DNA from: an uncultured Clostridia bacterium
GTDB lineage: Bacteria > Bacillota > Clostridia > Christensenellales > Borkfalkiaceae
DNA length: 45,088 bases
Direction of reading: 5' to 3'
Assembly: GCA_947175325.1 (NCBI GenBank)
Contig: CAMWME010000011.1
Coordinates: 1-45,088, forward strand
Part shown: positions 1-45,088 of the stretch, one piece after another
Layout: each line of letters begins with the position of its first letter
How positions within the stretch are numbered: position 1 is the stretch's first letter
Made by a program: the position numbers and the translations under genes
The notes under the pieces: model-generated
The model's database searches: none
Told to the model about the DNA's origin: nothing
Seen by the model: only the letters and a program-made list of their open reading frames with translations

Positions 1-35
1 CCCGACGGGCGCGCCTTTTCAAAATTAAAATTCAA

Positions 36-1502
36 TTAAACCAAATCGTTATTTTCTTCTACCGGCGTTTCCTCTGCAACTGCCTCTACTTTATCCTTTT
101 TAAGCGATTTAAAGAAGATTACGGTAAAAATTATTGCAACGATAATTGCCACGCCGTCGGCAATTGCCGCCGACCAAAGGATACCGTCTATTCCGAGGAA
201 AACGGGCATAATGCAGAGAAGGGGCACGAAGCAAACCAAATCCCTTACGAGTGCAGACACCACTGCAAACACGGGCTTGCCCGATGCTTGGAAGAAGATA
301 GACGACATTTTTATGGTGCAAGTCAAGGTTACCGACATTAAGAATATTCTAAACGTTTTAACGCCGAACTCCCAATATTTTTCGGGGTCGCCTTGCGTGG
401 GGTCGGGGTCGCCGAATATGCTTACGACTGCGGACGGGGCGGCTTCAAAAATAATAGTGAAAATAAGCCCTATGGCAACCGTGCTTGCAAGCAAATATAG
501 GTACAGCTTCTTAACTCTATCGTAATTTTTTGCGCCCATATTGTAGCTTATAATAGGCTGACAGCCCAAGACTATTCCCACGACGATATTAATAACTACC
601 GTAAACACTTTGCTTTCTATGGCAATAATCGCAATAGGAATATCCACTCCGTAATTGGAAATCTCGCCGTACTTTTTAAGCATTATATTGCAAACGACGG
701 AAATTATAACTATCGCCATTTGGATAATGAAAGACGACAACCCGAGCTTTGCGGGGGTTGCAAATTCCTTGAAATCGGGGATGAAGCTTTTTAACTTCAT
801 TTTGAAGGTTTTGGTCTTTAAAATGAAGTACAAAAGACTGATAATAAACGACGCGCACTGACCTATTACGGTTGCCCAAGCGGCGCCCGCCATACCCATA
901 TCCAGTACGAGGATAAATATTCCGTCCAAAACGATATTGATGCCGGCGCCGGTAAGCATAGACGCCATTGACCAGCCGGGGGAGCCGTCAGCACGGATTA
1001 CGCCGTTCATCATATTCATTGCCATGAATACGGGGAAGAAGCCGAGAATTACGTTATAGTATTCTATTGCAAGGGGCAAGGTTTCTTCCGACGCGCCGCA
1101 AAGCATTAAAAACGGGGTGCGAATGGGATAAAATACAGCCATTAAAACGACGCTTGAAATTATGGTTAAAACGATTCCCGTGCCGATTGCTTTATGCGCG
1201 TTCTGCGAATCGTTCCGCCCTTGACAGATATTAAGGTAAGCGGCGCACCCGTCGCCGAACCACCACGCGAACCCTTGTGCAATTATGAATATGGGAAACA
1301 CTATGCCCGTTGCCGCATTGCCGCGAAGGCTCAACGAACTGTTGCCGACGAAGATTTGGTCGACGATATTGTAAAGCGCGGAAATAACCAGCGACAGCAC
1401 GCAAGGAAGCGAGAATTTAAGCATAAGCTTTAAAAGGTTGCCCTCGCTTAAATATTTGTTGCTCTGCTCCTCTCTTTTTTCCGTTGCCGAATTTTCTTCC
1501 AT
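36..1502 (-). CDS. MATE family efflux transporter
   Basis: A 488-residue polytopic membrane protein of the multidrug and toxic compound extrusion family, which exports cationic drugs or metabolites in exchange for Na+ or H+. After a polar N-terminus of about 22 residues come the family features: a Leu-Pro-rich first helix with NIVDQIFVGN, two homologous six-helix halves, and a second half opening near GCQPIISYNMGAKNYDRVKK, a typical MATE loop. The length and the acidic C-terminal tail (VEAVAEETPVEENNDLV) fit the MepA/DinF-like clostridial group. The ATG start is supported by an AGGAGG-type site 6-9 bases upstream. The gene stands alone behind a roughly 110-base structured leader with its own promoter (see the separate entries), so it is probably controlled by attenuation. 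The substrate cannot be read from the sequence. Confidence 0.93.
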   Translation of the reverse strand: MEENSATEKREEQSNKYLSEGNLLKLMLKFSLPCVLSLVISALYNIVDQIFVGNSSLSLRGNAATGIVFPIFIIAQGFAWWFGDGCAAYLNICQGRNDSQNAHKAIGTGIVLTIISSVVLMAVFYPIRTPFLMLCGASEETLPLAIEYYNVILGFFPVFMAMNMMNGVIRADGSPGWSMASMLTGAGINIVLDGIFILVLDMGMAGAAWATVIGQCASFIISLLYFILKTKTFKMKLKSFIPDFKEFATPAKLGLSSFIIQMAIVIISVVCNIMLKKYGEISNYGVDIPIAIIAIESKVFTVVINIVVGIVLGCQPIISYNMGAKNYDRVKKLYLYLLASTVAIGLIFTIIFEAAPSAVVSIFGDPDPTQGDPEKYWEFGVKTFRIFLMSVTLTCTIKMSSIFFQASGKPVFAVVSALVRDLVCFVPLLCIMPVFLGIDGILWSAAIADGVAIIVAIIFTVIFFKSLKKDKVEAVAEETPVEENNDLV

Positions 1503-1520
1503 AAAACCTCCTAATCACAC

Positions 1521-1595
1521 AAAAAAAGACACAAGATAGACCTTTTTACCGTTCCGTAATCAGATTTACGCGGCAAGTTTGCCGCCACTTGTGTC
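1521..1595 (-). promoter_or_regulatory. Structured 5' leader of the MATE gene, terminator-like (possible riboswitch or attenuator)
   Basis: On the minus strand the leader has an 8-bp closing stem, GACACAAG (1588-1595) with CTTGTGTC (1528-1535), followed directly by seven U. Inside are a strong GCGGCA/TGCCGC hairpin (1570-1585) and a GUAA...UUAC...GUAA series, where the central UUAC can pair either way. A stem plus U-tract lying between promoter and gene is a classic attenuator layout. I do not recognise a known aptamer class. Confidence 0.6.
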
Positions 1596-1622
1596 GTTGC
1601 AATTTTATTAAAATGTAATTAT

Positions 1623-1651
1623 ATTTTAATATTTTTAAGTCAAAAAGTCAA
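1623..1651 (-). promoter_or_regulatory. SigA-type promoter of the MATE gene
   Basis: The minus strand has TTGACT (1646-1651), a 17-base spacer and TAAAAT (1623-1628). Transcription would start near 1616, leaving a leader of about 110 bases that contains the terminator-like structure. Confidence 0.55.
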
Positions 1652-1666
1652 ACGATTTCGCGTTTG
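1642..1666 (-). terminator. Weak intrinsic terminator after the 200-residue protein gene
   Basis: CAAACG (1649-1654) and CGTTTG (1661-1666) form a 6-bp stem, followed on the minus strand by a five-U run (1642-1646). It overlaps the proposed MATE promoter. Confidence 0.45.
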
Positions 1667-1670
1667 CTTA

Positions 1671-2273
1671 TTACTCTTGCCCGCTCACTTTGGTTAATTC
1701 GTTAACTAATGCGGTATGATAATCGGAATCCCCTTCAGCGGGGGTATGGTTTCCGACTTCGGCAAGAAGCTTATTTGCCATGTCTTTATCCTTGCTTTCA
1801 ATAACTTGCACGGCAAGAATGGCAAGCGCGTTATTTTTGGGGAAGCCTTGAACATCTGCGGCTACTGCAGTGTCGAAAGCTTCGTCCTTTTTGCCGTTTC
1901 TGTATTTTGCGGCGGCAACTCGCCCGTAAACGTACTGTTTATAATCAGCTTCGATTTGTACGGTGCTTTCCGCCTTTTCGCAAACTTCCGCAAATTTTTC
2001 GTCGGCAATAAGCTTGTCCCCGAACTTTACGATATCGCTGTCGTTATTGGCGTGAACGCTGTTCAAAAAGCAACGGTTTAAATCGTTTACGTCCTTAGTG
2101 TACGTATAGCTTAGCGAAGCGTAGCCCGTTGCCATCGAGTAATTACCCGATTTTTCGCACAGACCCGCCATCTCGGACGGGAAGCCGAGGCTTGCCACGC
2201 CGAAAGCGACGAGCACGATTACCGCCACTATAAGCAAAGTTTTTAGAGCAGTTTTTAAAATTACTTTAAACAT
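1671..2273 (-). CDS. Membrane-anchored helical hypothetical protein
   Basis: I do not recognise a named family. The 200-residue product has one N-terminal hydrophobic helix (about residues 8-28, TALKTLLIVAVIVLVAFGVA) that is probably a signal anchor without a lipobox. The rest is a soluble, Ala-rich, all-helical region of about 170 residues resembling TPR or Sel1-type repeats (for example YVYGRVAAAKYRNGKKDEA). It is probably extracytoplasmic. It has its own promoter and weak terminator and seems to be a single-gene unit divergent from the lipoprotein gene at 2390. An assembly or scaffolding role is possible but only an inference from the repeat-like helices. Confidence 0.75.
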   Translation of the reverse strand: MFKVILKTALKTLLIVAVIVLVAFGVASLGFPSEMAGLCEKSGNYSMATGYASLSYTYTKDVNDLNRCFLNSVHANNDSDIVKFGDKLIADEKFAEVCEKAESTVQIEADYKQYVYGRVAAAKYRNGKKDEAFDTAVAADVQGFPKNNALAILAVQVIESKDKDMANKLLAEVGNHTPAEGDSDYHTALVNELTKVSGQE

Positions 2274-2304
2274 TTTTCTTAAATCGTAATAAATTATTTA
2301 ATTT

Positions 2305-2333
2305 ATTCTACCACAAAGCGGTTAAAAATGCAA
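2305..2333 (-). promoter_or_regulatory. Promoter for the anchored helical protein
   Basis: The minus strand reads TTGCAT (2328-2333), 17 bases, then TAGAAT (2305-2310) with a TGG extension just upstream of the -10 element. The untranslated leader to the ATG at 2273 is about 25 bases. Confidence 0.6.
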
Positions 2334-2389
2334 CTGTTTGAAATTTAAAATTCATTCATACCGCGCCGAGAAAAAATATATACTTTAAT

Positions 2390-3049
2390 ATGAAGAAAAC
2401 TACTTTTTTCGTTGGTATTATACTTTCGGTGCTGTGCGCCCTTTGCGCGTTGCCCGCTTGCTCTAAACAAGTGAATTACTCAGATTATATTTCTGAAAGC
2501 CGTTCGGACGTTTTCCTTTATCGGGACGACGCGACCGAAATTAAAATTCAGTGTTCCAAAAAGGAACAGCCCTTTTGCGCTGACGGCTACAAGGGCGAAA
2601 TGTGCGACTTGGTAGAAATTTACGTCACACTTGCAAAGAATCCGCAAGTGCTTGAAGTCCAAGTTGAAAATCTCGGCGGCGAAATGAACTATCAAGCGGT
2701 AACGAGGCAGTACTACTTGTCGCTGTCTGCAGCGGCTTTTAATAAAAGCGGGGTCGAAGTTACTTTGACCGCCGACGAAAAGACGGAAACCTACACCGCG
2801 CTTTCGGTTAAAGACGATAACGTAATGAGCTGCGAGAAGGCGGTTGAATGCGTTGCCGAGTACGCAAGCGAGCTGTTTGAAGGGCTGACCTCGAACGGAC
2901 TGTTCGACGGCGAAATCTTCGTTCGACTTTTGTACGACGAGGGGTGCTACTATTACGTGGGCGTGTGCAACAAAGAAAAGCTTGTTACGGCGTTTCTAAT
3001 TGACGGCGAGCGCGGCAAGGTAATTGCCAAAAAGGAAATTCAAGGTTAA
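2390..3049 (+). CDS. Small lipoprotein of unknown function
   Basis: A 219-residue secreted lipoprotein. The N-terminus has a KK charge pair, a hydrophobic core and a lipobox LPAC at residues 22-25, so Cys25 should be diacylated and hold the protein to the outer face of the membrane. The mature part is acidic and mixed alpha/beta and matches no family I can name. No Shine-Dalgarno site precedes the ATG. Instead a TATACT element ends five bases before it (with a TTCATA-like -35, 18-base spacer), so the transcript may be leaderless or nearly so. It converges on hemW across a GC-rich terminator. Confidence 0.78.
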   Translation: MKKTTFFVGIILSVLCALCALPACSKQVNYSDYISESRSDVFLYRDDATEIKIQCSKKEQPFCADGYKGEMCDLVEIYVTLAKNPQVLEVQVENLGGEMNYQAVTRQYYLSLSAAAFNKSGVEVTLTADEKTETYTALSVKDDNVMSCEKAVECVAEYASELFEGLTSNGLFDGEIFVRLLYDEGCYYYVGVCNKEKLVTAFLIDGERGKVIAKKEIQG

Positions 3050-3075
3050 AAAGGGCGGGGCAAATTGCCCCGCCC
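3046..3075 (-). terminator. Intrinsic terminator of the lepA-hemW operon
   Basis: A perfect 11-bp inverted repeat, GGGCGGGGCAA (3053-3063) and TTGCCCCGCCC (3065-3075), is followed on the minus strand by a run of U from the preceding A-tract. It sits between two convergent genes. Confidence 0.85.
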
Positions 3076-3081
3076 ACTTAA

Positions 3082-4197
3082 TTATTCGGTTCTTAAAAAC
3101 TCTACTATAATCGAGTTTTGAATAAATAAATTTTCGTCCTTAATTTTTAAAAAATCACCGTTAACTTCAATATATTTGCCCACCTTTTGAATTGCGGCGG
3201 CGTAAACCTCGGTGAAATTTTTGTTGAAAAGTTCGGCGTATTCCTTCAAATTTAACCCGCGTGACGTGCGAAGTGCAAGCATAATAAATTCTTCCTCTTG
3301 CCCCGCCAAATCGACTTCTTCTCTGTCCTTAACCGCAAGGTGGTTTGAAAGTATGCACTTGAAATATTCGTCCAAATCGAAGGTGTTCGTAAATCTTATA
3401 TTATTTATACACGACGAAGCGGCTACGCCGAAGCCTATATAATCGCCCCGCCGCCAATAATTTAGGTTGTGGCGGCTTTCAAATCCCTTCTTCGAGAAGT
3501 TTGAAACCTCGTATCTGTCAAAGCCGAGCTCCCTCAATTTCTTTACGCCCGATGAGTACATTTCGGCAACCTCGTCACCGTCGGGAAGCTCGCCGTTTAG
3601 ATAATCAGAGTAAATCGGCGTGCCGTCTTCGGGCGATAAAGCATACATAGAAATATGATTAGCCCCCGAATATGCCGCAGTTTCGATAGTTTTTTCGATG
3701 TCGGCAAGGGTTTGGTTTTTAAGCCCTATCATTACGTCAACGCTGAAATTTCTACCCTTTAAAAGCTTAGTGCACAGCAAAAATTCTTTTAGGTTATGTA
3801 TTCTGCCAAGCTCTGCAAGCTGACTGTCCACCGCCGTTTGAAGTCCTACGGAAAAGCGGTTGATTCCGCATTTTAAATAGGTTTCTATCTTTTTTGCGCT
3901 GACAGTGCCGGGGTTCATTTCAATGGTTATTTCGGCGTCCTTTGCAAGTTTGAAATTCTTCCTTGCCGCCGCGACGAGCATCGCAATATAATTTTCGTCA
4001 ATTACTGACGGAGTACCGCCGCCTATATAAAGCGTGTCGAAGGTGTAGCTCTTCAACTCCTCCTTACGCATAGCCATTTCACGGTACACGCAAGCCATAT
4101 AGCTTTCCGCAAAACACAGCTTGTCGGGGAAAGAGGCAAAGTCGCAGTATCTGCACTTAGACTTGCAAAAAGGTATATGAACGTAAATTCCAGCCAT
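3082..4197 (-). CDS. hemW: HemW-like radical SAM heme chaperone
   Basis: A 371-residue radical SAM protein. The cluster motif CKSKCRYC lies at residues 12-19 after the family's usual opening MAGIYVHIPF. The GGGTPS segment near residue 59 and the late HNLNYWRRGDYIGFGVAASS block are typical of HemW rather than of true oxygen-independent coproporphyrinogen oxidase HemN. HemW binds heme and SAM and is thought to deliver heme to respiratory enzymes, although older annotations call it HemN. The start codon overlaps the stop of the upstream alkyltransferase gene (TAATG), so translation is probably coupled. lepA-hemW linkage is common in Bacillota, here with an extra small gene between them. A strong terminator follows. 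Confidence 0.92.
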   Translation of the reverse strand: MAGIYVHIPFCKSKCRYCDFASFPDKLCFAESYMACVYREMAMRKEELKSYTFDTLYIGGGTPSVIDENYIAMLVAAARKNFKLAKDAEITIEMNPGTVSAKKIETYLKCGINRFSVGLQTAVDSQLAELGRIHNLKEFLLCTKLLKGRNFSVDVMIGLKNQTLADIEKTIETAAYSGANHISMYALSPEDGTPIYSDYLNGELPDGDEVAEMYSSGVKKLRELGFDRYEVSNFSKKGFESRHNLNYWRRGDYIGFGVAASSCINNIRFTNTFDLDEYFKCILSNHLAVKDREEVDLAGQEEEFIMLALRTSRGLNLKEYAELFNKNFTEVYAAAIQKVGKYIEVNGDFLKIKDENLFIQNSIIVEFLRTE

Positions 4198-4502
4198 TAC
4201 TCACCCTCCCAGCGGTATTTTTTTAGGTCTATAATATCATTATCAAATTGAACGCCCTCTGCTTCCAAAAGGGCCTTTTGCACTTCTTTACCGCCGAAAG
4301 CAAAGCCGTCGGTCAATCGCCCGTCACCGAATACGACTCTGTGGCACGGAACAACGCCCGGTTCGGGATTAGAGTGCAACGCCCAGCCGACTTGCCTTGC
4401 ACAGCGCGGCGCACCCGCCGCCCGCGCAACGTCGCCGTAGGTCAACACCTTACCCTTAGGTATTCGTTTTACAACCGCGTAAACGCTTTCAAAAAAGCCC
4501 AT
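4197..4502 (-). CDS. MGMT-family DNA alkyltransferase-like protein
   Basis: A 101-residue protein made only of the DNA-binding and active-site domain of O6-methylguanine-DNA methyltransferase. It carries the helix-turn-helix segment IPKGKVLTYGDVA, then the conserved ALHSNPEP and PCHRVV. The PCHR cysteine is present, so it is not an alkyltransferase-like (ATL) protein with Trp at that site and could in principle accept methyl groups. It lacks the N-terminal domain of full-length Ogt, as do many short clostridial homologues. I prefer the ATG at 4502 over the in-frame TTG at 4511, whose distance to the GGGG stretch is too short. It lies 35 bases after lepA and its stop overlaps the hemW start. 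Confidence 0.85.
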   Translation of the reverse strand: MGFFESVYAVVKRIPKGKVLTYGDVARAAGAPRCARQVGWALHSNPEPGVVPCHRVVFGDGRLTDGFAFGGKEVQKALLEAEGVQFDNDIIDLKKYRWEGE

Positions 4503-4537
4503 AAATTGCAATTACCCCGCATATATGCTTGAAATAA

Positions 4538-6343
4538 CTAATCTTTATTCGTCTTTAATATCTGCATGAAAACCTCAGACGGAACCTCTACGTTGCCCAC
4601 TTGGCGCATACGCTTTTTACCCTCTTTCTGCTTTTCCAAAAGCTTTTTCTTACGGGTTATATCGCCGCCGTAGCACTTTGCAAGAACGTCCTTTCTTACG
4701 GCTTTTACCGTTTCCCTTGCAATAATTTTACCGCCGATTGCGGCTTGCACGGGCACTTCGAAAAGCTGCCTGGGGATAGCCTCTTTCAGATTTTCGCACA
4801 GCGTTCTTCCGCGTGCGTAGGCACTGTCCTCGTGCACTATCATAGAGAGCGCGTCGCACACTTCGCCGTTAAGCATAATATCGAGCTTGACGAGTTTGCT
4901 CGTTTCGTAGCCGATAAGCTCGTAGTCGAAGCTGGCGTACCCGCGCGTTCTCGACTTTATCGCGTCGAAGAAGTCGAAGATAATTTCGTTCAGCGGCAAG
5001 TGGTATTCAAGGCGCACGCGGCTTTTATCGAGGTAGGTCATCTGTAGAAACGTCCCCCTCTTTTCGCGGCACAAGTCCATTATCTGCCCCAAATAATCGG
5101 GCGGGGAATAGATATCCGCCTTGACGATGGGTTCTTCCATATGCTCAATTTCGGATACTGGCGGCAAGTGCGAGGGGTTGTCCACGAAGATTTCCTCCCC
5201 GTCGGTCTTTAAAACCTTGTAGCTTACCGAGGGCGCGGTGGTAATAATTTCCAGCCCGAACTCGCGCTCGATACGCTCTTGAATAATTTCCATATGCAAA
5301 AGCCCCAAAAAGCCGCAACGGAAACCGAAACCCAGCGCAACCGAACTGTCCGGCTCAAAGATTAAAGACGCGTCGTTAAGTTGCAGTTTTAATATTGCGT
5401 CTTTGAGGTCGTTGAACTTGCTGCCGTCCAAAGGATAGATGCCGCAAAAGACCACGCTTTGTACTTTTTTGTAGCCGGGCAACGGCTCCTTAGCGGGATT
5501 TTCCGCATTGATTAGCGTATCACCCACGGCTACGTCTTGAATGGATTTTATCGAAGCCGCAACGTAGCCTACTTCGCCCGCAAAAAGCCCGTTCTTGGGG
5601 GATAGTCCGGGGGCAAACACTCCCGTCTCCACAACTTCGTAAACTTTATCGGAGCGGAAAGTTTTGATTTTATCACCCGCTTTGACCGTTCCGTCCTTGA
5701 CGCGCACGAACAAAATTACGCCTTTATAATTATCGTAATAGCTGTCGAAGATAAGCGCCTTCAAAGGCGCATTATCGTCGCATTCGGGCGCGGGGAAGGT
5801 GTTTACTATCGCCTCTAAAACGTCGTCGATATTCAGTCCTTCTTTGGCTGAAATAAGCGGCGCGTTGGAAGCGTCAAGCCCTATCACTTCCTCTATCTCG
5901 GTTTTAACCACGTCGGGCTGAGCGGAGGGCAAATCTATCTTGTTTATGACGGGCAGAATTTCAAGGTCGTTTTCAAGTGCAAGATACACGTTTGCAAGCG
6001 TCTGCGCCTCCACCCCTTGCGACGCGTCGACAATTAAAATTGCGCCCTCGCACGCGGCGAGAGAACGCGAAACCTCGTAGGTGAAGTCCACGTGCCCGGG
6101 GGTATCAATTAAATTAAAGGTGTACTCTACGCCGTCTTTCGCCTTATAAAACATTCTTACGGGGGTTAGCTTTATGGTAATTCCGCGCTCGCGCTCTATA
6201 TCCATTGAGTCCAAAAGCTGCTCCTCCATATCCCTTTCGGAAACTTGCCCCGTGCGCTCCATAAGCCTATCCGCCAAGGTGGACTTGCCGTGGTCTATGT
6301 GTGCAATTATACAAAAGTTGCGTACATTCTGCTTTTTGCCCAT
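4538..6343 (-). CDS. lepA: Elongation factor 4 (LepA)
   Basis: A 601-residue translational GTPase, the normal length for LepA/EF4. The G domain shows AHIDHGKST (P-loop), DTPGH and NKIDLP. Domain II, the EF-G-like domains III and V and the LepA-specific C-terminal domain (ending [18 protein letters not shown]) follow. LepA binds ribosomes and is linked to back-translocation, initiation and ribosome biogenesis. AAGGAA five bases before the ATG sets the start. It appears to head the lepA-MGMT-hemW unit that ends at the terminator near 3050. A hairpin just upstream separates it from the MreB-like gene. Confidence 0.98.
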
Positions 6344-6358
6344 ATAATTCCTTAATTT

Positions 6359-6385
6359 CGCCCGCGCGTTGAAACGCGCGGGCGG
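6359..6385 (-). terminator. GC-rich hairpin after the MreB-like gene
   Basis: CGCCCGCGCGT and ACGCGCGGGCG form an 11-bp stem with a short loop. There is no clear U-run, so termination could be incomplete and allow read-through into lepA. It follows directly after the 68-bp 3'-end repeat. Confidence 0.55.
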
Positions 6386-6399
6386 ACTTCAAATTTAAG

Positions 6400-6467
6400 T
6401 TTGATTAGTGATTTGCTTGCTTTATGCAAACGTAATTAAGATACTTAGTTAAGCGGAACGCTTATTC
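6400..6467 (-). repeat. 68-bp 3'-end repeat, copy 1 (stop codon inside a hairpin)
   Basis: By hand alignment this matches 14238-14305 at 55 of 68 positions with no gaps. On the minus strand it begins at the last codon and stop of the MreB-like gene (GAATAA) and runs into the hairpin TAAGCG-TTC-CGCTTA, so the stop codon forms one arm. A conserved AGTATCTTAATT and a distal AATCAC block follow, then the GC-rich terminator hairpin. Confidence 0.75.
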
Positions 6468-7478
6468 TACTACTGCGAGTCTATCCAAAAGATAGTCGTT
6501 TGAAAGTATCGTGCCGCCGCCTATAACCGCAGCAAGCTGCGGCTCTTCGGGCACGTTCACGGGAATGTTCAGCTTTTCTTCGATATACTCCGCAAGCCCG
6601 TCCATTTTAACAGCCCCGCCCGAAAGGTACACGCCGCCGTGCATAACGCCCGACGCCACCTCTGCGGGAAGCTTTGAAAGTACGAGCGCAACGTATTCCA
6701 AAATTTTGTCGATATAAGTCGTAATCACGCCGTAAATCTGCTCCGAATTGACGGCAATAGACGCGGGCGCGCCCGAAGTAATCTCTCTGCCCTCTACTAC
6801 GTTCATTTTATTGTCGTCCGGCAAAAGACTTCCAACGGACGTTTTCAACCTTTCGGCGGTAAGCGCGCCGATTTTGAAGTTGTAGTTTTCGGCAAGCTCG
6901 TCAATTAAATGCACGTCTATGTTCGCACCGCCTAAATTCACCGTCAAGCCGTAGATTATTCCGTCTTGCGACAGCGCGGCAATATTGGTTATCGAGTGCC
7001 CGATATCCAGAACGAACATCGGCGTACTTTCACTTATAGCCACGTTGTGCCCCAAAACTGCGGCAAACGGCGTTACGGTAAAGTAAACGGCCGCCAGCCC
7101 ACATTCTTCGGCTATGCGTAGATATTTTTGCTTTAACTCGGCTTTCGCCCCGCACGGCAGAATGAAAACCGCCTCAACCCGCTTCGCCTTTTTGCGGGTT
7201 ATTTCAATTTTTTCAAGGAAGTACTCGAGTAGTAGTGACGCCAAGTTTTCGTGCACGATATCGCCCTCGAAAACGGGGTTGACGATATGCGTATTCACCG
7301 CCGCTCTGCCCGAAAGGGCACGCGCCTTATCGCCGCACGCCTTGACGGTAACCACCTTTTCACCGCCTTGAAGTCCTTCTTCCACGGCGATGCAAGTGGC
7401 TTCCTTTAAAACCACCCCGCACCCCGGCATATAAATTTTAGTAAATCCCGAACCCATATCTATGGATATTCTTTTCAT
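6462..7478 (-). CDS. Divergent MreB-like actin-family protein
   Basis: A 338-residue actin-fold ATPase of the MreB/Mbl family, whose members form membrane-associated filaments that guide wall synthesis. The family outline is clear: an N-terminal phosphate loop (SIDMGSGFTKIY in place of the usual IDLGTANT), a second phosphate loop DIGHSITNIA (usual DIGGGTTE), GLTVNLGGANIDVHLIDEL, and the C-terminal LSGGAVKMDGLAEYI. Several of these are altered, so it may be a specialised paralogue rather than the main MreB. Its start overlaps the maf stop by four bases (ATGA). The maf-mreB order matches the classic Bacillus arrangement, but mreC, mreD and the min genes are absent. The last codon and stop lie in a repeat shared with the ylmC-like gene. 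Confidence 0.85.
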   Translation of the reverse strand: MKRISIDMGSGFTKIYMPGCGVVLKEATCIAVEEGLQGGEKVVTVKACGDKARALSGRAAVNTHIVNPVFEGDIVHENLASLLLEYFLEKIEITRKKAKRVEAVFILPCGAKAELKQKYLRIAEECGLAAVYFTVTPFAAVLGHNVAISESTPMFVLDIGHSITNIAALSQDGIIYGLTVNLGGANIDVHLIDELAENYNFKIGALTAERLKTSVGSLLPDDNKMNVVEGREITSGAPASIAVNSEQIYGVITTYIDKILEYVALVLSKLPAEVASGVMHGGVYLSGGAVKMDGLAEYIEEKLNIPVNVPEEPQLAAVIGGGTILSNDYLLDRLAVVE

Positions 7479-8032
7479 TGGTCTATGCGTACTCCGTCAA
7501 TTAATTTTTTGGTTAAGGTTACCGGCAAACCCACTACGTTCGTGTAGCTGCCGAAATATTCTTGCACTATGCCGCCGTCTTGAATGCCGTAGCTGCCCGC
7601 CTTATCTAAGGGCGAACCGCTGTCAACGTATTGGCGAATAAACTCGTCCGACAAGATATTGAATTTTACCTCGGTTTTGTCAAAGTCGATAAGCTTTTTA
7701 AAGGGGCTTTGAACGCACACGCCAGTTATTACGAAGTGGGTTTTGCCCGAAAGCATTTTAAGCGTTTTGAAGGCGTCGTCCCTATCCTTGGGCTTGCCCA
7801 AAACCTTGTTATCGAACACCACGACGGTGTCGCACCCTATGACCGTTTTGTAGGGGTTAAGGGCAAAAACTTCGTCGCACTTCCTTTCCGCAAGGGCGCA
7901 AGCCATCTGTTCTGGGAAGAGTGAGATATTTACTTTTTCGTCAGACTTAGCGGGGATAACTTCAAACTTTTGTATGACTTGGGACAAAAGCTCCTTTCTC
8001 CTCGGTGACGCACTTGCAAGAATAAAATCCAT
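7475..8032 (-). CDS. maf: Maf/YceF family nucleotide pyrophosphatase
   Basis: A 185-residue Maf protein, a house-cleaning enzyme that hydrolyses non-canonical or modified nucleoside triphosphates (often dTTP, UTP or methylated bases) to monophosphates. The start motif ILASASPRRKELL, the central VIGCDTVVVFDNKVLGKPKD with the catalytic Asp, and SYGIQDGGIVQEYFGSYTNVVGLP are canonical for the YhdE-type group. AAGG precedes the ATG. Its stop overlaps the MreB-like start, so the two are co-translated. Confidence 0.95.
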   Translation of the reverse strand: MDFILASASPRRKELLSQVIQKFEVIPAKSDEKVNISLFPEQMACALAERKCDEVFALNPYKTVIGCDTVVVFDNKVLGKPKDRDDAFKTLKMLSGKTHFVITGVCVQSPFKKLIDFDKTEVKFNILSDEFIRQYVDSGSPLDKAGSYGIQDGGIVQEYFGSYTNVVGLPVTLTKKLIDGVRIDQ

Positions 8033-8096
8033 TAAAAACCTTGTTATTTAAAGCATATATGGGGGCCTATCGCGTTTTAGGTAGGTTAAACGATAA

Positions 8097-8128
8097 GCGC
8101 GCCCTCAATTATTTTACTGAGGGCGCGC
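8097..8128 (-). terminator. Hairpin downstream of the ppx-like gene
   Basis: A perfect 11-bp stem, GCGCGCCCTCA (8097-8107) with TGAGGGCGCGC (8118-8128), and a 10-base loop lie just after the stop at 8137. The U-run is poor. Confidence 0.6.
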
Positions 8129-8136
8129 TGAGCCTA

Positions 8137-9651
8137 TTACAGTATTTCCAAATTCTTGTGGAAGGACTTTCTGAACTCGTTTGCCGCCGCCATAGCGTTC
8201 TTTATTTCAAGAGTTGCATCGCCGTCGACTTCCGTCTTCATGATAACCGAGTCGCCGAGAATATCGCAATTAATACTCTTAATGGTTCCCGAGTCAGCCC
8301 TATCAAGGCTTTCGGCTATACGGAGCATAACGCCGAGCTTTTTGACGATTTCCAAATCGTCGTCGGAAATTATACCGCGGTATCTTGCCCAGTCGTAAGC
8401 GTTGATATCCTCTTTCTTGTGGCAGCACGCCGTGAACGCCGCAAGCACGATGTCCCTATGCGATACGCCGTAAAGCGTAGAATTCATAATCATATACCAG
8501 CTGTGGCGCTGATGGTTGTAGTATTTTATACGCATACCGCAGTCGTGCAGCATTGCCGCAACCTTTAAAATTTTGAGGTACTGGCGGGGGAACTTATGCA
8601 GCACCCTAAGCTGTTTAAAGAGCTGTATGCTTAAATTCACTACGTGCTCAACGTGGCTTTCTTCGCAGTCGTAATATTTAACGAGGGTCGTAAGCGAATA
8701 GTTGAGAACGTCCGCAATGGGTTTTTCAACCGTCATAGGAAGGGCTTGGTTGAACATAATTCCTTCCCTCAAACCCGCGCCCGAGAAAGTGAACTCGTTC
8801 ACGCCGATGTAGTTTACGAAGGATTTGATAACCGCAAGCGCCGCGGGAAGAATATCCGCTCTTTCGGCAGAAAGCCCCTTGATTTTCTTCTTCTTGTCCA
8901 AATCGAGCACTTTTATCATGTCGTAAACGGGAGTAAAGTCCTCAACGGGCATTTTATAGTTGTGTACCGTATCTAAGGGGTACTTGTGAACCATTTTGGT
9001 TATTTTGAAAAGATTTCTAAACGAGCCGCCCACGCCTATCATTTGAACGTCGGGGTCAAGCTCTTTAAGCCACTCGACCTCTTTTAACTGCTCGGTAACG
9101 TATTCTTCTATTTTCGCCGCTTGCTCTTCGGGCTTCAAACCGCCGTCCGAGAAAAGCCCCGTAAGCGTTACCGCACCGAAAGGCAAAGTAGTGTAGTTAA
9201 GCATATTTCTGCGGTTATAGTAGACGATTTTGGTCGAGCCGCCGCCAATTTCGAGCACGATGCCCTTGGGTATGTCCATCGTGTTTATCACGCCGCGATA
9301 TACCAAAACCGCCTCTTCCTCGGCGGAAAGCACGCGAATCTTTATCCCGCAAGTTGCTTGAATTTCGTCAAGAAAGCTGCGCTGATTTTTGGCGCGGCGA
9401 ACGGCAGCGGTTGCAACGGCGATTATCCTCGTAACGCCGCTTGAATCGCAAAGCTTTTTGAACATTTTTAAAGTTTTGATGGTTTCTGCAACGCGTGCGG
9501 GCTTCAAGAAGCCGTCCCGCTCCATATCTTGGCCTAAACGAACGCTTTCTTTCAGTTCGTCAACGACCATAAAATAACCTTCCGCAAAGAGGTTAACGAT
9601 AACTAATCTTGCAGAATTCGAGCCTAAATCTATGATGCCTATCTTTTCCAT
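8137..9651 (-). CDS. Ppx/GppA phosphatase with HD domain
   Basis: A 504-residue protein with an N-terminal exopolyphosphatase/pppGpp phosphatase domain (about residues 1-300; IGIIDLGSNSARL, then EIGGGSTKIVY as second phosphate loop) and a C-terminal HD-type helical domain (MLHDCG near residue 370). This architecture degrades polyphosphate and can hydrolyse pppGpp to ppGpp, linking phosphate stores to the stringent response. GAGGTG upstream of the ATG gives a good ribosome site, and an extended -10 promoter lies at 9711-9716. No polyphosphate kinase is in the window. The exact substrate is not decided by sequence. Confidence 0.92.
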   Translation of the reverse strand: MEKIGIIDLGSNSARLVIVNLFAEGYFMVVDELKESVRLGQDMERDGFLKPARVAETIKTLKMFKKLCDSSGVTRIIAVATAAVRRAKNQRSFLDEIQATCGIKIRVLSAEEEAVLVYRGVINTMDIPKGIVLEIGGGSTKIVYYNRRNMLNYTTLPFGAVTLTGLFSDGGLKPEEQAAKIEEYVTEQLKEVEWLKELDPDVQMIGVGGSFRNLFKITKMVHKYPLDTVHNYKMPVEDFTPVYDMIKVLDLDKKKKIKGLSAERADILPAALAVIKSFVNYIGVNEFTFSGAGLREGIMFNQALPMTVEKPIADVLNYSLTTLVKYYDCEESHVEHVVNLSIQLFKQLRVLHKFPRQYLKILKVAAMLHDCGMRIKYYNHQRHSWYMIMNSTLYGVSHRDIVLAAFTACCHKKEDINAYDWARYRGIISDDDLEIVKKLGVMLRIAESLDRADSGTIKSINCDILGDSVIMKTEVDGDATLEIKNAMAAANEFRKSFHKNLEIL

Positions 9652-9710
9652 AAAAACACCTCGGGCAGTAAATTTTGCCCAGACCGAAATTAGAATTATT
9701 TCGCTAAATG

Positions 9711-9739
9711 ATTATACCATATTGTTTGAAATTTGTACA
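9711..9739 (-). promoter_or_regulatory. Extended -10 promoter for the ppx-like gene
   Basis: The minus strand reads TGGTATAAT (TATAAT at 9711-9716) with a weak TGTACA at 9734-9739, 17 bases away. The leader contains a small GGGCA/TGCCC hairpin (9663-9680) just before the ribosome site. Confidence 0.55.
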
Positions 9740-9801
9740 TATTTTGCAAAAATTTTTGTGCAATGTGCACAATATATTTGACTTATGAGCGATAATAAAA
9801 T

Positions 9802-10614
9802 CTAAATTTGTAAATCCTTGACTTTTTTGTGAAGAACGGGGCAAACGAAGTCGGGAGCAATTTCCTTTAACGGTTCAAGCACGAAAGCGCGCTTAAAATA
9901 CTCGGGATGGGGAATTTGCAAGTCGTCGTCTTCAACGACTTTACGCCCGAAAAAGATTATATCTATATCCAGCGTTCTGTCGCCCCAGTGAACGGTGCGT
10001 ACCCTACCGCACGCCGCCTCTATGCGGTGAATCTCTTCAAGCAGCTGGCGGGGCGTAAAGTAGGTTTCGATTTCAACCGCACAGTTCAAAAACCCGTTTT
10101 TCGCAACGCCGCCGTAGGGCTCGGTTTCGATATAGGAAGAAACCTTCTTCAAGCTTATACCGCGCGTTTGGGACAGCATTTTCAAAGCCATATCAAAATA
10201 GTTCTTCCTATCCCCGACTGACGCGCCGAGCGAAAGCAACACCCTCTCTTTTTCCGCAACGGCGGTAACACCCACCGTGCCGAATTTGTGTTCAATAGGC
10301 GCTTGCGGCTTATAGACGGTAAGGCTGGCTTTTTTAAGATTTAACCCCTCTAAAAGCGCGTAGACCCCCGAATATGCCAGAGTTTCGATTAAATTATAGG
10401 TTTTTTCGGTTGCCGTTTTAACTAAAATATCGCACGCTTCGGCATAGTTTACCGTTGCGCTTAAATCGTCGTTTTTTGCCGCCGAATAAAAATCCACGTA
10501 CAAATCCGCATCAAAAATAAAGGTTTGCTGATTGACCTTTTCTTCTTTAAGCACGCCGTGGCAAGCGTTGACCTCAAGCCCGCGTATTAAAATTACGTTG
10601 TTTTCTTCTTTCAT
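9802..10614 (-). CDS. folBK: Bifunctional dihydroneopterin aldolase / HPPK
   Basis: A 270-residue fusion of two consecutive folate enzymes. Residues 1-118 are FolB (IRGLEVNACHGVLKEEK, then ETLAYSGVYALLEG), which cleaves dihydroneopterin to 6-hydroxymethyl-dihydropterin. From about residue 126 comes FolK (VLLSLGASVGDRKNYF, HWGDRTLDIDIIFFG, IPHPEYFKRAFVL), which pyrophosphorylates that product with ATP. The usual FolK LGSNLGD reads LGASVGD here. The fusion would channel the intermediate directly. Its start overlaps the folP stop by one base (TAATG). It is the last gene of the folate operon. Confidence 0.95.
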   Translation of the reverse strand: MKEENNVILIRGLEVNACHGVLKEEKVNQQTFIFDADLYVDFYSAAKNDDLSATVNYAEACDILVKTATEKTYNLIETLAYSGVYALLEGLNLKKASLTVYKPQAPIEHKFGTVGVTAVAEKERVLLSLGASVGDRKNYFDMALKMLSQTRGISLKKVSSYIETEPYGGVAKNGFLNCAVEIETYFTPRQLLEEIHRIEAACGRVRTVHWGDRTLDIDIIFFGRKVVEDDDLQIPHPEYFKRAFVLEPLKEIAPDFVCPVLHKKVKDLQI

Positions 10615-11390
10615 TATCCGCCGTACACCTCTTTTATTATTTCTACGTTTTCTTTTACGTCGTGCACCCGCACGAAAAGCACTCCTTTTTTTGCCGCAAG
10701 ACGGGTGCTTTCAAGCGTTTGCGGCAATCTGTCGGCCACGTTTCCGCCGAACATTGACTTTCTGCTTGCCCCCAAAAGCAAGGGGTAGCCGAGTGAAGTA
10801 AGCCTATCGTAGCCGTTTAAAAGCTCGAAGTTCTGCTCTTTTGACTTAGCAAATCCTATACCGCCGTCAAGAATTATTTTGTCTTTATCAATGCCCGCAT
10901 TTAACGCCAAATCGACGCTTTTTTGCAAGAATTTTTCAATTGCCCCCCACATATCCCCCAACAAACGCGATTTTGCGTTGTGCATTAGGCATACTGACGC
11001 GCCGTAACTTGCTACCGTTTCTGCCATATTTTTATCGTGGGTGAGTCCCCAAATATCGTTTATCATATCCGCACCTAAGATAAGCGCGGCGCGCGCACTC
11101 TTTTCAAAGTAGGTGTCAACGGAAACTGGAATATCGAAGTTTTCTTTAATAAGCATAAGGGGGCGCTGCAAGCGGGAGATTTCCTCGTCCGCGTTTACTT
11201 CGGTATAGTTCGGTCGTGTGGATTGTGCGCCGAGGTCGATAACCGCCGCCCCGTCTTTTACGGCGCGCTCGACAGCAAAAAGGAGCTTGTCCGAAGAAAC
11301 TCGGCTCTCCTCCCAAAAGCTGTCTGGCGTAAGATTTATTATCGCCATGACGTAGGTATAATTTTCAAAGACGGTTTTTCCGATTTTCAT
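10614..11390 (-). CDS. folP: Dihydropteroate synthase
   Basis: A 258-residue TIM-barrel enzyme that joins hydroxymethyl-dihydropterin pyrophosphate to p-aminobenzoate; it is the sulfonamide target. Conserved stretches are IINLTPDSFWEESR (residues 17-30), DLGAQSTRPNYTEV, VDTYFEKSA, DGGIGFAK and LLLGASRKSMFG. Some positions are unusual compared with common FolP (NVTPDSFSDGG, DPGIGFGK), but the key Asn, Arg and Lys sites are kept. It starts two bases after the folE stop without a clear Shine-Dalgarno site, so it depends on coupling. It is slightly short for the family. Confidence 0.93.
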   Translation of the reverse strand: MKIGKTVFENYTYVMAIINLTPDSFWEESRVSSDKLLFAVERAVKDGAAVIDLGAQSTRPNYTEVNADEEISRLQRPLMLIKENFDIPVSVDTYFEKSARAALILGADMINDIWGLTHDKNMAETVASYGASVCLMHNAKSRLLGDMWGAIEKFLQKSVDLALNAGIDKDKIILDGGIGFAKSKEQNFELLNGYDRLTSLGYPLLLGASRKSMFGGNVADRLPQTLESTRLAAKKGVLFVRVHDVKENVEIIKEVYGG

Positions 11391-11392
11391 AT

Positions 11393-11938
11393 TTATTTTA
11401 AAAGCGCTAAAACTTCCTTTTTCTTATCTTCGCCGAAGTTACCGAGCGCGCAGTAGGTTACCGTTTTGCTGCCGGCCTTCTTTACGCCGCGGCAAGTCAT
11501 ACAAGTATGCTCCGCCTCACACGCAACGAAAACGCCCTTAGGCTTCAAAACGCGCATAATTTCCTCGGCGATTTGCCGTGTAAGCCTTTCTTGAATTTGC
11601 AAGCGGCGGGCAAAAACCTCTACGGTGCGCGCCAGCTTGGAAAGCCCCACCACCTTGCCGTCGGGAATGTACGCAATTGCTATCTTGCCGAAGAAAGGCA
11701 TAAGGTGATGCTCGCAAAGGGACGAAAAGTAAATATCGCTTTCAACCACCATATCGCCGCTGCTTGCACTGAACGTACGGGAAAGATGTTCTTCCGCAGT
11801 CTGCCCCTCGCCCGAAAGAAGCTCGGCGTAGGCGTCGGCAACGCGGCGCGGAGTGTCCTTTAAGCCCTCTCTGTTTCTGTCTTCTCCGAGGGCGTCAAGC
11901 AAATCTTCAACCGCCTTTATAACCTTTTCTCTATCCAT
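11393..11938 (-). CDS. folE: GTP cyclohydrolase I (FolE)
   Basis: A 181-residue enzyme that converts GTP to dihydroneopterin triphosphate, the first step of folate synthesis. The zinc and active-site motifs are [10 protein letters not shown] and [11 protein letters not shown], with the usual [23 protein letters not shown] between them. I place the start at the ATG at 11938 (MDREKV), because AAGGGAGG lies seven bases upstream; a longer frame to 11974 would lose it. With this start the gene overlaps the end of folC by 22 bases. Confidence 0.95.
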
Positions 11939-13065
11939 TCTTTTGCCTCCCTTAAAAGCGTAAACGAACCGCACACTACTATAGCTCTTCCTTGCGTTTT
12001 TTCAAGCGCGGCGGTTAAATTTTCGCATTCCCCCGCACATATCCCGCAGTTTACGCACTCTTTCTTCAGTTTTTCCATATCAATATTTCTCGGGCTGTCG
12101 CACGGAACGAGCGTTACCGAAGCAGCAAAAGTCTTTATAATTTCAAGGTTTTTGCTTACGTTTTTATCCGATAAACTGCCGTAAATGACCTCAGCTTTGC
12201 CGAATTTGGCCGTTATTAGCTCCGCAAGCGGCCCGAAAGCCGATGGGTTGTGCGCCCCGTCTAGCACGTACGCCGTGCCGTCTTTTGTCGTCAAAATCTC
12301 GCATCTTCCGCCAAGAAAAGCGCGATTGACCCCCATATATATTGAAGTTTCGTCAATTTTCAACAGTTTTGCAACCTCGATTGCAAGCCCCGCGTTATAC
12401 TTTTGCGCCTCGCCGTGCATAGGCGGATTTTCGTACTTTTCCGCAACGATGGCACCTAAATTTTTAAAATACCGTATAACTTCGGGTGGATTATACCCGC
12501 TTACCACGGCGGGGCAGTTATTAATTATGCCCGCTTTGTGTTTGCAAATGTCCGTAAGCGTATTGCCGAGTATAGCCGTATGCTCTAACCCCATTGAAGT
12601 AATAACCGCAACTTCCTTTTTAAAAATTGCGTTAGTTGCGTCATATGTGCCGCCCAATCCGCACTCTACCACTGCGTACTCGCAACCCGCAAGCGCAAAG
12701 GCGTACAGCGCACCCGCCGTTTCCACCTCGAACTGGGTTGCCCCGTCCGCGCTCGCCAAAGCATGTCCGAATGCGCGTGCGTACAGTTCTTTGTCAACGG
12801 GCTTGCCGTCTATCCTAAACTGTTCGAGATAGTCGAACACCGCCGGTGAAGTGAATGTGCCGACCTTTTTCCCGGCGGCAATTAGAATTTGCGTTAAATA
12901 CTCCGCAACCGAGCCTTTACCGTTCGTACCCGCGATATGAATGATTTTCAGTTTTTTATCGGGGCAGTCGAGCGCGTTCAAAAGCTTGCGCGTGCGCTCG
13001 GTGCCGAAATCCATACCCCTTCCGCTAAGCGAAAAAACGGCGGATAATACTTCGTTGTAAGTCAA
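11917..13065 (-). CDS. folC: Folylpolyglutamate synthase / dihydrofolate synthase
   Basis: A 382-residue Mur-ligase-type ATPase that adds glutamate to dihydropteroate and folates. [15 protein letters not shown] is the P-loop, [25 protein letters not shown] the metal-binding region, and VLDGAHNP the C-terminal domain motif. It is a little short (typical 410-430). The start is a TTG at 13063-13065, chosen because GAGGTA sits five bases upstream and no better ATG is near. It is the first gene of folC-folE-folP-folBK. A good promoter lies directly upstream. Confidence 0.93.
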
Positions 13066-13091
13066 AAAATTACCTCAAAAACTTACGAGGA

Positions 13092-13120
13092 ATTATAGCA
13101 CATATGGGCAAATAAAGCAA
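13092..13120 (-). promoter_or_regulatory. Promoter of the folate operon
   Basis: The minus strand reads TTGCTT (13115-13120), exactly 17 bases, TATAAT (13092-13097) with TGC before the -10 element. Transcription would start near 13085, about 20 bases before the TTG start of folC. Confidence 0.75.
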
Positions 13121-13154
13121 GAATATTGTAAATTATTTTGAGAATACTAATTTT

Positions 13155-13829
13155 ATGGCATTGATATTTATTCGCACTGCAATCATATTCGTAACGCTGC
13201 TTTTCGTTATGCGACTGATGGGCAAAAGCCAAATCGGCGAGATGCAACCGTTTGAGTTCGTAATAAGCTTAGTAATAGCCGAGCTTGCGTGCATACCCAT
13301 GGCGGATACTTCCATACCCATTTTATACGGAATTATCGCCATAATAACTATTTTCATACTTCACCAAATAGTTTGGCTGTTCCAGCTTTGGTTTAAGCCC
13401 GTAAAGAACGTTATAAGCGGCAAGCCTTCTGTCGTCATAAACAAGAACGGCATTGACGAGTTCCAGTTAAAGAAGAATAACCTTGACGTATCCGACCTTA
13501 TAGAAAGTATGCGCGTTGCGGGGTACTTCAATCTTGACGACGTGTACTACGGGCTGTTCGAGGCGAACGGCTCATTTTCCGCGCTTCCGAAAGAGGAAGT
13601 TACCTCCACCTCACTTCCTATGATTCTTATCGACAGAGGCACGCCCGACAAAAAGAACCTAACCCGCTGCGGCTTTGACGACGAAAGACTTAATAAGCTT
13701 TTAAAAGAGCAAAACGCCAAATTGAAGGAAGTCGTGGTTATGACGGTCAACGGCGAAGGACGGGTCTACTTCCAAAAGCGGGGCGAGAAATACAAAATTT
13801 TACAAGTTGAGGTAAACGGAGAATGGTAA
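13155..13829 (+). CDS. DUF421 (YetF/YcaP-type) membrane protein
   Basis: A 224-residue membrane protein of the DUF421 family. Three hydrophobic helices fill the first 80 residues (including the family motif FVMRLMGKSQIGEMQPFEFVIS), followed by a soluble cytosolic alpha/beta domain of about 130 residues with DLIESMRVAGYFNLDDVYYGLFEANGS split over its core. The family is common in spore-formers; its function is not established. There is no obvious ribosome site. An AATACT element ends six bases before the ATG, so the transcript might lack a leader, though the -35 element is poor. Its end overlaps the next gene by seven bases. Confidence 0.92.
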   Translation: MALIFIRTAIIFVTLLFVMRLMGKSQIGEMQPFEFVISLVIAELACIPMADTSIPILYGIIAIITIFILHQIVWLFQLWFKPVKNVISGKPSVVINKNGIDEFQLKKNNLDVSDLIESMRVAGYFNLDDVYYGLFEANGSFSALPKEEVTSTSLPMILIDRGTPDKKNLTRCGFDDERLNKLLKEQNAKLKEVVVMTVNGEGRVYFQKRGEKYKILQVEVNGEW

Positions 13830-14200
13830 AAGCGATTTGCTACACGGTTGCGGCTATCCTACTTTGCATAGGCTTGTTTATCTTTGCGGAGTGGTATTTG
13901 GATAAGCAATTCGAAGAATTTTCCGCCGCGCTTGACAGCCTTTATACAAAAATCGAGGACGAAACGGCTACGCAAGAGGACGGCTTTGCCGTAAGAACTC
14001 TTTGGGAAGACAAAAAGTCAAAGCTTCAAATATTGGTGCCGCACAACGATATATCTTATATCGACTATTGGCTGAGCGAGGCTTGCGGACTTTTATATAA
14101 CGGGCAATACGATTTGGCGCTCGGGAAAATAGAAGTTTTAAAAGAAATTTCAAAAAACCTACCCGACGCATACAGCATCAAGCTGGAAAATATCTTTTAA
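13823..14200 (+). CDS. DUF4363 family protein, partner of the DUF421 protein
   Basis: A 125-residue protein with an N-terminal membrane anchor (about residues 4-23) and a helical exterior domain rich in acidic residues. Size, anchor and position directly behind a DUF421 gene match the DUF4363 family. Ribosome site GGAG precedes the ATG within the end of the DUF421 gene, so the pair is translationally coupled. Function unknown; a physical complex of the two is likely from conserved pairing. Confidence 0.8.
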   Translation: MVKAICYTVAAILLCIGLFIFAEWYLDKQFEEFSAALDSLYTKIEDETATQEDGFAVRTLWEDKKSKLQILVPHNDISYIDYWLSEACGLLYNGQYDLALGKIEVLKEISKNLPDAYSIKLENIF

Positions 14201-14207
14201 TAAAAAA

Positions 14208-14233
14208 GCCGCCGCGCTAAATTGCGCGGCGGC
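14208..14233 (-). terminator. Bidirectional terminator between DUF4363 and the ylmC-like gene
   Basis: GCCGCCGCGC (14208-14217), a 6-base loop and GCGCGGCGGC (14224-14233) form a 10-bp stem with six U following on the minus strand, ending the ylmC-like transcript. On the plus strand the tail is weaker. Confidence 0.8.
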
Positions 14234-14237
14234 TATA

Positions 14238-14305
14238 TTTGATTTGTGATTAGCCGGTTTTACAGTAAAGCAATTAAGATACTAGGTTAAGCGGAACGCT
14301 TATTC
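14238..14305 (-). repeat. 68-bp 3'-end repeat, copy 2
   Basis: The same length and order of blocks as the copy at 6400-6467: last codon GAA plus stop, TAAGCG-TTC-CGCTTA hairpin, AGTATCTTAATT, the distal AATCAC block, then a GC-rich terminator hairpin. The central 19 bases are the least conserved, while both ends are nearly identical. Confidence 0.75.
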
Positions 14306-14665
14306 GTATTCATCATAGTTACGCCTATCGTGCCTCGGCGGCGGGCAGTTATTAGGCGGGCAAGGCGGTGGACAATTGTTGGGCGGGCACGGCGGAAAAT
14401 CGGGCTTAGGCGGCTTGGGCGGGCGCTCGTTTTTATCTTCACCGTACTTTACGAGCACGGCGTCCTTGCCTATCTTCACCACTTGCTTTATGGGTATAAA
14501 GACTTCTTGCTTGGAAAACTTAAAGCCCTTACAGCCCGTAACCGTAAAACCGAGAACGTCGCTTTCGGGAAAGGTGAAGCTTAAATCGCACACCTTGCCC
14601 ATATTCTTGCCGTCGTTTAAATTGATAACGTCCTTTTGTTTTAGGGCGGTAAAGTTAACTTCCAT
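14300..14665 (-). CDS. YlmC/YmxH-type PRC-barrel protein with Pro/Cys-rich tail
   Basis: A 121-residue protein. Residues 1-78 form a PRC-barrel domain like the YlmC/YmxH sporulation family (LKQKDVINLNDGKNMGKVCDL, then the beta-rich ESDVLGFTVTGCKGF and EVFIPIKQVVKIGKDAVLVKY). The family is conserved in spore-formers beside sigG or in the ylm cluster, but its role is unclear. The last 40 residues are unusual: a low-complexity tail with CPPNNCPPP repeated twice and four cysteines, suggesting disulfide or metal-linked packing. The gene was probably next to sigG before the cassette at 15.5-17.1 kb intervened. No Shine-Dalgarno site is visible. Confidence 0.82.
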   Translation of the reverse strand: MEVNFTALKQKDVINLNDGKNMGKVCDLSFTFPESDVLGFTVTGCKGFKFSKQEVFIPIKQVVKIGKDAVLVKYGEDKNERPPKPPKPDFPPCPPNNCPPPCPPNNCPPPRHDRRNYDEYE

Positions 14666-14676
14666 AATATAAAAAT

Positions 14677-14710
14677 ATGCACGAAGGCTTTATAAATTGC
14701 CTTCGTGCAT
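14677..14710 (-). terminator. Terminator after the CvpA-like gene
   Basis: A 12-bp stem, ATGCACGAAGGC (14677-14688) and GCCTTCGTGCAT (14699-14710), with a U-rich stretch following on the minus strand. It ends only 11 bases before the ylmC-like start codon. Confidence 0.75.
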
Positions 14711-14716
14711 TAAATT

Positions 14717-15289
14717 TTAAATAAGTCCGATTAAGATTGCCGCCGTGCTTGCCTCGTCGGAAGGACGCAAGAACTCGAAAAGCCTATCGAGCCTTAAAGC
14801 GCCGCCCGCCAAGTATTCGCTGAAATTGTCCGCCGTAGGCCCGCCGACCCAACCGATAAGGAAGAATACGAAGAACAAAATAAGAAGCAGTATCAAAAGG
14901 AAAAACACGGCGCCCATAATACGGTTCATAATTTTAATAACTTTGTTTTCGCTTTCGGAAACGGCTTTAATTATTTTAACTACTATAAACCTTAAAAGCC
15001 AAACTACTACGAACAGTATTATATAGTACAGAATAACTTGGACGTTAAGCTTACCGAGGAATTGGCAGAACCAGTTTTCGTTTGCCATAATCGCTTCTTG
15101 GATTTTGTCCAGAAGGGGTTCGCACGTCCCGTAGAACGCCGTGCCGATAAATACGCAAACTACTACGGAAATTATTATACCGAAAATTCCGGTAGTAAAA
15201 AATTTGAAAATTCCTCCGAAACCGAACAGCGCGCCAAGAACCAACCCGCCGAGTATTATTCCGAGAAATATCCAATCAACGACAATCAT
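14717..15289 (-). CDS. CvpA-like integral membrane protein
   Basis: A 190-residue protein with four predicted membrane helices: VVDWIFLGIILGGLVLGALFG at the start, a second near residues 32-52, and two more at residues 85-110 and 125-148. The start and the spacing of the helices resemble the CvpA family (colicin V production, also found in sporulating bacteria), but similarity is only at the level of architecture. It ends in a soluble tail of about 40 residues. It lies between the displaced sigG fragment and the ylmC-like gene with its own terminator. Function unknown. Confidence 0.7.
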   Translation of the reverse strand: MIVVDWIFLGIILGGLVLGALFGFGGIFKFFTTGIFGIIISVVVCVFIGTAFYGTCEPLLDKIQEAIMANENWFCQFLGKLNVQVILYYIILFVVVWLLRFIVVKIIKAVSESENKVIKIMNRIMGAVFFLLILLLILFFVFFLIGWVGGPTADNFSEYLAGGALRLDRLFEFLRPSDEASTAAILIGLI

Positions 15290-15360
15290 AGATACACCTA
15301 TGTATTAATTATAGCTTATTTTATTAAAAAAGTAAACAATAAATTACGATTAAGTTTTAA

Positions 15361-15388
15361 GGCGCGGCGATTTAAAAATCGCCGCGCC
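15361..15388 (-). terminator. Hairpin behind the sigG 3'-end fragment
   Basis: A 13-bp perfect stem, GGCGCGGCGATTT (15361-15373) with AAATCGCCGCGCC (15376-15388), starts seven bases beyond the fragment's stop codon. It probably was, or is, the terminator of a full sigG transcript, now separated from the gene. Confidence 0.65.
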
Positions 15389-15394
15389 CCTTTT

Positions 15395-15550
15395 CTATGA
15401 TATACAAGCTTTGATTTGTTTTAATGCAGTCTTTTCTAAGCGCGATACTTGCGCTTGGGATATGCCTACCTCGCGGGAAATTTCCGTTTGGGTTTTGCCC
15501 TCGAAGTACCTTAAAAACAGTATCTTTTTCTCTCTGCTATTTAATTTGTA
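15395..15550 (-). pseudogene. Partial sigG copy (3' end only, about 51 codons)
   Basis: This encodes YKLNSREKKILFLRYFEG and continues, identically to the SigG C-terminus, to KQIKACIS and a TAG stop. Just upstream in the same frame is a TGA (15551-15553), so no start or sigma domain 2 is present and the piece cannot be functional. Over the last 46 codons, 14 codons differ from sigG and all 14 are synonymous; the stop differs too (TAG against TAA). The four residues before (KLNS against HLEG) diverge. It lies in the same orientation as sigG, about 1.75 kb further downstream. The pattern means that the fragment and the resident end both come from working sigG genes that had diverged. Confidence 0.9.
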
Positions 15551-15586
15551 TCATTACTTATATCTTTATTATAAACGATTGAAATT

Positions 15587-15847
15587 TTAAGGTTGCTCTT
15601 TATACCAGTACGGTTTTCTTTCAAAGCCAACGTGGTAAACTATGTACTGCGAAACAACTTGATGCTCCCCGATATTTAAAATAAAAAAATTTTTTTCCTG
15701 CGCCACGAGCCTTCCGCCGCGAGACAGAGCGTCGTTAAGGCGCTCCGTCTGTTTTGCTATCGCGGCTTCATCGGGCATTTTTTCAGGATCCGTATTTCCC
15801 ACTACATACCGTATCACAAATTTATTGTCGCTCAACGAGTACGCCAT
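15587..15847 (-). CDS. Small cassette protein of unknown function
   Basis: An 86-residue soluble protein that I do not recognise. It begins with a beta-strand-like KFVIRYVVGNTDP, has a charged helix rich in Glu/Gln/Arg (about residues 26-45), and a C-terminal IGEHQVVSQYIVYHVGFERKP that looks like a compact alpha/beta fold. It contains no membrane segment and no cysteine. It is the third and last gene of the DUF2589 cassette, 18 bases after the second gene, with GAGGGG about 12 bases before its ATG. It may be an adaptor or partner of the two larger proteins, but this rests only on position. Confidence 0.72.
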   Translation of the reverse strand: MAYSLSDNKFVIRYVVGNTDPEKMPDEAAIAKQTERLNDALSRGGRLVAQEKNFFILNIGEHQVVSQYIVYHVGFERKPYWYKEQP

Positions 15848-15865
15848 TATACGCCTTTACCCCTC

Positions 15866-16492
15866 TTACTTCGCATCCTTTTCCGCTTGCTTGTTTTTAG
15901 CAACCGACGAAGGCGCAACCGCACTGGATATAATGTCGAGCATACGCATAAGACCTTCGGGGGTCTTTTGCTGACTTGCGTGCACTTCGACGTGATACTT
16001 GGCGGAATTATCGCTCGACCTCGTATTCTTTTCATGACAAGCAATCGAGCCCTTAATTTTTACGTCCATTTTGAAAGGTCCTACCTTTAATCCGGCGCTT
16101 GCATCAATCGAACCGTTTTTGTCGCTTGAACTTTCAGACGAAGTAGACGATTTCACTTCCATATCGAAAGTTATGTCGACCTTGTCTATGGAAAGTGCGG
16201 GGACGTTTACGATTGCAAGCAAAGGCACTTCCATGTTGACCGTTTCGCTTGCCGCCTTTTCGGGGTCGTTGCTTTCAGCCGCACGCGAAAACGAGAAGTT
16301 TGCCGTGCGTACACGCCTAGTCGCACTGCCCTCTTCGGGTTCGCACAGTCCCACGGATTCTATGAAATCCAGCGTCGAGCGCGCAAGCATCGTCTGGGCG
16401 TTGCACGCGGCGCTTAAAGGACCGCCTATCAACGCAGCCATATCAAGCCCGTTGAATTGATTGGAAATTGAAACTAATTCGGTATTTGCCAT
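15866..16492 (-). CDS. DUF2589-type protein A
   Basis: A 208-residue protein of the DUF2589 type. Residues 1-48 are a helical N-terminus with GLDMAALIGGPLSAACNAQ, then VRTANFSFSRA and the family core VPLLAIVNVPALSIDKVDI followed by TFDMEVKSS. A Ser/Asp-rich loop (about residues 117-130) leads to further beta strands and the C-terminal KTPEGLMRMLDIISSAV. It has no signal peptide or membrane helix. It shares both the core and the tail motif with the next protein, so the two are paralogues. AGGAGG eight bases before the ATG gives strong translation. The family has no established function. It sits in the cassette between the two sigG 3' ends. Confidence 0.8.
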   Translation of the reverse strand: MANTELVSISNQFNGLDMAALIGGPLSAACNAQTMLARSTLDFIESVGLCEPEEGSATRRVRTANFSFSRAAESNDPEKAASETVNMEVPLLAIVNVPALSIDKVDITFDMEVKSSTSSESSSDKNGSIDASAGLKVGPFKMDVKIKGSIACHEKNTRSSDNSAKYHVEVHASQQKTPEGLMRMLDIISSAVAPSSVAKNKQAEKDAK

Positions 16493-16507
16493 TTATTTTT
16501 CCTCCTT

Positions 16508-16993
16508 TTACGGCAATATTTTTATCATTTCATCGCGGATTTTCATAACCCCTTCGGGGGGCTCGTCCGACGTAAATTTTAGAACTATGTTGGCGTAACC
16601 TTCGTTATCGCGTTTTTTATACTCGGGAATAAATCCCAGCACGCCGTCCGTTTCCGAGTTGTTCGCTTTTGCAGTCATTAAATTGTTTGAAAGCTTACTA
16701 TGACTTAGCTTAACGTTTGCAGAAAGCCTAACTTTAAAATCTACGTTTATCTCAGCAAGTTTTAAAGAATTTACGGGTACTATGCTTATAAGCGGCACGT
16801 CCATTTCCCTATACTGAGGAACGCCGCAATCGTCAAAATAAGGCATCTGCATTGTAAGACAGCGCGGCTTACCGTCGGCGTCAAAGTAAGCTTGCAAAGA
16901 TTCTATGTGCTGCTGTTCCGCCATGTTGTTAACGGAAATAAACGCTTGTTGTATAGAACCTATCAAATCTTCGAATTTTTCAACCTTTGCCAT
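16508..16993 (-). CDS. DUF2589-type protein B
   Basis: A 161-residue, divergent paralogue of the preceding DUF2589-type protein. It has the same order: helical N-terminus (FEDLIGSIQQAFISVNNMAE), the strand EMDVPLISIVPVNSLKLAEI followed by NVDFKVRLS, and the tail EPPEGVMKIRDEMIKILP. It lacks the Ser-rich loop. It is soluble by appearance and is the first gene of the cassette, with GAGGTG before the ATG and a TATAAT about 19 bases further up. Two related but unequal subunits side by side suggest a heteromeric assembly, which is an inference. Confidence 0.75.
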   Translation of the reverse strand: MAKVEKFEDLIGSIQQAFISVNNMAEQQHIESLQAYFDADGKPRCLTMQMPYFDDCGVPQYREMDVPLISIVPVNSLKLAEINVDFKVRLSANVKLSHSKLSNNLMTAKANNSETDGVLGFIPEYKKRDNEGYANIVLKFTSDEPPEGVMKIRDEMIKILP

Positions 16994-17011
16994 TTTTCAC
17001 CTCTTGTTTGC

Positions 17012-17053
17012 ATTATACACCGCGCCGCCGCAGTGCGCTAAACTGCGGCGGCG
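17012..17053 (-). promoter_or_regulatory. Cassette promoter region with a 12-bp GC hairpin
   Basis: TATAAT (17012-17017, minus strand) stands 19 bases before the first cassette ATG, but there is no -35 hexamer at 16-18 bases. Instead the region is a perfect 12-bp inverted repeat, CGCCGCCGCAGT (17023-17034) and ACTGCGGCGGCG (17042-17053). A regulator site or an attenuating hairpin are both possible; TTGACA at 17073-17078 is too far away to be its -35. Confidence 0.4.
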
Positions 17054-17117
17054 TTCCCCGCGCCGCAAGAATTGTCAAGTAATTTTTATAATATTTTTTT
17101 AATTTAAATGCGAAACA

Positions 17118-17147
17118 AAAAAGCGAACGGTTAACCGTTCGCTTTTT
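17118..17147 (-). terminator. sigG terminator
   Basis: AAGCGAACGG and CCGTTCGCTT form a 10-bp stem with a TTAA loop, followed on the minus strand by TTTTTT, two bases after the sigG stop. Perfect palindrome from 17118 to 17147. Confidence 0.85.
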
Positions 17148-17149
17148 AT

Positions 17150-17920
17150 TTACGATATACAAGCTTTGATTTGTTTTAGTGCTGTTTTCTCTAAGCGCGA
17201 TACTTGCGCTTGGGAGATGCCTACCTCGCGGGAAATTTCCGTTTGGGTTTTTCCCTCGAAATAGCGAAGGAAAAGTATCTTTTTTTCCCTGCCTTCTAGG
17301 TGGTTAATCGCTTCGTACAGCGCCGCCTTTTCCGTCCACACCTCGTCGTTGTTCTTTTCGTCGAATATCTGGTCCATCAAAAGCAGCGTGTCGCCCGCTT
17401 TGTTGAACACCGGCTCGTACAAGGAAACTGGGTCGGAAATTGCGTCCAGCGCGTAGGCAACCTCGGAAACGGCAATGTGCATTTCGGAAGCTATCTTGTC
17501 GTAGGTTACGTCCTCGTCGTCGACTTCAAGCTTCTCGCGCACCTTCAAAATTTGGTACGCCGTGTCGCGTATAGACCTTGAAACACGCAAACTGTTGCCG
17601 TCCCGCAAATACCTTTTAATCTCGCCCAAAATCATAGGCACTGCGTAGGTGGAAAACTTAACGCCCACCGATAAATCAAAGTTGTCAATAGCCTTTATAA
17701 GCCCCACGCAGCCCGCTTGGAACACGTCGTCGGCGTTGGCTTTCTTTGCCCAAAATCTTCTTACAAGCGATAAGACGAGGCGCATATTCCCGACGATAAA
17801 CCGCTCACGCGCGCGCTCGTCGCCCGCCTTCAATTTTATCATAAGTTCTTCTTGCTCTTTTGCGGACAAAAGGGGCAAGCCCGAAGTGTCGACTCCGCAG
17901 ATAACGACTTTTTGCAACAT
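17150..17920 (-). CDS. sigG: Late forespore sigma factor SigG
   Basis: A 256-residue sporulation sigma-70 family factor. The start VVICGVDTSGLPLL is the conserved SigG N-terminus (binding site for anti-sigma SpoIIAB). Region 2 has VGNMRLVLSLVRRF, DDVFQAGCVGLIKAIDNFDL and VKFSTYAVPMILGEIKRYLRD. Region 4 ends in KTQTEISREVGISQAQVSRLEK. SigG drives late forespore genes such as the germination receptors and small acid-soluble proteins. GGAGG precedes the ATG. The gene follows sigE by 55 bases, the conserved spoIIGA-sigE-sigG order. Its last 46 codons are repeated at 15395-15535 beyond an inserted cassette, so its 3' end may be recombinant. Confidence 0.97.
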   Translation of the reverse strand: MLQKVVICGVDTSGLPLLSAKEQEELMIKLKAGDERARERFIVGNMRLVLSLVRRFWAKKANADDVFQAGCVGLIKAIDNFDLSVGVKFSTYAVPMILGEIKRYLRDGNSLRVSRSIRDTAYQILKVREKLEVDDEDVTYDKIASEMHIAVSEVAYALDAISDPVSLYEPVFNKAGDTLLLMDQIFDEKNNDEVWTEKAALYEAINHLEGREKKILFLRYFEGKTQTEISREVGISQAQVSRLEKTALKQIKACIS

Positions 17921-17975
17921 AAAAATTTCCTCCTTTTTTATGTAGAGAAAATTTTTAAGCCGCCAGCTTTTTGGG

Positions 17976-18674
17976 TCAGTTAATCTGCCGCGATATGTCC
18001 TTTTTAAGTTTTGAAATTATCTTCTTTTCAAGCCGTGATATGTAGCTTTGGGAAATACCCAGCTTGTCGGCAACGTCCTTTTGGGTCATACCCTCGCCGC
18101 CGTCAAGCCCGAACCGCATCTTCATGATGCGCTGCTCGCGTGCAGAAAGCTTATCCAAAGAGGCCTTTAAAAGCTCCTTTTCAACTCCGCCCTCGACGTC
18201 CGAATAAACGGCGTCCGCGTCCGTGCCCATAACGTCGGATAATAAAAGCTCGTTGCCCTCCCAGTCGGTATTCAACGGTTCGTCAAAGCTCACCTCTTGC
18301 CTCAGCTTCGCCATACGGCGCAGATACATTAAAATCTCGTTTTCTATACAGCGCGAGGCGTAAGTTGCAAGCTTTATGTTCTTGTCCGATTTAAACGAAT
18401 TTATAGCCTTGATAAGCCCGATTGTGCCCACCGAAACGAGGTCGTCGCCGTCCGCGCCCGTGCCCTCGAACTTTTTGGCTATGTACACTACGAGGCGCAA
18501 GTTGTGCTCAACCAGCTCGGCTTTCGCCCTCTCGTCGCCGTTTTCCAAAAGGGTTATCTTGTCGCTTTCTTCCTCTTGGGAAAGTGGCAGCGGCAACGCC
18601 TCGGTCCCGCAGATATAATCAAGAGTGTTTTTACCGAACAGCGAAAGTAAAAGTTGCTTTATTTTTTCAAACAT
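17976..18674 (-). CDS. sigE: Mother-cell sigma factor SigE (pro-SigE)
   Basis: A 232-residue sigma factor made as an inactive precursor. The N-terminal pro-region is amphipathic and hydrophobic ([13 protein letters not shown], residues 4-16) and is removed by SpoIIGA. Conserved parts are [53 protein letters not shown] (split across region 2) and the region 4 helix-turn-helix with [18 protein letters not shown]. It directs early mother-cell transcription. It overlaps the spoIIGA end by eight bases and has a strong GGAGG six bases before the ATG. Confidence 0.97.
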
Positions 18675-19458
18675 TCACGTCCTCCAAAAGGTCGGGGTGG
18701 AGCACCGCCGTGTTGATGCGTTGCGGGCTTATCCCGATTTTAACCCCGTTATAATTATTTTTCTTTTCTCCGAAGTCTATCTCGATTTTGTCCGCCGTGA
18801 ATATCTTGATAATTTTACTCCCCGCAACAGTATGTATTTTTACGCCGTCTTTTATTCGGCTTTCGTCCACTATTTTTTCTGCAACCTCTTTGGGAATAAT
18901 GCTCACGGGCGCGCCGCGGCAGTAAACCTTGTTACCGCTGTCGAAAAAGCCCTTGACTTCCGCGCTCTCGTCCCCTACGAAAAAGCGTACGGTAACCACT
19001 TCCTTACTGCTCTTTTTAAGGCGGGAGGCAAGCTTTTTTGCGCCTATTATAATAAGTAGCGCGCCGAACAGCGGAATGCCTATGGGTATTTTTGAAAGAA
19101 TGAACCCCTCGCCCGCGGCGTAGTCAAGCCCCGCAAGCGAGAAAATACCTATTAGCGCGCCGCCCAAAATTGCGGTAAATATAAGGAACGCAAAAGAAAA
19201 TTTTAAATAGCTTTTAATTCCCTTGAACTTGCCCGCAACCAAGCAGATTAAAAACCCCGAGCAAACCTTTACGACCACCGACCACACCGCGCCCAGCTTA
19301 AAAAGCGGGAACGTTACGGCGAACGCCGCGCCGAGAATTGCGGCGATTAAAATCCGCCAGAAAGGTGACGGATTTTTAACGGCAACCTTAGCCGCGTACA
19401 GCAGCGTAAAGTCCATACAAAAGTTTTCAAGAACGGCAAGTTCAATATAGACCTGCAT
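18667..19458 (-). CDS. spoIIGA: Sigma-E processing peptidase SpoIIGA
   Basis: A 263-residue membrane aspartic protease that matures pro-SigE at the septum. Five hydrophobic helices occupy about residues 1-145 ([20 protein letters not shown] is the typical start). The C-terminal half is the aspartic protease domain with [13 protein letters not shown] around the catalytic Asp. The length is a bit under that of the Bacillus protein (309). No clear ribosome site precedes the ATG, suggesting low expression or tight control. The upstream region holds Spo0A-box-like sites. Its end overlaps sigE. Confidence 0.93.
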
Positions 19459-19468
19459 TGTAAAAGGT

Positions 19469-19523
19469 ATTATAGCGTGTCCGTCCCGTCGAAAATAAAC
19501 ATAATCCGTCGCAACTTGTCGAA
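19469..19523 (-). promoter_or_regulatory. spoIIG promoter with Spo0A-box-like sites
   Basis: TATAAT on the minus strand at 19469-19474 lies about 10 bases before the spoIIGA ATG. A perfect 0A-box TGTCGAA (19517-19523, plus strand) and two near matches, CGTCGAA (19487-19493) and CGTCGCA (19507-19513), start at 10-base steps. The proximal one covers the -35 position, which itself has no good hexamer. This resembles the Spo0A-activated spoIIG promoter of Bacillus. Confidence 0.65.
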
Positions 19524-19535
19524 TTATGTAAACTG

Positions 19536-19560
19536 AAAAACGGGCTAAAAACTCAGCCCG
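19536..19560 (-). terminator. Terminator overlapping the dusB stop codon
   Basis: CGGGCT (19541-19546) and AGCCCG (19555-19560) form a 6-bp stem that contains the dusB stop (19545-19547), followed by five U on the minus strand. Confidence 0.65.
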
Positions 19561-20483
19561 TTCAATATTTCTTCTACTTCTTCGGTGGTATTTGCTTTGA
19601 AAAGCTTTGCGCGAAGCTCGGCGGCGTTTGGGGTGCCCTTTAAATAAAAGCCCACCATTTTACGCATATACACGCACGCGAATTTTTCGCCGTATATATC
19701 GCGCGTCTTTTTCAGCTGCTCGCGCACGGCACGCTTTTTGTCTGCCTCAAACCCCGTGATTTCCGCAAAAATCCACGGCCTATACATTGCCCCGCGGGCA
19801 ACCATTACCCCGTCCGCGCCCGTTTTGTTAAAAAGCTCTTCCGCGTCCGCCTTACAGAAGATACCGCCGTTTGCTATAACGGGAATTTTTACCGCTTTCT
19901 TCGCTTCCGCAATCGCCGCGAAGTTGACCTCGCCCGCGTAGATTTTGTCGCGCGTTCTTCCGTGTACGCTTATCATATCCGCGCCCGCATCCTCGCACAG
20001 TTTTGCAAAATCACCGCTCACCAAATGCGAACCGTCAAGCCCTATGCGGAATTTAACGGAAATATTTTTACCGCTTTTTTTACACTCTTTAATAATTTTT
20101 GCGGCAAGGTCGAAATCGTTCAAAAGCGCGCTACCCTCGCCGTTTTTGTAAATTTTCGGCACGGGGCAACCCATATTAATATCAATTAAATCGAAGGGTG
20201 CAAGCGCCTCGCTTTCGCACGCCTTACGCATATAATACGGGTCGTTGCCGAAGATTTGACAAGCCTTAATTCCGTCGTAGTCCTCGGAAACGTGCAACAA
20301 TTCCTTCGTCTTTTCACTACCGTAGCAAAGCCCCTTCGCACTGACCATTTCGGTAAAGGTAAGTCCCGCACCGAACTGATAACACATATCGCGGAAGGGC
20401 GAATTCGTGTAGCCAGCAAGGGGTGCCAAAAAGATATTGTTTTTAGTATGTAGTTTGCCGATTTTAATTTGTTTTAACTGCAT
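19545..20483 (-). CDS. dusB: tRNA-dihydrouridine synthase (DusB type)
   Basis: A 312-residue FMN-dependent enzyme that reduces uridine in the tRNA D-loop. Conserved are IFLAPLAGYTNSPFRDMCYQ (residues 18-37), INMGCPVPKIYKNGEGSAL with the catalytic Cys, SVHGRTRDKIYAGEVNF, IPVIANGGIF and DGVMVARGAMYRPWIF. The length is usual. It overlaps the mazG end by 20 bases and lies at the end of the spoVB-mazG-dusB run with its own terminator. In Bacillus, a dus gene lies elsewhere; coupling to mazG here seems lineage-specific. Confidence 0.95.
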   Translation of the reverse strand: MQLKQIKIGKLHTKNNIFLAPLAGYTNSPFRDMCYQFGAGLTFTEMVSAKGLCYGSEKTKELLHVSEDYDGIKACQIFGNDPYYMRKACESEALAPFDLIDINMGCPVPKIYKNGEGSALLNDFDLAAKIIKECKKSGKNISVKFRIGLDGSHLVSGDFAKLCEDAGADMISVHGRTRDKIYAGEVNFAAIAEAKKAVKIPVIANGGIFCKADAEELFNKTGADGVMVARGAMYRPWIFAEITGFEADKKRAVREQLKKTRDIYGEKFACVYMRKMVGFYLKGTPNAAELRAKLFKANTTEEVEEILNGLSF

Positions 20484-21879
20484 TTTTCGCCAGCATCCAA
20501 TAATAGTCCCAACGCGAGGGGTCCATTTCTTCTATCTTTTCGCCGTTGTCTTTGGCAAGGCGTTCAAACTCCACGAACCGTTTCGTAAACTTTTCAACCG
20601 CCGCGTGAAGGGCAAGCTCGCAGTCCACTCCCGCAAGACGGCAAGTGTTCACGGCAGAAAACAGCACGTCGCCCGCTTCGTCGAATACGGCTTCCTTGTT
20701 TTCACTTATGCAAGCCTCTAAAAGCTCGCCCACTTCTTCAACCAATTTTTCGGAGGCAGACACGGGGGATAAGAAATCCATTCCGCACTTAGCCGAGCGC
20801 TTGCCTACCTTTTGTGCGCGCATACACGCGGGCATGCCTTTAGGTACGGCAAGCACGGTGTCGGAGTAAGTGTCTTGCCCCTTTTCCTTGCGCTTGTTCT
20901 TTTCCCACACGCCCAAAGCCTCGGTATCCGACGCCGCCTTGTCGCCGCCGAATATGTGCGAGTGACGGAATATAAGCTTTTTCACAAGCCGCGTCAATGC
21001 GTCCCCGCCGGTGTATTCGCCCTTTTCTTCGGACATTACCGCGTGGAAAGCCGCTTGCAAAAGAACGTCGCCCGTCTCTTCCTCCATACCGTCTGCGTCG
21101 CCGCGCTCGATGGCGTCAACCAGCTCGTACGCCTCTTCAATCATATTTCCCTTAATACTTTCGGAAGTCTGCACCCTATCCCAAGGGCAACCGCCGGGGG
21201 CACGGAGCAGTTTAATCATCTCTTGCAAATCTTCAAAGTCGTATCTCTCTTTTTTGAGGAACTCCCTTTCTTGCACGGCAACGGCGCAAGTGCCGTCGTA
21301 ATCTTTCTGTCTGTCAAGCTCGTAAATTTTTATCTTCTTAACGCTTTCGCCGCGCACGAAAAAGCAAGTGCTTTCTTCGCCGAAGATATAAGAAAGCTTT
21401 TCCTTTACCGTGCCCGCAATATACTCGCAGTCGATATCGTACACGGTGGCGGCGCGGCAGCTCTTCAAGTTTTCAACGGAGTACGCAGAAACGCAAGTAA
21501 CCTCACTGCCCGTAAGGCGTGAGGTATTGTACGCATGCGAAGATTTGGAAACGCTTTCCAAGACCTCGCAGTCCTTATGTTTTCGTAAGATAATTTTGCA
21601 CGCTTCGTCCTCGCAGACCGCGCCGTCCACGCAATAGCAAACGTCGCTTTTCTTTGCCGCGTTAAGCACTTCGGCGGCTAAATTTTTGTTGAGGGTATCG
21701 AAGTTTCTGCTTCTTTCGTAGACTTCGTCGAGTGCGCGGTATGCATACCCAGCCAAGCTTTGAGTACTTTCCGCGTCAGCCGTTCGCACAAGAATTTCGG
21801 TTGCATCGTCAAGCGCCTCCTTTGCTCTCAGCGTTATATCCCCTTTGCGAAGCCCTAAGCCTATCAGAGTTATCTTCAT
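20464..21879 (-). CDS. mazG: MazG pyrophosphohydrolase with degenerate methylase-like N-terminus (YabN type)
   Basis: A 471-residue two-part protein. The N-terminus (1-210) has the outline of the tetrapyrrole (SAM) methylase fold found in YabN, but its GxGxGD and PGHP-type motifs are not recognisable (ITLIGLGLRKGD; no PGHP). The C-terminus has two MazG modules: EEAYELVDAIERGDADGMEE with EETGDVLLQAAFHA, and EKLVEEVGELLEACI with DEAGDVLFSA. MazG hydrolyses NTPs to NMPs and sanitises the pool. I use the ATG at 21879 because AAGGCGG lies eight bases upstream; a GTG at 21885 is possible. Its start lies inside the spoVB reading frame (71-base overlap). Confidence 0.93.
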   Translation of the reverse strand: MKITLIGLGLRKGDITLRAKEALDDATEILVRTADAESTQSLAGYAYRALDEVYERSRNFDTLNKNLAAEVLNAAKKSDVCYCVDGAVCEDEACKIILRKHKDCEVLESVSKSSHAYNTSRLTGSEVTCVSAYSVENLKSCRAATVYDIDCEYIAGTVKEKLSYIFGEESTCFFVRGESVKKIKIYELDRQKDYDGTCAVAVQEREFLKKERYDFEDLQEMIKLLRAPGGCPWDRVQTSESIKGNMIEEAYELVDAIERGDADGMEEETGDVLLQAAFHAVMSEEKGEYTGGDALTRLVKKLIFRHSHIFGGDKAASDTEALGVWEKNKRKEKGQDTYSDTVLAVPKGMPACMRAQKVGKRSAKCGMDFLSPVSASEKLVEEVGELLEACISENKEAVFDEAGDVLFSAVNTCRLAGVDCELALHAAVEKFTKRFVEFERLAKDNGEKIEEMDPSRWDYYWMLAKNAVKTN

Positions 21880-23212
21880 CTGCACTTCCGCCTTTCTTTG
21901 ATTTTACCCTTATAATATAACAGAAATTCATTAAGGTGGCAAGGAAATTCGCGCAGTTTGCCGCCCACGCCGCGCCCGCGATAGACAGCGGCGAAAAGGC
22001 GATTAAAGCCGCCGTAAGCCCCACCCGCAAAATCGCGGTAGTCCACTGCGTAATCGTGCTTTTGACGGGGCTGCCCAAGGCCGTTAAACACGCCGACGAG
22101 GTCTGCACCAAGCTTTGCGTTACGGACGACACGGCAAGTATTTTTATTAAGGAAATTAAGAGGGCTTTTTCTTCACCTTGAAGGGAACCGAATATAAGCC
22201 TCGTTGCCAAGGGTGCCAAAAAGAACAGCCCCACCGCCGCGGGCAAGGAAACTATAAAGGTTATTAAAATGGACTTGTACGCCTTTTTCTTCGCGCCCGA
22301 AATATCGCCGCTTTCGGCAAGGGGTGAAATTTGCGGAATACTCGAAGCCGCCAAGCCGTAGCACACCGACACGGGCAAGTTGATTATGGTTATAGCACAG
22401 CCCGAAAATATTCCGTACAAAGAGGTTGCGTTCTCAGCCATTCCCTTTAAAAGCCTAACCGCCACTATGCTCTCCAAAAGCTGTGAAACGGGCAAGGCAA
22501 TCGCCGTCAAAGTCAGCGGCACGGTGTAGTGCAGAATGCTTTTTACGGGCACGGACGGCACGGGATAAAGGGGCTTTTTGCCGCGGCCTTTCAAGTACCA
22601 AACAGCCGCAATGCCCGTGGAAAGAACCTCGCTCACCGTAACCGCCAAAAGGGTTGAGGCAACCGCCAGCGCAAGGTTATCTCTGAAAAGATAGGAAAGT
22701 GCGATACCGAAGGCAACCTTTATAACTTGCTCTAAAATCTCCGTCGTTGCCGTGGGCAGCATATTGCCCCGCCCTTGAAAGTACCCGCGCACCACCGATA
22801 ACAGCGACACGAAGAATACCGACGGGCACAACAGCTTACAGCAAAGCGAAATCGCGGGCTCGCCTTGAATTGCCGCAAGCGGCTCGGACAGAATGAACAT
22901 TATGCAAGTACCGATAAGCCCCACCGCGCTGTAAAGGCGGAAAGCTTCTTTTTCCGCACCCGCGCCCTTGCCCGAAGATATAAGGCGGGAAATACCCGTA
23001 GGTATGCCCGAGGCGGAAACGGTTAAAAGTATGCAGTAAAGAGGATACACCATTTGGTATATCCCCATTCCCTCTCCGCCTAAAAATCTGGTAAGAGGTA
23101 TGCGGTAAATCGCCCCGAGAATTTTCGAAACGAATCCGCCGATAGATATTATCGCCGCACCCGCAAGAAACGACTGCCCGCCGCCTCCGCGCTTTTTAAC
23201 CGTTTTTTCCAC
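21809..23212 (-). CDS. spoVB: Stage V sporulation protein B (SpoVB), lipid II flippase family
   Basis: A 467-residue MOP-superfamily transporter with about 14 membrane helices, similar to SpoVB/MurJ-type flippases that move lipid-linked precursors for the spore cortex. Typical pieces are LAGAAIISIGGFVSKILGAI, RIPLTRFLGGEGMGIYQMVYPLY and SASGIPTGISRLIS. The start is a GTG at 23212 with GGAAAT upstream. Its final 23 residues (basic, Ser/Gly-rich) are read from the first codons of mazG in another frame and look like a non-conserved extension. It is positioned after spoVT. Confidence 0.93.
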   Translation of the reverse strand: MEKTVKKRGGGGQSFLAGAAIISIGGFVSKILGAIYRIPLTRFLGGEGMGIYQMVYPLYCILLTVSASGIPTGISRLISSGKGAGAEKEAFRLYSAVGLIGTCIMFILSEPLAAIQGEPAISLCCKLLCPSVFFVSLLSVVRGYFQGRGNMLPTATTEILEQVIKVAFGIALSYLFRDNLALAVASTLLAVTVSEVLSTGIAAVWYLKGRGKKPLYPVPSVPVKSILHYTVPLTLTAIALPVSQLLESIVAVRLLKGMAENATSLYGIFSGCAITIINLPVSVCYGLAASSIPQISPLAESGDISGAKKKAYKSILITFIVSLPAAVGLFFLAPLATRLIFGSLQGEEKALLISLIKILAVSSVTQSLVQTSSACLTALGSPVKSTITQWTTAILRVGLTAALIAFSPLSIAGAAWAANCANFLATLMNFCYIIRVKSKKGGSADEDNSDRLRASQRGYNAESKGGA

Positions 23213-23231
23213 ACCGATTATTTCCTAAAAA

Positions 23232-23777
23232 TTACTCAAACTGTCCGGCAAGTATATTTGCGGACAACTGTGCAAGTTTGCATGCCGCGGGCTCAATCTT
23301 CGCGCCGCGCTCGCAAGAAACGAGGGCAACCGCACCAAGGCAGTCGCCGTTGCAAACTATGGGCACGATAACTTGCGCGGTAACTTCGCTTTGCTGTCCC
23401 GCACAAATGGGCACCACGTCGCCGCCTTCCGCCGAGCTTGCAATATAGCTCTTTCTTTCCCGCATAATCTTTTCCATATTGTTTGAAAGGTTCTTGCCGT
23501 CGAACTCGCGCTGGCCGCGCCCCGAAGCGTGCAAAACGCCGTCGGTATCGCAGATTACGGCAATGTGCCCCGACAAATCGGATAAGGATTTAGCCGTACC
23601 TTCGGAAAACTTTTCAAGCGACGCTATGGGCGAATATTTTTTCAACATAAGCTCGTCCCTATCGGTAAAAATTTCCAACGGGTCGCCCGACTTTAAGCGC
23701 AAAGTGCTCCTTATTTCTTTGGGGATAACCACTCTTCCCAACTCGTCTATTCTTCTAACAATTCCTGTAGCTTTCAT
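23232..23777 (-). CDS. spoVT: Stage V sporulation regulator SpoVT
   Basis: A 181-residue transcription factor. Residues 1-50 are the AbrB-type swapped-hairpin DNA-binding domain (MKATGIVRRIDELGRVVIPKE, split here, then RSTLRLKSGDPLEIF), and residues 56-178 a GAF domain that senses an unknown ligand. SpoVT modulates the SigG regulon in the forespore. The start is set at the ATG at 23777, the conserved MKATGIVRR, with GAGGT upstream; the longer reading frame to 23813 lies in a hairpin. This hairpin holds the ribosome site (separate entry). Confidence 0.96.
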   Translation of the reverse strand: MKATGIVRRIDELGRVVIPKEIRSTLRLKSGDPLEIFTDRDELMLKKYSPIASLEKFSEGTAKSLSDLSGHIAVICDTDGVLHASGRGQREFDGKNLSNNMEKIMRERKSYIASSAEGGDVVPICAGQQSEVTAQVIVPIVCNGDCLGAVALVSCERGAKIEPAACKLAQLSANILAGQFE

Positions 23778-23783
23778 ATAAAA

Positions 23784-23820
23784 AATACCTCTGCGGGAAA
23801 AATTTGCCCGCAAAGGTATT
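23784..23820 (-). terminator. Hairpin with U-tract that contains the spoVT ribosome site
   Basis: AATACCTCTGCGGG (23784-23797) and CCCGCAAAGGTATT (23807-23820) pair over 14 positions with one mismatch. On the minus strand it ends in a U-run and its 3' arm includes the AGAGGT ribosome site of spoVT. It therefore serves as terminator of the upstream coat gene and can mask the spoVT start. Confidence 0.65.
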
Positions 23821-23852
23821 ATGTGAAATGCTTGAAAATATATACTTAGCGT

Positions 23853-24149
23853 TTAACCGTTGGCTTTTAGGCTGTTCTTTTGCTTTTTGAAGGTGTTGGT
23901 TGCTTCGTCGATTAGGGTTTTGTTCGCGGGCTTGGGTTCGTAGTAGCCGCGCGTGTTCATTTGCGTGTACACCAAAAACTGATTTTCCGCAACGCCCAAA
24001 AGGTTGGTGGAAAAGTTCTTTCTTACAGCCTTGCTGCTGCCCTCGAAAAGCGCCGTGGTGTACAAGCCCATAAGCTGTTTTTCACTCTCTAAAATATCTT
24101 GCAAAGAATCTCTTTCGTTCAAAGTAGTATCGCTTTTTGTAAGTTTCAT
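23853..24149 (-). CDS. CotF-type spore coat protein, long member
   Basis: A 98-residue, all-helical protein like the CotF/ferritin-like coat proteins of spore-formers: LQDILESEKQLMGLYTTALFEG, RKNFSTNLLGVAENQFLVYT, then the typical MNTRGYYEPKPA. It probably forms a helical bundle in the coat or inner spore layers. AGGAGG precedes the ATG. It begins right after the stop of its smaller partner, so both are made together, and ends 33 bases before the hairpin that precedes spoVT. Confidence 0.85.
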   Translation of the reverse strand: MKLTKSDTTLNERDSLQDILESEKQLMGLYTTALFEGSSKAVRKNFSTNLLGVAENQFLVYTQMNTRGYYEPKPANKTLIDEATNTFKKQKNSLKANG

Positions 24150-24150
24150 A

Positions 24151-24339
24151 TTAGCCTCCTATCATTTTTAACAGCGCATTGTAGCGCATCTCGTGGTCGT
24201 CCGCAATCTTTGTCATACAGTCGGCAAGCTCCACGTCCGTAAGGGTCTTGGAATAAGCCCTTGCCTTTTTGCAAATCAATCCCTCGGCGGTAAGCGCGTC
24301 GGATATAAGTTGAAGTTCCTTTGATGTAAGCTCTTGCAT
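24151..24339 (-). CDS. CotF-type spore coat protein, short member
   Basis: A 62-residue helical protein of the same coat family: LTSKELQLISDALTAEGLIC, a Lys/Tyr-rich link, and MTKIADDHEMRYNALLKMI, the histidine-containing helix typical for this family. It pairs with the 98-residue gene. GGAGGT gives a strong ribosome site, but it is buried in the hairpin at 24348-24377. Expression is expected during sporulation. Confidence 0.83.
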   Translation of the reverse strand: MQELTSKELQLISDALTAEGLICKKARAYSKTLTDVELADCMTKIADDHEMRYNALLKMIGG

Positions 24340-24347
24340 AAAAAATA

Positions 24348-24377
24348 CCTCCGAAAAGGTTGTTGCCCTTTCGGAGG
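24348..24377 (-). terminator. Hairpin with U-tract that contains the ribosome site of the short coat gene
   Basis: CCTCCGAAAAGG (24348-24359) and CCCTTTCGGAGG (24366-24377) pair with one A-C mismatch. The 3' arm on the minus strand is the GGAGG ribosome site and six U follow before the ATG. It also ends the upstream helical-repeat gene. Confidence 0.65.
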
Positions 24378-24391
24378 ATATTTATACAAAT

Positions 24392-25186
24392 TCAATTTTT
24401 ATTCGGCATAATCAGTTGGAAGTAGGGGTCGTTGGAAAAATCCCTTTCCTTGGTGTACTCGCCGCCAAGCGCCTCGATTGCAAACTTCAACTCTTGATAC
24501 TCGATAAAGGTTATCCCGTCCTCGTCGATTTTATCAAGAAGATATTGAAGGGCGCGCTCGTCGCCGTACGCAGCAAGATAGCTTGCGTGCATGGGCACCT
24601 CGTCGGGGTCTGTGCGGAATTCCTTTAAAAGAATTTCAAACACGCCGTCGTCCCTCTTGGTCGCACGGGACATAATTTCAAGCATATACTCCCGCTCGAT
24701 ACCGTTTTTATAGTTCGCCTTTGCCTCGTCCAACACGGCGTCCGCGTTTTCCTTTATAAAGTCCACGCAACGGTTTTTGATATCCTCGTCTGAGCTTTGG
24801 CACAGCATTTCCATGTATTTATTCAACGCCATGGGGTCCGCGCCCAAAAGGTTCATCGCGTACTCGATTTCGTCTTGCGTTCCGTCAAGCAAGGGCAAAA
24901 GCTCCTTCGTCATCATTCTGCCCTCTATCGCCCCGCACAGAAATTCGGACACGGGCACGCCGTTTTTAAGATGCAGCTTTAAGCACTTTATAAGCTCGCC
25001 GTCGGTCATTGCGCCGTAGTATTCACGCGGGGTTTTGCCGAGCGATTTAATGGGCGTATCGCCGAACTTTTTGTACAGCTCGGGGATAATATCTTCCCAT
25101 TCCTCTTCCTTGTGCTTGCCCGAGTTTTTTGCAATATACTCGGACAGCTTTTCATCGAACATTCCGTCAAAATCGTATAGCTTCAT
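24392..25186 (-). CDS. Helical-repeat hypothetical protein
   Basis: A 264-residue acidic protein built of short helices, resembling HEAT-like repeats (for example ALQYLLDKIDEDGITFIEYQELKF, split here). I do not recognise a family name. There is no membrane segment, signal or catalytic motif. Its ATG overlaps the stop of the TPR protein gene (ATGA), so the two proteins are co-translated and may act together. It is followed by the hairpin that precedes the coat genes. Confidence 0.75.
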   Translation of the reverse strand: MKLYDFDGMFDEKLSEYIAKNSGKHKEEEWEDIIPELYKKFGDTPIKSLGKTPREYYGAMTDGELIKCLKLHLKNGVPVSEFLCGAIEGRMMTKELLPLLDGTQDEIEYAMNLLGADPMALNKYMEMLCQSSDEDIKNRCVDFIKENADAVLDEAKANYKNGIEREYMLEIMSRATKRDDGVFEILLKEFRTDPDEVPMHASYLAAYGDERALQYLLDKIDEDGITFIEYQELKFAIEALGGEYTKERDFSNDPYFQLIMPNKN

Positions 25187-26841
25187 AAATCCCTCAAAAG
25201 GTTGTCAATCTGTTCTTTATCCGCCTCGAAGAAGGAATAAATTTTATCCCCCTCTATGCCGGCGGCGTTCACTTCCGATAGGCAATAAACTGCCGCGGTT
25301 AAAACGTCAACGCTCTTCACTTCGTCCAGCCTTCCGTCCGCCGAAAGCTTGTGGTAAATCCGCTCGGCCGCGTCCGCAAACGAAAATCCGTAATCGTCCT
25401 CAAGCACCGAAAAGTGTGCAACCAACCTTGCGTACGCTTGCACGAAAAACTTCCTTTTCGTCCGCCCTATGTCCAGCGTTGTAGTGGTAATTCTCTTGTA
25501 CACGTGGCAGATAACCACGCCGAAGCACTCGAACTCGTTGCGCTCTGCAAGCGAAGTCAACACCTCTAATTTCAGCCTATCGTCAAGGAAGGCGTCCAAA
25601 AGAATACTTCTTACTATTCCGTCAAGCCCCGCCTTTACGGCAACTTGCGCGGCAAGCAACTGCAGCTCGCTTCCGCCGAAGCCCTCTATCTCGTCAAAGC
25701 ACCACCTTACGCAGTCCGAAAGGTCAACGTCCGCGGCAAGCTTTTTCGCCGCCGTGTTCGATAGCCGCAAGTACGCGGCAAGCAGTTTTAAGGACGATTC
25801 CCTCACCTCGTTCGGCAAGCGGTAGAAATAACTTAGCTCCTTTATATCTCCGCTGTCCTTCATTCCCCGCGCTTGTTTGTAATAATAGCGCGCCGTAACG
25901 GCGTCGGGGTATATCGTGCACAAGTCGTCGAAGGCGGCAAAGCTTTCTTCGTACTTGCCGCAGTTGAACGCGGAAACGGCCTTAAAATACATAATATTTA
26001 AATCGTATTCAAGCTCGCCCGTCAGCTTTTTAAACAGCCCGTACGCCTCGGCGTGCAGCTTGTTTTCACAGCAAACGGTTGCAATTTTATAAATGTTTTC
26101 GGGGTCGGTAAGCTCTAAGCTTAACAGCCTTTTGGCAAGCACGAGCGCTTCTTCGCGTTTGCCCGCCTCCGTCTTTACGGCGGCAAGCGTGGTCAAGGCT
26201 TGAACGTCGTCGGGGTACTTTTCCAAAACGGCTAAGCACTCTTGCTCGGCTTCCTCGCACCTGTCCGAAATAATTTTGCACATAGCCACGTAGTTGCGCG
26301 CGGCAAGATACTTCGGGTTGCCCTCGCCCACCTTTTCGAATTCTTCGATGGCGCGGTCGTATTCACCCGCCTTCATATGTGCAATTCCGCCGCTAAGATA
26401 TTCCGAGCAGTCCTCCAAGGCGGGCGGATAAGAAAACTTCAACGGGTTCTCGTCGTTGCTGGTAAATTCCCTTAAAATTTCCTCGCGCATCTCGTGGTCG
26501 ACTTCGTCGCTTTCGGATAAAAGCTTGTTGTAATAGTACGCCGAATAATGCTCGTTACCGAGGTTCATATAGCTCACCGCCAAGCCCTCGTAGCAGTCCG
26601 ACATATCGGCAAAGTCAGCCTCGTCAACGTACTTAAACCAGCCGTTGACGCACTTTTCGTACAGCCCCATATCGTCGAAAATTTCAGCATAAAGCATCAA
26701 CGAATCGTCGTCGTTGCCGTTCAGCTCGTAATTCTTATTGAGAATTTTCAACGCGCCTATATAGTTGTGATTATCGACCAAATCCGCCGCAAGCGAAATA
26801 AGCCTATCGCCGCCGAGGTCGATTTTCGTAACTTTGCTCAT
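25183..26841 (-). CDS. TPR-repeat protein
   Basis: A 552-residue soluble protein with several tetratricopeptide repeats: YIGALKILNKNYELNGNDDD, AYYYNKLLSES, KAGEYDRAIEEFEKVGEGNP, ECLAVLEKYPDDVQALTTLA, AFNCGKYEESFAAFDDL. The last 180 residues are a less regular helical domain. TPR proteins serve as scaffolds for protein-protein contacts; the specific partner is unknown. It lies four bases after hslO and overlaps the next gene by four bases. Confidence 0.85.
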   Translation of the reverse strand: MSKVTKIDLGGDRLISLAADLVDNHNYIGALKILNKNYELNGNDDDSLMLYAEIFDDMGLYEKCVNGWFKYVDEADFADMSDCYEGLAVSYMNLGNEHYSAYYYNKLLSESDEVDHEMREEILREFTSNDENPLKFSYPPALEDCSEYLSGGIAHMKAGEYDRAIEEFEKVGEGNPKYLAARNYVAMCKIISDRCEEAEQECLAVLEKYPDDVQALTTLAAVKTEAGKREEALVLAKRLLSLELTDPENIYKIATVCCENKLHAEAYGLFKKLTGELEYDLNIMYFKAVSAFNCGKYEESFAAFDDLCTIYPDAVTARYYYKQARGMKDSGDIKELSYFYRLPNEVRESSLKLLAAYLRLSNTAAKKLAADVDLSDCVRWCFDEIEGFGGSELQLLAAQVAVKAGLDGIVRSILLDAFLDDRLKLEVLTSLAERNEFECFGVVICHVYKRITTTTLDIGRTKRKFFVQAYARLVAHFSVLEDDYGFSFADAAERIYHKLSADGRLDEVKSVDVLTAAVYCLSEVNAAGIEGDKIYSFFEADKEQIDNLLRDL

Positions 26842-26845
26842 AAAT

Positions 26846-27667
26846 TTATTTAAATAACTTTTCTATATCGCCGGACTTAAACTTGTAATCGGTATTGCAG
26901 TAATGGCAGTGCACGCTAACGCACCCTTCCTCTTCGACTATTTTAAGTAGTTCGGTTTTGCCGAGGGGCATAATAACCCCCTCTATTTTTTTGCGCGAAC
27001 AATTACACTTATATGCGGGGAAAGTGAGATAAACCCCGCTTTTTTCGGTTTCTTCGGAAAAATATTTGTCGATAATCCCGTCCGCGCCCAAGCTTTCGAT
27101 AACTTCCGCCGCGTTCACGAAGTTTTGCATAGCGTTCTCGGCTTTGTCCATATTCTCTTCCGAGGTGCCGGGAAGTAGCTGCATAACCACGCCGCCCGCC
27201 GCCACGCACTTGCCGTTTTTCATTTTAACGCCGAAAGAAACCGCCGTTTCTATCTGCTCGCTCTTGTGGAAGTACTGCATAAGGTTTTCGGACACGTCGC
27301 AAGATTTCAGCTCGCAAGTGCCGAGGAAGGGGCGGAAAAGTCCGTCGTCCTTTATGACGGTCATAACGCCGCCTTTAAGCCCGTTTTCCGCGCCGTCGAT
27401 ATAGCCGCGGATATGCCCGTCCTTATCGCCCGAAACCGATGCGGTGGCACTGCCGTCCCCCGATTTAACGGTAATAGATACCGCGCCTTTTTCGGATTTT
27501 AAACAGCCCGCCATATACGCGCAAGCCGTCAAAAGTCCGCCCAAAAGCTTTGCTCCGTTTTCGTCAAGGTTATGAATTTTTATTGCGTCGTTCACGAGCT
27601 CGGTCGTGTCCAGAACGGACAGCGAAACTTGCAAATCGTAGACTAGTGATTTATAAAGCTTATTCAT
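26846..27667 (-). CDS. hslO: Redox-regulated chaperone Hsp33
   Basis: A 273-residue Hsp33 protein, a holdase activated by oxidation and unfolding. The N-terminal domain has the family's GGLLTACAYMAGCLKSEK; the zinc switch at the C-terminus is CNC near residue 226 and CHYC near residue 255, all four cysteines present. I start at the ATG at 27667, which overlaps the stop of the upstream methyltransferase (ATGA); a TTG four codons earlier is less likely. It is in a co-translated run of genes. Confidence 0.95.
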   Translation of the reverse strand: MNKLYKSLVYDLQVSLSVLDTTELVNDAIKIHNLDENGAKLLGGLLTACAYMAGCLKSEKGAVSITVKSGDGSATASVSGDKDGHIRGYIDGAENGLKGGVMTVIKDDGLFRPFLGTCELKSCDVSENLMQYFHKSEQIETAVSFGVKMKNGKCVAAGGVVMQLLPGTSEENMDKAENAMQNFVNAAEVIESLGADGIIDKYFSEETEKSGVYLTFPAYKCNCSRKKIEGVIMPLGKTELLKIVEEEGCVSVHCHYCNTDYKFKSGDIEKLFK

Positions 27668-28392
27668 ATTTTTTTGCAAATAAAATTAATCCGTTTTTCT
27701 TTCGTTCCGCCGAGGTGCCCCTCGGTTTCCACTTTAAAGCCCGCATTTTCCAGCGCGGAAATTACGGCTTGTTCACCATGGATATACTGCGTCTGCCTTT
27801 CGTCCGCGCGGTCGTACTTGCCGTCCGCGCCGCGCGTAAACACGGTTATATCCATATCAACCTTGTTGCCGTTCAAGGTATTGAACCAAAGGTAGGTTAT
27901 GTCCTCGCCGTCGTCGGCAAAGAGGTTGTTGCCCAAATCGTTTTTAAGCTTTTCTTCAGAGCTAATATCGAAAAGAAACACCCCGCCCTTTTTAAGGCTT
28001 TGATAAACCTTTGAAAAGGTAGCGGCAAGCTTTTCTTGCGGCACGTAGTTTAAACAGTCGTTGACGGCAACTATGAAATCGGGCTTTGCGTTTACTTTCA
28101 GTTTGGTTATATCGCCGTATAAAAATTCGGCTTGCACGCCCTCGCGCCGAGCAATTTCCACTGCGGAGGACAGCATCTCCTCTGATATATCCATACCCTT
28201 CACGGAGTAGCCCGCACGGCTGAGCGCACGCGTAAAGTAGCCGTTGCCGCAGCCTATATCCAGCCCTTCGCGCCCCGCGCCCAAAATTCTAAGCTTATTA
28301 ATTAAATACTGCGACCATTCGTCATAGCCGCAGTCGTCGTTTAAATATTCGAATTTGCCGCCCAAAGCGGAATAAGGTTTGCCTTTTATCAT
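27664..28392 (-). CDS. Class I SAM-dependent methyltransferase
   Basis: A 242-residue methyltransferase with the Rossmann fold. Motif I is GLDIGCGNGYFTRALSRAGY (about residues 39-58), followed by GMDISEEML (motif II, SAM ribose-binding acidic residue), DFIVAVNDCLNYV and GGVFLFDIS. The closest general type is the small-molecule or YjhP/Tam-like group. The substrate is unknown. Its start overlaps the stop of the membrane protein gene and its stop the hslO start, so it is tightly coupled. Confidence 0.9.
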   Translation of the reverse strand: MIKGKPYSALGGKFEYLNDDCGYDEWSQYLINKLRILGAGREGLDIGCGNGYFTRALSRAGYSVKGMDISEEMLSSAVEIARREGVQAEFLYGDITKLKVNAKPDFIVAVNDCLNYVPQEKLAATFSKVYQSLKKGGVFLFDISSEEKLKNDLGNNLFADDGEDITYLWFNTLNGNKVDMDITVFTRGADGKYDRADERQTQYIHGEQAVISALENAGFKVETEGHLGGTKEKRINFICKKI

Positions 28393-29630
28393 TTCAAGAG
28401 GTTGTCCACGCTGATTTTCTTCTTTTTCTTTCCCTTCTTGCCAGGTTCGTCAGAAAGCGCCTTTTCGCGCTCGGCAAAAAGTCTGTTGTATTCAACGTAA
28501 ACGGTGTCGTTCTTGTGCGCGTTCTCGTAAGCCGCCACGTCGGAATTGAGCTTGTCCCTACCCTCGGCAACTGCCGAAATGTCCTTACGGGTAAAGGTTT
28601 TGCCGATATTCGTTACCGCCGCTTCCGCCGCTATCGGCATTATGGGGCGGGAAATAAGCTCGCTTTTGCCGGCTGCAAGAAGCTCGCGTGCGCGCTGCTT
28701 TTCGTCCGCAACCACTTCCTCTTGCGTTCTTGCCGCCTTCTTTTCTTCCTCGACGACCTTCAAGGTCGGGTTAATGTACGCGTCGAACACCGACTGCGTA
28801 AACGCCGTCCAGCACAAAATTATGAACGAGAAACCGATGAATACGAATATTGCGTAAGAAACGTATCTTACTATCCCGCCTATCATAAACAGCCATACGG
28901 GGATAAGCGAGAAGCCAGCCATAAACACGGTCTTTAAAATCGAGCCGATGCATAAAACGAACGAGTTTTTGAAAAGCTGGATAAGCTTAACCTTATAGGT
29001 CGTTCCGACTGCGTAAACCCAAGCCATAAAAATTCCGACCAAAACGGTTGCGATAATTATGAAAACGTACGCGGTAATTTCGCCCGCAGCACCGCCACCC
29101 ATTGCTTGGGCGTACTCCATTTGGTCGCCGATTAAAAAGGTTGCGTACATAAAAATCAAGAACACGAACACGGGGAAAACGGTGTTGAAGTAGTTGACTT
29201 TTACGCCGTGGAAGAAGCCTTTAAGCGAAAACTCGCCGTGGGTGTTTATAAGCTTTCTTATGGAATAGGTTGCGCCCGCAACGCCTACTGCGGCAATAAA
29301 GCCCGACAAAATAAGCGCGGCGTAGAAAAGTATATCCGCAGAAAGCGTAAGCCTTTCCGCAAGCCCCGTTACGTCGGTATAGTACGGGAACAGAATGCTC
29401 GAGTTAAAGGGATACACGTCTCCAAGCATACGGATATAAGCCGAACGGAAGAACAAAAGTCCTATTGCCGGTGCAAAGGTTATCAAAACGAATACGTTGA
29501 TTAAAACCAACTTTAAAAAGTTGGATTTGAAAACGTACCAAGTATCGCTCCACCTACCTTGCGGAACGCTTTTTCTGGTATAGTCGTCGGCAACTTCGTT
29601 GCCTTCAAGATTAGTAACTTCTAAAGCCAT
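28389..29630 (-). CDS. Six-helix membrane protein with charged C-terminal tail
   Basis: A 413-residue protein. Residues 38-300 have about six membrane helices (FLKLVLINVFVLITFAPAIG; FIAAVGVAGATYSI; FVFLIFMYATFLIGD; and more). The pattern of an early FKSNFLKL followed by paired helices is reminiscent of the DUF624/YesL group but not a clear member. The C-terminus (from about residue 310) is cytosolic, highly charged and ends in KKGKKKKKISVDNLLK, suitable for binding nucleic acid or phospholipid. It heads the coupled run that includes the methyltransferase, hslO, TPR and helical-repeat genes. Promoter at 29661-29689. Confidence 0.78.
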   Translation of the reverse strand: MALEVTNLEGNEVADDYTRKSVPQGRWSDTWYVFKSNFLKLVLINVFVLITFAPAIGLLFFRSAYIRMLGDVYPFNSSILFPYYTDVTGLAERLTLSADILFYAALILSGFIAAVGVAGATYSIRKLINTHGEFSLKGFFHGVKVNYFNTVFPVFVFLIFMYATFLIGDQMEYAQAMGGGAAGEITAYVFIIIATVLVGIFMAWVYAVGTTYKVKLIQLFKNSFVLCIGSILKTVFMAGFSLIPVWLFMIGGIVRYVSYAIFVFIGFSFIILCWTAFTQSVFDAYINPTLKVVEEEKKAARTQEEVVADEKQRARELLAAGKSELISRPIMPIAAEAAVTNIGKTFTRKDISAVAEGRDKLNSDVAAYENAHKNDTVYVEYNRLFAEREKALSDEPGKKGKKKKKISVDNLLK

Positions 29631-29660
29631 AAAAAACCCAAAATAAATTTACTGAAATTT

Positions 29661-29689
29661 ATGATACCATATCCGCAAAAATTTTTCAA
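29661..29689 (-). promoter_or_regulatory. Promoter of the membrane protein-hslO-TPR run
   Basis: TTGAAA (29684-29689), 17 bases, TATCAT (29661-29666) with TGG before it, minus strand. The leader to the ATG at 29630 is about 25 bases. Confidence 0.65.
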
Positions 29690-29709
29690 CCTTTTGCGCG
29701 CCCAAACGA

Positions 29710-29742
29710 AAAAAAATCCCCGCGCCGATTAAAGGCGCGGGG
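29710..29742 (-). terminator. Terminator of the permease gene
   Basis: CCCCGCGCC (29718-29726) and GGCGCGGGG (29734-29742) form a 9-bp stem followed by eight U with one interruption on the minus strand. Confidence 0.85.
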
Positions 29743-29756
29743 AATAAATTTAATTA

Positions 29757-30713
29757 TCAAATTTTCAAAAGAGCCATAAAGCCGTTAACGGCTATTCCCA
29801 CTACCACGGCAATTACGTACATTACGACTACTAAAAGAATATTTCTTTTAAGCTTTTTGGTGTTTCTGAAAAGCACAACAAGCCCCAGCCCCGCGTTAGA
29901 GCAAAGCCCGCCGACAAGGCTTCCGAAAAGTATCGCGCCGTTAGTGTACGCACCGGTTAAAATTACGCTTGACGCACAGTTGGGGATAAGCCCGATAAGT
30001 CCCGTTATAAGCGGCTGAACGTAAGCCCCGCCCTCCATCGCGCTTGCGGAAATTTTATCCACCCCGCCCGCAACGTCTATGATATATCCGAATACGAGGT
30101 TGACGATTAAAAGATACGCCGCGATTTTCAAGGAGTGTAACAAGGGTGAAACGATATAAGTTTTAAAATCGGAAGTCGTGCCGAGCATTCCGCCGTCGTG
30201 CTCCGAACAGCAGAAGTGCGCCTCCACGTCTTGCGCCGCGCCAACCTTTGCAAGCTTTTCTTTGGGAAGAAGGGAGTTTGCAAGATACCCGACGCCCACG
30301 GATACGATAAGCTTGATAAGCACCAAAAGCATCACAGACGGCGCCGCGGTCATGTCCGAAATCATTATGATAAGCGCCTCGTCCGAGGTGGCGATAAATA
30401 CCGCAAGTATCGTGCCCGTGCGGATATAGCCCCTATCGTAGAGCTTTGCCGCCATCACGGAAAACCCGCACTGCGGAATAAGCCCCGTCGCCGAGCCTAT
30501 AAGCGGAGCAAACCCTCCTTGTAAAATTTTTTGGCTTTGGATAAGCTTGGTTCTGTGCTCCAAAATCTCCATCAAAATGTAGATAAGATAGAGAAACGGA
30601 AACAGTTTCAAGGTATCCCAAAACGCGTCAAGTATTACACTCATAACAAACTTTACCGCAAACGCATATATGCGGCGCAATACTGCGTCAAGTTTGCGTT
30701 TTGCCTTGCTCAT
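29757..30713 (-). CDS. Putative manganese/heavy-metal exporter permease (ArsP_2-like)
   Basis: A 318-residue polytopic protein of the family called putative manganese transporter or 10-TM heavy-metal exporter. Two homologous halves each have a gate-like motif: TGLIPQCGFSVMAAKLYDRG and GLIPNCASSVILTGAYTNGA, with a conserved Cys in each. A soluble link contains HFCCSEHDGG, which may bind metal. It most likely exports a divalent metal ion, but the ion is not evident. There is no good ribosome site; the ATG follows a 140-base leader with two hairpins (separate entry). Confidence 0.85.
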   Translation of the reverse strand: MSKAKRKLDAVLRRIYAFAVKFVMSVILDAFWDTLKLFPFLYLIYILMEILEHRTKLIQSQKILQGGFAPLIGSATGLIPQCGFSVMAAKLYDRGYIRTGTILAVFIATSDEALIIMISDMTAAPSVMLLVLIKLIVSVGVGYLANSLLPKEKLAKVGAAQDVEAHFCCSEHDGGMLGTTSDFKTYIVSPLLHSLKIAAYLLIVNLVFGYIIDVAGGVDKISASAMEGGAYVQPLITGLIGLIPNCASSVILTGAYTNGAILFGSLVGGLCSNAGLGLVVLFRNTKKLKRNILLVVVMYVIAVVVGIAVNGFMALLKI

Positions 30714-30757
30714 TTACGCTAAGTAAACTCCCGTCGGCAAATCCGCACTTTCCTTGT

Positions 30758-30817
30758 CTTGCTTGCATCTCTGCGTTTTTTACAAGCAAGCCGCCCGCAA
30801 AATATCTACACGGGCGG
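30758..30817 (-). promoter_or_regulatory. Two adjacent hairpins in the permease leader
   Basis: On the minus strand, CCGCCCG...CGGGCGG (30791-30817) is directly followed by CTTGCTTG...CAAGCAAG (30758-30790, 8-bp arms). The first is probably the ABC gene terminator. The second has no U-run and may regulate the permease. I do not see the yybP-ykoY core. Confidence 0.45.
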
Positions 30818-30853
30818 CGTTTGTTTTATTACCAATTAATTAACTTTTTAAAC

Positions 30854-32056
30854 TTACTTCTTGCTCTTCTTGTTGGGCTTTAAGCTTTCGTGGATTCGTA
30901 CTTCCTCGTCGTATGCAAGCGGAATAAAATCCGCGTCCGCATATTCGGTTTTGTTATAACCCGCGTCCCTATTTAAAAGGGTCAAACAGCTTGCCGCGTC
31001 GAAGATATAAAGCTTGGTAAGGTCAACCGAAACGCCGACCTTCTTGCCCTTTTGGGCGTCCGCCTTAGCTTGCGCGTTTATGCAAACCTCGGGGGTGAGG
31101 TCTACCTCGGCGTAGCCTTCTTCAACCTTGTCCACCGTGCCGCTGAAAATTCCGTTATCGCAAACCTCCGCATCCTCGGGGCGAATACCCAAAGTTACGT
31201 ACTTACCGCTGCTTGCGTATTCCGATATTTTTTCAAAACGGGCAACGATATTTTCGGGCAGTTCAACCTTGTAGTCCGCAAAAGTTGCAAAGTATTTACC
31301 GCCGTCTTCCGCGATTTTAACTTTTTTAATAAAGTTAATCGTGGGCGAACCGATATAGAACGCCACGTAGGTGTTTGCGGGGTAATCGTAAAGGTTTGCG
31401 GGCGTGTCTATCTGCTGAACGAACCCGTCCTTCAAAACCACGAGCCTCGTGCCTATCGTAAGCGCTTCGGGAACGTTTTTCGTCGCGTAGATAAAAGTCC
31501 CTTCAAGTCTTGCTTGCAAGTTCATAATAACGTTGAGCATATCGCCTTTAAGCTTATCGTCCAAGCCCGACAAAGGCTCGTCGAAAAGGTACAGCTTGGG
31601 CTCCCTTACGATAGCTCTGCCTATCGCCACGCGCTGTTTTGCCGCAGCGGTAAGAACCTTGGGTTTACGGAACAGAATGTCGTTTAAGCCGAGAATGTTG
31701 GAAACTACCTTCACCCTCTCTTGAACCAACGCCTCGGGAGCCTTTCTAAGCCTTAACCCGAATGCCAGATTATCGAACACGTTCAGCGAGGGGTAAAGCG
31801 TACTGCTTTGGAAGACCATAGCGATATCTCTGTTTTTCGGCTCCACGTCCACCATATCCTTATCGTCGATGAACACTGAGCCGGAGGTTGCGTCCTCAAG
31901 CCCCGCTACGACGCGAAGTAGCGACGACTTGCCGCTTCCGTCCGCGCCGACTATGACGAGGAATTCTTTATCCTTCGCCTCTAAATTTATATCGTATAAA
32001 CCCGTTTCACCCGAGGGGTAAACCTTGTTAACGCCGCTTATCTTTAAACTTGCCAT
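30854..32056 (-). CDS. MalK/UgpC-type ABC ATPase with degenerate signature
   Basis: A 400-residue protein that aligns end to end with sugar-importer ATPases (MalK, MsmK, UgpC): ABC domain to about residue 235, then TOBE-like beta domain. Walker A (GADGSGKSS, 37-45), Q-loop Gln83, Walker B (LYLFDEP, 155-161) and D-loop are intact. But the LSGGQ signature reads LTAAAKQ (135-141) and the switch His in the usual VTHDQ reads ATKNV (Lys193). No permease or binding-protein gene is nearby. It may have lost transport ATPase activity and work as a regulatory or structural protein, or be paired with a separate intact ATPase. C-terminal 30 residues are a charged extension. Confidence 0.9.
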   Translation of the reverse strand: MASLKISGVNKVYPSGETGLYDINLEAKDKEFLVIVGADGSGKSSLLRVVAGLEDATSGSVFIDDKDMVDVEPKNRDIAMVFQSSTLYPSLNVFDNLAFGLRLRKAPEALVQERVKVVSNILGLNDILFRKPKVLTAAAKQRVAIGRAIVREPKLYLFDEPLSGLDDKLKGDMLNVIMNLQARLEGTFIYATKNVPEALTIGTRLVVLKDGFVQQIDTPANLYDYPANTYVAFYIGSPTINFIKKVKIAEDGGKYFATFADYKVELPENIVARFEKISEYASSGKYVTLGIRPEDAEVCDNGIFSGTVDKVEEGYAEVDLTPEVCINAQAKADAQKGKKVGVSVDLTKLYIFDAASCLTLLNRDAGYNKTEYADADFIPLAYDEEVRIHESLKPNKKSKK

Positions 32057-32121
32057 AACTTTTCTCCGAAATTATATACCATATATTACCATATCAGTTG
32101 AGAAAAATCAAGTTAAACACT

Positions 32122-32150
32122 TTGCAATTATTTAAATTAGCCGTTATAAT
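32122..32150 (+). promoter_or_regulatory. queH promoter directly at the start codon
   Basis: TTGCAA (32122-32127), 17 bases, TATAAT (32145-32150). Six bases separate the -10 element and the ATG at 32157, the usual distance to a transcription start, so the mRNA would begin at the start codon. No ribosome site could fit. Confidence 0.7.
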
Positions 32151-32156
32151 AAAAAT

Positions 32157-32747
32157 ATGAACAAGCCCGATTACGACAAGCTGATGCAAAACCAAATAGA
32201 GGAAAACGGCGGCAAGCGGCTCTTATTGCACTGCTGCTGCGCGCCGTGCTCTTCCGCTTGTTTGGAACGGCTGAAAGACCACTTTAAAATAACCGTTCTA
32301 TTCTACAACCCCAACATCGGCGACGAGGAATACGAACGCCGCAAGGCGGAGCTTTTGCGCCTTATTAAAACTACGGGCTGGGCGGACTTTATCGACTGCG
32401 ACCACGACGAGGCGGAATTTTTAAACGCCGTAAAGGGGCTTGAAAGCTTGGGCGAGGGCTCTGCCCGCTGTTTGAAGTGCTTCGAGTTAAGGCTTGCAAA
32501 AACCAAAGAGGTTGCAGACGAGCACGGGTTCGACTTCTTCACCACCACCTTGACGATAAGCCCGTTAAAAAACGCGCAAGCCGTTAACGAAATAGGCGCG
32601 CGCCTCGGCGGCGATAAGTGGCTTTACTCAGACTTTAAAAAGCGCAACGGATATTTACGTAGCACCCAGCTTTCAAAGGAATACGACCTTTATAGGCAAA
32701 ATTACTGCGGCTGCAAGTTCTCAAAACGCGAAACCGAATTAAAATAG
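32157..32747 (+). CDS. queH: Epoxyqueuosine reductase QueH
   Basis: A 196-residue QueH, the non-cobalamin epoxyqueuosine reductase that finishes queuosine synthesis in tRNA. The metal cluster cysteines are in HCCCAPCSS (residues 25-33) and, at the end, YCGCKFS; central CLKCFELRL and TTLTISPLKN are conserved. The length is typical. No Shine-Dalgarno site is present and the promoter sits exactly at the gene start, so it probably has a leaderless message. It is divergent from the ABC gene. Other queuosine genes are not in the window. Confidence 0.94.
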   Translation: MNKPDYDKLMQNQIEENGGKRLLLHCCCAPCSSACLERLKDHFKITVLFYNPNIGDEEYERRKAELLRLIKTTGWADFIDCDHDEAEFLNAVKGLESLGEGSARCLKCFELRLAKTKEVADEHGFDFFTTTLTISPLKNAQAVNEIGARLGGDKWLYSDFKKRNGYLRSTQLSKEYDLYRQNYCGCKFSKRETELK

Positions 32748-32748
32748 C

Positions 32749-32777
32749 TTGTATTACCCGCCCGTAAATGTTATAAT
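32749..32777 (+). promoter_or_regulatory. Promoter of the carbamoyltransferase-like gene
   Basis: TTGTAT (32749-32754), 17 bases, TATAAT (32772-32777). The start of transcription falls at about 32783, next to the ATG at 32782 and only about 10 bases before the ATG at 32794, which has GAGG six bases upstream. Confidence 0.65.
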
Positions 32778-32793
32778 GGGCATGAGGTTTTTT

Positions 32794-33729
32794 ATGGATA
32801 TTAATAGGTATACCCCTTCTTACGGAATAAAGCACAAGCACATGACGGGGCTCGGCGATTATTCCACCGAAGAAATTTTCGAACTTTTATACGCAACTAA
32901 GGCAATGAAGGCGAAGTTTATCGCCCACGAGGATACGCGCATTTTAAAGGGCGTAACCGTTGCCCTTCTGTTCGGCGATACTTCTTTAAGAACGCGCTGC
33001 GCGCTTGAAATAGGCGTAAGCCAGCTCGGCGGCGTTTGCGTAAATCTCCCCTACTCCGAAAACGATATGAAGGCGGGAGAGAACGTAAAGGACATCGTAA
33101 ACGTAATTTCCCGCTACGGCGTGGGCGCGCTGGTTACGCGCGATATCAGCCAAAAAGAACTTGACGAGTTTTGCGCCGTTTCGGAAATTTCCATAATAAA
33201 TTCCCATAACGAAAACGGCATACCCTTGCAAGCTTTGTGCGACCTTTTCACCATTTGGGAAAAGCACAAAAAGCTGGAAGGGCTTAAAATCGCCTACGTC
33301 GGCAAGGGCACCAGCACCGCCGCCTCGCTTATAACGGGCGCCATTAAGTGCGGTATGGAGGTTGCCGTTGCCACACCCGAAAAGTACGGCATAAAGAAAG
33401 CGCTTTTGGATACTGCAAGGCAGTACGGCAACATTACCGTTACAGACAACCCCGTCGAAGCGGTTAGGAACGCCGACGTCGTGTACACGGACAACTACAG
33501 CTATCACTCCGCTTGCTCGGAAAAGGAGCTTGAGCTTTTACTTCCCTACCAAGTGAACAGCTCGCTTATGTCCCTTGCCGCGCACAACGCGCAGTTCATG
33601 CACTGCTTGCCCGCAAACCGCGGCATAGAGGTTACGCCCGAAATTATCGACGGCAAAAACAGCTTGGTTTTGGAGCAAGGCGAAAACAAGCTGCACACCA
33701 TAAAAGCCGTGCTTGCACTTTTAATTTAA
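32794..33729 (+). CDS. Divergent ornithine/aspartate carbamoyltransferase family protein
   Basis: A 311-residue member of the carbamoyltransferase superfamily with both domains. The HCLPA motif (270-274) and the overall outline match ornithine carbamoyltransferase. But the carbamoyl-phosphate loop STRTR reads TSLRTR (63-68), the HPxQ motif reads IPLQ (143-146, His missing), and the ornithine loop usually SMG reads YSYHS. Substrate may thus differ (compare YgeW-type unknown carbamoyltransferases) or activity may be low. I start at the ATG at 32794 on the basis of GAGG; an in-frame ATG at 32782 is possible. No arginine genes flank it. A convergent terminator follows. Confidence 0.85.
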   Translation: MDINRYTPSYGIKHKHMTGLGDYSTEEIFELLYATKAMKAKFIAHEDTRILKGVTVALLFGDTSLRTRCALEIGVSQLGGVCVNLPYSENDMKAGENVKDIVNVISRYGVGALVTRDISQKELDEFCAVSEISIINSHNENGIPLQALCDLFTIWEKHKKLEGLKIAYVGKGTSTAASLITGAIKCGMEVAVATPEKYGIKKALLDTARQYGNITVTDNPVEAVRNADVVYTDNYSYHSACSEKELELLLPYQVNSSLMSLAAHNAQFMHCLPANRGIEVTPEIIDGKNSLVLEQGENKLHTIKAVLALLI

Positions 33730-33742
33730 TTTTTGTTTAAGC

Positions 33743-33776
33743 AAAAAACCGACGGATAAAGTTCCGTCGGTTTTTT
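33743..33776. terminator. Bidirectional terminator
   Basis: A perfect 14-bp stem, AAAAAACCGACGGA (33743-33756) with TCCGTCGGTTTTTT (33763-33776), serves the convergent carbamoyltransferase-like and metallophosphoesterase genes, with U-runs on both sides. Confidence 0.93.
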
Positions 33777-34560
33777 ATTTTATTTCCGTAATTACAATTT
33801 CGGGCCGGTTGAAAAGCCTTATGGGGCACTCGGAATTTCCAAGCCCGCGTGAGATGACCATTTTAGTCTTCCCGCGCTCGTGTACGCCCGAAGTAAGTTT
33901 AGGAAACATTCCTTGCCCGGGTGCGTAAATTCCTTGACCCGTGAACGGTATGCGCCACTGCCCGCCGTGCGCGTGCCCGCAAAAAACGAAGTCGTACCCC
34001 GCCGAGGCGTATCTATCTACGTGCTGCGGCATATGTGCAAGCAAAATCTTCGTGCCGTCGGTTTCGGGGGTAATTTTGTATATAACGTCGTTTTTCAGTG
34101 CCGTACAATTGAGCCCAACCACCGTTAAACCGCATATATTAAGGGGGGAATTGTCCAAAACGACCGCTCCCGCCTCCTTCAAATCCTTTCTGAAAAAGCG
34201 GTATCCCTTGTTACGCATCTCGTGATTGCCCGATACGTACAAGACGGGCGCAACCCCGCCCAAGGCGGACACGAGTTCTAACGCAACGCGCTTATCCTTT
34301 TCGCGGTATTTATGGATAATATCGCCCGTAATTACTATAAAATCGGGGCTTTCTTTAACTATTTTGGCAATTAAACGGGTGTTTTTGCGCCCGAACTCTT
34401 TGCCGTGCAAATCTGATAGGTGAACTATCTTTACGCCCTTTTCAAGCCCAGCCTCAAAGGAATATCGCGTAACCTTCAACCAGCTGTTATTGCACCAAAT
34501 AAACAGCAAAATAAGGGATAGCCCCCCTAATATGCCCAAACCAAGCCATAACCAAAGCAT
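33775..34560 (-). CDS. Membrane-anchored metallophosphoesterase (YaeI-like)
   Basis: A 261-residue calcineurin-like phosphoesterase with an N-terminal membrane helix (residues 2-24). The metal ligands are in LSDLHGKEFG, ITGDIIHKY, VSGNHEMR, LLAHMPQ and FCGHAHGGQWR, all complete. The end SGVHERGKTKMVISRGLGNS is characteristic of the YaeI/YkuE family, which acts on phospholipid head groups or lipid-linked phosphate at the outer membrane face in some species. Start ATG two bases after trmB stop; the two genes are probably cotranscribed. Confidence 0.92.
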   Translation of the reverse strand: MLWLWLGLGILGGLSLILLFIWCNNSWLKVTRYSFEAGLEKGVKIVHLSDLHGKEFGRKNTRLIAKIVKESPDFIVITGDIIHKYREKDKRVALELVSALGGVAPVLYVSGNHEMRNKGYRFFRKDLKEAGAVVLDNSPLNICGLTVVGLNCTALKNDVIYKITPETDGTKILLAHMPQHVDRYASAGYDFVFCGHAHGGQWRIPFTGQGIYAPGQGMFPKLTSGVHERGKTKMVISRGLGNSECPIRLFNRPEIVITEIK

Positions 34561-34562
34561 AT

Positions 34563-35228
34563 TTAAACCCTTACGACCACTCTGAAAATGCGCTTGCCCA
34601 TATCCTTAAAACGCCTTTCGTGCTCGGTTTCAACGTCCTCTTTTTCGCCTAAAAGGTAGTTTTCGCAAGCGGAAAGCACCTCAAAGCCCGCCTCTTTGTA
34701 GCTTTCGACCGAAAATTTATAAAAATCTTCGTCGTCCGTTTTCTGCAAAATTAAGCCGCCTTTTTTCAATAGACCCCCATATATGCTTAAAAAACGTGGA
34801 TGCGTAAGCCTTTGCTTTTTGTATCCTTCCTTGGGGAGCGGGTTAGAAAAGTTCAAATAAATCCTTTCAACCGAGCCTTGCGTAAAGTACTTACCAAGCA
34901 CCTCCGCCGCGCAGTTTAAGAAGTAAACGTTCTTAATTTCCTCGGTTTTTGCCCTCTCCAACGCTTCGATAAGCACGTTAGAAATCTTTTCGCACGCAAC
35001 GAAGTTTATATCGGGGAGTTTTTTTGCCATCTCGCAAACGAACTTGCCCTTACCGCAGCCTATCTCCAAATATATGGGGTTATTATTGCCGAAAATATCG
35101 TTAAACGGCACATATTCGGGGGTCAACGCCGCATTTTTCATATTTTTGTCGGATAAATCGGCAACCTTAACTATGTCGCTACACGCCGCAATTCTTTCTT
35201 CCAAGCGGCCTTTTTTATGCATTCTCAT
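34563..35228 (-). CDS. trmB: tRNA (guanine-N7-)-methyltransferase
   Basis: A 221-residue enzyme that methylates G46 in the tRNA variable loop with SAM. Motif I reads YLEIGCGKGKFVCEMAKKLP; FSNPLPKEGYKKQRLTHPRF is the variant of the family's FPDPWPKKRH segment, and TDDEDFYKFS the next conserved part. In this protein the usual FPDPW is replaced by FSNPL, which is seen in some Clostridia. No Shine-Dalgarno site is present; the promoter lies so close that the message is probably leaderless. Confidence 0.92.
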   Translation of the reverse strand: MRMHKKGRLEERIAACSDIVKVADLSDKNMKNAALTPEYVPFNDIFGNNNPIYLEIGCGKGKFVCEMAKKLPDINFVACEKISNVLIEALERAKTEEIKNVYFLNCAAEVLGKYFTQGSVERIYLNFSNPLPKEGYKKQRLTHPRFLSIYGGLLKKGGLILQKTDDEDFYKFSVESYKEAGFEVLSACENYLLGEKEDVETEHERRFKDMGKRIFRVVVRV

Positions 35229-35234
35229 AAGTTT

Positions 35235-35263
35235 ATTCTATCATAATAAAAAGCCTTTTGCAA
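35235..35263 (-). promoter_or_regulatory. trmB promoter directly at the start codon
   Basis: TTGCAA (35258-35263), 17 bases, TAGAAT (35235-35240) with TGA before the -10 element, minus strand. Six bases separate it from the ATG at 35228, identical to queH. Confidence 0.7.
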
Positions 35264-35368
35264 CCGTGTGTAACAGTCACAAAATAATTTAAACTTTATT
35301 TTTTGCCCCGCTGTTTAAACGGGCGTAAACGGCTTATAAATAACCGTCGGGTGAAAAAATAATTTTTA

Positions 35369-35400
35369 GGCGATTGAATTTACGCGTCGGGCGTCGCCTC
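35369..35400 (+). promoter_or_regulatory. Hairpin in the leader of the next membrane protein
   Basis: AGGCGA (35369-35374) and TCGCCT (35395-35400) pair around a 20-base loop, ending four bases before GGAGG (35404-35408). The 173-base gap 35229-35401 otherwise holds only the trmB promoter. Confidence 0.35.
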
Positions 35401-35413
35401 TTTGGAGGAAAAT

Positions 35414-35968
35414 TTGACGATTATAAAAATTATAGATACTTTCACCTTTTACGGCTTGGACGTGGTGCTTTTAGCTTTCCTTACGGCGGTAACGGTGCAG
35501 ATTTGCAAAGTTACCTTTTTAAAGAAGATGAAAAAGAAGCTTCTCACCTTCCTACCCTTCACCTTCGGCGTGATTTTTTACGCCGCTTACGCCGCACTTA
35601 AAAATTGGAGCCTCAGCTACCTTTTAACCGAGTACATTTCGGTACTCGAACACGGCGTGTCGGTCGGCTCGGTCGCAACCTTATTATACGTTTTGTACGA
35701 GCAATTCGTGCGGGATAAGGCTACGATGTCTGCAACCGAGGGGGTAATTTCAACCCTTATCGAAGGCTTCGTGCCCACGGATAAAATCGAGAGCGTGGCG
35801 AAGGAAATCGCGCAAGCTATCGAGCGGGACGTAACGGGCAACGGCGCAACGCGCACCGCAGAAATCTTAACCGAAAACTCGGAAGGGGAAATCACCGAGC
35901 GCGACTTGGAGCTTTTATCTAAGCTTATAATAGAAACTCTCGCGCACATAAATACCACCAAGCAGTAA
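35414..35968 (+). CDS. Membrane protein of unknown function
   Basis: A 184-residue protein with two or three hydrophobic helices (about residues 11-28, 46-62 and 70-95) and a soluble, acidic C-terminal half (residues 100-184) that is all-helical. I do not recognise a family. I choose the TTG at 35414 as start because GGAGG lies five bases before it; an upstream TTG at 35402 would have the ribosome site inside the gene. It is alone, with a strong terminator. Confidence 0.75.
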   Translation: MTIIKIIDTFTFYGLDVVLLAFLTAVTVQICKVTFLKKMKKKLLTFLPFTFGVIFYAAYAALKNWSLSYLLTEYISVLEHGVSVGSVATLLYVLYEQFVRDKATMSATEGVISTLIEGFVPTDKIESVAKEIAQAIERDVTGNGATRTAEILTENSEGEITERDLELLSKLIIETLAHINTTKQ

Positions 35969-35974
35969 AAAGTT

Positions 35975-36006
35975 AAGTCGGGGCAATGCCCCGACTTGAT
36001 TTTTTT
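35975..36006 (+). terminator. Terminator of the membrane protein gene
   Basis: AAGTCGGGGCA (35975-35985) and TGCCCCGACTT (35987-35997) form an 11-bp stem followed by seven T. It overlaps the end of the convergent gerC-like gene. Confidence 0.9.
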
Positions 36007-37291
36007 ATTCTATACTGCCGACTTCAACTTCGTATTTAATTTGCATACGGGTTAAAATGTCGTCCTTGAACGCCTCGTAATACTTTTTCTCGCCCTTGTA
36101 AAGCTGTTCCTTTATTCCCAAGATATCGCAGTCCGCCTCTTTACAAGTTTCGATTAAATCCGAAAAGCGGGTTTTAAGCTCTTCCTCCGCGCCCTTCAAA
36201 ACGCTGTCGGATACCACGTCGTCGAAGATAATCTGGTGGGGGTCAAGCTTTTTTCTTGCGCCGTTGATTTTCGCCTTTGCCTTAAAGCTTACCGTAAGCT
36301 CGGGCACGCCCTCGTTCACTTTAAGCTTTACCTCGCCCTTTACGTTCTTCATACCAAGCGTGTAGTGTACGTCGTCCGCGTCGCACGGAAGCACGGCAAG
36401 ATGAATATCGTTTTGAAGTGCCGAGAGAGCAAACGACTGCTGCTCGTCAAGTATGCCCTTAAACTCGCCGTTAGAGTAAACCGCAGTTTTGCGCGCGGTA
36501 AATTCCACGGGCTGTTCCGAGCCGCCTCCGCCTTGAGAGCCGCCTTGCGAACCTCCGCTTTCGCCGCCGCCTCCGGACGAACCGCCACCGCCGCTTTCAC
36601 CGCCGCCGCTTTGTCCGCCCGAGTTGCCGCCCTCTCCGCCTACGTTTTCACCGTTGCCGCCGTTTTCGGAAGTGCCTTGCTTATTCACCTCTACGTAAGG
36701 CATATAGCAAGCCGCACTCTTCGAGTAATGCGTAACGGCAATACTTTTAAGATTCATAGGGTTGGCGTTTGCCGATTTTTTAATTTCGTCGGATAAAACC
36801 TTGCTTATCGCCTCGCTGGTCATATCGTCAACCTCGGATTTAAGCGCAAGCATATCCGAAGCCTTCCCCTCGCACGCCGCAACGAGTGCAGTCAGTTCGG
36901 AAAAGTTCTTTCTGTAAAAGCACGCAAGCAAGCCGAACAGCTCCCTTTCTCTACAGCTTTCACCTATCAAAATCAAATCGCAAAATTGCAGCTTAGGGTA
37001 AAAGCCCGTCTTTGCGTTAATCTCGTTAAGCGCGTCGGCAATGGTAAGCCCGCTGCCTTGCACTTGGGTGTACTTGATATTTTCACCGCTCTGCGAAGGC
37101 TGAGGCACGGCAAGTTCCGCCGTAACTTGCACTTCGTCGTCCTCCATGTCGACGCCGACCGCCGTTATTATGGCGCTTTTATGAATATCTACGAGCCCGA
37201 AGTCGTTGGTAAAAAACAGCCCCAAAAGCGCAAGAAACAGTAGCGCGTAAATAAAGACCGACGCACGGCTGAAATTCCACTTACTTTTCAC
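36005..37291 (-). CDS. Ger(x)C-type germination receptor subunit, unusual
   Basis: A 428-residue GerAC-family subunit of a nutrient germination receptor. The N-terminal helix (10-28) is followed by GLVDIHKSAIITAVGVDMED, the family's typical first strand. Domain 3 with PHQIIFDDVVSDSVLKGAEE and a C-terminal DILTRMQIKYEVE is clear. Two oddities: there is no lipobox cysteine at the end of the helix, so it is not a lipoprotein as most are, and a Gly/Ser/Glu-rich insert (residues 206-256) replaces a linker. Its start overlaps the gerB-like stop (ATGA). Confidence 0.9.
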   Translation of the reverse strand: MKSKWNFSRASVFIYALLFLALLGLFFTNDFGLVDIHKSAIITAVGVDMEDDEVQVTAELAVPQPSQSGENIKYTQVQGSGLTIADALNEINAKTGFYPKLQFCDLILIGESCRERELFGLLACFYRKNFSELTALVAACEGKASDMLALKSEVDDMTSEAISKVLSDEIKKSANANPMNLKSIAVTHYSKSAACYMPYVEVNKQGTSENGGNGENVGGEGGNSGGQSGGGESGGGGSSGGGGESGGSQGGSQGGGGSEQPVEFTARKTAVYSNGEFKGILDEQQSFALSALQNDIHLAVLPCDADDVHYTLGMKNVKGEVKLKVNEGVPELTVSFKAKAKINGARKKLDPHQIIFDDVVSDSVLKGAEEELKTRFSDLIETCKEADCDILGIKEQLYKGEKKYYEAFKDDILTRMQIKYEVEVGSIE

Positions 37292-38355
37292 CTTGCCCTC
37301 CTTTTAAAAGTCCACGCGAATGCGGGGATTAATACCGAGAAGATTATAAACACTATCCACAGCCACTTGTTGTACACGTCGAACATGCTGTAATAATAGT
37401 GGTCGAATACGATTAATATCACTGCGAGCACTACGTTGAAGATGAGCGAAAGCATAGCTCTGTTTTCCCAGCCGGTGCATTTTGCGGCGGCGTACACTGC
37501 AAGCTGAATATTCAATACCAGCGCAAACAGCATAACCGTTTCCAAAACGTACAGCATTATAAGGTCTATTCTGCCTATCGTCTGCAACGCGGAAAAGTAA
37601 AGCGAGGTTCTTGAAATTGCAAAAGTCCTCGAAGGTGCAAGCCCGCCGTAAATTGCGTAATAGGTCGCAAGGAACAATATGACTATTGCCGCGCCCGCCG
37701 CGTAGGATACGGTTATCTTCGCCGCGTCGCCCTTTTTGTACTTGAAGTGCCCCATAAACATAAGCATCCAAGCGGGCTCGACGAAGCGGAATATAGTGCC
37801 GAGCGCCGTCCCGAAAACGGTGCCCAAGGGTGTCCTCAACACGGGCATAAGATTTTCCCACTTCGCTTCGCTGAATGACATTACGAAAATAACCAGCATC
37901 GTAATCACGAAGATAGGCATACATATGTCCGCGCATCTTCCTATATTTTCAAACCGCTTACTGCCCGCGTAAATTGCGAAAATAAAGAAGGGCAAAAACA
38001 CGACCAAAGACGGTACGGTATCGTAGAAGATATTATGAACGTACAGCTCTTGCTCGAATAAGGGCATAAGCGCGGCAAGTAAAAAGAACGCCGCAAAAAA
38101 GCCGTAAACTATTTTCGCGCCGATATTGCCTATAACGCCCTTTAACAGCTCGAAAAAGGTTTTATCCGTGCGCGAGCACAAAAACGCCACGCCCCAGACT
38201 ATTAAGCCTTGCACCAAAAAGTCGATTAAAGCGGGGAACAATAAGTCCCTTTCACAGTAAAAGCTTACTGATGCGGGGTAAGAAAGCAGCTTCCCCACGA
38301 CCGTGTAGGCAAGCATTATAAAACAAATTTGTCTAACGCTAATCTTCGCTTTCAT
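37288..38355 (-). CDS. GerAB-type germination permease subunit
   Basis: A 355-residue, ten-helix protein of the GerAB/APC superfamily, which in the spore inner membrane binds germinants such as amino acids. The start ISVRQICFIMLAYTVVGKLLSYPAS and the middle SEAKWENLMPVLRTPLGTVFG are characteristic. The length is normal (about 360). It overlaps the end of gerA by 17 bases and the start of gerC by four; all three subunits are produced together. The germinant is not predictable. Confidence 0.94.
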   Translation of the reverse strand: MKAKISVRQICFIMLAYTVVGKLLSYPASVSFYCERDLLFPALIDFLVQGLIVWGVAFLCSRTDKTFFELLKGVIGNIGAKIVYGFFAAFFLLAALMPLFEQELYVHNIFYDTVPSLVVFLPFFIFAIYAGSKRFENIGRCADICMPIFVITMLVIFVMSFSEAKWENLMPVLRTPLGTVFGTALGTIFRFVEPAWMLMFMGHFKYKKGDAAKITVSYAAGAAIVILFLATYYAIYGGLAPSRTFAISRTSLYFSALQTIGRIDLIMLYVLETVMLFALVLNIQLAVYAAAKCTGWENRAMLSLIFNVVLAVILIVFDHYYYSMFDVYNKWLWIVFIIFSVLIPAFAWTFKRRAR

Positions 38356-39778
38356 TCTTTTTCAGCCTCACTTTTTCTTTTACTTTAAACGCCTTCGGCC
38401 GCGTGTCTAACGTGTACATATTCGCCTTTACGAAACTGTCGTACAAATCGCTTCTTACAAGGGGTGCAAAGGGCGTAACCAGCGGCACGCCGTAGGACTG
38501 CTCGGACACGAGGTAACAGATAAGATACGCCGAGAGTAGCACCATTCCGAAGGGCCCCACGCTGCCAGCGATAATTAAATACATCCAACGCAAGGTCGTG
38601 GTAGTTTCAACGTTGTTCGGTACGGTGTAAAGGCAAATTGCCGAAAACGCGATAATAATTATCGCCGGCGTTGAAATTATGCCCGCCTTGACCGCCGTAT
38701 CACCGAGGACCAGCGCGCCGACTACCGACAGCGCAAGTCCGACGTACTTTGGCATTCGAATTGACGCCTCGTTTAAAACCTCGAGAACGAACAGCGTCAA
38801 GAACATTTCTATACTCGGCGAAAGCGGCAGTCCCGCAACCGAGCTTGAAATTTTCAATAACAGCTGAAAGGGTATAATCTGTATTTTAAACAGCTGTGCC
38901 GAGATATACAGCGCGGGCAAGAAAATGCCGAGCAATACCGACAAAAGCCTTAAAACCCTTAAAGTGGTCGAGCGGTAAGGATTTATATAGTAATCCTCAA
39001 CCGACTGGAAATCTTCCACCACCATATAGGGCACGGTAAGGCAGATGGGCGAGCCGTCCACGACGATACCCACTCTGCCCTCGCACACCTTCGCGCAGAA
39101 TATGTCCGGCTTTTCCGCCGTGCCGCAACGCTTGAAAAGCGAGCGCGGCTTTTTCGTCATAAACTGCGAAACGTACGAGGAATCGGGCACGATATCTATC
39201 TCGTTTGCCAAAATTTCTTTTTCAATCTTTTCGGGCAAGCCCTTGGGGCACACGCCCTCGATATACACTATCGAAACCGCCGTATCCGATTTGTCGCCCA
39301 CGAAGATGGTTTTAACTTGCAGCTGCTCGGTCTTTATGCGCTTTCTGATGAGCCCCAAGTTTATCTTGATATCTTCGATAAACCCCTCTCTCGGGCCGTG
39401 AACCGCGACCTGCGTAGGCGGCTCGGCAACGGCGCGCATAGGGGGGCTTTTGACGCCCGCAATAAGGAAGTCCTTTTCGCCGTCTATGAAAACTACGGCG
39501 TTACCGTTTAAAATTTCCTTTATGGCGTCCTTTTTCTTGTTGCCCTCTTTAAGCTCGGGCGAGGCAAGTAAAAGCTTGATATCCTCGAACTTGTCGTCAA
39601 GCTTTGCATGGCGCAAGGGCTTGACCACTAACTCGCCTATCTGATTTTTGTCGACTACGCCGTCTGCAAACACTGCGGCGAACTTCTTCCCGTCGTCGGA
39701 GGTGAACTCGAAAACGAGGATATCTTCGCTCGTCAAAACGTCTTTGACGGATTTAATATTCTTTTCCAATGTAATCAT
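38339..39778 (-). CDS. GerAA-type germination receptor subunit
   Basis: A 479-residue GerAA family protein (spore germination, PF03323 type). The N-terminal cytosolic domain (1-260) is followed by four to five membrane helices. Conserved: GDKSDTAVSIVYIEGVCP, GRVGIVVDGSPICLTVPYMV, EDYYINPYRSTTLRVLRLL and LPLSPSIEMFLTLFVLEVLNEASIRMP (split). A subunit forms the oligomeric ion channel in current models. There is no clear ribosome site. SigG is the expected sigma factor, but I could not match its promoter convincingly. Confidence 0.95.
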   Translation of the reverse strand: MITLEKNIKSVKDVLTSEDILVFEFTSDDGKKFAAVFADGVVDKNQIGELVVKPLRHAKLDDKFEDIKLLLASPELKEGNKKKDAIKEILNGNAVVFIDGEKDFLIAGVKSPPMRAVAEPPTQVAVHGPREGFIEDIKINLGLIRKRIKTEQLQVKTIFVGDKSDTAVSIVYIEGVCPKGLPEKIEKEILANEIDIVPDSSYVSQFMTKKPRSLFKRCGTAEKPDIFCAKVCEGRVGIVVDGSPICLTVPYMVVEDFQSVEDYYINPYRSTTLRVLRLLSVLLGIFLPALYISAQLFKIQIIPFQLLLKISSSVAGLPLSPSIEMFLTLFVLEVLNEASIRMPKYVGLALSVVGALVLGDTAVKAGIISTPAIIIIAFSAICLYTVPNNVETTTTLRWMYLIIAGSVGPFGMVLLSAYLICYLVSEQSYGVPLVTPFAPLVRSDLYDSFVKANMYTLDTRPKAFKVKEKVRLKKNESED

Positions 39779-39896
39779 ATTCTTATAATTTGTAACTTTT
39801 TAAAAACTATGCCTCCCCTCGCGCGACTATAATTTATAACCGCCCGCACCTCTCTTTTCGCCCGAAAAAATTTTTAAAAAATTTGACTAAAAACAC

Positions 39897-39927
39897 TTGA
39901 CAAGGCATACTATGCAATGTATAGTAT
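39897..39927 (+). promoter_or_regulatory. Promoter and PadR-type operator
   Basis: TTGACA (39897-39902), 17 bases, TATAGT (39920-39925). The inverted repeat ATACTAT (39907-39913) and ATAGTAT (39921-39927) covers the spacer and -10 element and fits the ATACT-AGTAT type recognised by PadR regulators. It implies autorepression of the three-gene operon. Confidence 0.8.
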
Positions 39928-39975
39928 TAGACAAAGCGGGGTATTTCTAACGAAAAACGGCGCGAGCGAGGCATT

Positions 39976-40287
39976 ATGGATAGTCAACTTAAAAAAGGAA
40001 TATTAGACGTATGCGTACTGTACGCCGTAAGTAAGGGCGAAAGCTACGGCTATAAAATAATAAGCGATTTAGAGGGCATAATAGAAATATCCGAAAGCAC
40101 CCTCTACCCCATCTTGAAAAGGCTTGAAGCAAGCGGGTTCGTTACTACGCGCACGGCGGAGTACAGCGGAAGGCTTAGGCGGTACTACAAGATAACCAGT
40201 ACGGGGCTTAAAAAGCTTCACGACGGAAGAGAAGATTTTCTTGAAATCAACACTATTTACAGAAAGATTTTCGGAGGAAGAATATGA
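39976..40287 (+). CDS. PadR family transcriptional regulator
   Basis: A 103-residue winged-helix repressor. It has the complete PadR domain: KKGILDVCVLYAVSKGESYG, then YKIISDLEGIIEISESTLYPILKRLEASG (helix-turn-helix with recognition helix), and the wing TRTAEYSGRLRRYYKITSTG. It lacks the long C-terminal helix of larger PadR members (PadR-s1 type), which dimerise by other means. Its stop overlaps the start of the next gene. The palindrome upstream suggests that it represses its own operon until envelope stress or a ligand releases it. Confidence 0.95.
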   Translation: MDSQLKKGILDVCVLYAVSKGESYGYKIISDLEGIIEISESTLYPILKRLEASGFVTTRTAEYSGRLRRYYKITSTGLKKLHDGREDFLEINTIYRKIFGGRI

Positions 40288-40997
40288 AATATAACGAATG
40301 GCGCGACGAACTGAAAGACAACCTTTTGTGCGTTTCCGAAAGTGAAAGACGGCGCGTTTTGGACTATTACGCCGAAGCCTACGCCGATAGGCGCGACGCG
40401 GGCTATACCGAGCGTGAAATTATAGACGAGTTCGGCGCACCCTACGATGCGGCCCAAAGAATATTGTCCGAAAGCGGCGAAATTTACGAAGCTCCCCCTT
40501 CCCGCGAACCTACACGCGAAGAGAGAAAACGCGAGGAGCGCGAGCGCCGTGAGGAAAAGCGTGAAGAAAAACGCGAATACGGCAGCAACAGCCTTTACGG
40601 AAATTACAGCGGGCCCACCCCTACCTTCGTACAAAACGCACAGCCTACAAAGCCCGTAAAACAGCGCGGCGACTACACTTGGGTTTTAGTGCTACTGTAT
40701 ATAATTTTTGCTATCCCCATCTTTTTGGTGGTTATGGCTATGGTGGGCGTAACCGTTGCCTTCTGCGTTGCCCCGTTCGGCGTACTTATATCGGGCGTGG
40801 CAGTTACGGTTGCGGGCATCGGCGCACTGTTCGTAGACGCAACCTTCGGCGCAATTACCATTGGCGGCGGACTGATAATTTTCGGTTTAAGTCTTATAAT
40901 AATGCCCCTTTGCTTCCAGCTTGTGAAGTGGATGTGGAAGCTCTTCCATATGTTCTTCGCTTGGCTTAAAAGAGTATTCAGCGGCAAGGAGAAATAA
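40284..40997 (+). CDS. DUF1700/HAAS-type membrane protein
   Basis: A 237-residue protein. The N-terminal helical domain YNEWRDELKDNLLCVSESER, then RRVLDYYAEAYADRRDAGYT, is the HAAS/DUF1700 signature. A highly charged Arg/Glu region (residues 75-98) follows, then at least three membrane helices (about 134-160, 165-185, 190-212). HAAS proteins are normally partnered with PadR regulators and are thought to sense or transmit envelope signals. AGGAGG-like AGGAAG precedes the ATG. Confidence 0.9.
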   Translation: MKYNEWRDELKDNLLCVSESERRRVLDYYAEAYADRRDAGYTEREIIDEFGAPYDAAQRILSESGEIYEAPPSREPTREERKREERERREEKREEKREYGSNSLYGNYSGPTPTFVQNAQPTKPVKQRGDYTWVLVLLYIIFAIPIFLVVMAMVGVTVAFCVAPFGVLISGVAVTVAGIGALFVDATFGAITIGGGLIIFGLSLIIMPLCFQLVKWMWKLFHMFFAWLKRVFSGKEK

Positions 40998-40999
40998 AA

Positions 41000-41797
41000 A
41001 TGAAAGGATTTGTAAAAGTGATTATAGCGGGCGCAGTTATTTTAGGAATTGGCATAGCGATTTTAATAATAGCCCTGGCTGTCAACGGCTGGAAGTTCGA
41101 TTTCAAAGAAACCGAATACGAAATGAAGTCCTACACGGCGGAAGGAAAGTTTGACACTTTAAGCGTTGATATTTCCGCCGGCGAGGTTGAAATAGTTTAC
41201 TACGACGGCGAAACGATAAAATTCGACTACCCCGAAAACAATAGGTTTACCGCCACCGTTACCGAAAGCAAAAGCGAAATATCCTTCGTTACCAAGAAAA
41301 AGCACTTCTGGGATTGGATAGGCTGGAATAACCCGAACTTGCCCAAAACCACTATATCTGTACCCCAAGACTGCAAATTGAATTTGAGTATAGATTTGAA
41401 CGCGGGCACAATCAGCCTCCCCGACGGAGAGTTTGAAAAGTTGAATTTACACTTAAACGCGGGTGAGGTTAAGGGTAACGAGATAACCGCCTCCTCCCTC
41501 GAATGTAAACTGAATGCGGGCAGTATTAAGTTTGAAAGCATAGAGTGTGCAAGCAGCACCTTTAAACTGAACGCGGGCACGATGGAAATTTCCCGCCTTA
41601 CGTGCGACAAGATAACTGCGAACTTAAACGCGGGCACGGCAACCTTGGGCGTCGTGGGAAATGCAACCGAGTACACCGTAGATATTACGAAAAACGCGGG
41701 AAGCTGCAATATCGAAAACCGCACGGGCACGAACGAGGCAAAAAGCATTACCGGCAAGATGAACGCCGGCGCCTTGAAAGTAACCTTCATACATTGA
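41000..41797 (+). CDS. DUF4097-type protein with LNAG repeats
   Basis: A 265-residue protein with an N-terminal membrane anchor (residues 5-28) and an exterior beta-solenoid of the DUF4097 family. At least six short repeats contain the motif LNAG or NAG, spaced about 20 residues (DLNAGTISL, HLNAGEVKG, KLNAGSIKF, KLNAGTMEI, NLNAGTATL, MNAGALKV). It resembles LiaG-type proteins that act in cell-envelope stress. Starting two bases after the DUF1700 gene, it is the end of the PadR operon. AAGGAG gives its ribosome site. Confidence 0.9.
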   Translation: MKGFVKVIIAGAVILGIGIAILIIALAVNGWKFDFKETEYEMKSYTAEGKFDTLSVDISAGEVEIVYYDGETIKFDYPENNRFTATVTESKSEISFVTKKKHFWDWIGWNNPNLPKTTISVPQDCKLNLSIDLNAGTISLPDGEFEKLNLHLNAGEVKGNEITASSLECKLNAGSIKFESIECASSTFKLNAGTMEISRLTCDKITANLNAGTATLGVVGNATEYTVDITKNAGSCNIENRTGTNEAKSITGKMNAGALKVTFIH

Positions 41798-41823
41798 CAA
41801 TTACACACCATAAATGATAAAAT
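41794..41823 (+). promoter_or_regulatory. Promoter of the glycosylase gene
   Basis: TTGACA (41794-41799, overlapping the previous stop), 18 bases, TAAAAT (41818-41823) with TGA before it. It overlaps the terminator of the PadR operon. Confidence 0.55.
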
Positions 41824-41853
41824 ACAGTCGTAAACAAACGGCTGTATTTTTTT
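41819..41853 (+). terminator. Terminator of the PadR operon
   Basis: AAAATACAGTCG (41819-41830) and CGGCTGTATTTT (41839-41850) pair over 12 bp including one G-U, followed by T. Confidence 0.75.
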
Positions 41854-41865
41854 ACGGTGATACTT

Positions 41866-42687
41866 ATGAAATTCGATTTTGATTCAACCTACTTCAACCC
41901 CGAACAAGTTTTAGACTGCGGGCAGACCTTCCGCTTTGCACCCATTAAAGAGGGCTACTTTGCGGTGTCCGCCGACAAGGCGTGTTATATTCATATTGAC
42001 GGAAACAAGACGGTTGTTGAAAGCGAGGACAGCGATTATTTTTATAACTACTTCGATTTGGCGCGCGACTATTCGGAAATTATTACCCGCGCAAAGTCGC
42101 ATAATATCCCCCTTCTCTCCCGCAGTGCCGAGGAGCTTAAAGGCTTGCGCCTTTTGAACCAAAATCACGAGGAAATGCTGTATTCCTTTATAATTTCCCA
42201 AAACAACAACATACCCCGCATAAAGGGAATAATTTCACGCATATGCGCGGGGCTTGGCGAAAAGCGCGAATTCTTAGGGCAAGAATACTACACCTTCCCC
42301 ACCACCCAAAAGCTTGCAGAGGCGGGCAGAGAGTTTTTCAAAAGCGTCGGATGCGGCTACCGCGATATTTTCCTTGACGAAACCTCAAACCGCATTTTAA
42401 AGGAAGGGCTTGACCACCTTCTACCCCTTCCCACTGCCGAGCTTAAAAAGCAGCTTTTAACCTACAAGGGCGTGGGCGCAAAGGTTGCCGACTGCGTTGC
42501 GCTGTTCGGCTTCGGAAAAAGGGACAGCTTCCCCGTAGACGTGTGGATAGAAAAGATTTACAAAGAGGACTTTAACGGCACCTTGACCGACCGCAACAAA
42601 ATAAACGAGTATTTTTGCAGCCTCTTCGGTGAAGATTCGGGCTATATTCAGCAGTATCTTTTTTACGGCAAAAGAACCTTCGGATAA
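41866..42687 (+). CDS. ogg: 8-oxoguanine DNA glycosylase (OGG1 family)
   Basis: A 273-residue bifunctional glycosylase/AP lyase of the eukaryote-like OGG1 family, common in Clostridia. The N-terminal domain has LDCGQTFRF, the helix-hairpin-helix is LLTYKGVGAKVADCVALFGF with the catalytic Lys in VGAKVADC, and PVDVWIEKIY carries the catalytic Asp. It removes oxidised guanine from DNA. I start at the ATG at 41866 because CGGTGA lies upstream; the GTG at 41857 lacks a ribosome site. Confidence 0.95.
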   Translation: MKFDFDSTYFNPEQVLDCGQTFRFAPIKEGYFAVSADKACYIHIDGNKTVVESEDSDYFYNYFDLARDYSEIITRAKSHNIPLLSRSAEELKGLRLLNQNHEEMLYSFIISQNNNIPRIKGIISRICAGLGEKREFLGQEYYTFPTTQKLAEAGREFFKSVGCGYRDIFLDETSNRILKEGLDHLLPLPTAELKKQLLTYKGVGAKVADCVALFGFGKRDSFPVDVWIEKIYKEDFNGTLTDRNKINEYFCSLFGEDSGYIQQYLFYGKRTFG

Positions 42688-42730
42688 AATATTTCGTATT
42701 TATTCGGCAAAATAAGTTCAAACTTATATT

Positions 42731-43405
42731 ATGCCCGATTATTTTTCTCACTTGATTATTGCCGAAAAAGTCCTTGAACGGCTTGACGGTAAATACAAAA
42801 AACAAATAACTTCACCCAATTTATATTACGTCGGCTCGCAAGGCGGCGACGTTTTCTTTGCATATAACTACAAGTTTTCAAAAACCAATTTAGGGCGCGC
42901 CTTGCACAAGCTCAGCGCGGAAGAAGTGTTTTCAAAGCTTATGAACGGCAACCCGTCCTATGCGGCGGGCTACGCCACCCACTACGCGCTTGACAGTACC
43001 CTTCACCCCGCCGTTTACGCTTACGAGGCGGCGCATTCCAACCCGCTCGCCCACCAAAAAATGGAGAGCGACTTGGGGCTGTATATTAGCAAGTTTTACG
43101 GCGTGCGCCGCAGAATTTTACCCCGCGAAAGCGTCGTATCTTGTACCGGTCCGATATACGACAGCATAAAGCTTTTAGAGCCCGCCGTTACCGTAACGGG
43201 CGTAGAGCGGTGCTTGAAGCGCCACTTCAACTACACGCGCTACCTTTTCAAAACCAAAAAGCAAGCGTACAAGTGCGGCTTCGACTTTGCCTCGCTTGCG
43301 GGCGCGGTCGAGGATGCAATAGATTTAGGCGTCAAAGCCGTGCAGTGCGTGCTGGATAAAAATATAGACGAAGAAGTTTTTTCAAAAGCCTTTTTACAGC
43401 GTTAA
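42731..43405 (+). CDS. Zinc-dependent phospholipase C-like protein
   Basis: A 224-residue protein of the zinc-dependent phospholipase C family as found in short cytosolic form in Clostridia. It keeps PDYFSHLIIAEKVLE, GSQGGDVFFA, then AGYATHYALDSTLHPAVYAYE with His and Asp ligands, and HQKMESDLGLYI. It has no signal peptide, so it is not a secreted toxin but an intracellular hydrolase of unknown substrate. No ribosome site is apparent. Confidence 0.88.
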   Translation: MPDYFSHLIIAEKVLERLDGKYKKQITSPNLYYVGSQGGDVFFAYNYKFSKTNLGRALHKLSAEEVFSKLMNGNPSYAAGYATHYALDSTLHPAVYAYEAAHSNPLAHQKMESDLGLYISKFYGVRRRILPRESVVSCTGPIYDSIKLLEPAVTVTGVERCLKRHFNYTRYLFKTKKQAYKCGFDFASLAGAVEDAIDLGVKAVQCVLDKNIDEEVFSKAFLQR

Positions 43406-43429
43406 AAGCCGTCCCGCAAGGGACGGCTT
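43406..43429. terminator. Bidirectional terminator overlapping the spoIVFB stop
   Basis: AAGCCGTCCC (43406-43415) and GGGACGGCTT (43420-43429) around a GCAA tetraloop, between convergent genes. U-runs are short. Confidence 0.75.
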
Positions 43430-44228
43430 ATTCCAATATCTTGTCGTAAATACTGCGTGTAAGCAACTTCTCGTACAATTCGTCCTCGGTGATTTCATCG
43501 AGGAATTTTTCGTTATATAACTGCAAAACCAAATAGCGGCTGCTGTCAACGAACCTCAGCGCCTCTTTAAAGGTTGCGTTCTCGCCCAAAATAACGTAGC
43601 GTATCTCCCGCCCCTTTTTCTTCTTTTTGGCGGCAAAATTAATTTTAACCGCGGGCGGACTTTTAGACAGTGCCGAGCAGAACAAGAACCCCGCCATAGT
43701 CAACAGCGATATGTTTTTAAGCGCGAAAAAGTAGATAAATATAAGCGAAATAACGACGAGAATATTCGTTATTCTAAGCGCCAAATTCAGCCACTTATCC
43801 CGCTTTAAAAAGCACGAAAAAACGCACTTCGTTATTCTTCCGCCGTCCAAGGGGTACGCGGGCAACAAGTTCAAAATAAGCATACCCGCGCTTGCGTAAA
43901 ATATGAGGTCGGTGTATGCGTAGGTTACGGGAAAGAACCACCACAGCCCCGCCACGCCCACGCATAAAAGAAGATTGACGAGCGGTCCCGCCAAGGCAAG
44001 CTTAATCTCGTCCGAGGGCGAAATTCCTTCAATGTCGCACACCGCCGCCGCGCCGAAGGGCATAAGGCTTATTTTCTTGCACTCGAACCCGAGCCGCGCC
44101 GCGCAAAAAATATGACCGCACTCGTGCAGGAGTGCGGTCAAGGCGCATATTATAAACATCGGCAAACCGCCGAACAGCGCGGACAGAAGTCCCACCGCCA
44201 GAAACAACGGGTGAATAGTTATTTTCAC
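43428..44228 (-). CDS. spoIVFB: SpoIVFB-type site-2 protease
   Basis: A 266-residue membrane metalloprotease of the M50 family that cuts pro-SigK in the mother cell. HECGH at 35-39 supplies zinc ligands and the catalytic Glu, and the second motif LLPAYPLDGG carries the third ligand Asp128. Hydrophobic helices cover residues 6-20, 22-45, 78-100, 108-122 and 150-185. The C-terminal part (210-266) resembles half a CBS domain, as in SpoIVFB. Its start overlaps the stop of the spoIVFA-like gene (ATGA). The pro-SigK gene is not in this window. Confidence 0.92.
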   Translation of the reverse strand: MKITIHPLFLAVGLLSALFGGLPMFIICALTALLHECGHIFCAARLGFECKKISLMPFGAAAVCDIEGISPSDEIKLALAGPLVNLLLCVGVAGLWWFFPVTYAYTDLIFYASAGMLILNLLPAYPLDGGRITKCVFSCFLKRDKWLNLALRITNILVVISLIFIYFFALKNISLLTMAGFLFCSALSKSPPAVKINFAAKKKKKGREIRYVILGENATFKEALRFVDSSRYLVLQLYNEKFLDEITEDELYEKLLTRSIYDKILE

Positions 44229-44995
44229 GAGTTCCAGACGGGCACTACACCCGAAAGAGTATAGCAGTTTAAAAGAGTACCGTTATCGTACATGGACACG
44301 CGCACCTCGCTTTCACCGTCCGAGTAAGCGAAAGGAATGTTGCCTTGAACGGAAGTGCCTTGTGCGGAGTACACGTCGGTAAGGCCGGTGATAACGCTTG
44401 TAAAGGTTGAGGTATGTGCGATTTCAACGGTGTAGGTATCGGCCTCCTTGGTTACGGAAGCAACCTTGCCCGCGCATACGGGATACACGCTGCCCTTTGC
44501 CGTGAAGGAAAGAACGCCACTTTCGGATACGTTAACTACCGCGTCCGACTTGTCGCTTACGACGGACGAAAGCGTAATCTCGTTATAGGAAGGCTCCGCC
44601 TCCGCCTTGGTGTTGCCCGTAAGCGAGCCTATAAAGGTATTAATGGCGCTGTTGGGCATAAATATATTCGTAAGGAAAATTGCGGCGGCAAGCACGCACA
44701 CGGCGATAAGCTCGGTTAAAATAATCTTACTGCCCTTGTCCTTTGCAAAGAATTTACTTTTCTTTTCGGGCTGGGCGGGCTCGGATAAATCCTCCGTATA
44801 GGTATAAGCGCCGACGCGTTCGTTCACGCTGTCAACAACTAAATCCTTTAACTCGTCCTGCGCCGCGGGGGCTTCTTGCTGCGGCTTTGAGGGCGCAAAG
44901 AAGGGTCTGTGTTTGAAAATGCTTTTCTTTTTAACTACGTTGACCGTGCTTACGGGTATTTCCAGCATCTCGGCATAGTCTAATTCTTCGTTCAT
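44225..44995 (-). CDS. spoIVFA: SpoIVFA-like protein, M23-type fold
   Basis: A 256-residue protein: a cytosolic N-terminus of about 90 residues, one membrane helix (residues 90-112, ILTELIAVCVLAAAIFLTNI) and an exterior C-terminal LytM/M23-like domain (GKVASVTKEADTYTVEIAHT, TGLTDVYSAQGTSVQGN). The zinc ligands HxH are not complete, so the domain is inactive, as in SpoIVFA, which holds SpoIVFB inhibited until a forespore signal. Gene order spoIVFA-spoIVFB is conserved. GGAGGA gives the ribosome site. The promoter region runs to the end of the window and holds no certain sigma site. Confidence 0.87.
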   Translation of the reverse strand: MNEELDYAEMLEIPVSTVNVVKKKSIFKHRPFFAPSKPQQEAPAAQDELKDLVVDSVNERVGAYTYTEDLSEPAQPEKKSKFFAKDKGSKIILTELIAVCVLAAAIFLTNIFMPNSAINTFIGSLTGNTKAEAEPSYNEITLSSVVSDKSDAVVNVSESGVLSFTAKGSVYPVCAGKVASVTKEADTYTVEIAHTSTFTSVITGLTDVYSAQGTSVQGNIPFAYSDGESEVRVSMYDNGTLLNCYTLSGVVPVWNS

Positions 44996-45088
44996 ACTTT
45001 CCTCCGAAAACTTTTATCTACCTTAACTTATGCGGGGCATGTACCACTTAGAACAAATTTTTTTACTGTTGCATATAATGAACGCCGC

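Follow-up and report, generated by a model that had tools for sequence, protein, structure and literature searches.

A DUF2589-containing three-gene operon between two copies of the sigG 3' end in an uncultured Clostridia bacterium

The analysed stretch of DNA (45,088 nucleotides, in the following called the window) is contig C11 of a source genome of 1.54 Mb assembled in 25 contigs. In the direction of transcription, two genes that we take to be spoIIGA-like and sigE-like are followed by sigG, a cassette of three genes (D1, D2 and o86) on the minus strand like sigG itself, a second copy of the sigG 3' end, a CvpA-like gene and a ylmC-like gene (Table 1).

Table 1. Features of the sigG locus, with positions in the window.
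Feature	Position	Strand	Remarks
sigG, intact	17150-17920	-	ORF of 256 aa
Terminator 3' of intact sigG	17117-17147	-	Type found directly behind sigG in G024, G021 and G040
Split sigma-70 promoter (predicted)	17012-17078	-	From sequence comparison of cassettes
Split promoter, -35 TTGACA	17073-17078	-	
Split promoter, spacer copy S1	17056-17072	-	
Split promoter, inverted copy S'	17042-17053	-	
Split promoter, spacer copy S2	17018-17034	-	
Split promoter, -10 TATAAT	17012-17017	-	
D1	16508-16993	-	161 aa, DUF2589
D2	15866-16492	-	208 aa, DUF2589
o86	15587-15847	-	86 aa, conserved family
Displaced native sigG 3' end	15395-15538	-	48 codons, without in-frame start
Old sigG terminator	15361-15388	-	G009 type; now 3' of the cassette
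CvpA-like gene	14717-15289	-	Colicin_V match below Pfam cut-off; native neighbour
ylmC-like PRC-barrel gene	14300-14665	-	Native neighbour

The original prediction described a three-gene DUF2589 cassette flanked by two sigG 3' ends in the same direction. As to the genes, this holds for D1 and D2, which belong to DUF2589 (PF11655) with scores above the gathering cut-off of 23 (D2: 157.5 bits, 4.3e-46; D1: 85.2 bits, 7.7e-24), but not for o86, which showed no match to PF11655 or any other family in Pfam, NCBIfam or PADLOC and reached only E 0.1 in PHROGs. As to the flanks, the two sigG ends form a direct repeat of 147 nt (15391-15537 and 17146-17292; 88% identical, 1755 nt from start to start), which stands far above all other direct repeats nearby; among the 20 largest of 27 repeat families in 7 kb, the second-longest measured 31 nt at 74% identity.

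Both copies are in frame. Between codon 13 of the alignment and the stop codon, 15 of 47 codons differ, all of them synonymously, while the lone residue difference (G/S) is located at the edge of homology. Stop codons immediately precede the fragment, and after them the reading frame offers neither ATG nor GTG nor TTG as a start, so the fragment is not an ordinary gene. The purely synonymous nature of the 15 codon differences suggests that both copies were functional sigG ends until recently. As a free fragment would gather non-synonymous changes, the two ends most likely diverged in separate working sigG genes, and the duplication would be young.

The two closest relatives, G009 and G067, both have an empty site. 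Here, a single sigG end is followed after 118 nt (G009) or 96 nt (G067) by the CvpA-like and the ylmC-like gene, which is the cassette-free order that had been anticipated for sites with one sigG end. The sigG protein is 100% identical to that of the window in G009 and 97% in G067 (over the part present), and the CvpA-like gene is 92% and 93% identical, respectively. In the window, a single continuous alignment with G009 (88.4% over 1121 nt) covers the fragment, its terminator, the intergenic DNA and the CvpA-like gene, whereas for intact sigG the alignment with G009 stops near the gene's end. Therefore, the fragment and the DNA following it are native, and the cassette with the DNA preceding it constitutes the insert. 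The G009-type terminator behind the fragment agrees with an insertion between sigG and its old terminator, by which the old end was displaced. Neither of the two arrangements named beforehand as contrary to an insertion was encountered: the relatives do not all carry fragment and cassette, the arrangement being absent from them, and none of their loci represents an empty site with a fragment.

The terminators of the two sigG ends were compared with 66 loci that had DNA downstream of sigG. For the 70 nt behind intact sigG, the best matches are to the DNA directly downstream of sigG in G024, G021 and G040 (scores of 75, 64 and 56), compared to scores of 22 and 17 for G009 and G067. In G024, the terminator is 98% identical to that of the window over 41 nt, and the match extends 10 nt past the hairpin. 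By contrast, for the 100 nt behind the fragment G009 gives the highest score (124), followed by G067 (48). The terminator behind intact sigG thus came from elsewhere, in keeping with the expectation that the newcomer had supplied a replacement end, and most simply it would have arrived together with the cassette. A search of 398 family genomes with 171 nt that span the sigG end and the DNA after it gave terminator matches and short chance-like matches, and no donor was found among them. Likewise, no sigG was seen in the DNA surrounding the cassette in any of the four other clostridial carriers, judging from ORF lists inspected by eye and from sigG queries with an output confined to cassette matches.

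Between the intact copy and the fragment, the last 144 nt of sigG contain 18 differing sites. In the part to the left of about nt 669 (11 differing sites), intact sigG carries the G067 state and not the G009 state at six of the 11 sites, and at five of these six the fragment carries the G009 state. Only one difference falls into the middle 62 nt, where at position 89 the two copies have in common a state found in 0/67 relatives. In the right part (six differing sites), the fragment has a G009 or G067 state at all six and intact sigG at four; at the two others intact sigG carries rare states (3-4% of relatives). Such clustering of differences, with p = 0.036 relative to random placement, resembles the outcome of a crossover or a conversion in the middle of the sigG end, an argument that is not strong alone. 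The left parts differ at 11 of 42 nt, which favours a reciprocal crossover over a plain duplication.

With rare states at only two of the six right sites, the coding sequence is weak evidence for a foreign end. The extreme end of intact sigG is weakly unlike G009 and G067 (42 and 40 matches in the last 51 nt) and may be foreign, so far as these counts indicate, and the case for a foreign end is carried mostly by the terminator. In a tree of the last 144 nt built with the 30 nearest of the 67 relatives, intact copy and fragment join at 50% support beside G009, which makes a very close donor or a later gene conversion possible. Along its length, sigG is a mosaic of G009-like and G067-like states, and the new end and the cassette may therefore have arrived at different times. 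The locus is represented by this one 25-contig assembly, and the 35-nt word that the two sigG ends have in common could conceal a chimeric assembly join on the sigG side; the cassette tail has no word longer than 9 nt in common with sigG.

The duplication with its exclusively synonymous codon differences, the empty sites, the native flank of the fragment and the non-local terminator are direct observations. To account for them, we propose that the operon was probably brought in through recombination at the sigG 3' end, on DNA bearing in addition the sigG end and terminator of another strain or species. According to this scenario, a patchily distributed three-gene operon would have entered one lineage of the genus on such DNA, and recombination within the sigG 3' end would have joined the recipient sigG to the foreign end, with the operon coming next. 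The recipient's own end and terminator would have been pushed downstream, where this terminator could now end the cassette transcript. The exchange would have proceeded by homologous (RecA-type) recombination rather than by an integrase, in the simplest version through one crossover with a circle at least about 1.75 kb in size, and foreign end and cassette would have arrived together.

Another route would be homology-facilitated illegitimate recombination, in which one end of an incoming linear DNA recombined in sigG and the other was joined without homology. A homologous joint on the left, in sigG, would fit this route, and the right joint shows no homology as judged from the cassette tail, for which no donor was found for comparison. 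PMC5361080 proposes the route for the T6SS loci of Vibrio cholerae and for Rhs genes, in which a foreign module joins via homology in the constant 5' part of a gene and the old 3' part is displaced downstream, the same outcome as seen here. In the window, however, the anchor is a conserved sporulation sigma gene with an unchanged protein, and the displaced part is devoid of a start codon. Furthermore, part of the fragment lies 5' of the likely crossover, and this part is unlike intact sigG, so that a second template or a later exchange in sigG would be required; we consider this route unlikely. A local tandem duplication of the sigG end, with the cassette inserted between the copies afterwards, would explain the state common to both at position 89 and their pairing in the tree. 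The free fragment would then have gathered amino acid changes, though, and none of the 15 changed codons has done so, nor would two terminators of different types be expected, which makes such a duplication very improbable.

The original prediction had offered homologous recombination or a lost integrase as options. We prefer the former, and a site-specific relic that used the sigG 3' end as attachment site and then lost its integrase seems distinctly unlikely to us. Such a relic would resemble a CIME (cis-mobilizable element) or other relics in gene 3' ends, where replacement and displaced copies of the target end flank an insert without integration genes; according to PMC5704250, relics of this kind can retain both ends. 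The layout of the locus matches in that direct copies of the target-gene end stand at both borders in the same direction and that empty sites with one end exist, and in G024, whose terminator is so similar, a tyrosine recombinase follows sigG at a distance of about 0.7 kb. On the other hand, the insert measures only 1.75 kb without a demonstrated integrase-recognised attachment site, the copies differ on both sides of their common middle, and a second case is missing among the 76 genomes with a sigG end.

The recombinase of G024 (294 aa, at a contig end) found no support as the agent. Its relatives in G000, G024, G067, G077 and G049 are also found at contig ends elsewhere, and an AT-rich motif of its own, AATAATTN{2,5}AGTTATT, lies upstream in G000 C14, G024 C4 and G024 C10, that is, in 3/4 recombinase loci with upstream DNA, with a variant in G077. 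This motif is absent from the window, and the recombinase looks like part of a different system. Hence, the search for nearby integrases yielded one recombinase near sigG, though one with relatives elsewhere and its own motif. Within the interval itself, neither ORFs nor profile matches revealed an integrase or recombinase, as had been stated at the outset.

Whether sigG serves as a recurrent integration site was addressed by searching 93 genus genomes with the last 56 residues of sigG (E 1e-8). Some match was present in 85 of them, and a sigG-type end (at least 72% identity) in 76 by row count, with the window included and G048 partial. Two sigG ends were detected in 1/76 genomes, namely the window; contig ends may conceal others. 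Recurrent use with copies of the end at both borders was thus not seen. Among the 67 sigG loci of relatives, the CvpA-like gene lies within 300 nt of sigG in seven, the gap amounts to 661-3047 nt in 14, and in the remaining 46 no CvpA-like gene is present on that strand within the fetched stretch. For 28 loci, covering half (7/14) of those with a large gap, the ORFs behind sigG were listed, and in all seven the gap holds other ORFs. None of the 14 large-gap loci contains a sigG fragment, and accordingly no other cargo between sigG and such a fragment was found. The place behind sigG seems to take up genes, and the fragment is unique in the sample. The idea of a recurrent integration site was therefore not sustained: in light of the single genome with two ends, the missing integrase and the large gaps without fragment, the term overclaims, and a single, non-recurrent recombination event via sigG homology accounts for the locus more economically. 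No report of sigG as an integration site was found in the literature searched. The locus also differs from known inserts at sporulation genes such as skin (sigK), SP-beta (spsM) and gin (gerE): sigG is intact rather than interrupted, no excision is needed, and the insert has no recombinase of its own.

At a cut-off of E 1e-25, the cassette is carried by 5/398 family genomes including the window. D1, D2 and o86 occur in the same order in G041, G173, G197 and G224, with D2 identities of 72%, 74%, 65% and 65%. Nine further genomes of the 93 in the genus gave distant partial matches (23-35% identity) in longer proteins, and the window was the only carrier in the order sample (1/395) and in the phylum sample (1/398). 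A single pattern-based scan of named genomes yielded 36 relatives, which, from their titles, we take to be Proteobacteria in the older sense; an o86 relative was located near D2 in 35 of these 36. The family alignments comprise the window plus 25/36 loci for D2 (A1) and the window plus 19 of the 35 loci with an o86 match for o86 (A2). These comparisons identify the cassette as a rare conserved operon with a patchy distribution among Clostridia and Proteobacteria.

The predicted model of o86 shows a beta-alpha-beta-beta arrangement (pLDDT 86), while that of D2 (pLDDT 52.8) was left out of reasoning on function. No sequence relative of o86 or D2 was present in the PDB at E 1, and none of the anti-phage defence profiles of PADLOC matched D1, D2 or o86 at E 0.1. 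A prophage origin of the cassette was considered and rejected, as a D2 scan of viral contigs returned no relative and the best PHROGs match of the cassette proteins reached E 0.05. Foreign base composition was also dismissed, the G+C content (44.4% in the cassette, 47.5% in the window) not being telling.

The neighbours of the cassette vary between genomes. In G041, at a site unrelated to that of the window, its neighbours are Gabija-type genes (GajA, GajB) on one side and a large serine recombinase on the other. Collagen-like sequence flanks this stretch of about 8.3 kb on both sides, and the downstream portion of it matches BclA_C, though below the Pfam cut-off. For this reason, the G041 copy looks like cargo brought in by an element that inserted into a collagen-like gene and divided it. 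Directly after the o86 stop codon of G173, a nuclease-fold gene begins (CdtB match below cut-off). Proteobacterial neighbours were listed for 7/36 loci; in four of the seven, a gene selected about 130-1,600 nt behind the cassette matched a phage lysozyme, chitinase-type or muramidase family, and a 102-aa gene selected in a fifth had no match. The window has no gene in this slot. In G197, direct repeats of about 290 nt flank the cassette, but this repeat is dispersed (46 matches in G197, 51 in G224) and is therefore no parallel to the duplication at sigG. As a working guess from these neighbourhoods, the cassette may be a small conserved module travelling with varying partners.

Upstream of D1, all four clostridial cassettes with upstream DNA have a -35 element TTGACA and a -10 element TATAAT (or TACGAT, TACAAT) at distances of 55, 63, 58 and 51 nt; in G224, the contig starts one base before the last spacer copy. 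The first and the last 17 nt between the two elements are direct copies of each other (12, 17, 11 and 11 of 17 positions; shuffle p = 0.0003, 0/20,000, 0.0003 and 0.001), and among copy lengths of 10-30 the best score was obtained at 17 in all four cases. Between these direct copies, each cassette contains an inverted copy, which pairs with the -10-adjacent copy in the window, G041 and G173 and with the -35-adjacent copy in G197. The spacer sequences themselves differ among the four, and therefore it is the structure, not the sequence, that is kept. In 812,279 bases of genus and family DNA (82 stretches rather than whole genomes, with at least one, L060 inside L120, counted twice), 374 pairs of TTGACA and -10-like elements 40-75 nt apart were detected; with a threshold fixed after the four cases had been seen, five of them showed the repeat, namely the four cassettes and one A-rich stretch. 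At the Proteobacterial operons, neither scan found a split promoter (197,543 bases with 434 candidate pairs, of which 0 qualified), and the structure is therefore not a general trait of the family.

As a 17-bp spacer is present twice in direct orientation with an inverted copy between, a collapse would restore a 17-bp spacer. The split promoter looks like an on/off switch, and natural readings of its sequence are a promoter that would be off until slippage or hairpin extrusion gives the 17-bp spacing, or an operator. A cruciform-regulated promoter (Horwitz and Loeb 1988, as described in PMC6060812) similarly features an extrudable inverted repeat at the promoter, and there transcription was repressed. 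It differs from the present case, in which the repeat is a copy of the spacer, is combined with an in-register direct copy and occurs at four natural loci. In the fold of the promoter copy in the window, the remainder outside the long stem exceeds 17 nt, which, along with the repressive nature of the known case, argues against an extruded-hairpin promoter. By title and abstract start, the literature offered no precedent of such a form. Tentatively, and with some doubt, we suggest that the operon might carry a self-made S-S'-S switch, off at 51-63 bp and turned on by hairpin extrusion or by slippage collapse to 17 bp, with the triple remade by template switching, and that, lacking its own integrase, it might spread by making use of host gene ends or of elements passing through.

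Overall, the sigG locus provides a recent natural example of a foreign operon added behind a developmental gene whose protein stayed unchanged, at which the native and the non-local gene end can both still be read. It also points to an uncharacterised operon conserved, if patchily, across Clostridia and Proteobacteria, and to a promoter architecture preserved in structure and not in sequence. If the proposed switch proved true, it would be a simple means of controlling foreign genes, amenable to testing in a laboratory strain.

Upstream of the DUF2589 gene D1, all four clostridial DUF2589 cassettes having upstream DNA carry a split promoter, in which the spacer between the -35 and -10 elements is arranged as S-S'-S (S, spacer copy; S', inverted copy), with a best repeat length of 17 in each. 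In the relative G224, contig 8 starts one base ahead of the split promoter's last spacer copy (L162, 1-46), as if the assembly had broken at the split-promoter hairpin.

Split promoters and dispersed repeat copies around clostridial cassettes (L, fetched stretches with their own coordinates)
Feature	Stretch	Position	Strand
S-S'-S split promoter	window	17012-17078	
S-S'-S split promoter	L119 (G041)	6928-7002	
S-S'-S split promoter	L160 (G173)	upstream of 7481	minus
S-S'-S split promoter	L161 (G197)	2356-2418	
Dispersed repeat copy	L161 (G197)	1943-2234	
Dispersed repeat copy	L161 (G197)	3875-4122	

The dispersed repeat has 46 matches in G197 and 51 in G224, and a search of G173 gave no match. 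In G173, a gene with an Exo_endo_phos domain (L160, 5391-6134) starts directly 3' of the o86 stop codon and shows a weak likeness, below the cut-off, to the CdtB family. At L119 2668-11854 in G041, a collagen-like gene is apparently split by an ~8.3-kb stretch, in which the cassette lies between the Gabija-type genes GajA and GajB on one side and a large serine recombinase on the other.

Tyrosine recombinase genes lie at contig ends in several genomes (L171, G000 contig 14, 1-1000; L120; L172; L174). Upstream of them, the motif AATAATTN{2,5}AGTTATT was found in three cases, and G000 has a further copy at C25:4810. These genes and the motif may be signs of a locus that varies or can be inverted.
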